Shown piece by piece: positions 1-64,000 of a stretch of DNA of 64,000 nucleotides. Made by a program: the position numbers and the translations under genes. The notes beneath the pieces were generated by a model. It was not told the origin of the DNA and did not search any database. It saw nothing but the letters and a program-made list of their open reading frames with translations. Each line of letters begins with the position of its first letter. Position 1 is the stretch's first letter. The DNA comes from Paramacrobiotus metropolitanus (taxonomy: Eukaryota; Tardigrada; Eutardigrada; Parachela; Macrobiotidae): assembly GCF_019649055.1 (NCBI RefSeq), contig NW_026570236.1, positions 124,001 to 188,000 on the forward strand, written 5' to 3'.

Positions 1-474
1 GTGAACAACGATTTACTCCGCTCCGGGGAACCGGAACAATTGCGTAATCCACTAGCGTTAACCCATTTCGAGGTCCATTCACAGACTCCATTGTACGAGT
101 AGCGCATTTTTGTCTATTCTAGTATTATTTAATCAACATCTCACGCGATAAAAAAAAACCAGCTCTTACTAAAATCACATTGCAATTCTCCATTGCTTCG
201 AGTAATTTTTTAGGTACCAGAACGCATAAATGAAAACAACTTGCACCACCAACAACGCCGATGCACTATGATCCCTTCCTATTTTACATAATTAAAAGCC
301 GAGTACTTTTTAATTTTAAATTTTCAACACCCACTTTATGCCTCAGATAAATCAGCTTCAACTATAACTTTACATACCGAATTGTGGGAATTTGTGGTAA
401 CGAACTTCAACCAAGAATTCTGCTTAGAGATGAGATTCTTCTCAGGTTCTCAATGTTTATGGCGCTCAACTTAC
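1..474 (-). other. Left edge; probably tomosyn intron with unresolved exon(s)
   Basis: This lies downstream of the last tomosyn exon I can place, and the gene must continue here because its C-terminal half is missing. Two weak candidates exist on the minus strand. One is a 42-nt phase-compatible piece at 378-419 followed by a GTATGT donor. The other is an open stretch in the first ~100 bases reading NGLTLVDYA, similar to the NGIAMVDY part of vertebrate tomosyn. Neither has a convincing acceptor, so I did not add them to the model. Confidence 0.4.
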
Positions 475-3400
475 CGAAATCTCGGACGACACCTCCTGCT
501 TATTCCACAAGTATAGTATCACCAATCCACCCACGCAGGCCACAGCCAGATACCGGCACTCGGGATCCAGGGTGACCATTTGGATCTCAAACGGCCCATC
601 CAATAGAGATGACGAAGATTTTCCCACCAACGGCTCTGACTTCTTCTTCCCGGCATTCTCAACCGGCTCCACACTAAACGATCCCTTCTTGATCCTCTCG
701 AAGATCTTGGATATCTTCAGCCGGTCGAGATGTTGTAGGGCCGCTATTACAATACCAACCAAATCATCCCCAATCAAAGTCAACATGCTGCTCCATAATC
801 GATGGCCAGCATCAACTGACAAAAGCAATTACAATCTCTGACCTGATGAGACATCCCAAAAACGGATAGTGCCCTCATGGTGACTGACGATGGAGAAAAA
901 ACACACAGTACAGCAATTGTCGGTCGAGGGGCTGGGAAGGAATAATACACACACAAAACTGCAGGCTTACGTTGTCAATAAAAAATCCGAATAGCCCATG
1001 GCGGATGTGGCCCATACTCCACCATCAATCGGCCAGTCCTGTACAATTACCGAAGAAAATCATTGACAATCATATTGACAGAACGTTTCTGGCTGATAGC
1101 TATTTACGGTATGAAAAAAACGCTAGCCTAATCTTGTATTTACTCACTGAAATCTACTTACGAACGTATCGAGAAAACAATCACAGTCTGCGCAGACAAT
1201 AACTTTTTCTGAGTGTTGCGTACAAACTATAAAATCTGCTTTGAAACACATGTGCATATTGAAGTCATGTCATATAACCAGCTAATGCAACTACAGCTAA
1301 ACTTTCAGTATAAAACAGATAATGGTTTTCATGATTTTCCGTACATGGGCACCTACAACTTGTACGGTACAACCACGCCAGGTACAATATACTTTGAAGT
1401 TTTTTAATTAAAAGCGTGAGTTTCGATCAATGTGTACTCGTATTGTTTTTTAAAATCGAAAATCTCATTACGCCATAATAACACGAAATAGTTTCACCAG
1501 GTTAGTCGTCTCAAAATTGTCGTAAAAGAGAAACATTATAACTTAGATATTTATTTACGATGGATCAGAATACATTCAAACTACTCGTATAATCGCTATT
1601 GTGTGTTCCGTCCAAATACATGTACCTTGTTTGTAAAATTGGATTTTTTATGTTTCGCCCCGGCCGTATACAGTGTGGGAATAATATCCGTGGGACAATC
1701 AGCGACGTAATGGCAGTGCAGTAGCGTGGGTTCGTGGAGATCCATTGGATAAGGATTTTCATAGAGTGGATACCTAAGGGAATGACAAAAACCACATTTG
1801 TCCAATTAGGTAGGCCTGATGATATTTTTAGACATGGCTTCGGTCTCTCCTTCTCTCCCATTCTTCCCTCTCTGCATCACAGCTGCCCATCCCACTCCAT
1901 TGGCGTTTTTCAAACACACACACAACACACATGGCGGCACACGTACCCGGGAGTGACGAGATCGATCGCCACTAAATCGTTCTCCAGCAGCACCATCACG
2001 GCCTCGTTATCATAACCCTCTGTAAGAATCAAGCAGAACACAAATATACTACTAACAACATACTCGCCAATGCAATTGTGACGACCGTTGTCGTATTCTG
2101 ATTTCTAACCGCTACGCAGTCCCGGATGACTTTTTCCCCGGGTCCAGTGTACAATCTTAAAGTGTATTGATGGAAAAAAATATGTATAGTGCAGTTACTG
2201 GTAAAAATGGATGGCCAACATCCAGGGATGCAGAAACAATATTCGCTATGCACTTGAAAATACTGGACGGATGTTTTTAAACATTACAACTGCTTGGCGA
2301 CAATTAATGATCTGAATGCTTACAACCGTTCCGTTGGGATAAATCGATCTTCAAAAATTTTCAACGATAACCATGAAGCAGAACTACGCAAACGTGATTA
2401 AATACAGTACCTGGAATCCAAGGCTGTGCTGGTATGCAAAGGAAGCACACGATGGGATGTTCCATTTCCAGCACCGTTGTGCTTTTACCATGAATGATCG
2501 TCATGGTCTGCGTTTTAATATTCCTGAGTTTTTCGTTTTTCTGTTCAAAGGAAACTCCACCAGAGAAAAGAAGAAGCGGCTCAGACCTACAAATAACTAA
2601 ATTTAGCGGCAGATCGGGCAGGTTTCCATCCATGAAACGCAGTAAACTGTTGATTTCACCACAGCATTTTCAACCATTCGATGCAATGTTTCGAAACTGA
2701 AAATGGTTATGTTAAGCTGGTTATAAATAACAGTGAATTACTCACGATCAGAAAGCACAATAAGAAAGAATTATGTGTGCCGAAAATATCAACCGAGCAT
2801 TACTGCAATCACTGAAAAAAAGGTGCTAAAGACTGGTTCAAAAGGTCAAAAGTTAAATTAGTAGTACCGCATGTACATGGTACAGTAGTAGCTTTCGGCG
2901 AATTTCTTCTAAAACAACTATCATTTGCTTCGTACCTCATATTACAGTGAATACTGATGAAACAACCTAATATTTGCAAAATTCTAACAAGCGAAATCTT
3001 CCACCCGATGACAGGAATTACAGAGATTTTAAGGTCACAATCTTAAATCTGTAAACATCTGCACATGGAAATAGACACTACAGATATAAAAAGACCTTAC
3101 AAAAATACAAATAAAATGACTAGAAAAAGATATTTCTGGAACTGGAACCCTATAACGGTTTGAAATCCAAGCAAAAGCGAGTGCGGAATTTTATCGCCTA
3201 GTATATTCCATATACTATGTAACGTCTAAGCTACAGAAACTTCGATCCTACAACTTTTACCAATCGCAACCTAAAACAGGGAGGCTGATAATGCCATAAT
3301 AATACTAAATAACAGCACTCATTCACATTTTTTTGCAGTTTACAGCCGTAAAATGTTCAGGGTAAAACTGAAATCATTTCACAACGGATGATTACCCTGA

Positions 3401-6400
3401 CTTGTGTTTCTTCCACTCGACTTGCGCGATGGGAATAACGGGATCATCTTTGGAACGACGAGCTAAAAGACAGAAAAAACACACATCAACCACATATTCA
3501 CCCACTCGATCGATCGCATTACAGTATTGACATAAAAAGGTCAATTCACGGGAAAAGATACATATCGAGCGATAACTAACAGCAAAATACCGTGGAAACG
3601 CTCTTCTGGCCACACAATCCTGTTAAAATGTCCCAGTTTATTATTAATGGAACTTGTACTGGAACTTAATTTGCACCGCTTTATGAATATTAAAATGGGA
3701 AAGAAATGATAATAAATTTAGTAAAATTGCAGTTAAACCTGGCCAGTTTGTCACAATTAGATTGTAATGCAAGCATTCCATTAGTCTAAGTAACGGTCCA
3801 TTGATTGCCCGTGTCTCCGTCGGGGCGCGGTGGCACTCACAATGTGGCGATGTAATGGAAGTCGGTTTTCCGGGAACTTTAACATTCCAAACAGCTAATG
3901 TGCCATCAGCATGGCTGCTCACGAACTGTTTGCCATCGAAATGCCAAGATATATGGCAAAGTGTCTGTAAAAGACATCAAACACACGTATGCACGCCATC
4001 CATCGCCATTTGTCCTAGTCTGCGCCAGAAGGGATGGAATAATCATAAAAAACATACAAACATAGATCCACACACACATATACACAAACGCCCATCAGAC
4101 TACCTGCTGCATTAATCAACAACCACCATCGATCATTTTCACACTACAAAGTCGCCAGTGTAGGCCGCAGCTCACCTCGGAAGCTTGGAAGCGCAGTTCG
4201 GCGGTTTTTGTTTTCAGATCCCACAGAGTTATTAAACCCGTTTCAAATCCGATGAGCAACTACAATCCCAGAAAAACGATTTTTCACAATTCTGTACCTA
4301 ATGGAACAGTCTGCAGAAAATTTAAAACTTAATCAGTTTAATTAAAATTGACCCACTTTGAATCTAGTAACTTTTCTGAAAAATAATCTTGGAAGGTATA
4401 AGGAGAAACTCATCATCTAATACGTAAAGTGCGTGATATTCAGTTCCTCGCTTTTGTACTCCATTCCGCAACGTAAGCCAACATTTTGTGCTATATGCCT
4501 ACCATTCCAATTTCAATACGAATAAACAAGATAATAAAGTCCAAATAAAAATAACAAACCCTCTACAGATACAAGAATTCCGGAAAAAGAACAAAGCAGA
4601 ATATTTCATTATTATGCCATACAAGAACTGTAATAACAAAAAAACGACGCTTCGAAAGCCTGCATCTTCATGTTAAGGCTTTCGCTATTTAATTATCTAG
4701 AGATCCTTAAGACTAACTGCAAAGAACTATTTAATGTTGCACGATATTTTACGCCTTGCACATCTCTCAGGGAATATTAATTTTTAAGTGAATTCCGTAA
4801 TCGCAAAAGGTGATACATTAAAAAGCAAAATCACTGGGTCGCTTACTTTGTTATTATCATGAGGACAGTCACTCAAATGTATGACCTTGCCCGGATGGCT
4901 ACGGCTAGTGCTGCAACAGAAAGCAACAAATTTAGATGGCAAATTGTAGAGCGGGAATATACTTACAGTAATGTTCTATTATGTATATCGTATAATAATC
5001 AAAAACATGTTGTCCACAGGAAATCGATGAACAACATCCCGCCAAACGACTAGCCGGCACACGCTTTGTGTGAGCCGCTTATGCAAATGGATCATGCATT
5101 CACAATGTACGCCATATTTATACTGGGAAAGGAAAAACAAATGGCGAATAAAAAAGGCTGAGTTTAAACATATCGGCTGTTAAAAACCGCTAAAGACGAA
5201 AAGGGCAGTCATAAAGGCACATATTACTGCCATTCTCATATTTTCCCACTTTCCTTACAACTTCAATGATGCAACTTTATGGCCAAACATTAAAAGCCCA
5301 AAGAAATGCGCCGATCATAATCAAACCGCCAGCGTCAAGGTCACCATTACGTCACGTTAAATCAAATACTTTTAAGCTTGTAAAATATGAAGTGTCACCT
5401 TCTGTAATCAAGTGTTACTATTTATATGACGCATAAAATGATATAAGATTTTCAACTAACGTCGGTGCCTGAATAATAAAATGGATTACAATCAAAAGAC
5501 GAATTGTCGTTTCTCAGAGCCCCTTTCTGAAATTTAATTACCAGTGGCATTTATTTTTAATATGTACACATTTCTAAAAGAACAAAGTTGTAACAGTAAT
5601 TTCCTGGTGGGTGTGGTTAGCCTAAAAAGACTAAAGCTATAAGGTAGAAAATTTTATTAAAATAATTTCTTGACATTAGTAATCTGGCACTGAAACCATC
5701 GCGAGCTATCCAATACATATTCATAAAATCATTAAGTTACTGAAGTACAAATTCATACAATCCAAACTTGAAAATAAATCTCAAATGCTGTTAAAATCCG
5801 TCATGTTGACAAATGGATTCAATTTACTCTGGCAAGAAACACGCCCAAGAAACCACAGCATATTCACACCCTGTTTACACAGTTTCATCTTAAGCATCTC
5901 CATTTTCAAATGCTTTTTAACATCATTACACGGGAAATCCAAGAACCCCCGGACCCCATCCCCAACATAAGCCAAGGTCATCATCCACAAGGACCACTAC
6001 ACATCTATGCGACCGTTCTCCCGTCATGATAAAACGCCCAACCCGATCGATTGATCCACCGAACCCGGCATAAAAATGTAAAATAATCTCTCCTAGTGCA
6101 TTTGCCTATCAATCTAGGAAACGTATTCACCGCCACCATCACATCGCATTTCTCCGCGTTTTTGCACTTACAGTTCCATAGCTTTGTTCCAATTGATGAT
6201 GTAGCCTGAGAGGGAAAACGTGTCCACTTGTACAATATGCACATTACCCTTGTCGGTGCCGGCAAACAGCCATTTACTCTGGTAAGGAACGTGGCAGACG
6301 GTTAAGCTGAAAAACATCATAACAATGCATAAAAAGCTCAGGGAAAAAACGGGAAATGTTTTATTGTTGTCTGGCCGCTACCGCCCACACCATCTAGGCA

Positions 6401-9400
6401 GCTTCTTATATCACTTACGCCTCTTTTTGAAACTCCAACGATTGCACGATATCCGGCTTGCTGGATTTATAATTCCATAAATGCAGCCAACTATTGGCCG
6501 TTAAACTGACAAATGTTCCCTAAACACAATGAAATTCTCGGTATTCTGGGATCGATGCAGGAAATGATTTCAAGTTTTCCTCGTACATTGTTCGAAAGAT
6601 GCGAAAACAAACGTGCAGCTATGCATAGCCACATTCCGTGGCCTACAAATAATGTAACATTTTTATCGAAAATAATATCAAATTTTCCGTGCTAGTTTTT
6701 ACGTATCGTTAACAAGGTAAGCATTTCATATTTTTGAAAGAATTTCTTATTTCCAGTTATTTAACGCCGCGTATTCTATGGAATGTCCATTTAAAGTTAT
6801 GCAACGTACAGATGAACTCTGATAGTATTCGCACCTCATTAACAAGAAAAGCAATTTGTACAATGGCATTGGGAAAATGGGATCCGGATGCGTTGCCCAA
6901 CAGTGCATCCCGCTCGGCGCCGGCCTGCTCCGAGCCGCCGGATGGAGGTTTAAGAAGATAATCAACACCCGGCCGTCCAATTCTACACAAACAGCACATG
7001 ATGCAAGGGCTCAACCGCTGACATATCACGACTCTTCCCTCTCGGTCACTATCATAATTTTTATGAATCGTTCAAGCGTAGAGATTTAATTGACGCTCCA
7101 GGCCTATGGTGTACATGTAATTCCCGATTTTCTAGCCCTGTCTAATCAGCTGACCTCTCGCCCAGTCTACTCTGCCAGATTATCCCAACCGATAGTTCGA
7201 TTCATGCTTTTCTCATACCCGAAAAAACCAACCGTAATCGTTAGTGAAACTTTCGGGGAAAGCGCGCGCTTTTGCATAATTTATCAAGGTCCTGTGCCAA
7301 ACTGTACGGATAAAGATGTCCCGGCCTGGCTTTTGTGTGCGACCAAATTGAGGGACAATTTGATTTTTGGGCCTTGAAGTGATATCGTTCATCGATCTTC
7401 TGTGTGTGTGCGGTGGTACGTTTTTCAAATCCCGGGCATGTGGGGGATGCTCTTACACTAATAGCAGCCGCATCAGATCGAATTATGCTGCCAGGCACAC
7501 AGTCCAAATCATTCTGACAATGCAATTACGGGGAATGTTGCGCAAAAGTCTTCTCATCTCAAACATGATTGCCCCTGCAGTCCAATATTTATTTAACAAT
7601 TACAATTTAAAAGATTATTAAAGAAAATAGCCATCCAAAAATAGTCTGTGCCTTTGTAATTACGCCTCGATAAAATCCGATACGCATGAACTTCCGGTGA
7701 ATACCGGAATCATGTTTCTCTCAATGCTACTGTCATATCCATAATACACTGATGCACTTACAGAACAAACGAGTATGCAGAGCTTAAAATATTTAGAAAA
7801 CAGTACAGCAGAGTACCTAGCGTCAATTATTGATCCTTAAGTGCTGTAAATTTGCTGAGGGATAGTTTTCATGGCGATAAAATTAATAATCTGAAAAGAA
7901 AAAACAAAAGAGTGAAAAATAATTTACATCAACTTCCTAATTTTTCAAAATCCAGCAGGTTGGATAAAAGAGTGCGAGAGGATGCGAGGAAGTACGCAAC
8001 CTTAAAAACCAGCAGAAATTAACGGTATGGTTACAAGTTATAACAACCACTATTAAGGATTTTCGGCACGGCTTTCCGTGCCTGGAGGTGTCATGTCCAT
8101 TGCGCATGTTGACATGCCGCTGTGGCAACGCCGCCAAAAGGTACAATCTCCCACAACTGAGCCCTGCTTAGCCTGTCAGGAGCGATTAAAGTTTCATCTC
8201 CCCATCCGCGAACCGAATAACATGCCTGCGCTCTGCCTGTACCCCGTACCAATTGGGCTATAAATTTCCACAATATATCAGGGAACGAGATTAGTGGCCA
8301 TGAGAGAGCACTGCCACTGCCGTCCTATTGATTTTCCCATAAACTGCATGCTGTATCTGTGACTTCCTACTTCCTATGCGTCTATAGAGAGCTAATCATG
8401 CTACGCCTATGGAGCAGGGTTATGAAGAAAAAGGATACAGTCGGATGAGGCCATGCCGTGTGCCGATCGCCAGTATCCTCTGTACCGGCTCCAGTGCCAT
8501 GGTCGTCGGGTCCTGTGGGAAGCCGTGTCGGGAGACCTGAAAAACAACAACCAATACAACCGTTATGGATGTGATTTTTGCGGCAGGCCACTGAATAAAC
8601 AGTCTTGGTAGCTTGCCGTAGCAAAAATGACAATTATTTCCGGAAGCGTGACTAAGCGTAGCCGGAGCACATGGCCCGCATGGCGCTGGGCACACCTGGT
8701 CTGCCATGCACATAGCGGTTAAGTACGGTAGCAAAGGAATTTAATCAGAGCGTTTAGCAATATAAAGCGGTGGGTTTCTTCAGCAAAACAAAAAACTTCT
8801 ACTATTACGTTGGAGACGGGTGACAGTAAAAACTATTAAAATCGATAAGAAAAAACATTAGAAGCATTTGTCAGTCGTTATTTAATGTGACAGAACCGCA
8901 TTTTAAAAGCGCTTACAAAAACAACACTCTCAAGCGTCTACAAAACCCAAGCTTTAAACTTTAAAAACTACTGTAATCTTTAACGTACCTTTACAGATTA
9001 CTGAAACTTTTAACGTACCTTTACAACCTTTACAGCCGAAAAAACCTTAACATATCATGGACTAAATGTCCGGTTTCGATGTCACCCTATGGTTACTTTT
9101 GCACATACTATTACTTAAGCCAAAAAGCAAAATTTTTCCACCACTTCCAAAAACTGAATATTTAACTGATATTTTACAGGGCGTTACAAACATATTTAGT
9201 TCATCGTTGCATTAAATTTCCTTGTGTTTGAATCCAGTGCAGTTTCGGTACTGTAAACCGCAGACATTTCTGACGTCTTCGCTATCTTTACTGCCATACC
9301 AACCTCGGCAAATGCAAAATCCTGCGGGCGAACATTTTCATCTGGATCAATGTCGAATTTATTGGCACCAGTCACTGCATCAGCAACCCCAGCTACCGAC

Positions 9401-9444
9401 GATCGCAAATTATCCAGCATACTCCGAAACGTTAGCTTCTTCAT
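475..9444 (-). CDS. Tomosyn: Tomosyn (syntaxin-binding protein 5 family), N-terminal part
   Basis: Tomosyn is a cytosolic WD40 protein that binds syntaxin/SNAP25 and restrains vesicle priming; its C-terminal R-SNARE motif is beyond the window. Fifteen in-phase exons, 5' to 3': 9444-9304, 8536-8439, 6982-6835, 6519-6419, 6306-6172, 4910-4847, 4259-4176, 3964-3841, 3462-3396, 2586-2411, 2019-1947, 1773-1626, 1038-971, 883-843, 743-475 (1,737 nt, 579 residues). Diagnostic stretches are MKKLTFRSMLDNL at the start, VSRHGFP, PVQRILAIGT, GRPGVDY, SRSHPGKVIHLSD, LLIGFETGLITLWDL, SSHADGTLAVWNV, IIHGKSTTVLEME, YENPYPMDLHEP and NKQEV, which follow the order in vertebrate tomosyns. The match to tomosyn is clearer than to lethal giant larvae, its sister family. 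The start is the first ATG after an in-frame stop. Intron 2 has a U12-like donor. Confidence 0.93.
6983..8438 (-). other. Tomosyn intron 2 with U12-type GTATCCTTT donor
   Basis: On the minus strand the exon ending CGACT is followed by GTATCCTTTTTC. This matches the minor-spliceosome 5' splice consensus RTATCCTTT at all nine positions. Joining to AATTGGACGG restores the conserved LIGRPGVDY reading. The 3' end is a normal AG. A canonical U12 branch site (TTCCTTAAC) is not obvious; a degenerate CCCTTGCAT lies about 25-30 nt upstream of the acceptor. Confidence 0.6.
8978..9025. repeat. Two copies of TTTAACGTACCTTTACA, 30-bp spacing
   Basis: The word TTTAACGTACCTTTACA occurs at 8979-8995 and again at 9009-9025, inside tomosyn intron 1. 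It looks like a small local duplication; no function is inferred. Confidence 0.7.
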
Positions 9445-10397
9445 CGTTCCACTTTTCCTCTTTGATCAACAATGCAATAAAAACCAAGACGTTAAACTGC
9501 TTTGCACATCGAGGCAAGTCTCTTTCCTCACCCTGCAAAGCAACAACTGCAATCCTTACAAGATCTACAAGACATAAAAGGTAATAGTAACATCTTATAA
9601 TGAAAATGTTCTGCAGAAATGACACTTGTAGCACTCGACGAAAAAACGGCACGAGCAACGACACAATAGTACGATGAATGAATTTTTTTTCAAGCACACC
9701 GGAAAATCCCGCTCAATTTCTCCAGCATACACATTAATGGACAGTCTAATTTAATTTACGTTTTCACAATTTCCACTCCGATTACCGTTCCACCCAAACA
9801 GGTGTCCATTTACACATGTTCACTAAATACTGGAACATGATGTTTTTACCGCATCCCAGTGTATACACACATCGCCGGTATCAACGGGCGCAATTGCCGA
9901 ACCGGAGGCAATAAACGTTACTTAGCTACAATATGGCGTTCACACATCGGCCTTTCTGGACAAATACTGCACCGAAACCGATAGAAGCTTTTTGCTCTTT
10001 TCATTTTACCGAAGATAACAAGTGCCAACATCACACTGTCAATGGCAGAGAAATTTTCTCATTACTGCCACGCAGGTCATTTCCGGTGATACTACGGACT
10101 TTGCGTGTGTAGTGTGTAGCTGTACGATAGGGAAGTGCGAATGCTACTACACTGTACGTTGTCTCTTCCTTTTCTGGCATCGCGTCAATCTTTCAAGATA
10201 ATGATTCGGTGTCGCCAAGCGCTTTTTTCGAAACGTTACCAGTACTGGAGTGTTCAACCTCGCATCAAGTTACTTATGACATTTTGAAGCATTTTCAAAA
10301 CAAAAGAACCAGGAGCAATGAGTAACTAAGCCATCACACATTGGTATTTTTGTGTGAAATTTATTTTAACGTACAAAATTTTTTAGGAAAATTAATA

Positions 10398-10428
10398 CGG
10401 CTCGCGATGTGATTGCGGCTCGCGATGT
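10398..10428. repeat. Short tandem repeat, 18-bp period
   Basis: CGGCTCGCGATGT occurs at 10,398-10,410 and 10,416-10,428, each followed by a short TGATT/TAATT-like spacer. It lies just left of the mariner-like MITE. Confidence 0.6.
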
Positions 10429-10610
10429 AATTGTAATCTGTAATTGCGGCTTCGGAGAAATCGTAAGAGACAAGAGCAACTGAAATAAAACCGCAATTTC
10501 GATGCATTGGTGCATTAAAGTTCGAATTCCGGCTGTCCACCAGCGTAAATTTATTTACTGTAGGGAATAACCACAATGACAAAAGAAAATATTTACGTTT
10601 ACCCTCGTTG

Positions 10611-11079
10611 TACGAGGGTTGGTAGTTATGTTCTGTCGTTCGTATATATTCTTTCTTTGAGAAAACGCGAAAAAATGGAGGCGGGAGTTGGTCGATTGGT
10701 GTAATTGGCACCACGACGGACCCAAACCAAAAGCCTCTTTAATAATAAAAAATTTATTTTGCTTAATCTGTAGTTTGGATATTCCTGTAACCTAAATATT
10801 CGATAAGCTTGATCCTGCACAGGTTCAAAATTTTTCCGAATTGGAAAGATTCGTTGCAGAGAAACGAAATAACAAAAAATAAGAAAATTAAACGAAATTT
10901 TCAAGGTGCCATCGTTCCAAAAATTAATAACTTTTTTTGTATCATACTTACAAATCTGGCAACAGATGAAAACGATGCCTTAGAAGTTTAGTAATAGTAA
11001 TATGAAAATAATATAATAATTGCATGAATCCAGAAATAAATAAAACTAATACGACAGAACATAACTACCAACCCTCGTA
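10611..11079. mobile_element. Mariner/Tc1-like MITE with 27-bp perfect inverted ends
   Basis: The sequence from 10,613 (begins CGAGGGTTGGTAGTTATGTT) is matched base for base, in reverse complement, by 11,051-11,077. TA flanks both ends (10,611-10,612 and 11,078-11,079), the target duplication typical of Tc1/mariner elements. The 465-bp body has no transposase reading frame that I recognise, so this is a non-autonomous, internally deleted copy. Perfect ends suggest fairly recent insertion or activity. A CCCTCG copy just outside the left end (10,602-10,607) could form an extra small hairpin there. Confidence 0.75.
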
Positions 11080-13625
11080 ACATAATCAGCTACGATTCGT
11101 GAATAGCTTTGTGGTGGATCTTTTGCACCATCACTTGGAGTTTCCTCTAAACGACAAGATAAGCAAATTGACATTTCTTTCACACGCTTTGACAAATAAT
11201 TATTTCCCGACTACAAATATCGCTGACATTTAAAGGCTAATTATTCCCGAACAAAGGCATGCCTTATGATCCGAACAAAAGCGTCATATACAAACAGAAA
11301 AAACCAAATCGGCAGTGCGGAACGTAAGAAACCGAACACCCGCTGAGCGTGCCATAGAATTTTTTATTTGTTGTTTATGATGCATGAATCAATGGGATTT
11401 GATGCGAGCGTAAGCAGCGCACCATGGATGCTGCATTCTGTCCATTGCAAGGCCAACAGCTGCTATATTTAGCCCATTTTTTCCTTGAGGAGCATTCAAA
11501 AACGCCAGACGTGCTTGTTCACCTAATGATTTTCGATTAATGATAATAAGTCACTTATTGAGCCAAGGAGAATCTGATCAATAAGACGGTTTACCGAAAC
11601 GAATAAGATCGGAGCGCAAGAGATAAGACGGTGCAAAGCTTACAAAAAATTAATTTGCATCTGGTAAGATTACTAATTCTGATGTAAACAAACGATACGC
11701 GGACAAGGATCGCAAGTTAAAAAGCGCTGCCGCAGTGCCGCATTCACTGTTCGAAATAATTTTCGGAGGTGCAAGGAAATAAATTCCCTAGCTTGCCGTC
11801 CATTCCAAAACTGGTTAGAATTTCATGACTTTATGTCCTCGAAAGATAACGCAATTTCCGAATTTCGCTTTTTAATGTGAAATGAATTTAACCATCGTAA
11901 ATTTGAAAAAATAACTAATTCGGCGAAAAGCCGTAACCGGCCATCACTTATACGATTACAAAATTCAAGCAAACATGATGCTACGAAAAAGCTGGATCAT
12001 CAAACAAAGTTAACAAATGTACATACAGCGAAAAGCAAATGGTTAAAGAATATTCTGTTATCAAATTTTTGTTAGTCTTTTTTTAATACGAGAACTAACG
12101 TTCGTTATATTTATTTACTATGTAATGAGAAGGGAGTGCCGCCGATATACTACATAATACAGCAATGTTGCTGAGTCCTCTAATTTACGGGAACTTCCAG
12201 TGCTAAATCACAAATGGCTTTACCTGCTCCGCAGTTATCGTCCGATTCTGGGAAATGCATACAATTTCATGAATGAAAATAGGAGCGCGACCATCTGTTG
12301 TTCAGCCAGGCTAGCCAGCACACCGTACACGAAAAACAATCTCCCGTAGAAATAAATGGTGCAGAAACATGCAGAATTGCATCCGTCGTGTGAAACTACG
12401 GTATTCCGGTGTGATTAGGCATTTCGAATGCCATCCGGATGTTCATTCATAAATTAGGTATAAACCATAATAATTCATAAAACAGGTTGCAGCAGCGACA
12501 CGGTGGGATCATAACAACCACAACAACATTTGCCGATGCCATCCACATCCATCAATGTGCAGAGTGCAGACAGTGCAGCCACAGCGCGATATAAAAGGGA
12601 TTTCATTTCATAGGCGCTCGATCCCGTACGCACCACTCCGTGTGCCACACGTTCAGGAGAATGGCATCTGATGGGCACATGAACAAATGACATCTGGAGT
12701 CGGTTAGAAAATTTATGAATTGAACATAGCCAATTTTTGCAACATGGTAAACTGATCACGAGAAAATTGGTAACAGCTGTGCAAATTTAATACAAGTATA
12801 CGCAATCAGATTACCGTTCATCTGAATTCACTTGGCTGTCCAGAACACTGAGAACAGACCTAGCGAACTCCGCATAACGCTTTGCAAGCGGAAGTACACC
12901 GTCAGCAACGACGAATCGGATCGCGCGTTGGGTGGAGTTAGTTATCACTCCCTCAACCCACTGATGTTGGCATTTCCTTAAAAAAACCAAGACATTTTTT
13001 TAACACAGTTTGAAAGTTTAATAATCAGTCCCAAGTAATTAAACTAGAATTAGCTGAATTCTATAAAATCAGCCTTTCGGCTTTCGCTTCTGCTTTCCAC
13101 CGACCACCGGAAGTGCTGTGCGTACAGTACCAACTGTGGCAGTGGCAGTTGTACAACACTTGTGCATCTTCTCATTCTTGATTCTTGAATATAATTTAAT
13201 TATTACTTTTCTAATTTCTAGCATTAATTGGTTCTTCCTATATTGTAGCAATATCTTAAAAATTAAACCCGAGTAAGAGCATGATTTTTACTGCAACTGC
13301 CATTTCCGGTCTTCCTCCTTATTAAGTACCGAAAGTCGAAACAACCCTGGATCTGTTACGCTGCGCATACAATCATATCCCTGTTCTGTAATTCTGTTCC
13401 ACAGTGCGAAAAGGCTACCATAGATTGCGTCAGTTCTCTGTTCAGTCACTTCAGTGGTTCATAAGTCACAACATCTGCTTGTTGCATTAATTTTCGTTTG
13501 TGATTGAGCAAAAAATATATAACTTCCTATTTTCAAATCGTATTCCGAAATTTACAAACGGGTGTGTTAACTCGCTTTAAGCTTAACATTAGAGTTTGGT
13601 GTAGGGGCTCACAAGCAGTTGAATA

Positions 13626-15996
13626 ATGGATACGGGGAAAAAAGTGGGGGATTTGTTCGGGCGACTCGGTAAGGTTCCCGGCCGCGGTGTGGGGATTGGA
13701 TTGCAGTTGTTGGTGGGAGCCGGTGGTCTGGCCTACGGAGTATCCCAGTCCATGTATACAGGTACGCCATTGCTTCATCCCTGTGCAGTTCCGTGAAGGA
13801 CACCGCGGTTTCCTTCTGCAGTTGAGGGTGGTCATCGCGCCATCATCTTCAGTCGACTGGGTGGTGTGCAGAACGAAGTGTACGCCGAAGGACTCCACTT
13901 CAGGCAAGTCAAACTCAAAAACGTGGAATCAAAATTTGAACAGGAACTGTTTGCTGTTTATGAATTTTCTGTTGACATAAAATTTGGTTAATCTACTTTT
14001 ACGATCGATACTCGAGCCGATTTCTGCGGCAGTGTTGACGAATGCCGCGAACCCTTACAAGTAGAGAAATTTTGGAAAAATTGTGTAGCCAGTCTTTAGT
14101 TGAAATTTTTGATTCCTCGTTGAGTTGGTTAAATATCCAATAATCCCCTCAAAACACCTTTGTACACGGGTATACCCTGCTGTTTGAAGTGCTGAATTGT
14201 TAGGCTTAGAACTACCAAAACATAGAACGAGCCAAGAGTCACCGTTGAGGTGTGTTTGTATCGAGATGGTGCTACTGAGTTCGGACATTAATGTTGCCTC
14301 TAGATAATGCTCTTAGCCCTTTGATTAACAACGGCTAGGACACCTTCTTTTGGTACATTTATTGGTACTGATTGTTCTAAAACTGTTAAGTATTTTATTG
14401 AGGGTTTTAAATTAGTGTACAGGTGTCGGGTACCTGACATTTTTCGTTTCCAGAATTCCTTGGTTCCATTATCCGATTATCTATGACATCCGTTCCCGAC
14501 CCCGGTCCATCTCCTCCCCAACGGGAAGCAAAGGTTAATCATTTGCTGACAGACGTCTGGGATAACTGGAATAAAACATGTTTATTTTTTGGTACAGATC
14601 TTCAGATGGTTAACATCAGTCTCCGTGTTCTCGCCCGTCCCGATGCCGTGGCGCTGCCGCGTATTTATCGCCAACTGGGCACCGATTATGATGAGCGAGT
14701 TCTGCCTTCCATCTGTAATGAGGTCCTGAAATCGGTGGTGGCCAAATTCAACGCATCCCAGCTGATCACCCAGCGTTCTCAGGTAATTTTTTGTTATTAA
14801 AATTAGTTATTCCTGTTAGTTTGCGACTGACGTACAAAGAAAGTTATAGTTATTTTGTTTTTCGAATTATGTATTCGTCTCTTGTTTCTTTGTCAAATTT
14901 TACACGGTACTTCAGGGAAGATTTTTTTTGTAGGTTTCGCTATTGGTTCGCAAGGAACTTACTGAACGAGCACGTGATTTCAACATAATCCTGGACGATG
15001 TGGCCATTACGGAGTTGAGCTTCGGCAAAGAGTACACCGCTGCCGTTGAATCTAAACAGGTACGGTTTTGCATGATTTTTCGGTATATTCGTTTTGGATA
15101 TTTAGATTGCTGTGCTTGTTGTTTTGAATCTGGAACAGTAAATTGAGGAATTTATTTTTAATTAGGTTGCTCAACAAGAGGCACAACGGGCCCAGTTTTT
15201 GGTCGAGAAAGCCAAACAGGAGCGCCAGCAGAAGATCGTCCAAGCGGAAGGAGAAGCTCAAGCAGCACTATTGATATCCTTTTTCTTCGACACCTTTATT
15301 TTATAGGGCATTATTATTGGCAATTTCCTTGGGGTTTTCTGATGATAACTCAGGGCTTATCGCTCTTCCGTAGCGGGAAGAGCTGAGCTGAGTTGCAGGG
15401 AGGCGTATGTTTTCTTGGTGAACTCCGACGTTTACGGTTATTCGTAGATATTTCTCACCGGGGTTCATCGTAATCACATACGTACAGTATCAGGGCAGTC
15501 TTTTAATACGGCAGATGAAAGTTTTTTAGCACTGACTTTCAGCTAGCGGCTGTTCGATAATTGCGGTACAGTTCTTCAACTCCTGTGTGATGTGGTCTTT
15601 GGTAATCTGATTAGTTCCCCGGGAAATTGTGGCAGATGGTGTTATTTTTGGTATTCCAAATTTATATGCGGTTTCTTTAACGGTAGCTTGTGTTTCCTTC
15701 GTGTACTTAGGAGATGCTGTGACGAAAAATCCAGGTTATTTGAAGCTGAGGAAAATCCGTGCTGCGCAAAGCATCGCGAGAACGGTAAGCAACCATTGAC
15801 GAATCTGATACATTTCGACTTATTTTGCTAATTAAAACTCTATCAGAATTGGAAAATGTCTTAACATTTTTTGTTTGTTTACTAGATCGCACAGTCTAAT
15901 AATCGTGCCTATTTGGATGCCAATACCTTGATGTTGAACCTTACTGATCTGGGTTATGATCAAGGAGCAACAAGGGCCGGGACGAGCAAGAAATAA
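13626..15996 (+). CDS. PHB2: Prohibitin-2
   Basis: Prohibitin-2 forms ring complexes with prohibitin-1 in the inner mitochondrial membrane, scaffolding and stabilising membrane proteins and supporting mitophagy. Eight exons: 13626-13761, 13822-13903, 14454-14533, 14598-14782, 14934-15059, 15166-15273, 15707-15784, 15886-15996; 906 nt, 301 residues, against 299 in human. Visible features are an N-terminal hydrophobic anchor ([17 protein letters not shown], residues ~27-43), the SPFH/PHB core ([67 protein letters not shown]), and the C-terminal coiled-coil region ([32 protein letters not shown]). Intron 2 uses a GC donor and intron 6 is AT-AC U12-type; both are required to keep the conserved frame. 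It converges with the helicase gene downstream. Confidence 0.97.
13904..14453 (+). other. GC-AG intron 2 of prohibitin-2
   Basis: The exon ends CACTTCAG and the intron begins GCAAGTC, the usual strong context for the rare GC donor. Joining to AATTCCTTGG gives HFRIPWF, the conserved prohibitin-2 sequence. No nearby GT restores the frame. Confidence 0.85.
15274..15706 (+). other. AT-AC U12-type intron 6 of prohibitin-2
   Basis: The exon ends CACTATTG and the intron begins ATATCCTTTTTC, a perfect match to the U12 AT-AC donor ATATCCTTT. It ends TTCGTGTAC before TTAGGAGATGCT. The join gives [14 protein letters not shown], equal in length to human AAKMLGEALSKNPGY. Using the nearby AG (15,709-15,710) instead breaks the frame. 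TTCTTTAAC at 15,673-15,681 resembles the U12 branch consensus TTCCTTAAC, about 26 nt from the 3' end, somewhat far for this class. Confidence 0.88.
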
Positions 15997-16525
15997 CTTA
16001 TTTCCGGTTGTTATGTTGCGACACTGCAATCGCAGGTGGTGTGGTTGTATTTGTTTTGCTTTTACTTTTTCTTATATTGTATTTGCGGGAGGCCCTAACA
16101 TGATTGGATTTTTAATTACTTAATAGTTTGGCTAATTGACATCTACGTGACAAATCTTGTTGCAGATGATACGCGTATTAAAATTAATTTTACTGGCCTG
16201 GAAAAATTGCAACAGAAAATCGTTTACTGCTGATAAGTCTGCCGTGAAGATGCTTTATTTGCGTAATGTTTCTGCGACTGAACACTGAACAAAAGAAAAG
16301 GCGCAACGCAACTGGCGCCACAGTAACCAGCTCAAATCAATGTAATAACGATGTATTTCTCGAATGCCAGAAACAAAATAATTCCAATTCTGAAGTTCCT
16401 AAGAGAACTCCGCTGTCCTGTCTCACGAAGATCATTGAAACGAGAACTTTGAGTAAGCCGAAAGTAACAGAAGTCGAACATCGTCACCGCAAAATCACCC
16501 TGGTTATCTCGCTGACCGCAGTGTC
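15997..16525. other. Intergenic, convergent 3' ends of PHB2 and DDX39B
   Basis: Shared 3' UTR space between two converging genes. No coding potential seen. One poly(A) signal for the minus-strand helicase is present. Confidence 0.7.
16254..16259 (-). terminator. Poly(A) signal AATAAA for the helicase gene
   Basis: TTTATT on the plus strand reads AATAAA on the minus strand, about 270 nt past the DDX39B stop codon. Confidence 0.55.
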
Positions 16526-19177
16526 TCAATTAGCCCACAAAGTTTCATCCAACTCATCCGGTATGGGAGCAATGTCAATATCGAACCGATCCTGAACAGC
16601 GGACAAGTTCTTACAATCATTTTCGTCGGATACCAGCGTGACGGCCAATCCTTTCCGATTGAAACGGCCTCCCCGGCCTATCCGATGCAGATACTGATCG
16701 CTGTTGAACGGACAGTCGTAATTGATCACGATGTTCACGCGCTCGATATCCATACCTAACGCAAAAACCGTAGAAAAAACGACGAACAAGACCGCTTAAC
16801 ATCCTGGAGCGTGCGAGCTACACAGTGTACACACCATAAAGTTTTTCCTTTTTACTGTTTTCCATTCAGAATACAGAAAGGGTACATTATGATGTACATA
16901 CAGTACAATATTACACCATCACAATTTAGACACCTTGCGACTTCACGAAACTAAATGAATGATGTACCTCGACCAAATAAATCGGTAGCCACCATAATTC
17001 GGGATGAAAACGACTTGAACTGCTGATATCGTGCCAGTCGTTCTATCTGCTCCATTCCTGAATGGATCATGACGGAAGGGTAATTGTTCTCAAACAAATG
17101 AGTGCCCAGCATCTGCGCCCGGTCCACCGTGTTCACGAAAATAATGCTAGTGCAGCAAACCATGATGAATACACGGTCTAATGCTGAAAACTCTCCACAT
17201 ACGTAAGCCAACATAAGGTGAAACATCACTTACATCTGATTATACTCCAAGGTATCCAGAATATGAATCAACCATTCCAGTTTTCCTGCTTCGGTGATCT
17301 TCACGTAATACTGGACAATGTGCTTCAATGTCAACTTGGCGCAGTCATCCACCAGATGCCTGTATGGGTCCTGTAAACAAAACATTTAAACCATTCACTA
17401 CTGCGAAAACCGTAAGCTATAAAGTCATATAAGAACGTAAACATAAGAAACATGAAGGAAGTAAGACACAGAAAGAATATAAGGAAGTAAGACACGGAAA
17501 GAATATGATTGTATGCATTCCATAAGGCGTAAGCGTTCATATTGCAAAAGTGACCACGGTGGAAGACTGGAAAGTTGCTTTCATTTTATTCTGATTTAAT
17601 TTGATACCTGCACAAACTCTTCACAAATCGGCATAATTTTCTTCGATAACGTGGCGCTGAATAGCATCACTTGCTTCTTCGCCGGAGTCGCGTCGAAGAT
17701 GACCTTTATCTGCGCGCGCATGTCTTCCTGGTGCAACATCTTGTCGCACTCGTCGATGATGAAGTGCTTAACGTGATCCAACTTGAGAATCTTATCGCGG
17801 ACGAGCGCTGCTAAACGACCTGGAGTGCCGATAATGACGTTCAGATCCGGGCGGTTGCGAATGTTCGTGATGTCCTTTTCGTACGCGATGCCACCGAAAA
17901 ACAACGACAGCGTTATGGATGGAAGGTACTTTTTGAACCGTTTGAACTGAGCAGCCGTCTGAAAGGCCAGTTCGCGAGTCGGCAAAAGGACAATAACGGA
18001 CGGCTGATTGGGATCGCTTGGATCCAGTTCCTGCAGAGTGGAAATCACGAAGACCGCTGCAAAAATACACAAGTATTTTAATTGCAAAGTATCGAAATAG
18101 CAGCTCCCAAAAAGTCTGCAACCACAAAAACAAGTGCATCAAAACAAACTGCTCAATTAGTTTACAATTTCAAATTTTATTAATTTTATAAATAGATTTA
18201 CATTACCAGCAACCAGAAAATATAATCGCGGAACAGAAAAAACATAAAAAAGCTTTTTAATAAATAAAACTGAAATTTCAACAAACTGAAATTACGAACC
18301 AGTTTTGCCAAATCCGGACTTGGCCTGGCACACCAAATCCATTCCCAGTACGGCTTTCGGGATGCAATTCGCCTGCACTTCTAAAAAAAATATTACGCTT
18401 GAACTTACCGTACACATGTTGAGACATTAAAAAGGAAATAGTGAAATACTGCCTGCAGCTACAGTGCTGAACTCTTTTTTTAAAACATTCCGTATTAATA
18501 ACTGAATCATTAATTCAAAGTAAATTATTTTTAATATTTTATTTTTTAAGTGTTTAAAATTGTGCAAACAGCCGATAAGTACAAATAACTATAACTGATA
18601 AGTACAAATAACTAATAAGTACATTTTTTTCGCATAAGCAATAAAAAGCTGTAAGCAGCATATGAACTATTAAGAAGTATGTACGCGACTACACGGCGGT
18701 CAGTTGCACACAGAAAAAAAGAAGCTGAAAAGTTCGAAACATGAAAAGCTGGAAACTGGAAAGTCACCGCTCTTAACGCCATTCGGACATCCATTCATTG
18801 TGGCGGTGTCGGCACCGGAAGGGCAAACCGACAAAGCATACGACTATTGGTGTGCTTTGATCTATCATAGGCTTCGACAAGCTACGACGGCCGCTCTAGT
18901 TTTTCCCGGTTTCACGTCCCTAACAAAACTGGGGAATCGCTTCAACCTTACCTGACGGATGCTTAAATCCAGCGTCCTGTATAGCGCGCAGAAGCTCGGG
19001 TTTCAACATAAGGTCCTTAAACTCCGCGGTATGCACGCTGGCCTCGCCCACATAATCCTCCTGCATGTAGTCCAGCGCATGATCATCAAGATTGTGATCG
19101 TGTTTGCCATTCGGCACCACCACATCGTCGGCGTCCTCGTAATCGAGAATTTCCTCAGACGCTTGCATTAGCGCCAT
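16526..19177 (-). CDS. DDX39B: DEAD-box RNA helicase UAP56/DDX39B (Hel25E)
   Basis: ATP-dependent RNA helicase of the TREX complex, acting in pre-mRNA splicing and nuclear mRNA export. Six exons 5' to 3': 19177-18952, 18380-18300, 18056-17608, 17370-17234, 17146-16968, 16755-16526; 1,302 nt, 433 residues (human 428). Motifs in order: acidic N-terminus with LDYED, Walker A AKSGFGKT (residues 95-102), Ib-type PTREL (128-132), GG, GTPGR (179-183), the UAP56-specific DECD in place of DEAD (204-207), SAT, the RYQQFKSF region, [15 protein letters not shown], and HRIGRGGR. The start is the only ATG that precedes the conserved LDYED tail. The human Walker motif is AKSGMGKT, so Met to Phe is the main visible change there. 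All introns are GT-AG. Confidence 0.97.
17455..17506. repeat. 26-bp tandem duplication in DDX39B intron 3
   Basis: Two adjacent units of 26 bp (17,455-17,480 and 17,481-17,506), each starting AAGGAAGTAAGACAC, differ at one base. It lies in an intron, with no effect on the reading frame. Confidence 0.85.
18574..18622. repeat. Degenerate tandem repeat of GATAAGTACAAATAACT
   Basis: Full units at 18,574-18,590 and 18,597-18,613 are followed by a partial AATAAGTACA. It lies in the first intron of DDX39B. Confidence 0.7.
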
Positions 19178-20460
19178 TCTGACACAGCGGACAAAAGTTA
19201 AAACTAAACCGACAGATTAGGCGCGGATTCAGCGGAAGGTAAACGACGCGGATACAGCGGAAAACAAAGCTGGAAACTGCAAAATACACAGATGCAGTGG
19301 AGTTACAGCTTCAGTCTAGTATGCCTGCAATGGCTGCTAGAAAAATCTTGGACAAGTTTCCGCGTCCAATGCGGGTCAGTCTACCACTGGGCTGTACTTG
19401 GGTGCGTCATGGCGAGTACTCTTGCTTATACCATAGAATTCTGATAGATTATTAATAAAAGTTTTAAATTTATAACTTACAAGATCTCCGTTAAAACTTA
19501 ACACCTTAAAACTTCCTGGAAAGATAACAACAGATGCAAATGTCGATCACTAAACCTGAACGATAACTGGGCATGTCATTTTACGAGTAATCAGGCAAAG
19601 GCCAAAGCGCCACTAGAGACCACTACAGAGAACGAGTAGTACGGGAGCAGTCGCAAAACACTGGCCTTTGGACTGATGCCTCATGGACAGCATTTGTGCA
19701 GGTCACGTATACTGACACGGACCAATACCCGCGGACGCGACCGCAAAAGGAAACAGCTAAAATTGATTATGAAAATTAATTTTGCTCTGGAACATCTGGC
19801 GATGCTCTGGATGAATGATATCGCAAAGTTAATTTTTTACTGTAAAAACTGTACATTTTTAATTGCGCAGAAGGCAAACCAAATCTGTACAGATATTCCT
19901 TCCACGATAGAAATTTAAATACAGTACTCGTATTCGTTTCTCTCCCTTGATTTCCCACGACCTAAGCGTAAAGAGATATGATCTAAAACAGAGTTTTTTA
20001 CTTTGTTTAGAGCAGTAACCGCCGAACCGCATCCCGACCAAACTTTTTATGTTCGGCTACATAGACTGCGGTCACATGTATGCATAATAAGTTGGGATGT
20101 CGTTTTCGCCTTTCGGCTTCTCTCTCACGAGTCACGTATGCATCAAATTTGCGGGTTTTTTATTTCATGCGGCAAGCGATCATAAATCGTGAATTCTCTT
20201 GCTCAAAGGTTAACAGCGCAAAATGACACAATCAAAACAGACCAAAATCAAAATTAAGGTCAGAGGAAGTGCGTATTATGGCACGGGTATCTATTACGGG
20301 TAAAAGCGAGGCGACACAATAACAAAACAAACCAACAACACAACAATAAAAGCTATATCCACATTGATCAATATACGGACAACAGAGTCCACAACAGATT
20401 CATCCAAATTCCCATCCATACACACCAAACACGGGATAATACAAAAGCGTACAAATCTCT
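19178..20460. other. Intergenic between DDX39B start and ADAM10 stop
   Basis: Both neighbours are on the minus strand, so this holds the ADAM10 3' UTR and the DDX39B promoter. I see no gene, repeat or clear TATA element. Confidence 0.6.
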
Positions 20461-23400
20461 TCACTTTTTCCTGCCATTTTGATCCTTCTTCACATAATGC
20501 GGGTTCCGTCCAGGCAGCGGCGGGGGTACCTGTGAGGAACTCGGTTGGTCCGATGAGCGGTGAGCATTGCTGAGAGGGGGAACAGCGGCGGAAGACGACG
20601 GGCCCGCACCTTTACGGTTCTTGCGATGGCCGCGCGGTGGTCCGCCGTTTTTATTAGGCGGGATGGGCAAGGGTGGGTGGTTGGTTTCGGAGATCACCTC
20701 ACTATAGGGAGGCGGCGCTTCGTGCACTTGCACCAGGGGAATGGCTGCCGATGTCGTCGTGGCATCGACCGGGGCGCTGGCTTCGGCAGGAGGCTGGCTG
20801 CGGCGGCGGTTACCTCCGCGTCCATGGCGGGGGTCACGGTGTCTAGGAACGCGGTCGCGATGATGCCGGACACCGTCAGGCCGCTAAAAACCGATAAAGT
20901 ACTTCAATTCCTATGACACTAATGCGTGCATTCCACGGATAAATAAACAAATCTCGTGTTTTAATTTCGCAATCATTTAAATGTTACTGCAATATTACCG
21001 AACGACGAGTTCTGCGCAGGGTGGAACTGATCGAATGCCAATCATCAGCTAACCGTCGTGCTGGACGCTTCTTCGGGTTGGAACTCGGGGTGTGCACGGC
21101 GCAACACTTGATAAAGCATCCCATAACAACAATCAAGGCGATTCCCATTAACATGACAGCCCACCAATTTGTCTGTAAGAAAAGATATCATGGTTAATGA
21201 ACACTGACCCGCGCAGGTTCAAAAGTCGAAATAAAATTACGTACCGTAACCCAAGCACCAGCACTTTCGAGTGCTTCCTGACTAAATAAATTGTTGGTCA
21301 ACCGTCGCAATGGACCATCACCATCCACCCGTCGACAACGATAGAAAATATCACAATATCCTCGGAAGTTGTTGCACGGCGCACCTGGGCGCAGTCGAAT
21401 GCCACCGTTAATGGTAACGTTATACGCGTTCCTGACTGGAAAACTTTTATCTCTGGTACTTTGACAACTTTCCGGTCGATCTAAGAATAAAACCAAGCTT
21501 TGTCAAATCCATGTCCAACAAAAAATTACGTGCAATATGCTATTTACTTTATTTGTTTGCTCTACAAAACTCTAACGAACCACACTCATATAACCGAAAC
21601 ATGGGTTACATTGAGCCTTGACACTACGATGTAGGGTAATTGAAACGAAGAGGGACTAAGTTAGACGTTAGACACTGCACCCATACAACAATGCCGAAAA
21701 ATTACCCAAAAAGTTACAGCAACTGTACTTCTGAAACCATATCCGAATTGATCTATAAACCATAACAATATCTCAATGACCATACTCGCACTGTACCACT
21801 ACCACTCAACGCAACATTCCCTATTTAAAATTTCTACCGCGAATTAAATACCTTTGAACTGGCAAGCAACGAAGCACATGGCTTCCTTCCCTTCCCTGTT
21901 CCGAGGCACCTTATCCTCGGTTAAAAAACATTGTTCCATGCCGAACAACAAACAAATGGAGGCATTACATTCTCCTCCCTTGCAGACTTTGGAATTATTA
22001 TCACAGGGAGTAATATCGGGTTTGGGCACGGGCGCCGGGCAAGTGGCATTATCGGGACGACACTGGGCCGCTTCAGTGCACTCGGTGGCCTCTCGGCACT
22101 GCTGAGGGATCTCGGTACCGTGCGCCGTGAAAGTGCAGTCGTTGGTGCAGCACGGTCCTTGTGAAGGACTGCAGTCGTAGTGGCGGGCTAACTCTGGCGA
22201 ATAGCGCAGTGTGCATGGCTTGGCGCGCTCTTTCACCCACTGATCTTCAATCTGGCGGGGATAACAACATTTTTCCTTGCACTCGTCCACATTGTATCCA
22301 CAGTCGCAATCCTCTCCTTTCTCGTAGATTTTATTTCCACAGTAAGCCAAGTCATTCGCTGCAAAAATTAGTTTTTATTAAATTGTCAAATAAACATAAA
22401 CGCTAGTCACGGCTATTGTAATTCCCACGATCTAAAATGCAAACGCGGCAAACTAACAATGAATCAGTGACAGTGAATTACCATAAGCCTATCATTAAGC
22501 GATAACGACCTGAAAACTCTACTGCCGTCAACGCTGGGTATAATTTGCATCATTATAAAAAATCCAAACACAGAGTCATAACCAGTTTACAACATACTCA
22601 TATAGTACAAAGGCGGAAACCTTTCTAAACACAACCAGGCAAGCATAAAACTTCTGCATAAAGAAATTTTAACTAATCAACAATCAACAGGAATAATACG
22701 TCCCATATTACTGAATAAATTAATAATCGCTGTTACAGTACAAAAATGCAAGAGTATCAAGCAAGAGTTTTTATTACTGTAAGTCTAAGCCACTCATGCC
22801 GATCCGTTACTCACTAGTACCTTCGAATGCTCATAACGGCGATGTTATGAAGAATTCGTATTTAACAATTTTTTTCTGAAAAAGGTTGCTCTTAGCAATA
22901 TTAGTTAACACACTTGACAACTTTACATTTTACGACGTCATGCTATCTGCGTTTTGAGCACCACGGCCAAAAACCTTCACTACAGCCGGACGTAACAGCC
23001 ACTCCACAGCCTCCATCCACACCATAATTCAACAATGACAATTACCATAATATTATATACACCTTTTTGTATAACTTACGGACAAAACAGTTCCGTTTGC
23101 CGTTCATCTGCGTCAAGACGGCTTTGAGCACCGCCGTCATATTCTCAATACTGCACGGACTGAATTTGTCATTGTTGGGTCGATCGCCGTTCGTTGCGCT
23201 CGGATACATGATGTAATTCCCGGCAGCGCCATTTGGCTGGCACAGTGCATTGGGTGGATCATGCTGGAGAGCGGAGAAAGAAGAAACAAATCATTAGAAA
23301 ATCAGGCCACCGTACAATCACAACAAACAAATTTTACGTTAATAACCAAGTTTCACAGTGACCGCGTATCATTAGGGTAATTACCGCGGCTCCAAAATTG

Positions 23401-26400
23401 TGACCAATCTCGTGGGCGAGTGTAAGGTGAGACACCGTCGGCGGCACCCGATTACCGTAATTGACGAAGGTTATTACACCGGTATTTAGGCTTTTGGCTG
23501 TTTGCACGCGCTTGCCACCGACCGTCTCCGTATATTTCTTGTAATTTTCACAAATTCCACCAGATGGGCCTAAAAATCACAAATTATTATTGGCAAAATT
23601 ATCTCGCAAGTGCTATGTGAATCTGTGGTAGTATCAAACACATTCTTGGAGACACATTGCAAATGTCAGACCCGAAGCTAACGTGGTACCAGTAGAGATT
23701 TCTTTGTACCTTACCTATCGACTAAACATCAGAATGGATAATAAAACTTGTTATTTCCCTTACTTTTATGTCACGTGCTCTGAATGTCACATATTTGACA
23801 TCAACTTCCAAACAATAAAAAACGTTATATTTTTTTTTAAATTGTCTCATAAAAAATAAAGCTTTAAATTTTAGCTTTTTTTCTCCAGCCGCCAGTAATG
23901 AAATTCTCAAAGATGCCAGCAGTGCCTGGGAAAACTGCTGCATTATTACCATTTGCCGACGCCACCCATGCCAATCCTAAAGTGCCGCCAGAAAAATCCC
24001 GGTAGGTAAACAAGAAGGCCAAACAGAAACTCGAATGGTCCATCATGGAATTATAATTGAGCAGATTGGAGACATCAAGGTATTTCTGGCAAAACGGATT
24101 GCGATCCTCACTGGCACAGCTGCTACTGTCATTGATCTGCAATCATACCAACACATATTCAGTTAAGCGTAATACCACACCGAGCACATGTAAACAGAGC
24201 CCACCACACGAAAACCAGCACGAGCACCCAAACGTCCTAAACAAGGCAACACACTCTCGCCGACCACTACGGCATGCACCATGTCAACCACCTCCCCACA
24301 CTCCCCAATTACACGCTAATCATAAATAAACGGCTCGTTGCCTGACTAACTCGCATTTTCATTGACCGCAAAACGAAACACTCGTTTTGCTCAAATGACC
24401 TGCTTCTCATGTGCAAATCTTCATGCTGCGCGTGGACATAAAAGGCAATATTAAAAAAATTCAAAACTAGAAGGCATTTTATGCAAGGAAACTGAATCTG
24501 CGCTGGATTAGGAAATAGCGTACGCTTGAATGAACCAGGAATTTTTACAGTAGTTAGTAGTTACCAAAACATAATGAAATGCTAAGTTCACGCGTGACAG
24601 TTTAGCAAGCATCTGACTAAAATTACAAATCAAAAAATCCTCTGATGTATGGCAATTTTCAAAAAATCAAGTTCATATCACAAAAAAAAGCAACCGACAC
24701 TCGTCGAAAGCATACCGTTGTGCGCTGAACGGCAAACTGGATCCCAACAATATCACCAAATTTGTGATTGCCATAAATCCGCGTTATGGCCTTAATGTGA
24801 CTAGAAATGATGGCCAGAATTTCTTCCCGTGTCCGTTGGTCATCTTTTTCTCGCTCATACACGGCATCCCAAAGGAACTTGTCAGTTTGAATGTACAAAT
24901 TGCATAGTCGGTTCTTGTCAGTGTCCGCTGGAGCGTCTCGTTTTCTCCGCGTACTATTGACGTTTCTTGCCCGGGAATACTTGTCCGCCGGCGATATCCA
25001 CACTTCATTCTCCGGTATGGCTGGATCGATGGCGGGTTCAGCGGAATTCTGCACTGAGCGCATCCAATCTCGGACTGGATCCGATAAGCCGCATGAGCCA
25101 CTGTGCGCTTCATGCGGCACGGAAATATTACCAGCGATGGAAGGAATCAAAACATTCCTTTCGGAATATATCACGGAATGAAAGCTCTTTGGTCCTTTGA
25201 AATATCTGCGGGTAAGAAAAAATTAAATATTGTGATACTACTAGATTCTGGGTACTGTCCCAGTGACCTGTCCCATGTTAAGTGGAACAGTTTATGGATT
25301 TGGATGCCCATAATTTTTGGCGATGCTTGTTTGCATAAACACTGAAGGTTATCAAATTAGGCAACATTAGCCCTACAATATCATAGAAAAAGCAGGGAAG
25401 CTCTTTCCTGTAGCAATAATTAATTAAATTAATTTTAATCAGATAACTGCAGAAATTATACGACTATCAGTGTTTACGAAAAAGCCGAAAAATATTCGAC
25501 AATTCCATATTATTTGCGTTGAAGTACGTAACCATAAGCAATGTCTATCTAAAGAAGCGAATACATAATTAATGCAGCTTCACCTGGAAAACTTCAGGCA
25601 AAATACTAGGAAATCAGCTTATAAACCAATTTTTCTAACGTCATTCGGTCAGATAAGACACCTATCAAAAGTCTCTAAAATCTCTACGAAAGAGCGCCCT
25701 ATTTCCTAGTAAAGGTGCAAAGGAATAATGCATCGTTTGTTTGTTTAATGGTTACTTGTGCTATGCTGCAGTTTTACTGCATCAGAATAAAGAGTAGAAA
25801 GACCTTGTCCATTGTTATGAAAAACGTACTTGTTGGCAGATTCCACAATAAACGTATCATTGTCGAGATAAATTTTTCCTTCAAATACTCCTTGCTTAAT
25901 GGCACCATGAACAGTCGAATCATTTACACCGACAACATTTCCATCAAACAAGAAGGAAGTGTCAACGCTGATCGCCCGTCCTCTTCCATCGGTAATCACA
26001 TGGTCGGCAGTAAACGCTGAGTTATCCGGATGTAATTTCAAATGGAAATCCCTGTAACATGAACATCATCTTTTGTAGCAACGACAACCATTTTCAATTT
26101 TCAAAGTTACAGGAAACAGTCAGAAAGAGTAACACTACAGAAGTCACAGGAAAAAGTCAATCGACCACTGTCGATTAAGTTCTCACTTCATTCAGAGAAA
26201 TTTCCAAAAGATGAGATAAAGCCATTTCAAAAACTAATATTTTAATTTCTGAAAACACTACCTACAAAGTGATACAAAGAATTAGAATTACAAATAATCT
26301 CAAAAATTTTGTTACTATGTGTCACGGTGCCACTTAACACAGGTATCACTACAGATGATATCACCGGCAAATTAGCAAGTAATATGATCGTTCGCATTTC

Positions 26401-29400
26401 ATCGACAATAAATCGGGGTTTTGTGAGCTTGAGAATAACTTTGGAAATGTTATTAATCCCTACTTATGGCAGGTGAAAAACATCATCAAAACCGATACAT
26501 AAACGTGACACGGCATTTATTAACGTCCATCTAGTGATATTTACCGTTGATGAGATTTGAACTTGAACTCAACCTCTGCAGCATCATCCTTTATGGAGCG
26601 TCGAGCTCGAGCATGAAGCGCTTGATGATCATACGACAAAGTTTCATAATGCCGTACAAAGCGGTCTAACGGGATCCCCTGTGCCACTGCAAATGTAAAA
26701 GAACGTTAGTAATAACACTACGGTACCTTACACTAGACCCATACACAGCGATGCAACGCATCGAAATATGTGTATCTATCATTAACTAGGTATGACAATA
26801 AACTCTCACAGTAGGGCGGAAGTGGTCGTGCCACATTAAATACATTTTAGGCCTGACGACGTGCTAAATGGAGTCGGTACCGTTCATCATCGTGTTCACG
26901 GTGGAACGAGACTAAAAAGTTAACAACGCCACGGACACCGCACTACATGTAAAGTCCATTACGGTACAAATGTCCATTAAATTTTCATCCTACAGCAACA
27001 AGGAAACAACACAAAATCCCAATCACAGACATGCCCTTAGCCAAAATCAAAACCTGCAGTTTTAAAACCAAAAGCTATCAACTAAATGACATGAAGCACA
27101 TACGCAAGCACACTACAGTACTTTAAAAACCGAAAAACGACTTTAACGACTGCAGAGTACTACGACTCTCAAACCTGAAAAAATAACCAAGATCTTTTTC
27201 TTTCCTCAAAGTTATCATCTTATCACGTTTTAAGACAGCTGATCCATGATTTTCGTAGTGCCTGCCCACAGCAAATAACTAAAATGCCTAATGCATGCCA
27301 AAGCAGCCATGGTCCAGTTTGACTAATAGTATGGTAAATCAAATAATCTTTTTACTTTTTATGCCACGATATCCAATTTTAATACGAATTTCTTTCCTGA
27401 GAACTGCGAACGTACACGTCTTGTCTTAAAAACCATGCTCTTATCAGTCGTACCAAAAAATTATTCTCTGCTGATGCAAAAAATTCGAAACAAAGCAATT
27501 TTGTATAAAAATGGATACAAGTGCGTCTTTCAGAACGGCAGCCAATCATGCAGAATCCGCAGTAATTAATCAGCCATACTGCGAACAATGCATAAAAAAC
27601 TCAGACTGATCGTTCTGCCAGCAAACAAACTGCGACGACCGTAGAATCGTTGACCATGAGCAATGACAACTAATAAATTCAAATTAAATACTACTGATTG
27701 CTCAAACATGCAGTCACTACATTAATCCAACATTACTCTCTGACGAGGGAAATATTGTACAATAATTATTGTATGTCAATTAATCCAAACGTATGGACAA
27801 TACACCCCGTGCAGTTTAAGCAGCGTATACAATGCACGTTCGTTACGCATTCCAATTTATTACTTTATTAACTGCAGCTAAATTAGTGATTAATTACTTT
27901 GTGCCTTTCAGGCATCATTGTGCATATTTCACAAGCCGCAAGCGCCAATGAATAACTTTCCAGTTACTTACAAATATGTTTGATTGCATCACCAGGTATG
28001 GAAAGCATGAACGACAACATGCTGACAGAAAGTAAAGCATAAATGCAAACTGCAACCAAGCATAACTTATTCCTTCTTGGCACCTACGGGCTTCGATAAA
28101 CAAATAACACTCCAAAAAATCTTCAAAAAATCATTCTTTCTAGCCAACTTTAGCTAAAAAAAAGATTCCAATGCAACATAAAATTCAACTAACAATTTAT
28201 TTTTGTTCAGATCAGATTTTCCATGAATTAAAATCCTTTGTAAAGTTACTAACTTAACACATTCAGCAAAAAAGTCATTACCAAAACTGGAATAACGATT
28301 TTGCGAGGACGTAATTTCACTAATTTGAAGTCTGAACAAAATCTCGCCGAATCTACTAGTAAATAAAATTTCCATTTTAATGTGGTGAAATGCATTGCGC
28401 CGTTAATCAAACGACCCAAATTTTGTTGTCCAGCCGACTTAATGAATCATAACCACTCCTCACAATCAGCGCTGATTCTCGCTCGATGCCACTGCAGATC
28501 CTGCTTTCAGCATTTTTCACTCCATCGTCAGAGTCTGCTGACACGAAAAGTGATTTTATCGCACTCTCTGATCAATATATATCCATATGCATGGCAAAAA
28601 CTCGTGATATAACCACCAGCCTGAATTTAACACAAACTATAAACCACAAAGAAAAAACACACGGAAGCACTCGGCGAGTCAGCGCCAGCGGTGAGGAAGG
28701 AATGTAACGCCGTTTGAGCTCTTTCACAAAAAGTTTAAACACAACAAAAAAAACTCTAAGCACACTGAAAAATGTTGAGCTGCTTCTATTTAAGTCTACC
28801 ATTTAAGCTGTATATCACTAAAACCGTATAAGTTGTAATAAGAGCACCCGCTTCGCACGAAAGTGAATAAACTACATACGTAACGGAAAAACTCCTAAAC
28901 TGTGCCAAAAACACCCTTAATTTTCGAATCCACACGACGAAATGGTGTATTCCTCCGAAACGAAAAAATGTAGGGCGTAAATATGTAACTGTGCTGAATT
29001 AAAGCTACTCCAGTCATAAATCTAAAAATAGTGATCACTATTCTGTGGAAGTATTCATATCGGTTTATGGTTATCGAAATCCACAAAATTTTACAAGCAA
29101 GCCGTGTAGGAATCACCCTTCAGAGTTCAGAGATAACAAAATTACTGAATTTCACGACTTTGACAAGATGTAAATTTTTTGCGTCTGTGGCTCGGAGGAA
29201 TATTTATCCGCGAAAATCCGTCCTCGCGGATTAATTCAAGTGGCTCATAGATGCCTACAATGCCACGTTATGGGTGCTAAGCAGACCACCCTGTCCGACG
29301 CTTTTTCTGCAGCTCACAACCACAAACATCACCGAGAGCCGGTGAAAAACATCATAGCATAACCAACCGGAAACTCTTTACAACCTAGGACAATGTAGTG

Positions 29401-30548
29401 CCGTACACAAATGCCATTGTATGACCACTCACCCTCTATCAATATTATGTAAAATATCAAGTAAGGAACCATCGAACAGGAATAATAACATCTCCATTGC
29501 ATCGCTGAGATCGGTGTGGACAACCAAGGGAATTTCACTCAACGGCATCAAATACGAAAGATCGATCGGAATCCCACGCATCCACATCAACAAACACAAA
29601 ACATTGGCGTGGAAATATCAGAGGTGCAACGCATAGGAAACCTGTATTTTTTAAAACAAATAAAAGCGTTTTCAAGTGGTGCGCGATTTAAATTTTTTTT
29701 CTTACCGTTGGCCAACTGTCGATACTGTTACAGTGATTCATTAACTGGGCAGCATTCATCACAAGCATGTTTCACTTTCCGGGCAATCAGCCAGAATGCT
29801 CCATGCAGTGTGCATCCCACACGCTGAAAATGTCCAATAATACGCATTAATTTAATAAACGAAAATGTGGTATTCCATGGATGTGGACGACCATCCAAGA
29901 ACATGAACAAACACGATCATCCTTTTGAGTCCTAAGCCTAATTTGAAAACTTTTCAGTCAAAAAGCGTCAAATTGTGAAGCGTTTGCGACTGCGGCGATG
30001 TGTGTAAACGTCTGAGAGGGACAGGCACGGGACAGAGCAACGATTAACCCACTTTTTATCTATAGAGACGCTCAATTCAGTCAAATGTTTAAATACAGTC
30101 GTAGTAGATCGGAAAAGATGAGAGGAAACAGTATCCGCACTGACAGATCAGTTGTACACTTCGGATGTTCACCACTCGCGCTCGTTTAAAACTTAAAAGC
30201 TCAATACATGTAAAAATGTCCATAAAAGAAAATTAGACTCACCGTTGACGCTTACAATCCCATTCGACCTGACCCGTGAGCAGAATGTTTCTCCCAGTGC
30301 AACAACAAAGATCCAGAATAATCGTGGAATGCGATTACATCCTGCCCGCGGTCCGGTGTGTCTGAGCAAACAGTAGGAATGATTGATGCTTCAATCTCGA
30401 AAAAATGTGACGATAAAACCGTTTTAATTTACCAGATAAAAATCCAAATCACACCCAATCCCCCATAAGCTTCTTTGTTGGAAATATCGACTAATTCAAT
30501 CGTTGGACTCGTTTTCCAAGTTTAGAATATGCACACTCACAGGTTCAT
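20461..30548 (-). CDS. ADAM10: ADAM10/Kuzbanian-type disintegrin metalloprotease
   Basis: Membrane-anchored zinc protease that sheds Notch and other ectodomains. Twelve exons 5' to 3': 30548-30541, 30361-30243, 26686-26545, 26051-25830, 25205-24716, 24136-23950, 23569-23385, 23263-23080, 22358-21852, 21480-21245, 21172-20999, 20883-20461; 2,877 nt, 958 residues (human 748). Parts: signal peptide ([15 protein letters not shown]), prodomain ([14 protein letters not shown]), furin-type RRKR (~250-253), catalytic HEIGHNFG with third zinc ligand in the next exon (H442, H446, H452), disintegrin region with [10 protein letters not shown], the [14 protein letters not shown] membrane-proximal region, transmembrane helix (~763-781: [17 protein letters not shown]), and a long basic, proline-rich tail with PPPY and PPPLPGR, likely WW/SH3 docking sites. 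The tail is longer than in vertebrates. Exon 1, with only 8 coding bases, is the least certain. Confidence 0.95.
26687..30242 (-). other. 3.6-kb intron 2 of ADAM10
   Basis: This is the longest intron in the window, separating the signal-peptide exon from the prodomain. It is AT-rich. I found no nested gene, coding frame or transposon ends in it on either strand. An intron this size close to the 5' end often holds enhancers, but nothing specific is visible. Confidence 0.6.
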
Positions 30549-30923
30549 TCTTGAGAAAGACAGAGTTGACTCGTTTGAGAGTTCAACTGGTTTAGACGGA
30601 GTTCAAGGAAAATCAAGGCGGCTCCTTCTATCTGGCAGTCGGCCAATGGTATTTCGACATTTAAATGGGTAGCCAATGGACGCCGGCCAATATTGCTCAG
30701 TAGATAGTCCCTGTTAGACTGGCTTGAAACTGTAGCCGATACAGGGAACGTTCAGTAACCAGCCTCTTGGCTGGGGTTGCGTGAAAATTCAGGATAAATC
30801 ATTAAAAATCAAAGAATTTATTGATATTGGATTATTTCATTTTCCAGTGAGTTTTGGATCCTTTGGTTTCGTATACCCGTGTGGAGATTTATATTTTGGA
30901 AACTATCTGGATTCGTCGTAAGA
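30549..30923. promoter_or_regulatory. Probable divergent promoter for ADAM10 and COX7C
   Basis: The 375 bases between the proposed ADAM10 start (minus) and the COX7C start (plus) must contain both 5' UTRs and core promoters, so they probably share regulatory DNA. No TATA box is obvious in either direction. The interval depends on the short first exon of ADAM10 being right. Confidence 0.5.
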
Positions 30924-31363
30924 ATGCTCGCCTCCAGACTGTTCACTCGCGTTTTTACGCGAACTGCCCGTGGAAAGAAGAACTTCTCTACGAGCAAGAG
31001 TCGACGGAGTGGTGATCACCATGATGAAGGTGGCAACCCTGGCGAGGTATGAATGAATGCGTTTCGCCGTTTCTGGTTATACAAATGTTGCGTTTCGGGT
31101 TTTGCGGAGATCTTCCTCTGGAAACATGGTTTATGATTGATCTATACATTGTAGAACCTTCCGTTCGACATAACCAACCGATACAAGTTCACGCTTATCT
31201 ACACAGCGTTCTTTGCCAGCGGATTTGGTCTTCCGTTCCTTGTGGTTCGTCATCAGCTGATGAAGAAGAATGCACCCCAGTATGTAGCGAAATTCATTTG
31301 TTATTGTTCTGGTGCTCTTCGAAATTTTATCAAAATATTGAGTGAATCTTCTGTTTCAGATAA
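30924..31363 (+). CDS. COX7C: Cytochrome c oxidase subunit 7C, mitochondrial
   Basis: Small single-span subunit of respiratory complex IV in the inner mitochondrial membrane. Three exons: 30924-31046, 31155-31279, 31360-31363; 252 nt, 83 residues. The N-terminus (MLASRLFTRVFTRTARGKK) is an arginine-rich mitochondrial targeting sequence. The mature part has the family signature NLPFDITNRYKFTLI, then a membrane helix (TAFFASGFGLPFLVV) and VRHQLMKKNAP, aligning with human NLPFSVENKW and FATPFLVVRHQLLK. The last exon contributes one base and the TAA. If intron 2 is not spliced, the frame continues TyrValAlaLys and beyond, so the exact C-terminus is slightly uncertain. Confidence 0.93.
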
Positions 31364-31572
31364 AGGAGTGGAAATTGTGTGACAGACAGGAGATTGTTGT
31401 TTTGTCGTGGTGCGCATATTCAGCTGTGTAGATATAGAGTCGCGGATAATAATGTTGAACTGTATTTGCTTGCGTTGACGAATTGCATTTATCGTAACGA
31501 GAAGATTCGACGCGCTGGTTTTCCTGTTTTTGGTGAGAATTAGCTGCATTTTGTTGCGCGGTCTGGTCCTGG

Positions 31573-31578
31573 AATAAA
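31573..31578 (+). terminator. Poly(A) signal AATAAA, COX7C
   Basis: AATAAA about 210 nt past the COX7C stop. A second AATAAA-like site lies near 31,660. Confidence 0.5.
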
Positions 31579-32722
31579 GCAGTGCGAACTCGGTTGTCAC
31601 ATCCGGTGCCTAACTCAGGCAGCATCCCATGATTGCCCTATCCGATATCGGAATTGTAACAATAAAAGATCAGATCAATATCGGACACGCAGAATTCAAA
31701 TATTTTATTAGATGATGTTCGTGTTAATTTTCGATAACGCTGAGCTGTCATGTTTACACATTAGCAGCCAGATTCCATAAAAACAATGTCAGTTGTAATA
31801 AACTGCAGTGGGAGTTATGTTAAATTGCAAGAAAATTTTCGGCGGAACAAAAAACAATCACGGCAAACTATAGCCTAATAGGCACGTGATAGACGACCGT
31901 AAAACAGTTTAAACTTATAACAAACAGCCGAAATAATCGTAGCGTAGAATATTGATATTCTATTAAGTAATGTCTTTGATTTAATTTTTTTTTAAATGAA
32001 GATTTATTTCTCAAAATGTACAGAGCGAGATTTAGTATCTGTATGAGTATTTCAAGCACAGTACTTAACTTTCAAGTTGTTATGCATTAACGGTGTGCAT
32101 TAACGTTATACATTAACGATATAATAATGACGATAATTAAAATATTTTGATAGTTAGAGCAAGTTTGAAATCCTGGCTTCAGTATTTCCTTCTACAGTAA
32201 ACGTAGTACGTATGTATTTTCAAAAAAATTTGAAAATATACGCGAATGAGCTGTTTCATACAAGATAATTATATATAGGGGGCAAAAGTAAACGTGTTCC
32301 ACCGTTCTGCTGTACAGTATTCATTTGTTTGCGGATGTACATAGCGCTTATGTACCGCGCCAGATTTAAATATTTTTGCCGTAACGCACCCACGGGTGAC
32401 GGTAAAATCTGCGCAGTTATGAATTATCCTAACAAAAAATATAATTTCTAGATGGAAAATATTCTAGATGACTCTCGCTCCATTTGACGCATTATCTACA
32501 AACGAAAAAATAAAGCAATAAAATTGTTCTTTGTGGGCTTTTGTCTGCAAGAGATGATTCAGTACATCGCCCGGAAACAAATTCCCTTGAGGCATCCACC
32601 TCACTTTCACGCCACTGTTACAATTGTTTTGATGGTTTCACAAAAAGCAGTGTACAAAATAGTCCTTGCCTCAAACGATTTCGGATCCGGCAATTCGTAT
32701 TCCGGAAACGTCTGGCCATACG

Positions 32723-32730
32723 TATATAAA
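32723..32730 (+). promoter_or_regulatory. TATA box (TATATAAA) of the FABP-like gene
   Basis: TATATAAA lies 137-144 nt upstream of the ATG. A start about 30 nt downstream would give a 5' UTR of roughly 110 nt. It is the clearest TATA element next to a gene in the window. Confidence 0.5.
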
Positions 32731-32866
32731 GTGGTAGATGCATAGGAATGGCAAACTACATTTCAACCGTCATAAAAAGTTTTGCTGTTGCCTCTTCGAC
32801 TGTACTTTTTCGGTTTTTATACCAAAATTACCAGTTGAGTCTATAATCTCGAATTACTGATATACC

Positions 32867-33828
32867 ATGGCTGTTCCCACCGGCAAATTTGTTAGCGTCG
32901 GCCAAGATCCTAACGGTGCCGCCTTTTTCACCAGTGTTGGTTAGTATTTCAGTATTAATTTTTATCCTACTCACAATTAGTACACGAAAGTACTCGAAAT
33001 ATTAAGTATCATATTTATATATGATGTTTGATGATTTCTGGAAGTAACTGCCAAAACTGCTTTTTAGCTGAAACATACGTATACGTACCAGATTATTTGT
33101 AAAAACTTTGGTACATGTACGTAGAACTAATAAAATATTATCAATTCGATGTTTAGGATATACTGAGCAAGTGGCTTCTGACATTAACAACTCGAAGAAC
33201 GAGGTCACTCTGAAAAAGGAAGGCGACGAATATGTAATGACTGTTGCCCAGCCGGATCTGAACCGTCAGCAGGACTTGCGCTTTAAGCTTGGCCAGGAAC
33301 AAACTCAAACTTTGCCTAGCGGAAAAACTGTTAAGGTCAGTTACCCATATGAGACTATCAGTTTAATTAAGTGTTTAGAGGTTTTATAGCCCATATTTTT
33401 TATGTTAAATGGGTAAGTTGCGCATTTATATGTGATACGAAAAAAAAGTACATATACGAGGAGAAGTGCCGTGCTGTACTACTATTAATTTTCTCGCGGT
33501 GGGTCTTCCATAAACTTAGAATAATTTTTATTTGCAGAGCACCACAAACTGGAACGATGGAGCAAAAACTCTGGAAGGCAGATATACCAACAGCGATGGA
33601 TTGACGTGGTCGGTGAATTTGATTTTTAAGAACGACAACGAAATGACCTTGGTAAGATTACGGTGATTATGTACCTGTTTTTCTATATTATATTTATATA
33701 AAAAAAGATGACGCTGTAACTAACGAGCCATCGTTTGCCAAATACTTGCAAAGTTTTGCCTTTTCCGTTTGTAGAAACGCGACAGTCCATCGGTTCACAA
33801 CTCTTCCCTGGAATTCCGACGTGCTTAA
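32867..33828 (+). CDS. Fatty-acid-binding protein-like (cytosolic lipocalin-fold) protein
   Basis: Probably a small intracellular carrier of fatty acids or similar lipids. Four exons: 32867-32939, 33157-33335, 33538-33651, 33775-33828; 420 nt, 139 residues, with no signal peptide. The four-exon structure and size are those of the FABP family. The strand pattern GKFVSVGQDPNG, EVTLKKEGDEYVMTV, LRFKLGQEQTQTLPSGKTVK, WNDGAKTLEGRYTNSDGLTW, LIFKNDNEMTL and a final basic EFRRA follows a ten-strand beta barrel ending in an arginine-bearing strand. The FKLGQE stretch matches the FKLGEEF region of FABPs. Overall identity seems low, so a divergent or lineage-specific member is likely. It lacks the features of the secreted SAHS proteins of tardigrades, which share this fold. 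Confidence 0.78.
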
Positions 33829-34005
33829 ACTTTTGAAACTTGTTTAATATAAAACGTTTTCTGGTAAACTGATAGCGTTGGTTTTTAGTTATTAGTGGAA
33901 TGAGATGACATAATTTGTTCTTCTTTATACAAGCTTTTCTTTACAGACCACCTCTTGTCAGGGATGCAGTGATTATTGAGTAATTGCCGAATGATTTTGC
34001 TTTAC

Positions 34006-34011
34006 AATAAA
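34006..34011 (+). terminator. Poly(A) signal AATAAA, FABP-like gene
   Basis: AATAAA 178 nt past the FABP stop codon, with no competing signal closer. Confidence 0.6.
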
Positions 34012-34619
34012 AAAATGAGCGTCTTTTCGAAATTATATGTATTGTTGACTAGGCCGCTAAATGTCCACAGATCACATCATCGCAAAAATTGTACTGTAAT
34101 AAGTATAGTTCTCTATTTGTTGGTGACTTGGTGTGCAAATCCACCCAAATTTTAGTTGACCGTCGCCTAATTTACCTAGAGTGATACCTGCAGCATTACC
34201 CGTAGGACTTAGACGATTAGCCGGTAAACCAACAAAACTCTTTTAAATAAAGCGCAGTTACATACACCTGGATGTGCGCTATCATTCTCTAGATCTACAG
34301 TTTTGCTTTAAGAGAAAAGCTGCCCAGACCCGGGTTTCCTTAAGGCGTCCACCTCACCTTTTAAATTGTAATGTTATCCACGTCCTTAATCACTCAAACG
34401 TGAAGCGACTACCCGGTACTGGTAGTAATCTATTAGACGTGGTCATAGTGTGTACTGGATAGTGTGCAGCATGTTATAATACTCGCAGCAAAATGCTATA
34501 ACAATGCTATGACATAAACAATGTTATAATAAAAAAAATTTTATAATGTCACATGAATCAGTAAATGTCGGCAGGATTCTCAAAATCCTTTCAAATGGTG
34601 GAATTGTGATACTTGCTGC

Positions 34620-34655
34620 TCATTGCCCAGCCGGATCGATCCGGCTGGGCAATGA
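34620..34655. repeat. Perfect 36-bp palindrome
   Basis: The left half, TCATTGCCCAGCCGGATC, is followed immediately by its exact reverse complement with no spacer. The 15 bases TTGCCCAGCCGGATC also occur in exon 2 of the FABP-like gene at 33,244-33,258. A further inverted pair, GTTCATT/AATGAAC, sits just to the right. Confidence 0.95.
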
Positions 34656-35326
34656 TCGTTCATTTTCGGAAATGAACCTCCACTAACGGTAAGAGTAAAA
34701 CCTGCCCTCAAAACTCACAACTAGAACGTTCAAAGACAAGCGCAACTCTACCGAGCGAATAAACTAGAACTGTTGTCTCACTTGTCTGTAACGTGTCAAG
34801 GTAAATTAACTGGTCACTAAAAATACAGCAGTTTACGCAGAGAAATATCATAAAACCTACTACGGTTTGCAGAGCAAAAACCTTATACAAAGTAAGAAAT
34901 TTTTGTTAGACTTGCCCAAATTATGTATGCGTGTGCCATTCAGTCCCCGAATTTGCAGTACATTAAGATGCTCTAGGAATTTAGGTTGCTATCCTGATCA
35001 TGGGCCGGTGCGCACCCAGTAGTATATCGGTATCATAAACCAAATATGCCCAAATAAATACTTATCAGTTATCTTATCTTCTTAGTGAAGTAAGAGCTCA
35101 GTGTTGTGAATATGTTCTTGGAAGTCTGCACGTGTAGCATCTATTTAGTTGATTTTGGTTTAAAATTATGGAATTGTCGTGGAAGTTTAATTAGCGTAAC
35201 TGAAAACGCTAGCAACGTTTCATTTTAGAGGACATCTCCTGAAGAGAATTGTGTATTTGTCTACTGCATTTATTTCCTCAGAATTGTATTTCCATAAGCT
35301 TTTTGTATACCTCTTCCCCAGTTAAA

Positions 35327-37078
35327 ATGAGCGCGGCAGCTTTTCCACCTGCTGATTTCCGATCATCCAAACATCTCCGTAAAAGAGCGCGATTTCTATT
35401 AGAGCATCCCGACCTGGAAATACCAACTGATATTGAGTTCGAAATTGGTGTGAGTCCAGGAAAGGTCTTCAAGACCCACAAGTATGCAGTATGCTTTTAG
35501 TTAAACTGCTCGCAGTATTTTTTAAATATAAATAAATTCAGTTCTTAACCATTCGCAAAATACTGCTGCGTATCTCATGCTGCGCATCCTTGCAGTAACT
35601 TTTCCTTGTAGATTGTTTTTAGCTCTGGTAAGCGCTGTATTCCAAACACTTTTCTACGGTTCCATCGAGCTCAAGGAAGAACGAGTAGAAATCCCGGATA
35701 TTACTCCAGAAGCGTTTCAGAATCTACTACAGTAAGCTTATACGTAAGCTTATCTTCTTTTAGCAGTCTATCGCGTAATTCGTATATAAAAAACATACTC
35801 TCAGGAGACCTTTTAAAAGACTGTAAATTAAGCAAGGATGTGGATGGTTTCAGTTACGCATTTACGGATGACATAAGCGGCATAACAATGCACAATGTCA
35901 TGGACACGTTATACTGCGCTAAAAAGTACATGATCGACAAGCTGAGTCGAGCCTGTCGGGATTATGTGCAGTCGCATCTCACTGCGGACTGCGCATGCGA
36001 TATCTTCCAACAGGTACAAGGTTGATTTGAAAGAAAAACGGGAATGCATATACCAACGGCATCATGTGACCTTTCGCGTATATACACAGGCTCAAGCAAT
36101 TGGTGAAAGCGAATTAGCCACACTGGCTTTAGCTTAAATATCGCGATCCACTATTGTCGCTATGCAGAGCGACGCTTTCATAGATCTCCCATTTGATACT
36201 TTGAAGCAGATTGTGGATTGTAAGAATTTGAGCGCTTCGGAACCAGCAGTTTACGATCAAGTGTGCCGGTAAATAAATGCAGTAAAAATTACTCTGGCAT
36301 ATTAGCAGAGCTGCAGCAGGTGCTGCAGTTAGTGCAGTATTCCTTTAAGTAAGTAATGCAAACAAGCAAAGGTAACATGCATAAATAATGTAAATAAAAA
36401 ATAGCATATGCTAAGTATATTTAGCTATAGATGATTTTTTAGCCGCCAAAAAAAGCAAACACATATCTGAACTTCATATTAACAAGATTTCTGTTATACG
36501 AATATAAACGGTATCTCGGTGCACAGATGGGCAAAGCAAGATATCACTCGTCCAGTGTCTGGTTATGCTTTGCGCGAAGCGCTCGGTACCATCTTTCACT
36601 CCATCCGGTTCCCTTTATTCACGGCTTCTCAGTTAGCTGACGGCCCGGTAGCAGTAAGTTTTTGAATTGTTGCCTTCCCATTAATTATAACATAAATATA
36701 TAAATTACGTATCGAGCAGATAAAGCTTTTGCTATTCTCGGTGTGAGCAATGATATAATAACAAATGGTCGTACTGTCGCCAACGAGGTGTGGTACGAAT
36801 GGAGCACGGAACCCGATGATGCGGGCAATGAAAATTACGTTGACCTTCACATTGTCACATTGTCACGATATAGGCGGAGTGACCGCAGTTGTGTTTTTGG
36901 GAGGGTAGTCGAAGGGCTGGATATTTTAACGTCCTTCGAAAGTTTTCAGCGGACAATGGATCTGATGTTAGGCAAATGGTATCACTGTAGAACAGCGGAC
37001 TGGTGTGTTATGGAAGACAGTCCAGATGCTAGCAGTCGGGAGAATTCGGATACGGAAAGCGACTCTGATTCCGACTGA
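35327..37078 (+). pseudogene. BTB/POZ-BACK domain gene, apparently broken
   Basis: BTB-BACK proteins usually act as dimeric adaptors, often for Cullin-3 ubiquitin ligases. Candidate exons: 35327-35481, 35612-35731, 35854-36013, 36090-36268, 36527-36653, 36720-37078. The first three give a good BTB domain: FKTHKLFLALVSAVFQTLFYG, EIPDITPEAFQNLL, YAFTDDIS, NVMDTLYCAKKYMIDKLSRAC. Exons 4-5 give a BACK-like part (MQSDAFIDLPFDTLKQIV, YDQVCRWAKQD, IRFPLFTASQLADGP) of the BTBD1/2/3/6 type. Two faults stand out. An in-frame TAA lies at 36,135-36,137 in exon 4, where relatives have a Cys-Trp-Glu-like stretch, and the long final frame (acidic serine-rich end) is one base out of phase with exon 5. No PHR domain is seen. 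It could also be a working gene with unusual splicing or a base error. Confidence 0.7.
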
Positions 37079-37551
37079 ACTGGACTAAATTCCGTATGCT
37101 ATGGCATTTTAGCGCACAGATTCACAAATACGATATTACAATTACAACATTAATTTGTTCACTATTTTTGCCGGCTTTATACCAACAGGCAACAGATACA
37201 GTATATCGTGCATGAATCAAACGAAAAAATTACAAAACATGATTTCACTGCTGCCTTAAATCGGAAGGTCACATACTACATCGGTTTTTTTAGCTGGAAG
37301 AGCCATCAGTATACTTGCCGGACATTACGGTTTACAAGAATGTTGCTTACGGAAGTTCGATCGCCGTTCCCAACCACCACCACCACAAAATTACCATTGA
37401 AAGCATTAATCTAACTGATTCATCACAAATCACAGTAATCATACTTAAACGAATTTTCAAAAAACATGTAACAACTATAAGGACATTATGAGTGTGTATT
37501 GTACATGGAATGACCTAATGCACAATGCTGCATCGTTTTGGCTTTCTGAAT
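37079..37551. other. Intergenic between convergent BTB and aldehyde oxidase genes
   Basis: 3' UTR space for both genes. Nothing else is recognised. Confidence 0.6.
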
Positions 37552-40500
37552 CTATTTGTATGTAAACTGCGCCACATCCAGTTGGCAGTATCCTTGAAAT
37601 CGCTCCAGTGTTACAGGTGCATCTGCAAAATGACAAAACGCTCACGTGTAAGTAATGATTCCAACGCCAGCTGCTTTGCTGTTTATCAAAAATAATGTTA
37701 CTTTAAGCATTTGCTTAAAACAACAGTGTGGTCACTTACTAAACTGAAACCAATCATTCCCTTTCTTTGTCTCATCCAAAGCGGCATTGCACGCGTTGCG
37801 TAATGCAAAAACAACGGCGTTTGTCATGCAGAGCGGAGGTTCGGCGACCACTGGAACATTTCATCCAGTTATAGCGATTTTTGTCATTGTTGTCAAAATA
37901 CAAGCATTCGATTTTATGTTGTCATAGCTTTACTACATACTAAATAAAAAAGCTTACATTTGCTTCGTAGAACGCCAAGTGGATTTGGAGCATTTTGGAG
38001 GATTTCTACTCGGAAATCAATGGGAATGTCTTTAGTAGACGGGGGCTTATAAGTCCAAGTACTATAGGTCACCAGTTCACCGGTTTTTGGGTCGTATTTT
38101 AGCTCCTCCGAAGTGTAATATCCCAGTCCCATAATGACCGCACCTAAATTCCGCCATGTTGTGAGGTCGTGATCGGGAATCATAGATGCAACAAATTAAC
38201 CGAAGTGCTATAAAACACCCGTACCTTCAATCTGACCCACATCTGAAAAACAGAAGAAAACGATTTAGATATCAATAATTTCCCGAATTTTTGACGCATT
38301 GGTTCTTTCGGAATACAAAGATGCAAGTACTTAGATGATACGTTAGAACACGATGGAAACTTTTCTTACCGACAAAAGGCGACATCGATTCACCGCAGTC
38401 ATACAGGACATCGTATCGGTTAATCTGATATTCGCCGGTTAGAATATCGGTTTCTACTTCGCAGCACGTCACGCCGTATGTATTATAGCAAATGGGAGCA
38501 TCCGCGGTCTGCGGTGCAGTCCTGCAAGACATTCCAAATGTACAAGAATGTTTTCTGGTGACATATCTATATATTTTCCGGTAACATATTTTTTTCGGTT
38601 TTTATTCTGGTAACGAAATTTCATATGGATTTACCAAGCGCGGGCAGAAAGATCAATCCCTTGCGAATAACACTTTTCCACCAGATCAGCCCACGGCGTG
38701 TCGGCTTTCATGGAGTCTTTTACCGGTTTCATCCGAGCAAGCAATGAAGAGCAGCAATCCAGAGCAGCCTATGTTTTATAAAAAACCATCCGATGCATAT
38801 AAATATTCTAGACCCAACCACCAATTAATCAGCTTACGTAGACTAAGGGCGATAAGCGCTACCCGGTGGGTTATGTCTGCCTCATTTAATACTATTCAAG
38901 GAAAGTGTTAAAAAATCTACGAAACATTCCATTTTTTCTCGGACAAACTTAATACTTAGTATTCGGTTTATTCTGGAAGCTACTCTAAATTCTACATAAC
39001 TGTACTCGGATACCGGAGTCAAATTAACAAGCAACTGTATGCAGATAAGTGATACAATATTTAAAGTATTTTATATTGTTTTTATGAATGGTTCATGACC
39101 AATACTTATTCAGGTACGAAATTGTGTATATTACATCGTCGGTTATGCTTACCAAACAACATAATTCACTCGTCATGCTCCCTCCGGTGCTGGTGGCATT
39201 GGCGCTTGTGAAGGACATATTGGCTTTAATCGAAACCTGATCCAAGGGAATATTGAGTTCATGCGCCACCACCTGAGCCACTTTGGTGTTCAGTCCCTGC
39301 CCGATTTCTACACCGCCATGCGACACCGCGACAGCACCGCCGTTGTGGAAAATCGCCACGTGACAGCTGTACTGGTTCCCGTTCCACACGGTGCCGTACT
39401 TCATAGGGGTCACCGATATACCGCGCTTCCGCCAACGGTTGTTCTTGTTAAAGTCGTTAACGACTTGCAGCCGGTTCTGGTAATCGGCGGACTTAAGAAG
39501 CTGGGTGGTCACGTCGGCAATGCTGCAGTATGATATACTCTGACCGGTGATTTGTTTGTCACCGTTTTTATAAAAGTTGGCTTGTTTAATGATAATGGAG
39601 GGTTTTTTTAGGAATTTGGCAATGTGTTCCATAACATATTCGATAAAATAAATCGCCTCCGTTGATCCTGGAAATACAGTTTACACGGTAACGATAATAA
39701 AGATAGAAGGTTTTCGAAATTTTAGCAGAGTATTAAGCATTATATTTACAGTATCAGCATATTACACACAATCTGGGACTCACGATTATTTTCTATATTC
39801 CGAAACCAGTTTTCAGAAGATTAACAGAAAAGAGCGCAAAGTTTTCATTATATGCAGTAAATTACATAATTTGTACTTAAAGTTAAATATGTTTGGATCG
39901 CTTTGCTAACAACCAGTTTTTGGCATATTCCATCTGCAAATGCCGTCGTAATACGCAGTATTGTAGTGCAGCGCTTGCGGCGTCGAAAATGCGCATCGAT
40001 GCGCATTAGAAAACTTGCATACGTAGTGACTGAAACGCACTTCTCAACAATCTTAATGGGACAGGATGTAAATTTTCATTATAAAAAAATTGTCTGGCAG
40101 TATTGCTTCATCTATAAAGGTTTGCTATAATCTGCAAACAATTCTTACCGGGAGCACGACACCACGTGTTGGGAGGTAAATTTGTCTTGCAGTTTTGCAT
40201 GGAAATTTTCCAATTTGCGCACTTATAAGCTGAAATAAACAATACAAATACAGTAAAATACCCATACTGTAGATGTCAAAAGAAAAACATCTTACTATTG
40301 TCTCCCCAGGTTAATTCGCCATTGACGGCCGAGTCGTTGGCTTGTGCTCCGATATTCCCGTACACATCCAGAATTACCCCCATCAGTTTACCGTTGTTGT
40401 CGAAACCAGCTTGATATTTTGTCAAGTACGGAAATCGCTTTCCAATGGCGCGATTATTGTCCCACAGATTCATATGGAATTTAACTGGTCTATACCAACG

Positions 40501-43500
40501 ATTAAGTAGTGTCAGATTAATAATTGCAAAAATTGAATTAGCGCTGTGCATAGGAGTTCAAATAAGCACGCATATTAAACCAGAACTGTACCTGTTAACA
40601 AGATACGCAGCCAACGCACATCCGCTGGCGATAATATTACTCCTTGTGATTTTCGCACCATAAGAACCGCCAATCCTTTTAACCTGAACGTTGACCCTGC
40701 AATATGTATTATTAATGTTGATACTGACATTTCTTATTGAATTTCGTACAAATGAGGTACCACTTTAACGGATTACAATACATGGTCGCTAAACTTACAA
40801 TTGTTAGCGCCAAAAAACCGAGTTTAAAACACGGAAATACCTGCTTTTGGTCATGCCGAGCACTTGTGCAACACCATCCTGAACGGAATCCACCCACTGT
40901 GTGGCTGCCTCAACATCAATACCATCTTCCGTTGGTCGGCAAACGGCAGCCTATTAAACAACCAAAACGTTCCTAGAAAACCTTTACTGTTGGGCATATG
41001 TCATCTTCACTGATTTATATGAAAAATTTTGTTGTGTCCATGAATTATCCTGGATTATTAAGGTTTCATAACCCAGTACTCATACCACGATCATTAATTT
41101 GTTTCCCGATATCAGTCTGGCATATAATGTGAATTACGTACGACCGGTCGCACCTGTGTTTCCATATGGAAATGAAACTGCGCTCCGATTTCCATTTGAC
41201 CGGAAATTTGGTGGGGTGCGGATTTAATGGCACCGGCAGCATCACCAATAACCAAATCGTTTACCGGCGGGAAAAAGGACTTAGCGTCGATGGCATCCTG
41301 GCACGTGAGCAACGGTGGTTTGACGTTAGCGTACGTGACCTTTACTGCCTTGGCTCCTGCTTCTGCCGCATCGCGACTAGCTAGAGGAAAAGGAAAATTA
41401 CTAACCAAAAATGATAAAAGTAACTAACGGTATTTAAAAGTTGTGAATGTCGGTTTATGTATCATGCTCATTGAATTAGTCTAAGTAGTATTTACGGAAC
41501 GATGGCCCCGAAGCGATTGCCAAACCCTTTGACTTTGACTACGATTCTCCATTTTTTATGGTATTTATAAGTGCTACAGAGGCTGTAAATAACAGTCTGA
41601 TAATGACTAAGATTGCATATTATTCTAATTCTAATAATATTCTAATAATATTCTAATATTCTAATTCTAATTTTATTCTAATAATATTATTTAATTATAA
41701 TTGAATTTTTTTTAAATTTGTCCGGGATATATGTACTCTTATATGTATATGTCGCAAGAAGGGATACTTAGAAGGTATCTAGGAATTTAAATTAAATACC
41801 GATTTCACACTTACTTGCCACAACAACAGCAACAGGTTGCCCAGCAAACAGCGACTGCTTAGTGGCTAACAGCTCTTCAGCCGACACCTGCGCCGGATTA
41901 TAATTATTCGCGCCGGGTATATCCATGGCCGTGATAACTCGTACGACACCGGGAATTTTCAGCGCATCCGTCGAATCGATTGCCTGTATATCCGCGTTGC
42001 CCTGTGTCGAGTGGGCAAACGTCGCGTAGCACATCGTAGCGGAATCTTCATCGGCAATGTATTTGGCTTCTCCGGTGCACTGCACCATTGATTCCAGTTT
42101 GGGAATGGGCTGGGTCAGCGGGTATTCGTTGGGATTAGTGGGAAATTTCTGCTGACCAGTGGACAGTGGTCGCATATCGATTAAGCTGCCTACGGCCGAC
42201 TGGAAGCGCTGGTCAGCTGATTTGCCGACAATCTCCAAGGCGAACTGAAAGAACAAAAATTTATTGCTGCTAATAAAAACACCAAACACGAAACTGTATA
42301 AGACCTTGTAAAAGAGACTTAAACTCAGCATTTCACGGTATGCTGGGCTTGCATCTGCCGGATCCGGTGTAGGATTTATCTCTCCCTTCAAAGTCTTGAG
42401 CGCACCTATACAAAAACTGTCTAAAAATCCGCTCTGACAATCTGTCTATGTATCTCTAAGTATCAGATATTTATATCAAAAAGTTTAAAAAGAATGCAAC
42501 ACTATAATCCACTACACTACGCAGATTGTGTCGGCGAAACTGAAAGCTTATAGTTTTACCAGATAATAAAAACGACAAGTGCAAGTGCGCTTCAGTGTGC
42601 TAGTATTGTATAAAGTATGAATCCCGTGCTTGTTTGTTTTGCATGACGTTGTGGGGGGAAGGATCCCGGAATTTAAACGTTACTGTTAGCAAAAGAAAAA
42701 TGCACTGTCCTTCCTAGAAATTAATGTACCACAAATCTCCGGGTAAAGTACTGCAAATCAGAATATTTTTAAGATCTGTTTGTCTTGAAAATATTCATCC
42801 AGCACAGTTCATCCGTCAAAGACGGTTTGCATATATTTCTTGATCAGTTTTATTAGCATACCTTGAAGAATAGCTGGATCCCCAATATCTCTCTTAGCCA
42901 GATACGCTTCTGTCTTCTCCGCATGGACCTGGAGAAAAGCACAGAAAACGTATGCAGTAAACGGAAATACAAAAATAATCCATTAAGTACTTACAAAATC
43001 CTTGGTGATATTTCCGAAGATGAGTGCCGGCGGATTTTTGAAGATAAACTTTCCTGGTTGAGAGTCGTCGATTTCCGCCCGGAACCCGGCATTAACCAGG
43101 GCGTGCGCGTTCTGCAGGTTTCGAAAAAGGCTCGCATTAACATGCTATGCAAATATTACACATTATTACACGTACTTGCGATCGGGGCATTATTTTGTAG
43201 CTACGGAATAAAACATCGTCATCGTAGCTGGGAAACACAGCATTCAGGATAACGCGGCGTGGATTGTCCATGTCCGTTTTGAAGAATTTCGTTGGCGTCA
43301 GTGTTGTAGTTTTTCCATTTGCATCCACTATTGAAACAAGAAATATTACACCTTTGAAATTATAATAAGGAAACAGTGTATCCCGCAAAACACAAGTACA
43401 TAAACGTTTGCTGTAATTATGGTGTACACCGTATATGGTGCCGGTTGAGACCGCTGCTGTCGAAACAAACGAGTTGTTGCAACTTTTAGTAATAACTGAT

Positions 43501-46179
43501 TTTGCATATGTGTAAAAGTATTAGTTCAAATATATAAGTAAACGAACATACCGACGGCCAATACTGCTTGGGCGAGCTCAAAGCATAAAAACGCATCCGA
43601 TGGAAATTCATTGTGTTTATTCTTTATCCTGAAAATAGCATCATTAATGCCGTATTCAGTTTATTCTTCGGCCAGTTTTTCGGTTGAACAAGCGTTCACT
43701 TACATTAAATTTCCGGCCCATGTGCCAAGCTACAAACATGACACCCGTAAATTCAATGTACAAACTGCCAAGAAAAAGTAGAACGTAAATGTGAAGTGCA
43801 TGCAATGCGATTTTAAATAAAGATCACAATACCAAAGCGCAACTTTTAGTACGTAACTAAATTTCATAAATTCCATACTAGAAAATTTTTGAAGTAGTTA
43901 ATTATCATACGTCACGGAATTTCTAAAAATTAGCGACATACATTACGAACGGGAACGCTGGCAATTTTCCGAAGATGTTTCGCTATAATGCCCAGATACT
44001 TGAATCCCGGCTGACTGGATGTGGAATTGAAGAAATCCACTACATCCGTCAGGGAGACACATGCGCCAATGGTCACCGTTGATGGATCGTTCATATTAAT
44101 ATTCTTGACATGTAGCTCGGGAATTTTCTTGACATCCACGTACACATCGTACGGACGGTCATCGTACACTCCGATGCTGGTACGGCCAGCGACATAGAAC
44201 ACCTTCTGCTCCGGCTGGAATCCCTGCATCAGTTTCTGGAGTTCCTCGAGACTTTTTGGCTGCTGCCACGGTGTGCTGTTGACTGTGTCGGCCGGGTTGG
44301 TCGGAAGGATGACCGGCGGGAGGTGGTTCTCGCAATGTCCACTGCATAGTTTGCCTGTTTTTGTACAAAGCTTTCCCAACGTCTCCTGACAATATTGCAC
44401 CCGTTATTAATAGAAGTATGTATTACACTACTTAGTAATTACGATAAAAAATTTAAATAACAAATAAAATGTAATGCATACGAATAAACACGCACACACA
44501 TTTAGACACACTTAAAATTTTATTTTCAGACATTTTTATTTAAGGTGCATGCGGAGACAATTTTTATATCTGGGATAAGTACGTAGTTCTGTAAAATATT
44601 GTATTATGGAGACCTTGTGACGGTTATGTAAGCGATTATACGGTAATGCAGAGTGTAATATGTTCTAGCCGCAAGGTAACTTTGTTGCGCATTTTTCTAC
44701 TTGGTCGCGTTTAACCGCAACCATAAAAAACTGCTACGGCTGAGTGAAAAAATATTCAGACTTGCAGAAATCGTATTTAACATATTCTAGTACAGCTTCT
44801 CGCTTCAGCTTATCTACACCTGGACACAAATGCATGACAGTTTTTACCTCAATGTCTGTTGTCGAACAGGTATTTGTTGGTGCCAGAGACTTAAACGCCT
44901 CCAGAATTGGACGGTAGCCTAATCAACATAGAGGATAAGTAAACAAATATATTCATTGCAGTCTAAGCACTACGCAGAAAATATTACAACTACAGTACGT
45001 CTTCATTTGTACCACAAATTTCTATTAATAAGAAAAATAGTATTAATAGGTATTTAAGTTTAAATTCCACCATACCGGTACATCGGCAAAGATTCCCGTC
45101 AAAGGAATCTTCCACAATCTTGGGCGACAGAGCTTTGTCGGGATATTTTTTTGTCAAGCTACACAAATACAACACAAATCGATAATACATTTGCTCAGAT
45201 ATAAACCATCGTGCAAGGTTGTCATTGTTGTTCATACAGTTGTAGCAATTTCTAATACTTTTGACAAAGCAAATGTAAAAATATTTTAGTCAATAATGTG
45301 TTCGACGACGATCATGTACCCAAACATATTCATGACCATTCCCGGTGTGCAGAATCCGCACTGTGTCCCGTAGTGATCCGACAGGGTTTTCTGGATGACA
45401 TGGGGCGCTTTTTGGTTACCAATACCTTCCACCGTCGTGATGCTCCAACCATCACAGGACAAGATCGGACAAAGACACTGAAAATACAGAAATTATTTGA
45501 AATCATATTAGTCGCCATTGTACCGTAAAGCAGATTGATGATACATACTCGTAATTATGCAAGCTTTGTAACAATTATTGTGAACAACGAAGCCGCTGCC
45601 GATTTTAGCGACTATGTGCAGAGTCAGACACACTTTACTCGCAACATCCACATTTTATCGACATACTGTATATATGATGCCCATTTTTAACACTAACTGC
45701 ATAATCTTTCCAGCTTTTTATTTTGCAGATGATTTACAAAACATTGCGCATTGTCGTATCATTATTTCGACAAATTTAACACCCTGCATTCTCTTTCTTG
45801 AAAATAGTTATGTACCAAGGGTGCATAAAATTGGTTAGATTTTGTACCGAATTGATGGTGCGCTGAACAAGTCCATTTTCGCCACTAGGATTCTCGTACT
45901 CGGCATACACCACACATGCGCCGCATCCACCTTCCCGGCAGAATACCTTCGTTCCGGTAATCAGCAGGTTCTTCCGGAGATAATCATTCAGGGTAATATC
46001 GCTAAGACTGTCAGGAACTGCAACAAATTGTAACCACGATTTTGGCAATACTGGAACTTCTGATGGACTTGCTTTTATCCGGTTCAAGCAATCTTGCAAA
46101 CAACGTTTTCATTAAAAGGAACAAGCCGGTTACCTTGGTACTGCGTTCCGTTGATGGTTACAGTTGCGACGTTCGCCAT
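37552..46179 (-). CDS. Aldehyde oxidase / xanthine dehydrogenase family molybdo-flavoenzyme
   Basis: Cytosolic homodimer oxidising aldehydes or N-heterocycles through Mo cofactor, two 2Fe-2S centres and FAD. Twenty-five exons 5' to 3': 46179-46134, 46017-45848, 45477-45320, 45158-45076, 44918-44848, 44385-43942, 43729-43704, 43628-43552, 43327-43176, 43111-42995, 42928-42862, 42405-42305, 42244-41815, 41380-41154, 40950-40841, 40696-40592, 40489-40296, 40229-40149, 39667-39153, 38768-38635, 38521-38370, 38242-38225, 38143-37958, 37850-37740, 37622-37552. Total 3,846 nt, 1,281 residues. Iron-sulphur ligands are C42, C47, C50, C73 (CREGGCGAC) and C112, C115, C149, C151 (CGFC, CRC). The FAD domain follows (exons 6-10), then molybdopterin domains with RIGGSYGAKITRS, NLPPNTWCRAPGSTEA, HGGVEIGQGL and catalytic Glu1225 in VAEPPL. 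GGSYGAKI and WCRAPGS favour arthropod-type aldehyde oxidase over xanthine dehydrogenase; substrate is unknown. All key residues look intact. Confidence 0.95.
38225..38242 (-). other. 18-nt micro-exon of the aldehyde oxidase
   Basis: This exon encodes D-V-G-Q-I-E with flanking partial codons. DVGQIEG corresponds to the conserved DIGQVEG motif of the family and must be included to keep the frame between exons 21 and 23. It has an AG acceptor (TTTTTCAG) and a GTACGG donor. Confidence 0.88.
41621..41692. repeat. Degenerate ATTCTA-type low-complexity repeat
   Basis: Imperfect repeats of TTCTAAT and TAATAATAT in the aldehyde oxidase intron between exons 13 and 14. Confidence 0.85.
42245..42304 (-). 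other. 60-nt intron, stop-free and in frame, in aldehyde oxidase
   Basis: GTCTTA to TTTCAG, exactly 60 nt, a multiple of three with no stop. Removal gives LFYKFALEIVG, matching the family's FFFKFYLTVL. Retention would insert 20 hydrophobic-leaning residues without ending the protein. Removal is therefore judged the normal product. Confidence 0.75.
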
Positions 46180-48119
46180 TTCTTTAAATCAGCTGCTTAA
46201 GTCACGGATCCAACAAATGCGGGTTAAAATGCGCTTTGAAGACGAGCAGTGTTATGATCTTGATATCGACAGCATCGTTTACATAGCTAGTAAATCAGAA
46301 GCAGACTGTACGTGCCGAACGGCAGTAGAAGAACCCGAAATTTTCTAAAACGAATTTAATACGCAGATTCTGTTAATCGAATTTCGAAGAATCTTTTGAT
46401 AATGCTTTATTGCACATTAGAACAGTTTTCTGATTAGCGAAAGCGGCCGCGATAAAACTGCGACCACAATATACGATGCGCTCAACAGCAATCCAAATAA
46501 ACAAGTTTACTAGTACTTAACTCCACTGCACGCGTATGTACCGTATTATTGTACAGTACAGTACAGTTACTACAGTACATGCAGAACTGTGCGTGTAATA
46601 CGAGTAGCGTACGTTCGTCGGGTTAAACAGCTGATCAGTTTTGATTTTCGGTCGAGCCTCGTAGTGCTGTTGACTGTTCCCATGCCTGTAGTGGTGTTAC
46701 ACCGCACACGAAAAGTTCACATTCGCGGACCTCGAAGACCAACGTTTGCTTTCACGCCGGTCGATCACGTTAGACTCCGCTCATGGGTACTTATACTTGT
46801 ACCGTATAATACACTACTACTGATACTGGCTGGTGAGCTTCTACAAGAACATTGGTACGCGGTCTAGGGACCTCTGTAACGCACTACGTACATACAACGT
46901 CATAACGTAAAACATTAATACATGATGGTACTGTGCAAAAACAGCTCACTGTTTTGCCGAAAGCAAATTACCGAATACTGTAGTTAGACCACGGTTTTGC
47001 ATTTACAGTAATTTATGAGCATACGAACATTAAATTTTTACGTTAGCTGCCATCACATTGTATGAGCACAATACGATACAAATATCTACATATTGCAACG
47101 GCAACTTCTAAGCTGCCACTAGTGGAGTGGGTTAATCCACCCGTACCACGATAAAACGAGGTTTGATGGTTCGTCGGTGACCGTCGGTGATGTTACGAGT
47201 TAGCGAATTACCCAAAAGTCAGTTATGCAATTGCGAACATGTTAACCGATACCGGCGCGATTGTCAAAGTGCACAAACATTTTTAATCAGCTGAAAAGTC
47301 ATTGGGGATCGAAGAGCAAGGGCAAGGGCAAGAGCAAGAATGATTTCAGAACATTCAGACAATCTCAGAAGTCTAGAAAATCCACGTTAGAACTGGTCAT
47401 CTCGTACAAGTACACATTCAGATGTTTCCGGTTGAACTAGCACCAATGAGATGTACACCTTCACTACAGATCTCATTTGTACGGCTACAATATTATATAG
47501 ATATTATTATGTTTCTGACTGCAACACATTTCAGGTTAAATTAATTGTCAGCGTAAGCTTTAGCTGTGAAATAACATTTGTGTGATTAACGTCCCTAGTG
47601 TATGTAATAACATATAAATACAATTTTACAGATTATAACTACACAATGCAGTAATTGTAATTGAATTATTTGAATAACGTATCAATGTATCGGCACGCAG
47701 AAGGGCAGTAGTATGAACAATACTTGCATAATTATAAAAACGTACTTGCCACCACACCAGGTCAAAATTTATTACGGTCACTTTTATTTCCCTTTTAGTA
47801 GCCACGTGCCATGGCCCAGCTTCGATTTATGATTTTGAGCGAAGGCCTAATAATCTAAATCATAACAACGTTTTGATACACTCAAAAACTCAAAAATTAT
47901 GTTCCATAAAAAAGTGGTATATCTTACCACCCTGCCAATACCGTAAACGGTATTGTAGTTGTAAGATGTACAATATTTTTGATTGGCCTTAATCTGCGCG
48001 TTCGTTCTGGACAAGAATCTAAAATAGTATGCATTGATCACATAAATGCCAACTGCCAAGATGCACATAGCGGTGAGTGGAGAAACTTACAGTACATCGT
48101 GGGCATCTTTTGCTAAAAA
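46180..48119. other. Intergenic between divergent aldehyde oxidase and arylsulfatase 1
   Basis: 1.9 kb of upstream sequence for both genes. There are no recognised genes. It contains a short TACAG-rich repeat at 46,552-46,584 and a purine-rich AAGGGCAAGGGCAAGAGCAAG run near 47,318-47,338. Promoter elements cannot be assigned. Confidence 0.6.
46552..46584. repeat. Short ACAGT-type repeat
   Basis: GTACAGTACAGTACAGTTACTACAGTAC-like run with a 5-bp period, imperfect. It is intergenic. Confidence 0.75.
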
Positions 48120-51100
48120 ATGGGATTATTATGCGGTGTTTTTATAGCAACTGTAATTGTAATTTTTTCGGTTATGGCAACAGATCTTGCGGATTTTGGC
48201 AACACTAAAGATTCTGCTGAACCTGATTTGGAGGAATCGCTATTTGAACCCAGAGCAGACGTGTACAATGCCACCATAACCGGCGCGTCAAAGCCAAACA
48301 TTCTTGTTTTCATCGCGGATGATTTGGTATGGACTTCCGTGGACTTCCGTATTTCAGCTTAATGATTGTAATATCTGCATTTTGTTTCAAACATTACCAT
48401 ACATATAAGCACTTTAAAATAATATCGCTGTCATATCAGAAATGCGAACAACACCATGGCAGCTCATGGCAAGTCAGTGTTGACCTTTACCAACAATGAG
48501 CAATCTAGAGCAAACAAAATCAAGCTTTCGCTCCATTGTTTCAAGGGCCATGCCGATTTAAGTTATTCCGAAGGCAATCTGCAAACCCCAACACCAAATA
48601 TCGACAAATTAGCCTGGGATGGAATAATACTGAATCGACACTATGTCAATCCCATATGCACGCCAACCCGCGGAGCGTTCATGACAGGAAGAGACGCGTT
48701 CCGTGTTGGTAAGCTTATATAGGTGCAATCATGTAATTATATCGGCGCCCCCGACCATCACAGACGTAAATTTCCCTTAGGCTTACAAACAGCAGCCATT
48801 AGCGAAGGCGAACCATGGGGGTTACCTTTACAGTTTAAAATACAACCTCAGTATTTCAAGGATCTTGGATACACAACAGCAGCCGTTGGCAAAGTAAGTT
48901 CGTATTCTCTACGCACAATATGTAATTTCTAAAACTTTTGGACTATGGGTTCTAGAACCCATATTCCTGACTTACCAGCTAGCTATCGTGCCTAACTAGT
49001 TGTGACCTTTTGTAGTGGCATCTTGGAATGTACACGCGACAGCATTTCCCCAGTAAGAATAAAATTTTTAATATGATTTTTGTTACACATGGATCATACA
49101 GTTATTTTTTTTGACGAAAACCTTTTTAACACACCAGAATTACAATTTGTTTCTAAAAAAAATTCATTCAGCCTTGCAGAAAAGTTCACATAATGTTTAA
49201 AAGAAGTTACACAAGGTACACAGAAATATCAAACTTACCAGGGCAGTATTTCCGCCTCCAAATTCAAAAAAACATCGTTTTTTGTACAAAGGTAGTAGAC
49301 TACCGTGGTATGCTTAAAAAAATAAATTTAGCTGCAAAGGTCAGTTGTGCGTGGTCTGATATAAATTGTATGAGTACATAGTATTGCATACTGTTATTAT
49401 GCAGTACTTCGTACTGGCATTTACCATAATATTATATTAATTTTGTGGCCACTGGACCAGTTGTGGACCCTTCCAGGTGTCAAGTACCGACATAACTCCA
49501 AAAACGCTTCCGGTAGTCCCATCTTGCCTGGCAAGTGCTACATCATATGCATTTTTTAAAATGTTTTACCTAAATGCTTCCTAATAGTTCCTGAGCATAT
49601 GGACATACAACCAGCTTAAAAATTAGCGAAGTTATTGAATTTCTCAAATTTCATAATTTTGTTGCGATGGTCAGTGATCACCGCACGCGCACGTACGATC
49701 GGCATTTCGAAAGATCCACGGGACGTCCAGTGCCCGCAAAAACGATATTGCGACATAAAATGCAATTAATATTACGTTCTGATAGTATGCGCACTCTGTA
49801 CTCATTAAATTTATATTAGACCACGCCCAACTGACCTTTGCAGCTTAAATTATTTTTTTAAGCAAACCACGGTAGTCTACTACCTTTGTACAAAAAACGA
49901 TATTTGTTTGAATTTGGAGGCGGAAATACTGCCCTGGTTAGTTAGTTCACTACGAGTAGTGAGTCGTATTACAGAAGATTGTCATAGAAGATAAGTATAA
50001 ATCTCTCATAACAGATGCAAGAGGCTTCGATTATTCGTACTGGTTCCACGGCGGCGATGCGAACTGGTTCAACGTTAGTACCGGATGGGTATGTACTTTG
50101 GCATTAATTTAAGAAATCATTTCAACTAAATGTTTTGTTAGAATTTAATTTGTTAATACAGCTCACACCCGTTCTCAATCACGGGAAAGCCTTTCGCGAA
50201 AACGGAAAGATAATCTTTTCCAATATAACCAACAATTATTATTTTCCTGAACAAATGACAGCAAAAGCCGAACAAATAATCCACGACTTTGAACCAAATA
50301 AGCCCTGGTATCTATATTTCGCCACACCGGTCACGCACACCGCCATTGCAGCCTACGGACCAGAACAGCACGTCATGGCCAGCTATCAGCTTCGCCCGCC
50401 TGTCCGCTCATTTTCAAATCAGTTTCCCGAAAGGAAGAAACAACTGGGTATGCGTTGTGTTAACAGTAGTTGTAGAGCAGTTGCTGGAGATGTGATGACC
50501 TTTGAAGTATATATGAAGTAAATAATTCACCATCTTTCTGTAGAGCGGGTGACCTTTGGTTAATTACACTTCTCAAATATTCTTTTCCTATATTCTCAAA
50601 TATTTTCTTTCAGGTATAATTCAAGTCCTAGATGAGCAGTTTCGCCGATTAACTAACGCACTGACGTACACCGGAGCCATTAATAACACGATAATTGTGT
50701 TTATGGCGGATAACGGCGGACCTCTGCCGGAAGTTGCCGGTTTTATTCATGGCAGTAACCACGCTAGCAATTGGCCGCTTCGCTTGGGTAAAGGTTCGCT
50801 GTTCGAAGGTGGAGTGCGCGGTTTATCGTTTATCTGGTCACCCTTGCTAAAACGCCGCGGCCGAGTGACCAACCAGCTGTTCCATGTCTCTGACTGGTTG
50901 CCGACACTGTATGAAGCTGCTGGCGGGAATGTAAGGGATTTGGTTAACGTCACCGGAGTGAGTCAGTGGAAATCTTTGTTCCACGGAAATAATTATGGCC
51001 CGCGAACTGAACTCGTGAACAACATTGATTCCATCTTGAACCAGTATGCTATGGTGTATCAAGATCAGTACGGTGGAATGTACAAACTTATTGGTAAGAA

Positions 51101-51855
51101 ATCCCAGTCTATTAAGACGCAACAATTTCTCCATCAAGCAATCAGTAAAACTGCATTTTCTAAAGGCTTTCGCCTTTGCATGTCGAAATATGTACATGTG
51201 TACCTGCATGTACTGTAAGCATGATCTAAGACCGGTAAAAAAATTTGAGGGTGCGTAAAGGTCGCAATTAACACTAACCCTATCTATGTTTTCATTTCAA
51301 AGGCCCAAGCAAGTGTTTCGTCTATGTGGCTTTTATTTGACTAGCACACTGTGTTTTAGGTGGAAACGTCTTTAACAACCAGTTTTTTGGATGGTAAGCA
51401 CAAACAAACTGGATAAATTACCGTAGTGCCAGAAATCTGACACTGAAGCGGTACAGATTATGAAGAGCTAATTGTTAACTAGGGACCGCACAGAAGGCAC
51501 AAGTCCTGGCAATGAGATGAAGAGCTGGAGCCCGGTATCTGTGGAATGTAATTTTCCCGATGGTATGGAAGTCAGCACATGCCGGCCGTATCAGAGTGAC
51601 TGTCTGTTCGACCTCATCAACGATCCCTGTGAGACGAACAATATCGCCGCATCATTTCCGAGTATGACGCAGCTTCTCCAACAGAAAATCAAAAATTACA
51701 ATGGCTCATCGTTTCCCGCACAAGTGCGACCTTTTGACCCCGCCTCCAATCCCGATCTTCATCAGGGTTTGTGGACACCGTGGCTAGATCCTGTGGAAGT
51801 TTTGGATACAGTGCCACTGACCTTTCAAACATTTACTCCAACCAATACGTTATAA
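48120..51855 (+). CDS. Arylsulfatase B/I/J-type sulfatase, copy 1
   Basis: Lysosomal or secreted sulfate-ester hydrolase, probably on glycosaminoglycan or other sulfated carbohydrate. Nine exons: 48120-48326, 48546-48708, 48781-48893, 49016-49052, 50015-50088, 50162-50447, 50614-51093, 51360-51393, 51483-51855; 1,767 nt, 588 residues. N-terminal signal peptide (GLLCGVFIATVIVIFSVMA); metal-binding NILVFIADDL; sulfatase signature CTPTR with the cysteine (residue ~107) to be converted to formylglycine; VGKWHLG; VTHT; FMADNGG; NWPLRLGKGSLFEGGVRG; VSDWLPTLYEAAG; C-terminal DCLFDLINDPCETNNIA. All active-site motifs of the family seem present, so it is likely active. It stands head to tail with copy 2, with which it shares exon boundaries except one. 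Intron 4 carries a MITE. Confidence 0.95.
49235..49940. mobile_element. Harbinger-like MITE with long inverted ends, in sulfatase intron 4
   Basis: A 700-bp unit (49,238-49,937) begins CCAGGGCAGTATTTCCGCCT and ends with the reverse complement. Flanking TTA on both sides (49,235-49,237; 49,938-49,940) fits the 3-bp TWA target duplication of PIF/Harbinger elements. The inverted ends are long, roughly 150 bp or more, with scattered mismatches and small gaps, around a central part of about 400 bp with no transposase frame. The RNA could fold into a long hairpin inside the intron. Ends that have drifted suggest moderate age. Confidence 0.78.
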
Positions 51856-52876
51856 TAAAACGGCAAGTTCTCGTTGTTTTATGTTTTCTTGTTAACGAAA
51901 CTGGTTTAATTGATATCAGTGTTATGCAGTACTTTTATGTACATTTTACGGCGTTCGTATGTCAACGGCCTACTGACAGTAAGCTTTAATTGTTAAGCTC
52001 TGCTGTGAATTAAGGAAGTAGCCGCATCTAACGATATACATTTCACGTGGGTGAATAAAAATCTGTGCCTGTTCTCCTCAGATTATCAGTGGCGTAACAT
52101 TCAGACTGGTTCAATGTATTATACACTTTATAGCGGAGATATCTCGCGTGCAGAAGAGACAGAAAAGAATTAAAATGCTAAATCCGTTAGCAAAATTTAA
52201 TACGTTGGCAGTTTTTCGAGGTACTTCTATACAAAATGCAGCAGAATGACTGAACGACCGAATCGCATAAGCATGTATCAAATTATCAATAGATCGGTAA
52301 TTATGGCAGGTTAACATGTATAAATTAACACTTTAAACTATGATTGACAGTTAATAAATGGCGACTTCTATGACATCGTTAATGTATATATAGCATTTCT
52401 CTAGATCGATTGAATAATATGTATCAATCCTAGTCATTAAATGGATAATGTACTTATGCTTTTAACAATGGTATCTTATTAGACAGTCATGAAAGTTTCT
52501 TTTCTTATAAAGCAGTTAAGAACCCTGGAAGACCATCCAACGTGGGTATAAGTAGCTACTGGGTTTAAATTTCCAGAGAGTCAATGCTTCAAAAATCGAA
52601 TTTTAATATCCGGATTTCAAAGAAAGCGATTTATATTTTTATTGGAATATTGTACACGTTAATATTTCATTGAATTTACAGTATAATATAGAAATCCTTA
52701 ACATAATGTCCTTTTTGCTATAAATACTTTCGTTCTTGCTGTGTCAACTAAATTGTTAAATTGTTAGCCTTTGGAAATTCGTGAACGTAACCTTAGTTTT
52801 TAGCTTTTAGTTATACGTGGCATGATTGCTCTGATTTTTTTATTTAGTGATTTGTTCTGCATCGTTCTGTACAGGG
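51856..52876. other. Spacer between the two sulfatase copies
   Basis: 1 kb, AT-rich, holding the 3' UTR of copy 1 and the promoter of copy 2. No gene is seen. Confidence 0.6.
52054..52059 (+). terminator. Poly(A) signal AATAAA, arylsulfatase 1
   Basis: AATAAA about 200 nt past the stop, followed by a GT-rich stretch (TGTGCCTGTT). Another AATAAA overlaps the stop codon itself (51,854-51,859) and is less likely to be used. Confidence 0.55.
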
Positions 52877-55800
52877 ATGGAGGGTTATCGCTTCCTGTAC
52901 AATTTGCGCATTTGCTGCGCTATAGTAGAAATTATTGCGGCTAATAGCAATGCGATGGATATTTCAAGTTTGTTAACGGATCGGCGTTTGGATAACAATT
53001 TCCTTCGGCAACTCGGATCGACTCCTATCAATCAGTGCGCATCACTTCCACCAGGAAAGCTGTCAAATTACGCTAACAGACCCAACATACTCATTTTCAT
53101 GGCTGATGACTTGGTAAAGGACTTCAGTGCTTTTAAAACGATTTGGCGGAATATGTATATTTACGCAGTCTGGATAGAATTCATTTGATTTGTACTGTCC
53201 ACGAATTAGGGCCATGCCGATATTGGCTACTCCGAGGGCAGCCACCAGACGCCGACTCCTAACATTGATAAATTTGCGTATGATGGGATCATATTGAATC
53301 GACATTATTCACATCCATTGTGTACGCCAACACGTTCGGCATTCATGACCGGAAAATATGCCTTCCAAGTTGGTAGGCTACGCGATACAACCAGTAACAT
53401 ATCTGACCCTTCTATTGTTAATTATAATATTTGCGCATGTGGTCTTTTTTTGGATTCACAATGCGTTAATCTAACAATGTAAACGACTCAACAAATATCC
53501 CTACGTTTATGCAAAGTAGCTCTCGCAAATATAAAGTGAACAAACGTTGCAAGTTAACAGGGAGACATCTGCAAAACCTGCTTCGGCAGTGCAACAAATA
53601 AAATCCTGTAAATAAAAATTTGTTTTTTTGTTCCTAGTCCAGCACAACAGCATTAGAAGTATATCACTTTTTCCAAAATTACAGAAAACTGAGAAAAGCT
53701 ATGTACAAAATCATATGAAGTTTTGTAAGCGCTAAAATTGTTTAAATTTTAGGCATGCAGACAGGGGCAATTAGCGAAGGCGAACCGTGGGGGTTGCCCG
53801 TGGCGTTTAAAATCCAACCACAGTATTTTAAGGATTTAGGATACTCGACGTATACTGTGGGAAAAGTAAGCGCAGACCTCCAACGTGCTGACAATTAAGC
53901 AAATTATATGTATTACGCAGAAACAAGCAGCCGAGTACTGTAAGCATATATTTGCTCCTTTGTACAGCATATAGTCTCAAAGGTCACCGCTTTAAGTAAA
54001 TCAGTGTCAGTGATTCTTGTGTTGTTTTCAGTGGCATCTGGGATCGCACACTAGGAACCATTATCCCAGTACGTTATTAACAATTTGTTAAAAACAAACC
54101 TTAACAAAAACTTTATTGAACATTTACAACAAGAAGAAATAGCTAACTAGTTTTCGAAGTACGTGTGATGATTATCTTTGCAGGCTCCAGAGGATTTGAT
54201 TACTCTTTCGGTATTACCAGCGGCGACTGCAACTGGTATGACTTCACGGCAGGATGGGTAATTAACTTATCAGCGTAGCCTAAACAAATTTTTGGGTTGA
54301 GTAATTTTTAACAGAGGGCTGCATTTATTTCAGATGGAAATTCCATTAAATAACTTTTACTGTGATGTACTACTTTAAAAGTTGCCATGTGGTCCATATG
54401 GGTCAACATCATATTTTAGCATCACAGAACAAAATTGTGGCGGTACTCTACTATAAGAGTACCGCTTTTACGTAAAAGCTACTCGTACTAATCTGATATA
54501 TATAATTAATTCTGCAGTTAATTCAATCTGAAGATTAATTCCATCTGATTCCAGTGCATTTAAATGAGTAATATATCAATCTAACTAAAGTATCTACTAA
54601 TATTGCGACATAGCAAATCTGCACTATGGACGTTTTAAGTATTGTTCTGGCGTATATTGTATTTGTACCATACATTGATTCAGATGAAGCCGGTTCCAGT
54701 CAGCGGACGAGCCCTGCGTGAGAATGGAAAGATCTTCCCGCTGAATCAAAGCACTACCCCGTTTCCTGAGCTCATAGCATCCCGGGCCGAAAATCTTATT
54801 GCCGCGTCGCCTCCAAACAAACCATGGTATATGTTTTTCGCCACGCCCCTTACACATACAGGGTTTGACAATTTTGATGCCGTCCAACATCCCGTAAAAG
54901 AATACCATCTGCACATAAACGAATCCGCCATTCTGAAATTCGAAGAACGTGTTAAACAACTCGGTAGGTATCGGGCAAAAGAATGACCTTTCAAAAAAGT
55001 TATTGCCGTATTGCAGTCCTTAAGTGAAGTCACAGATGAATGTATAGTTAATGTTCAGGTTCGATCCACGCTCTGGATCGAACGTTCGCCAGACTAGTCA
55101 AAGCGTTAAAACGAAAGGGAGTACTGAACAACACCATCATCATCTTCGTTGCCGACAACGGCGCACCCTTACCGGAATCCGCTGATTTCATCCACGGGAC
55201 CAATCACGGAAGTAACTGGCCACTGCGGCAGGGAAAGGGGACGTTGTTCGAAGGCGGGATTCGAACGCTGTCGTTCATCTGGGCACCCATGTTGCAGCGG
55301 CGGGGTTTCGTATACGATGACCTTTTCCATATATCCGATTGGCTGCCTACACTGTACGAAGGCGCTGGTGGAAACACAGCTGATCTGACTGGAATTTCTG
55401 CAGTCAGTCACTGGAAAAGGTTTCACGACTATTATGCCATAGGTCCGGTCAGAGACGAGGTCGTGAATAATATCGATGGTGTTACGAATCAGTATTCCAT
55501 CACCATTATGGAGGACAACGGAAAACTGTATAAATTGCTGGGTGGAAATGTCTTCAACAACAGCTATCTAGGATGGTAAGGGTCTCATAAAGTCGGAATG
55601 TTTCACAGTAGTTATCGACATCTAACCTGGGGATGAATACCAGTATAAAGCGGCAAAGGATTCGAAGAAAAATATTGTTATAAATACTTCTGATTGTAAG
55701 TTTCAAACTTTCAATGAACGTAATATATTAGCAACTTAAAAGTGTTTTTGTTTATTCTGAAATTCCACTGGGCTATTTTGTTTTGATAAGAAACAGCTCT

Positions 55801-56529
55801 ATCCGTACAACGTGTACGTGCATGACAAATTTCCGGCTTGTAGCAGTGTCTCTTGATCATGGATTCAGTTCACGATCACGATTTATGCTGCTCATACGGT
55901 GGATTTATATATATAAGCGGTGCAACAAGCATCTTTTTGTTATTCATTATCAGTAAATCATAATTGTTGTACTTTACAAAACTGTATGTATTATGCAGTT
56001 TTGATTAAATAATATTTATCTTCAGCAAAGAATTAATTACATACATTACGTACTTACAAGGCAGACTACTGGTACGTAGGTACCACATACAGTACCGCAA
56101 TTTTATTATGGAAATCGGTCGCGCGGCAGGTGGAATATAGGTTACTTCGCTGCTCTGAATTATGTCGAAACTTACAGTTTGTTGTTTTTTAGGCGACGAA
56201 CAGAAGGTACATCCACTTCAGATGAGATGAAGTCTTGGACGCCGCTGTCGGTCAACTGCAACGCACCGGAAGGCGTTGAGCGTGCGCCATGCCAGCCGTG
56301 GCTTACGGATTGTTTATTTGACATTACGAGTGAACCTTGTGAAACTAACAACATTGCCAGCGTTTATCCATCCACTCTGCGAAAACTACAGCTGCGCTTA
56401 AGGGCGCTTAACGACACGGCCTATCCGCCGCAAATCCTGCCCTACGACCCGGCCTCTAATCCCGATTTGTATGACGGATTCTGGGTGCCCTGGAAAGACA
56501 TCCATCACGTGCTCGATCCTACAATATAA
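52877..56529 (+). CDS. Arylsulfatase B/I/J-type sulfatase, copy 2
   Basis: Tandem paralogue of copy 1, same likely activity. Eight exons: 52877-53113, 53210-53372, 53753-53865, 54032-54068, 54184-54257, 54684-54963, 55059-55575, 56193-56529; 1,758 nt, 585 residues. Shared motifs: NILIFMADDL, CTPTRSA with the formylglycine cysteine (~117), VGKWHLG, TPLTHT, FVADNGA, NWPLRQGKGTLFEGGIR, HISDWLPTLYEGAG, DCLFDITSEPCETNNIA. The exon pattern equals that of copy 1 except that exon 7 here is one piece where copy 1 has an intron after YKLIG. An in-frame ATG at 52,847 could be an alternative start. The N-terminus is only weakly hydrophobic (ICCAIVEIIAANS), so the signal peptide is less clear than in copy 1. 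Confidence 0.94.
54440..54479. repeat. Two adjoining inverted repeats in sulfatase 2 intron 5
   Basis: A 10-bp stem GCGGTACTCT/AGAGTACCGC with a 6-nt loop (54,440-54,465) runs directly into a perfect 16-bp palindrome GCTTTTACGTAAAAGC (54,464-54,479). Confidence 0.9.
55058..55083. repeat. 10-bp hairpin across the acceptor of sulfatase 2 exon 7
   Basis: GTTCGATCCA and TGGATCGAAC pair perfectly around a CGCTC loop immediately after the acceptor AG. The sequence is coding (SIHALDRTF) and corresponds to IIQVLDEQF in copy 1. Confidence 0.85.
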
Positions 56530-58099
56530 CTACTTAGTACTTACACAAAACGACCGATTTTCTTACGATTCTACGCCAGATTTTTCGGTTTATTACATGC
56601 ATGCGTATTAATTTCCGATTTGCAGTCACGCAGTACACGAAGAAAAATAAAGTTGTAAAACTATTTTCTCGAACAGACTTGGTGATTGTTATGCATAGGA
56701 ATTGGGATGGCATACCTAATTAACAGGCGGGACTTGTAAAATTAATCAGCACGCTCAAAAGTTAGTGGACCCCCGGGGAGGGTGCGCACAATCCCGTGTA
56801 TTCTTCGTTGCTACTGCTGCTGCCAGTGGCGAGACTGAGACAGACAGAGAAAGCAAGAAAGAGCGCTACACGGACTAATCAAATAAGCACAACCAGCCAT
56901 GCCTCCTGCCGTTTCGTACGCTGACAGACCATTCATTTCGGCTGAATGGTGGGCCGGCTGTTTCTGAGAACGTTGTCAGAGGAGTGGGCCGATCCTGGCG
57001 TGTATTAACAGTTTTGCAATATTCCACACCAAAGAATCTGCAAAATATAAGCATAAAAATTTATATGTCCGTATTAGAACAATTTGACCGTTACTTATAA
57101 TCATTAACCAAGGACATGCTGGAAGATTCTGCGGTGCAATCCGTCGAAAATATGGTTTCCGTTTGAACCGGTTTTGAAAGCAAAGCCGGCCCAAGTGTCT
57201 GTTTGTTTTGTGGCGTGGCGAATCGAGGTACGGTATCTGCGCTGATTACTACGAGTGTAGACTCGTAGGGCCATTATTCACTAGACTTTATTCAACCATA
57301 ATGAACCATTACTGATGTGATGGGTGTGTAAATCGGCCGAAATATTATGTTCTATGGCACCCTAATTCGTATCTTTTACTCACCTTAGTTGGAAGTTTTC
57401 CTTTAAAAGCATCAGTACCAGATCGACGTGAATGGAATGTAAAGCATTTGGGACTTGACCACTAAGTGCCTCAGCTCGCCAGTCGGTTGTGTATGCTCTG
57501 CCGACAACGACGTTTACAAACGCCGCCTGCACAGTGGTCTGAAGTGCTTTTCGTACAGGATGGTTACAAGTGTATGGCACAAGAGAGCATAATCACTGAT
57601 GTGTGGCAAGCATTGTGGACCTACTTTCATGTTGCATATTTTTCACTTTACGTTCCCGACCCTCCATCTTGTTTTGGGCAGACCAGCGTTTTATTGATCA
57701 GTTGTGGTTATTTGTTTATTGATTCATTCTGGTCTTGAAGTGTATTGAAGCTATATACGGAGTATATACGAGATCCTGTTAAAACTCTCAGGTGTTTCGT
57801 AAAATCCGGATAATCGTTCCATCAGCAGAAATGGGTCATCCTCCGTTGCCTTAATCTTTCTATTGACACGCTGGCCGTAAAAAAACGCATTAATAACTGA
57901 TGAACTGTAATTAAGGATACGCTTATCGAGAGCGTATGTGTGTATGTTGTCCATATCTTGGGCTGGGGAATCGATGCGTGGATCGTTATCTCTGTGATTT
58001 GTCTTGATTTATCGATTACTAATCTGTTTCATCCTCGCTGGCTGGCAGCTGTCTATCGTGGGAGTGTAGTGTATGGTGTGCTAGTTTGAAGGAGAGGAG
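56530..58099. other. Intergenic, arylsulfatase 2 to band 4.1 gene
   Basis: 1.6 kb. The left part holds the sulfatase 2 3' UTR and the right part the 5' region of the band 4.1 gene. ORFs near 57,466-57,738 have no recognisable content. No TATA box stands out near 58,100. Confidence 0.6.
56645..56650 (+). terminator. Poly(A) signal AATAAA, arylsulfatase 2
   Basis: AATAAA about 120 nt past the stop codon, followed by a GT-rich TTGGTGATTGTT. Confidence 0.6.
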
Positions 58100-61000
58100 A
58101 TGGTGCAAGAAACCGTGGAGTACCACACGACAGCCGACCACCGTCCCGATTCTCCGTCAACGGACGACGGCGGTGGTGAGGTGTTGAGTGAGAAGGATTT
58201 GCGTCGTCAGGAGAAGGAGCGCCGTGAGCATGATAAACGCCTGAAAGCCGATCGGGAACGAGCGGAAAAATTGGCGAAAAAAGAGCACGATCGGTTGGAG
58301 AAGTTGGCGAAGAAGAAGGAGAAGGAAGAGCAAAAGTCACGGGGGAAGACATCCAAAACATCCACCACTACCACAATGGTGCGTACCGATCATACATCAC
58401 CGTCACCCGCCTACACCGACGAAGTCGATGACGCTGATATGAGTCCTCCTGTCTCCCCAGTGGGTAAGTCTGCTGGTTGGCGGTTTGCACGTTTTTTCTA
58501 TTGATGATCATAAAAAATAGGGTTCTCAAATCCCTTTCGATAATTGTCTGAATGATCAAAGTGTGTGACGCATAGGTTAATGCACGCGCAGTACAGGTTT
58601 TAATTAGTAATCTGGATGTTGTCAAATCTCGCGCGCTTTGCCATTGTTATTATCGGTAATATTTCCTGTCATGTGACTGCGGCATTGTGCCATCCATATT
58701 TCGATAATTATTCATAATTATGAGCAATATAATAATTAGTAAATAGTGATAAAGTTGTGTTATTCTCTCCGTGATCAACATCTAACGATGAGTCATTTTT
58801 ACTGTACGAATTAGACACTTGGTAAGTTGGTTTGCTTATGCACTTCCGGTTTAATTGCTTCCGGTTTCCTGTTGTAAAAAACACAGACATCTTTGTTTCT
58901 CTAAGTTCATCGTGCATATTTGCTATCAGTTTGTGACAGTGGAATTGGTATGTTGTTCCGCATATAAAAACTAATAAATTTTGCATCGTTTTGCTTGCAT
59001 AATAGATCAAGTTTGATTGGCTGGTTTCCAAGAGTTGTTTTACTTTGTTCCTTCTTGATGAGATGATAATTACTTGAGTTAAAGTAGCGTGGTTTTGATT
59101 GATTGGCACATGAGTGGTTGTTTGTGGCGCAGGTGGCGTCCCCATGCAGACAACGATCCCCGCGGCTTATGAGCACGTGACGGAGGAGATCTCGGCGCAG
59201 GCGTCGGGTCCGGGTGCCTATGCCAGCAACACCATCCGCTCCAATCTGAGCGTCAATACCAACGGCCGCACCCGGGATCTGGTGGTGCCGGTGATTCCCG
59301 CCGATCGCACGGCCACGCCGGGCGGTACCCTGAAACCCGGCTCAACGCAGAAGGCCGTCGTGCGCCTGCTCAGCGATCAGGACGCCGAGTTCTATGTTCC
59401 GGTAAGTGGAAGACACTTATCCCTTCGATAAATTTGAGTGTTAAAAGATTTAGTGGATTAAAATTTTTGCTGATCGGATTTGGAAGAGTGCTACGGTTTC
59501 TGTTTTGTATTGTTGAAAAGAAATGAATAGAATTGCTCGCTTATTTTTTTACACACACATATCTGTCCGTCTCTCGTGTTTTTCAACCCGAATAATCGGT
59601 TCAAGTGGATCTCAATTCGGTGGTATTATTATAGAGGTGTACGTGCATAATGCCCAGTTGTTTCAGCGTGAATGGTTTCTATTTCCTGTTTGATAGTTGC
59701 TGTGCAGTTGATCTCTTATGACAGCTGATGATGCATGCAGGCATGATTTTTTTCTGCGTGCATATGATGAGGAATATTTACTTTAAACGAAAGCACTCTC
59801 TCGCGCCGTTCTTGCACGACACTGACTGATATTGGCTGTCCGTTTGTGTTTCAGAAAAATGCTACCGGGCAGGAGTTATTCGAGCGTGTCTGCGAGTTCA
59901 TCAACCTGCAAGAACGGGACTATTTTGGCATCCGCTTCATGGATACCGACAACGAAAAAAGCTGGTTGAATATGGAGAAAACCATTAAGCAGCAAGTGAA
60001 AGGTAACTTGAAGTATTTTTAGGACATTCTCCTATTTTTTGAGGTCGCGTTTCGTTTGGTCGTTGGCGTGCGATCGGTAGCAGGAGGCCAGCAGTGATCG
60101 GGACAAAGCGAGATCGATAAGCGCTGGGAATAGGGAGCAAAGAGCTTGGGACAAGCGGAAGTTGTGTGATTTAGGCTGCCACATGGTGTCATAACGCAGC
60201 AATACCCAGCAGGCCGATCGATAGCCTCTTTAGGCATTTTGTGGTGTTTTTTTTGGACGACGACGGAAGGGGATTGAGTTTTTGTGCGCGCTGCTGATTG
60301 CTGCTGGTGCGCGTTTAGCAGTTGATCTGTGAATATCAGCAGTGGATTATGGCATCCATTTCAGTTCCCTCGATAATATACGCAGGCTCGTAAAGCGTAA
60401 ATGGCTCGAATAAATCTAACGCGTGAGTCTGGAAAAGCAAATGTGGGTGGCTGATAGGCACTGGCTGATTAGCGATAACATGTGCTTGAAGTGACAGGAA
60501 AAGCAAGAGCAAATGTTGGGTCATTCACTACAGTGTGCAGCAGCATTTGGGTGCAACGAGATTGCCGGTTGTGTCTGCTAATGCGACAGCGGCTGCTGCT
60601 ATGGCTGCACTGGTGCGTTTGCGCATTGATCAGGACAGTGAGTAATGGTGGTAAAGGCGGAAGGAAGGCGTTCGCTTGGATGGACATAATCGTTAATGAA
60701 TTTGTTGTTGTCGTGATCATTGCGCGCTGCTGCGTAGCTGTTATAGCAGTGGCAACGGCTGGTGATTATGCAAATTAACGTCTTGCAGGCGGGCCATGGG
60801 TGTTTGAATTCCTTGTCAAGTTCTATCCACCACAGCCGACTGAGCTTAAGGAGGATCTGACACGGTATCCATCAACACATTTTAATTACAACCTGTAATC
60901 ATTTGTCAGTGATTAAGTGGTACAAAACATTCGTTTTAGCACACCTTGTACATGACATTTTGTGTTACATTAAAAAGTTACATTAAAAACACCAAGGAAA

Positions 61001-64000
61001 AAAATAGTTAACGGCTTTCCTAAAAAAGCATAACTTATCAGTGATTTTTTTAAGTTTGGCAGTTATTTTTTACTGTGTTTATTTTCGTAATATTGCGTGT
61101 TGATTTTATCGTGCCCAAGCGATTTTCAGCGGTTTTCGTTGGTCCATTGGATTTCAGTAACTTTCAAACTATACAGAATTTAAATGACCCCGATGAATGC
61201 ATAACCAGATCGGTAAATCTTCTTTGTCATTAATTAAAAATTTTATGGTCATATTTTTCGCGCAGCTGTGACCCGCTGTGTCAAATCTGACAATGAGAAA
61301 GATTAAAGTCATTAATTTGTTGAAAAGTGTTTTGAGGAAATTTGTCGATGTGACTTGCTTAGCTCACCTACAATTTCTGCATGCTGTGTCATTACAGATA
61401 TTACCTATGTATGCAAATCCATCGCGACTTAATCACGGAAAGGTAGGTCTCGGCATTCTTTAAGCGCTGGCTCAGCGGTATTTCCTTGTCTGTACACCTT
61501 GTCTTTGTGTACAGTCATCGTTTGTTCAAAGCTGAAATACCAGCCGCTAATTTGTACTTCCTGCTTGATGTACCTGTACTCTCTTTCGAGTCTTGACAAA
61601 TGTAATATTGTTGTTTGATAGGCTGCCGGCATCGTTCACGACATTGGCGGTGTTGGGCTCGTTGATGGTACAGTCAGAGCTGGGCGACTATGAGCGCTCT
61701 ACACATCGTGGGAATTATGTCAGTGAAGTGCCGCTGGCACCACCCAGCCGGCAGAATGCTGAACTGGAGGAGAAAGTTATGGAGCTGCACAAGGAAAGCA
61801 CCAGGTATCCTCAACTCTCCTAAATTGATTGATTTTGAAAACGACCTAATTAATATCAGATTATTTTTTATTATTTATGTATTCTAGATTTCCAGGATTG
61901 AGTTTTGGATTTTGTATACTTGTACTTATATTGTCGATAATTTATGGAAACATCTGTTTTTTGTTTAGAGATTATTCTAGTTGCATAAGTGGGAAAGCCA
62001 CGGGATACCGCAGTTTATGAGAAAAAGTTTTATTTGTCAGAAGTGGTCGTTATAAGTTTGGCTGTTACGCGATTGAATTTACTTTTGCCCGGTGTTTGCA
62101 TTCAAAGTTCAGGGATGATAAGGGTTTGAGTATTGTAATTTGGCAAATATTAGCTGCTGATAACAGCCTTACAGAGGGCAATAATATGGATATCCTGAAC
62201 GAACTCTGTGTACTCGTGGAAACATGACTAACCGGTGTTTTACATAGGGGTATGGCGCCCACTGAAGCGGATTTACGCTATTTGGAAAATGCTAAACGTT
62301 TGGCGTTCTATGGCATCGATCTACACAAGGCCAAGGTAATGCTAATTAATCATAATTCACCTGGTTGCGTGCCTGGTAATACAGATAGCATTGTATAGTC
62401 ACTCTCACCGACAGCGACAGGCATTAAACGACATTAGAAAAAAATTCAGAAAAATTCATTGTAGATTCGGAATTTAATTTAGCAAAATATTTTAGGATAA
62501 GGACAATACAGACATCAAAGTGGGTGTCTCTGCCAGCGGAATCCATGTGTACCGCGGCAATCTGCGAATTAATCGTTTCGCATGGCCGAAAATCCTTAAA
62601 TTATCGTATCGCCGTTCGAACTTCTACATTAAGATCCGCCAGATGGAGTTTGAAGATTCGGAGAAAGAGATCCAATTCAAGTGCCCCTACGAGAAGGCGG
62701 CCAAACGGTTGTGGAAAGTCGCGATCGAGCATCACACGTTCTTCCGTATGCGCAGCAGCGAAGAGCCCAGTGATTATTCGACACTGCGCTGGCCGCGTCT
62801 GGGCTCCCGCTTCCGTTATTCGGGCCGCACATATTCGGAAGCCAAGGCCAGTAGTGAGAAGATTGACCGCCAACAGCCGGAATTCCAACGAACATGGAGC
62901 AAACGCAATCCGTATAGCGTCAGCGTTGATGGTATGCTGGAAAAATTCGCTGCGTTAGCTGTTATATTGTGCCCGAATGCAGTGCTGGTGTTTTTCTGTT
63001 TATTGATTTTGTTGCCGTTTTGGTACTTGGTTTATAGTAGATCGATAAACACACGTGGTGCTTTTTTTCTCTCCAGGATTAAATCAACAAACCACTTTAA
63101 CCCACCGCCAGCAGTCCCTGGATGGTACGGGACGCCCGGTGTCCGTATCGGACTACGAGAGTCGACGCCGTGAATTGGCTAATGGATCGAACAATGTATA
63201 CGATCAGCCGATCAAGGGCGGGCGGGTGGCCATTGCCGAGGGAGCACACGGTGGTTATGGATATGGAAGCGGGGCGGGCGGTCTGGGAGACCGAGTGTAC
63301 CAGACAGACTACACGAAAACAACATTCCATGATGATAAGGGAAGTCCCACGGGTGGAGGGGCGCAGCTGTTGACGAATAATTCCGTTACCCAAGAGGTAT
63401 GTTGTGCAACCGTATTTGCGGGATAATTTATCACCCGAAATGGCAAATTAAGTGCCCCCATAACAGGCCAGTAATAAAAAGCGGTTACAAAAATTTATTT
63501 TCCTACTGAGTTCATTCGGTTCTTTTATCATGCTGGTTTGTGCAATTTGCTCCTCTGATTTTAAAGAATGTCTTTGAAACGAGTTCTTTATTTGGAATGC
63601 TTTATTATTTCTTTTGATGGAATGATTTTCATTGTGAATGCATTTATTTATGTACCTGAGTTCCTTTTGATTTGGAATGTGCATGCCTTTTACCGTCTGT
63701 GTTTTGTGTTCGTTCCACCACTCTAGTCTCGCACGACGGTGGGCGGTGTCGGTCCTGATGGTCTATCACGTGGCTCGTCCGTCTTCTCCTCGCCGGACGG
63801 CACACTGAAATCCCGCACGGAATTTGAATACATTCCCAATGCTTCGTGGCGCGGCCGTGATGCCGATTACCCGAGCAGTCCCACATCCGGCGACGGCCGG
63901 GGTTATGATTTGGGCGGTCCCTACCGGGGCTACGGCGATGGCCGGGGCGCCTATTCTCCCACATACAGTACCGCGGTTAAGAACTTCGGATTGGACGGCG
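58100..64000 (+). CDS. Band 4.1/coracle-type FERM-FA protein, N-terminal part
   Basis: Links membrane proteins to the spectrin-actin cortex; in flies coracle acts at septate junctions. Ten exons so far: 58100-58463, 59133-59401, 59855-60002, 60789-60864, 61398-61442, 61622-61804, 62248-62335, 62496-62931, 63077-63396, 63727-64000 (continues right). The N-terminus is charged and probably helical ([20 protein letters not shown]). The FERM domain spans ~190-480: [146 protein letters not shown], then an FA-type region ([14 protein letters not shown]). Exons 9-10 are glycine-rich. Spectrin-actin-binding and C-terminal domains, if any, are off the edge. GC-rich coding exons stand out from the AT-rich introns. 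Confidence 0.93.

Follow-up and report, generated by a model that had tools for sequence, protein, structure and literature searches.

Here, we show that the prohibitin-2 gene (PHB2) of a tardigrade is interrupted by an AT-AC intron which, judged by its sequence, is of the U12 type, and that the genome of the same animal holds one match each to the four small nuclear RNAs (snRNAs) U11, U12, U4atac and U6atac. We estimate the probability that this intron is genuine and is removed by a retained minor spliceosome at roughly nine in ten. The novelty lies in the tardigrade host, a U12-type intron in PHB2 being already known. A tardigrade with a retained minor spliceosome would bear on the question of why some animals dispense with this machinery, and would revise a phylum-level loss reported in the literature.

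Structure of PHB2 and the signals of its sixth intron

The PHB2 gene lies at positions 13626-15996 (+) of the window, that is, the whole stretch of 64,000 nucleotides that was analysed. It comprises eight exons with a reading frame of 906 nt, coding for 301 amino acids and a stop, and the closest solved relative of the joined protein is human PHB2 (E = 1.1e-136). The features of the gene are as follows.

13626..13761 (+): PHB2 exon 1; the joined protein matches human PHB2
13822..13903 (+): PHB2 exon 2, then a GC-AG intron (GCAAGT); exon-joining script
14454..14533 (+): PHB2 exon 3; exon-joining script
14598..14782 (+): PHB2 exon 4; exon-joining script
14934..15059 (+): PHB2 exon 5; exon-joining script
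15166..15273 (+): PHB2 exon 6, ending ...EGEAQAALL
15274..15706 (+): PHB2 intron 6, U12-type AT-AC by sequence; 433 nt, phase 0
15274..15282 (+): U12-type 5' splice site ATATCCTTT, complementary to the host's U11 and U6atac
15673..15681 (+): branch-like site TTCTTTAAC (8/9); A at 26 nt from the 3' splice site
15707..15784 (+): PHB2 exon 7; exon-joining script
15886..15996 (+): PHB2 exon 8 including the stop; exon-joining script

Apart from intron 6, the introns of PHB2 are GT-AG in five of six cases and GC-AG in the remaining one, intron 2 (13904-14453, +; donor GCAAGT), so that GT-AG, GC-AG and AT-AC introns all occur in this gene.

The donor of intron 6, ATATCCTTT, agrees with the U12 consensus RTATCCTTT at all nine positions, and the intron interrupts the frame after codon 239 and ends in GTGTAC. 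An earlier note on this DNA, made from the letters, had described a perfect donor and a TAC terminus here, and its limits of 15274-15706 proved exact. The note had also placed the nearest branch-like site 26 nt from the 3' end; we recovered the same site, TTCTTTAAC at 15673-15681, as the best in the intron (8/9 against TTCCTTRAY, with its A 26 nt before the 3' splice site). This branch site is both imperfect and unusually distant from the 3' end. The donor 8-mer ATATCCTT is present in one copy in the window versus 2.34 expected from shuffles; by itself it is not rare, and the weight rests on the position of that single copy, which coincides exactly with an exon boundary set by homology. Further donor-like strings, e.g., at 37588 (+) and 57920 (-) of the window, were set aside, as by the list of open reading frames they did not resemble exon ends.

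We then considered which joins around intron 6 would leave a readable gene. Joins with GT-AG, GC-AG, AT-AC and AT-AG ends were generated by a script that placed the first base of the intron at 15221-15320 and the first base of the next exon at 15561-15760. Within these ranges, 28 joins gave an open frame free of stops, but the conserved PHB2 stretch was whole in only one of them, 15273/15707, as judged from the printed translations. The statement in the note that only this join preserves the conserved reading is thus accurate as far as restoring conserved PHB2 is concerned, although other joins are also frame-open. The protein of the 15273/15707 join, the sole join aligned, shows no gap against human PHB2 at the junction. 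By sequence, then, PHB2 intron 6 is a U12-type AT-AC intron, with the imperfect branch site as its one weak feature.

An intron of this kind is not peculiar to the present gene. The parts of Lin et al. 2010 that deal with PHB2 (PMC2831892) describe intron 3 of 5 in the Drosophila gene (CG15081) as an AT-AC U12-type intron and report an orthologous U12-type intron in human PHB2, of the same AT-AC subtype as in the fly; among such intron pairs in mammals, they give one case only of changed termini, a GC-AG intron. The tardigrade gene shares with fly and human PHB2 an AT-AC U12-type intron in the same gene, and since both of them have one, its occurrence in tardigrade PHB2 is ordinary as such. 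The tardigrade intron is 6 of 7 and the fly one 3 of 5, the comparison being made by gene and subtype. A search for PHB2 gene structures in the viral and genome contig collections found no eukaryotic one: the viral contigs gave no relative, and the one record from the genome contigs, a bacterial one (L047, 23% identity), was discarded.

In the passages of Pessa et al. 2010 on the fly U6atac mutant (PMC2952598), PHB2 is the most strongly reduced U12-intron gene, and about 20 U12-type introns are given for Drosophila. Like Drosophila, the tardigrade has U11, U12, U4atac and U6atac (one match each here) together with some AT-AC introns. The earlier note had suggested that slow U12 splicing may regulate the output of PHB2; the support for this hypothesis comes from the fly.

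Minor-spliceosome snRNAs and further candidate introns

Rfam models were searched against the host's own genome (169,799,020 bases, 533 contigs), with a cmscan repeat on the fetched loci. Each of the four snRNAs was found at one place: U11 at 87.7 bits (Rfam cut-off 39), U4atac at 90.2 bits (cut-off 53), U6atac at 69.2 bits (cut-off 33), and U12 at 58.0 bits versus a cut-off of 53, hence only 5 bits over. The four models had no match in 14 control genomes, which is a weak control, the named ones being prokaryotes. The earlier note had proposed a genome search for these four snRNAs as a check on its statement that the species keeps a working minor spliceosome; with all four above their Rfam cut-offs, the U12-type signals and the snRNA genes support that statement in part, and the word "working" is our inference as much as that of the note.

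The sequences AAAAAGGG at the 5' start of U11, AAAGGAGAG in U6atac and GAGTAAGGAAA in U12 are all present, and we take them to be the parts of these snRNAs that act on introns, here intact. Duplex calculation predicts seven base pairs between the donor of PHB2 intron 6 and the 5' end of U11, seven between the same donor and U6atac, and eight between the branch site and U12; the predicted U4atac-U6atac duplex has an energy of -32.5 kcal/mol. In the mechanism that we propose, the donor ATATCCTTT would pair with U11 and subsequently with U6atac, the branch site TTCTTTAAC would pair with U12, and U6atac would be chaperoned by U4atac. These snRNAs are presumably expressed and would splice PHB2 intron 6.

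The U12 match (L001 1501-1643, -; G000:C42:855119-855261) lies between same-strand HMG-CoA reductase reading frames and therefore appears to be nested in an intron of the HMG-CoA reductase gene. The U11 match (L002 1501-1666, +; G000:C40:256400-256565) is apparently inside an intron of a same-strand WD40 gene, which we take to resemble CIAO1. U12 and U11, half of this set of four, may thus be nested in introns.

Beyond PHB2, three more U12-type introns are likely from their sequences, one of them in the window and two elsewhere in the genome.

8439..8536 (-): L(2)gl/tomosyn-family exon, ending ...LAIGTRHGLIRL; far edge read by eye
6983..8438 (-): probable U12-type intron, GTATCCTTT...TAG; 1456 nt, donor 9/9, best branch 6/9
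6835..6982 (-): next L(2)gl/tomosyn-family exon, starting IGRPGVDYLL; far edge read by eye
Contig C18 (L050): AT-AC intron of 70 nt in a TPR gene
Contig C81 (L052): AT-AC intron of 68 nt in an ANF-receptor-type gene

The GT-AG intron at 6983-8438 (-) is probably of the U12 type in view of its 9/9 donor GTATCCTTT, and is graded only probable because its best branch site reaches 6/9. Support for the join 8439/6982 comes from a PDB match of the joined protein to LLGL1 (E = 1.2e-10), with no gap at the junction; against Pfam, the joined protein had no match. We refer to this minus-strand gene as a member of the L(2)gl/tomosyn family.

The two AT-AC introns were found with a genome-wide pattern, TATCCTTT followed by TTCCTTRAC within 26-86 nt. 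As this pattern is limited to short introns with perfect motifs, it gives no genome total of U12 introns. It occurred at five places versus five in the reversed-pattern control; without any excess over the control, the case for the two extra introns comes entirely from their coding context, which was convincing in 2/5 places (L050 and L052). In both, the donor is perfect and the branch site TTCCTTAAC matches at 9/9; it lies 11 nt before the 3' end in L050 and 14 nt before it in L052. The joined protein of L050 has a TPR match across the join (E = 3.8e-5) and that of L052 an ANF-receptor match across the join (E = 1.4e-4); both fall below the Pfam curated cut-offs and are real but weak. Matches in the PDB also span the two joins, that of L052 having a gap of two residues a short way upstream. 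Two of the other places, L048 (C10:1355425) and L051 (C28:491279), have a U12-like donor and TTCCTTRAC and were rejected for want of recognisable coding flanks, which suggests chance occurrences or noncoding transcripts. L049 was likewise rejected, being without convincing coding context and having, in addition, a donor that starts with C.

Probable retention and reported loss among tardigrades

Larue and Roy 2023 (PMC10639083) covered 3107 species and searched genomes with the same four Rfam models. In its parts concerning tardigrades, that survey reports no evidence of minor introns, naming Hypsibius exemplaris, and lists tardigrades among the lineages that lost the minor system; its main text mentions neither Paramacrobiotus nor Ramazzottius. 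In contrast, we found the four snRNAs in the same phylum with the same models. The remark of the earlier note that some small-genome lineages have lost the minor spliceosome is important here because tardigrades are on the published list of such lineages. We found no report of a tardigrade minor spliceosome among the matches listed for the open-licence PMC literature.

In our judgement, loss of the minor spliceosome probably did not extend to the whole phylum: a macrobiotid would keep the snRNA set and some U12 introns, including that of PHB2, whereas Hypsibius apparently does not. The system would then not have been lost at the base of Tardigrada, and, should its reported absence from Hypsibius prove correct, the loss took place inside the eutardigrades. 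Retention in this tardigrade would offer a comparison of retained and lost systems within one class with small sequenced genomes, and, if the reading is true, related lineages could be compared for what genes like PHB2 need before the machinery can go. PHB2 is a good test gene for this purpose, since no other U12-intron gene of the fly is reduced as strongly when U6atac fails.

Identity of the host and alternative explanations

The host is marked as a tardigrade by its CAHS genes, which are, to our knowledge, specific to tardigrades; published abstracts agree with this. A CAHS D query gave 20 matches (best E = 3.0e-69, identity up to 71%), some of which are fragments of a single gene. The genome also contains 92 homeodomain matches, and among the 30 of these 92 that were examined there is one each of what we take to be labial-, Hox3- and AbdB-like homeoboxes of ecdysozoan appearance. 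A COX1 search of the genome gave no match. The arthropod cuticle domain PF00379 and nematode TTR-52 (PF01060) had no match in any genome searched, which we do not count as absence.

Could intron 6 be removed without a minor spliceosome? The major spliceosome might treat it as a U2-type AT-AC intron or use a nearby GT-AG pair, and U2-type AT-AC introns do exist in sodium channel genes (PMC2831892). However, the same source has such introns carrying G at +5, whereas intron 6 of PHB2 has C at that position within a donor that fits U12 at 9/9, and the sole GT-AG join among the 28 would remove 25 residues of the conserved PHB2 stretch; this is the least likely of the alternatives that we weighed. 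A decaying relic, in which the snRNA genes persist while a few leftover U12 introns are poorly spliced, would be in keeping with the few perfect short-intron matches genome-wide (5 vs 5 in the control), with the imperfect and distant branch site of PHB2 and with the 6/9 branch of the L(2)gl/tomosyn-type intron. Yet the pairing sequences are kept in the snRNA genes. Moreover, given the conservation of PHB2 and its presumably essential role, intron 6 should have to be removed; we hold decay to be very unlikely.

More improbable still, in our view, is that the contigs carrying PHB2 and the snRNAs belong to another animal, e.g., the food rotifer Lecane inermis, and that the tardigrade itself is without the system. 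According to PMC8277472, the published Paramacrobiotus culture did receive a rotifer and an alga as food. In terms of composition, the U12 locus (L001) had a correlation of 0.54, outside the range of 0.63-0.85 for 60 single-locus draws, and the sample from contig C5 had a correlation of 0.73 on 11 kb, under the 0.80-0.91 of the 9 kb homeodomain samples, which come from mixed contigs. Shared repeats tying C16, C40, C42 or C5 to the CAHS contigs were looked for and none were found. Against these points, the composition correlation with CAHS loci was 0.85 for the C42 sample (25 kb) and 0.86 for the C40 sample, and the AT-AC intron of L050 is on contig C18 together with two CAHS matches (67-68% identity). 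The labial-, Hox3- and AbdB-like homeoboxes are, moreover, each single among the 30 of 92 matches examined. The description of the published assembly gives 1.05 (BUSCO) and 1.24 (CEGMA) orthologues per gene (PMC8277472); if that assembly is the one searched here, such low redundancy leaves no room for a second animal genome in bulk.

Two apparent gene duplications were also observed. The homeobox loci L025 and L029 (contigs C3 and C17) share 97% identity across 726 bases, which points to a divergent homeobox gene that was duplicated recently. In the window, 50108-51852 and 54639-56526 (+) hold adjacent sulfatase genes, identified by Pfam on one frame each, which likely represent a tandem duplication.
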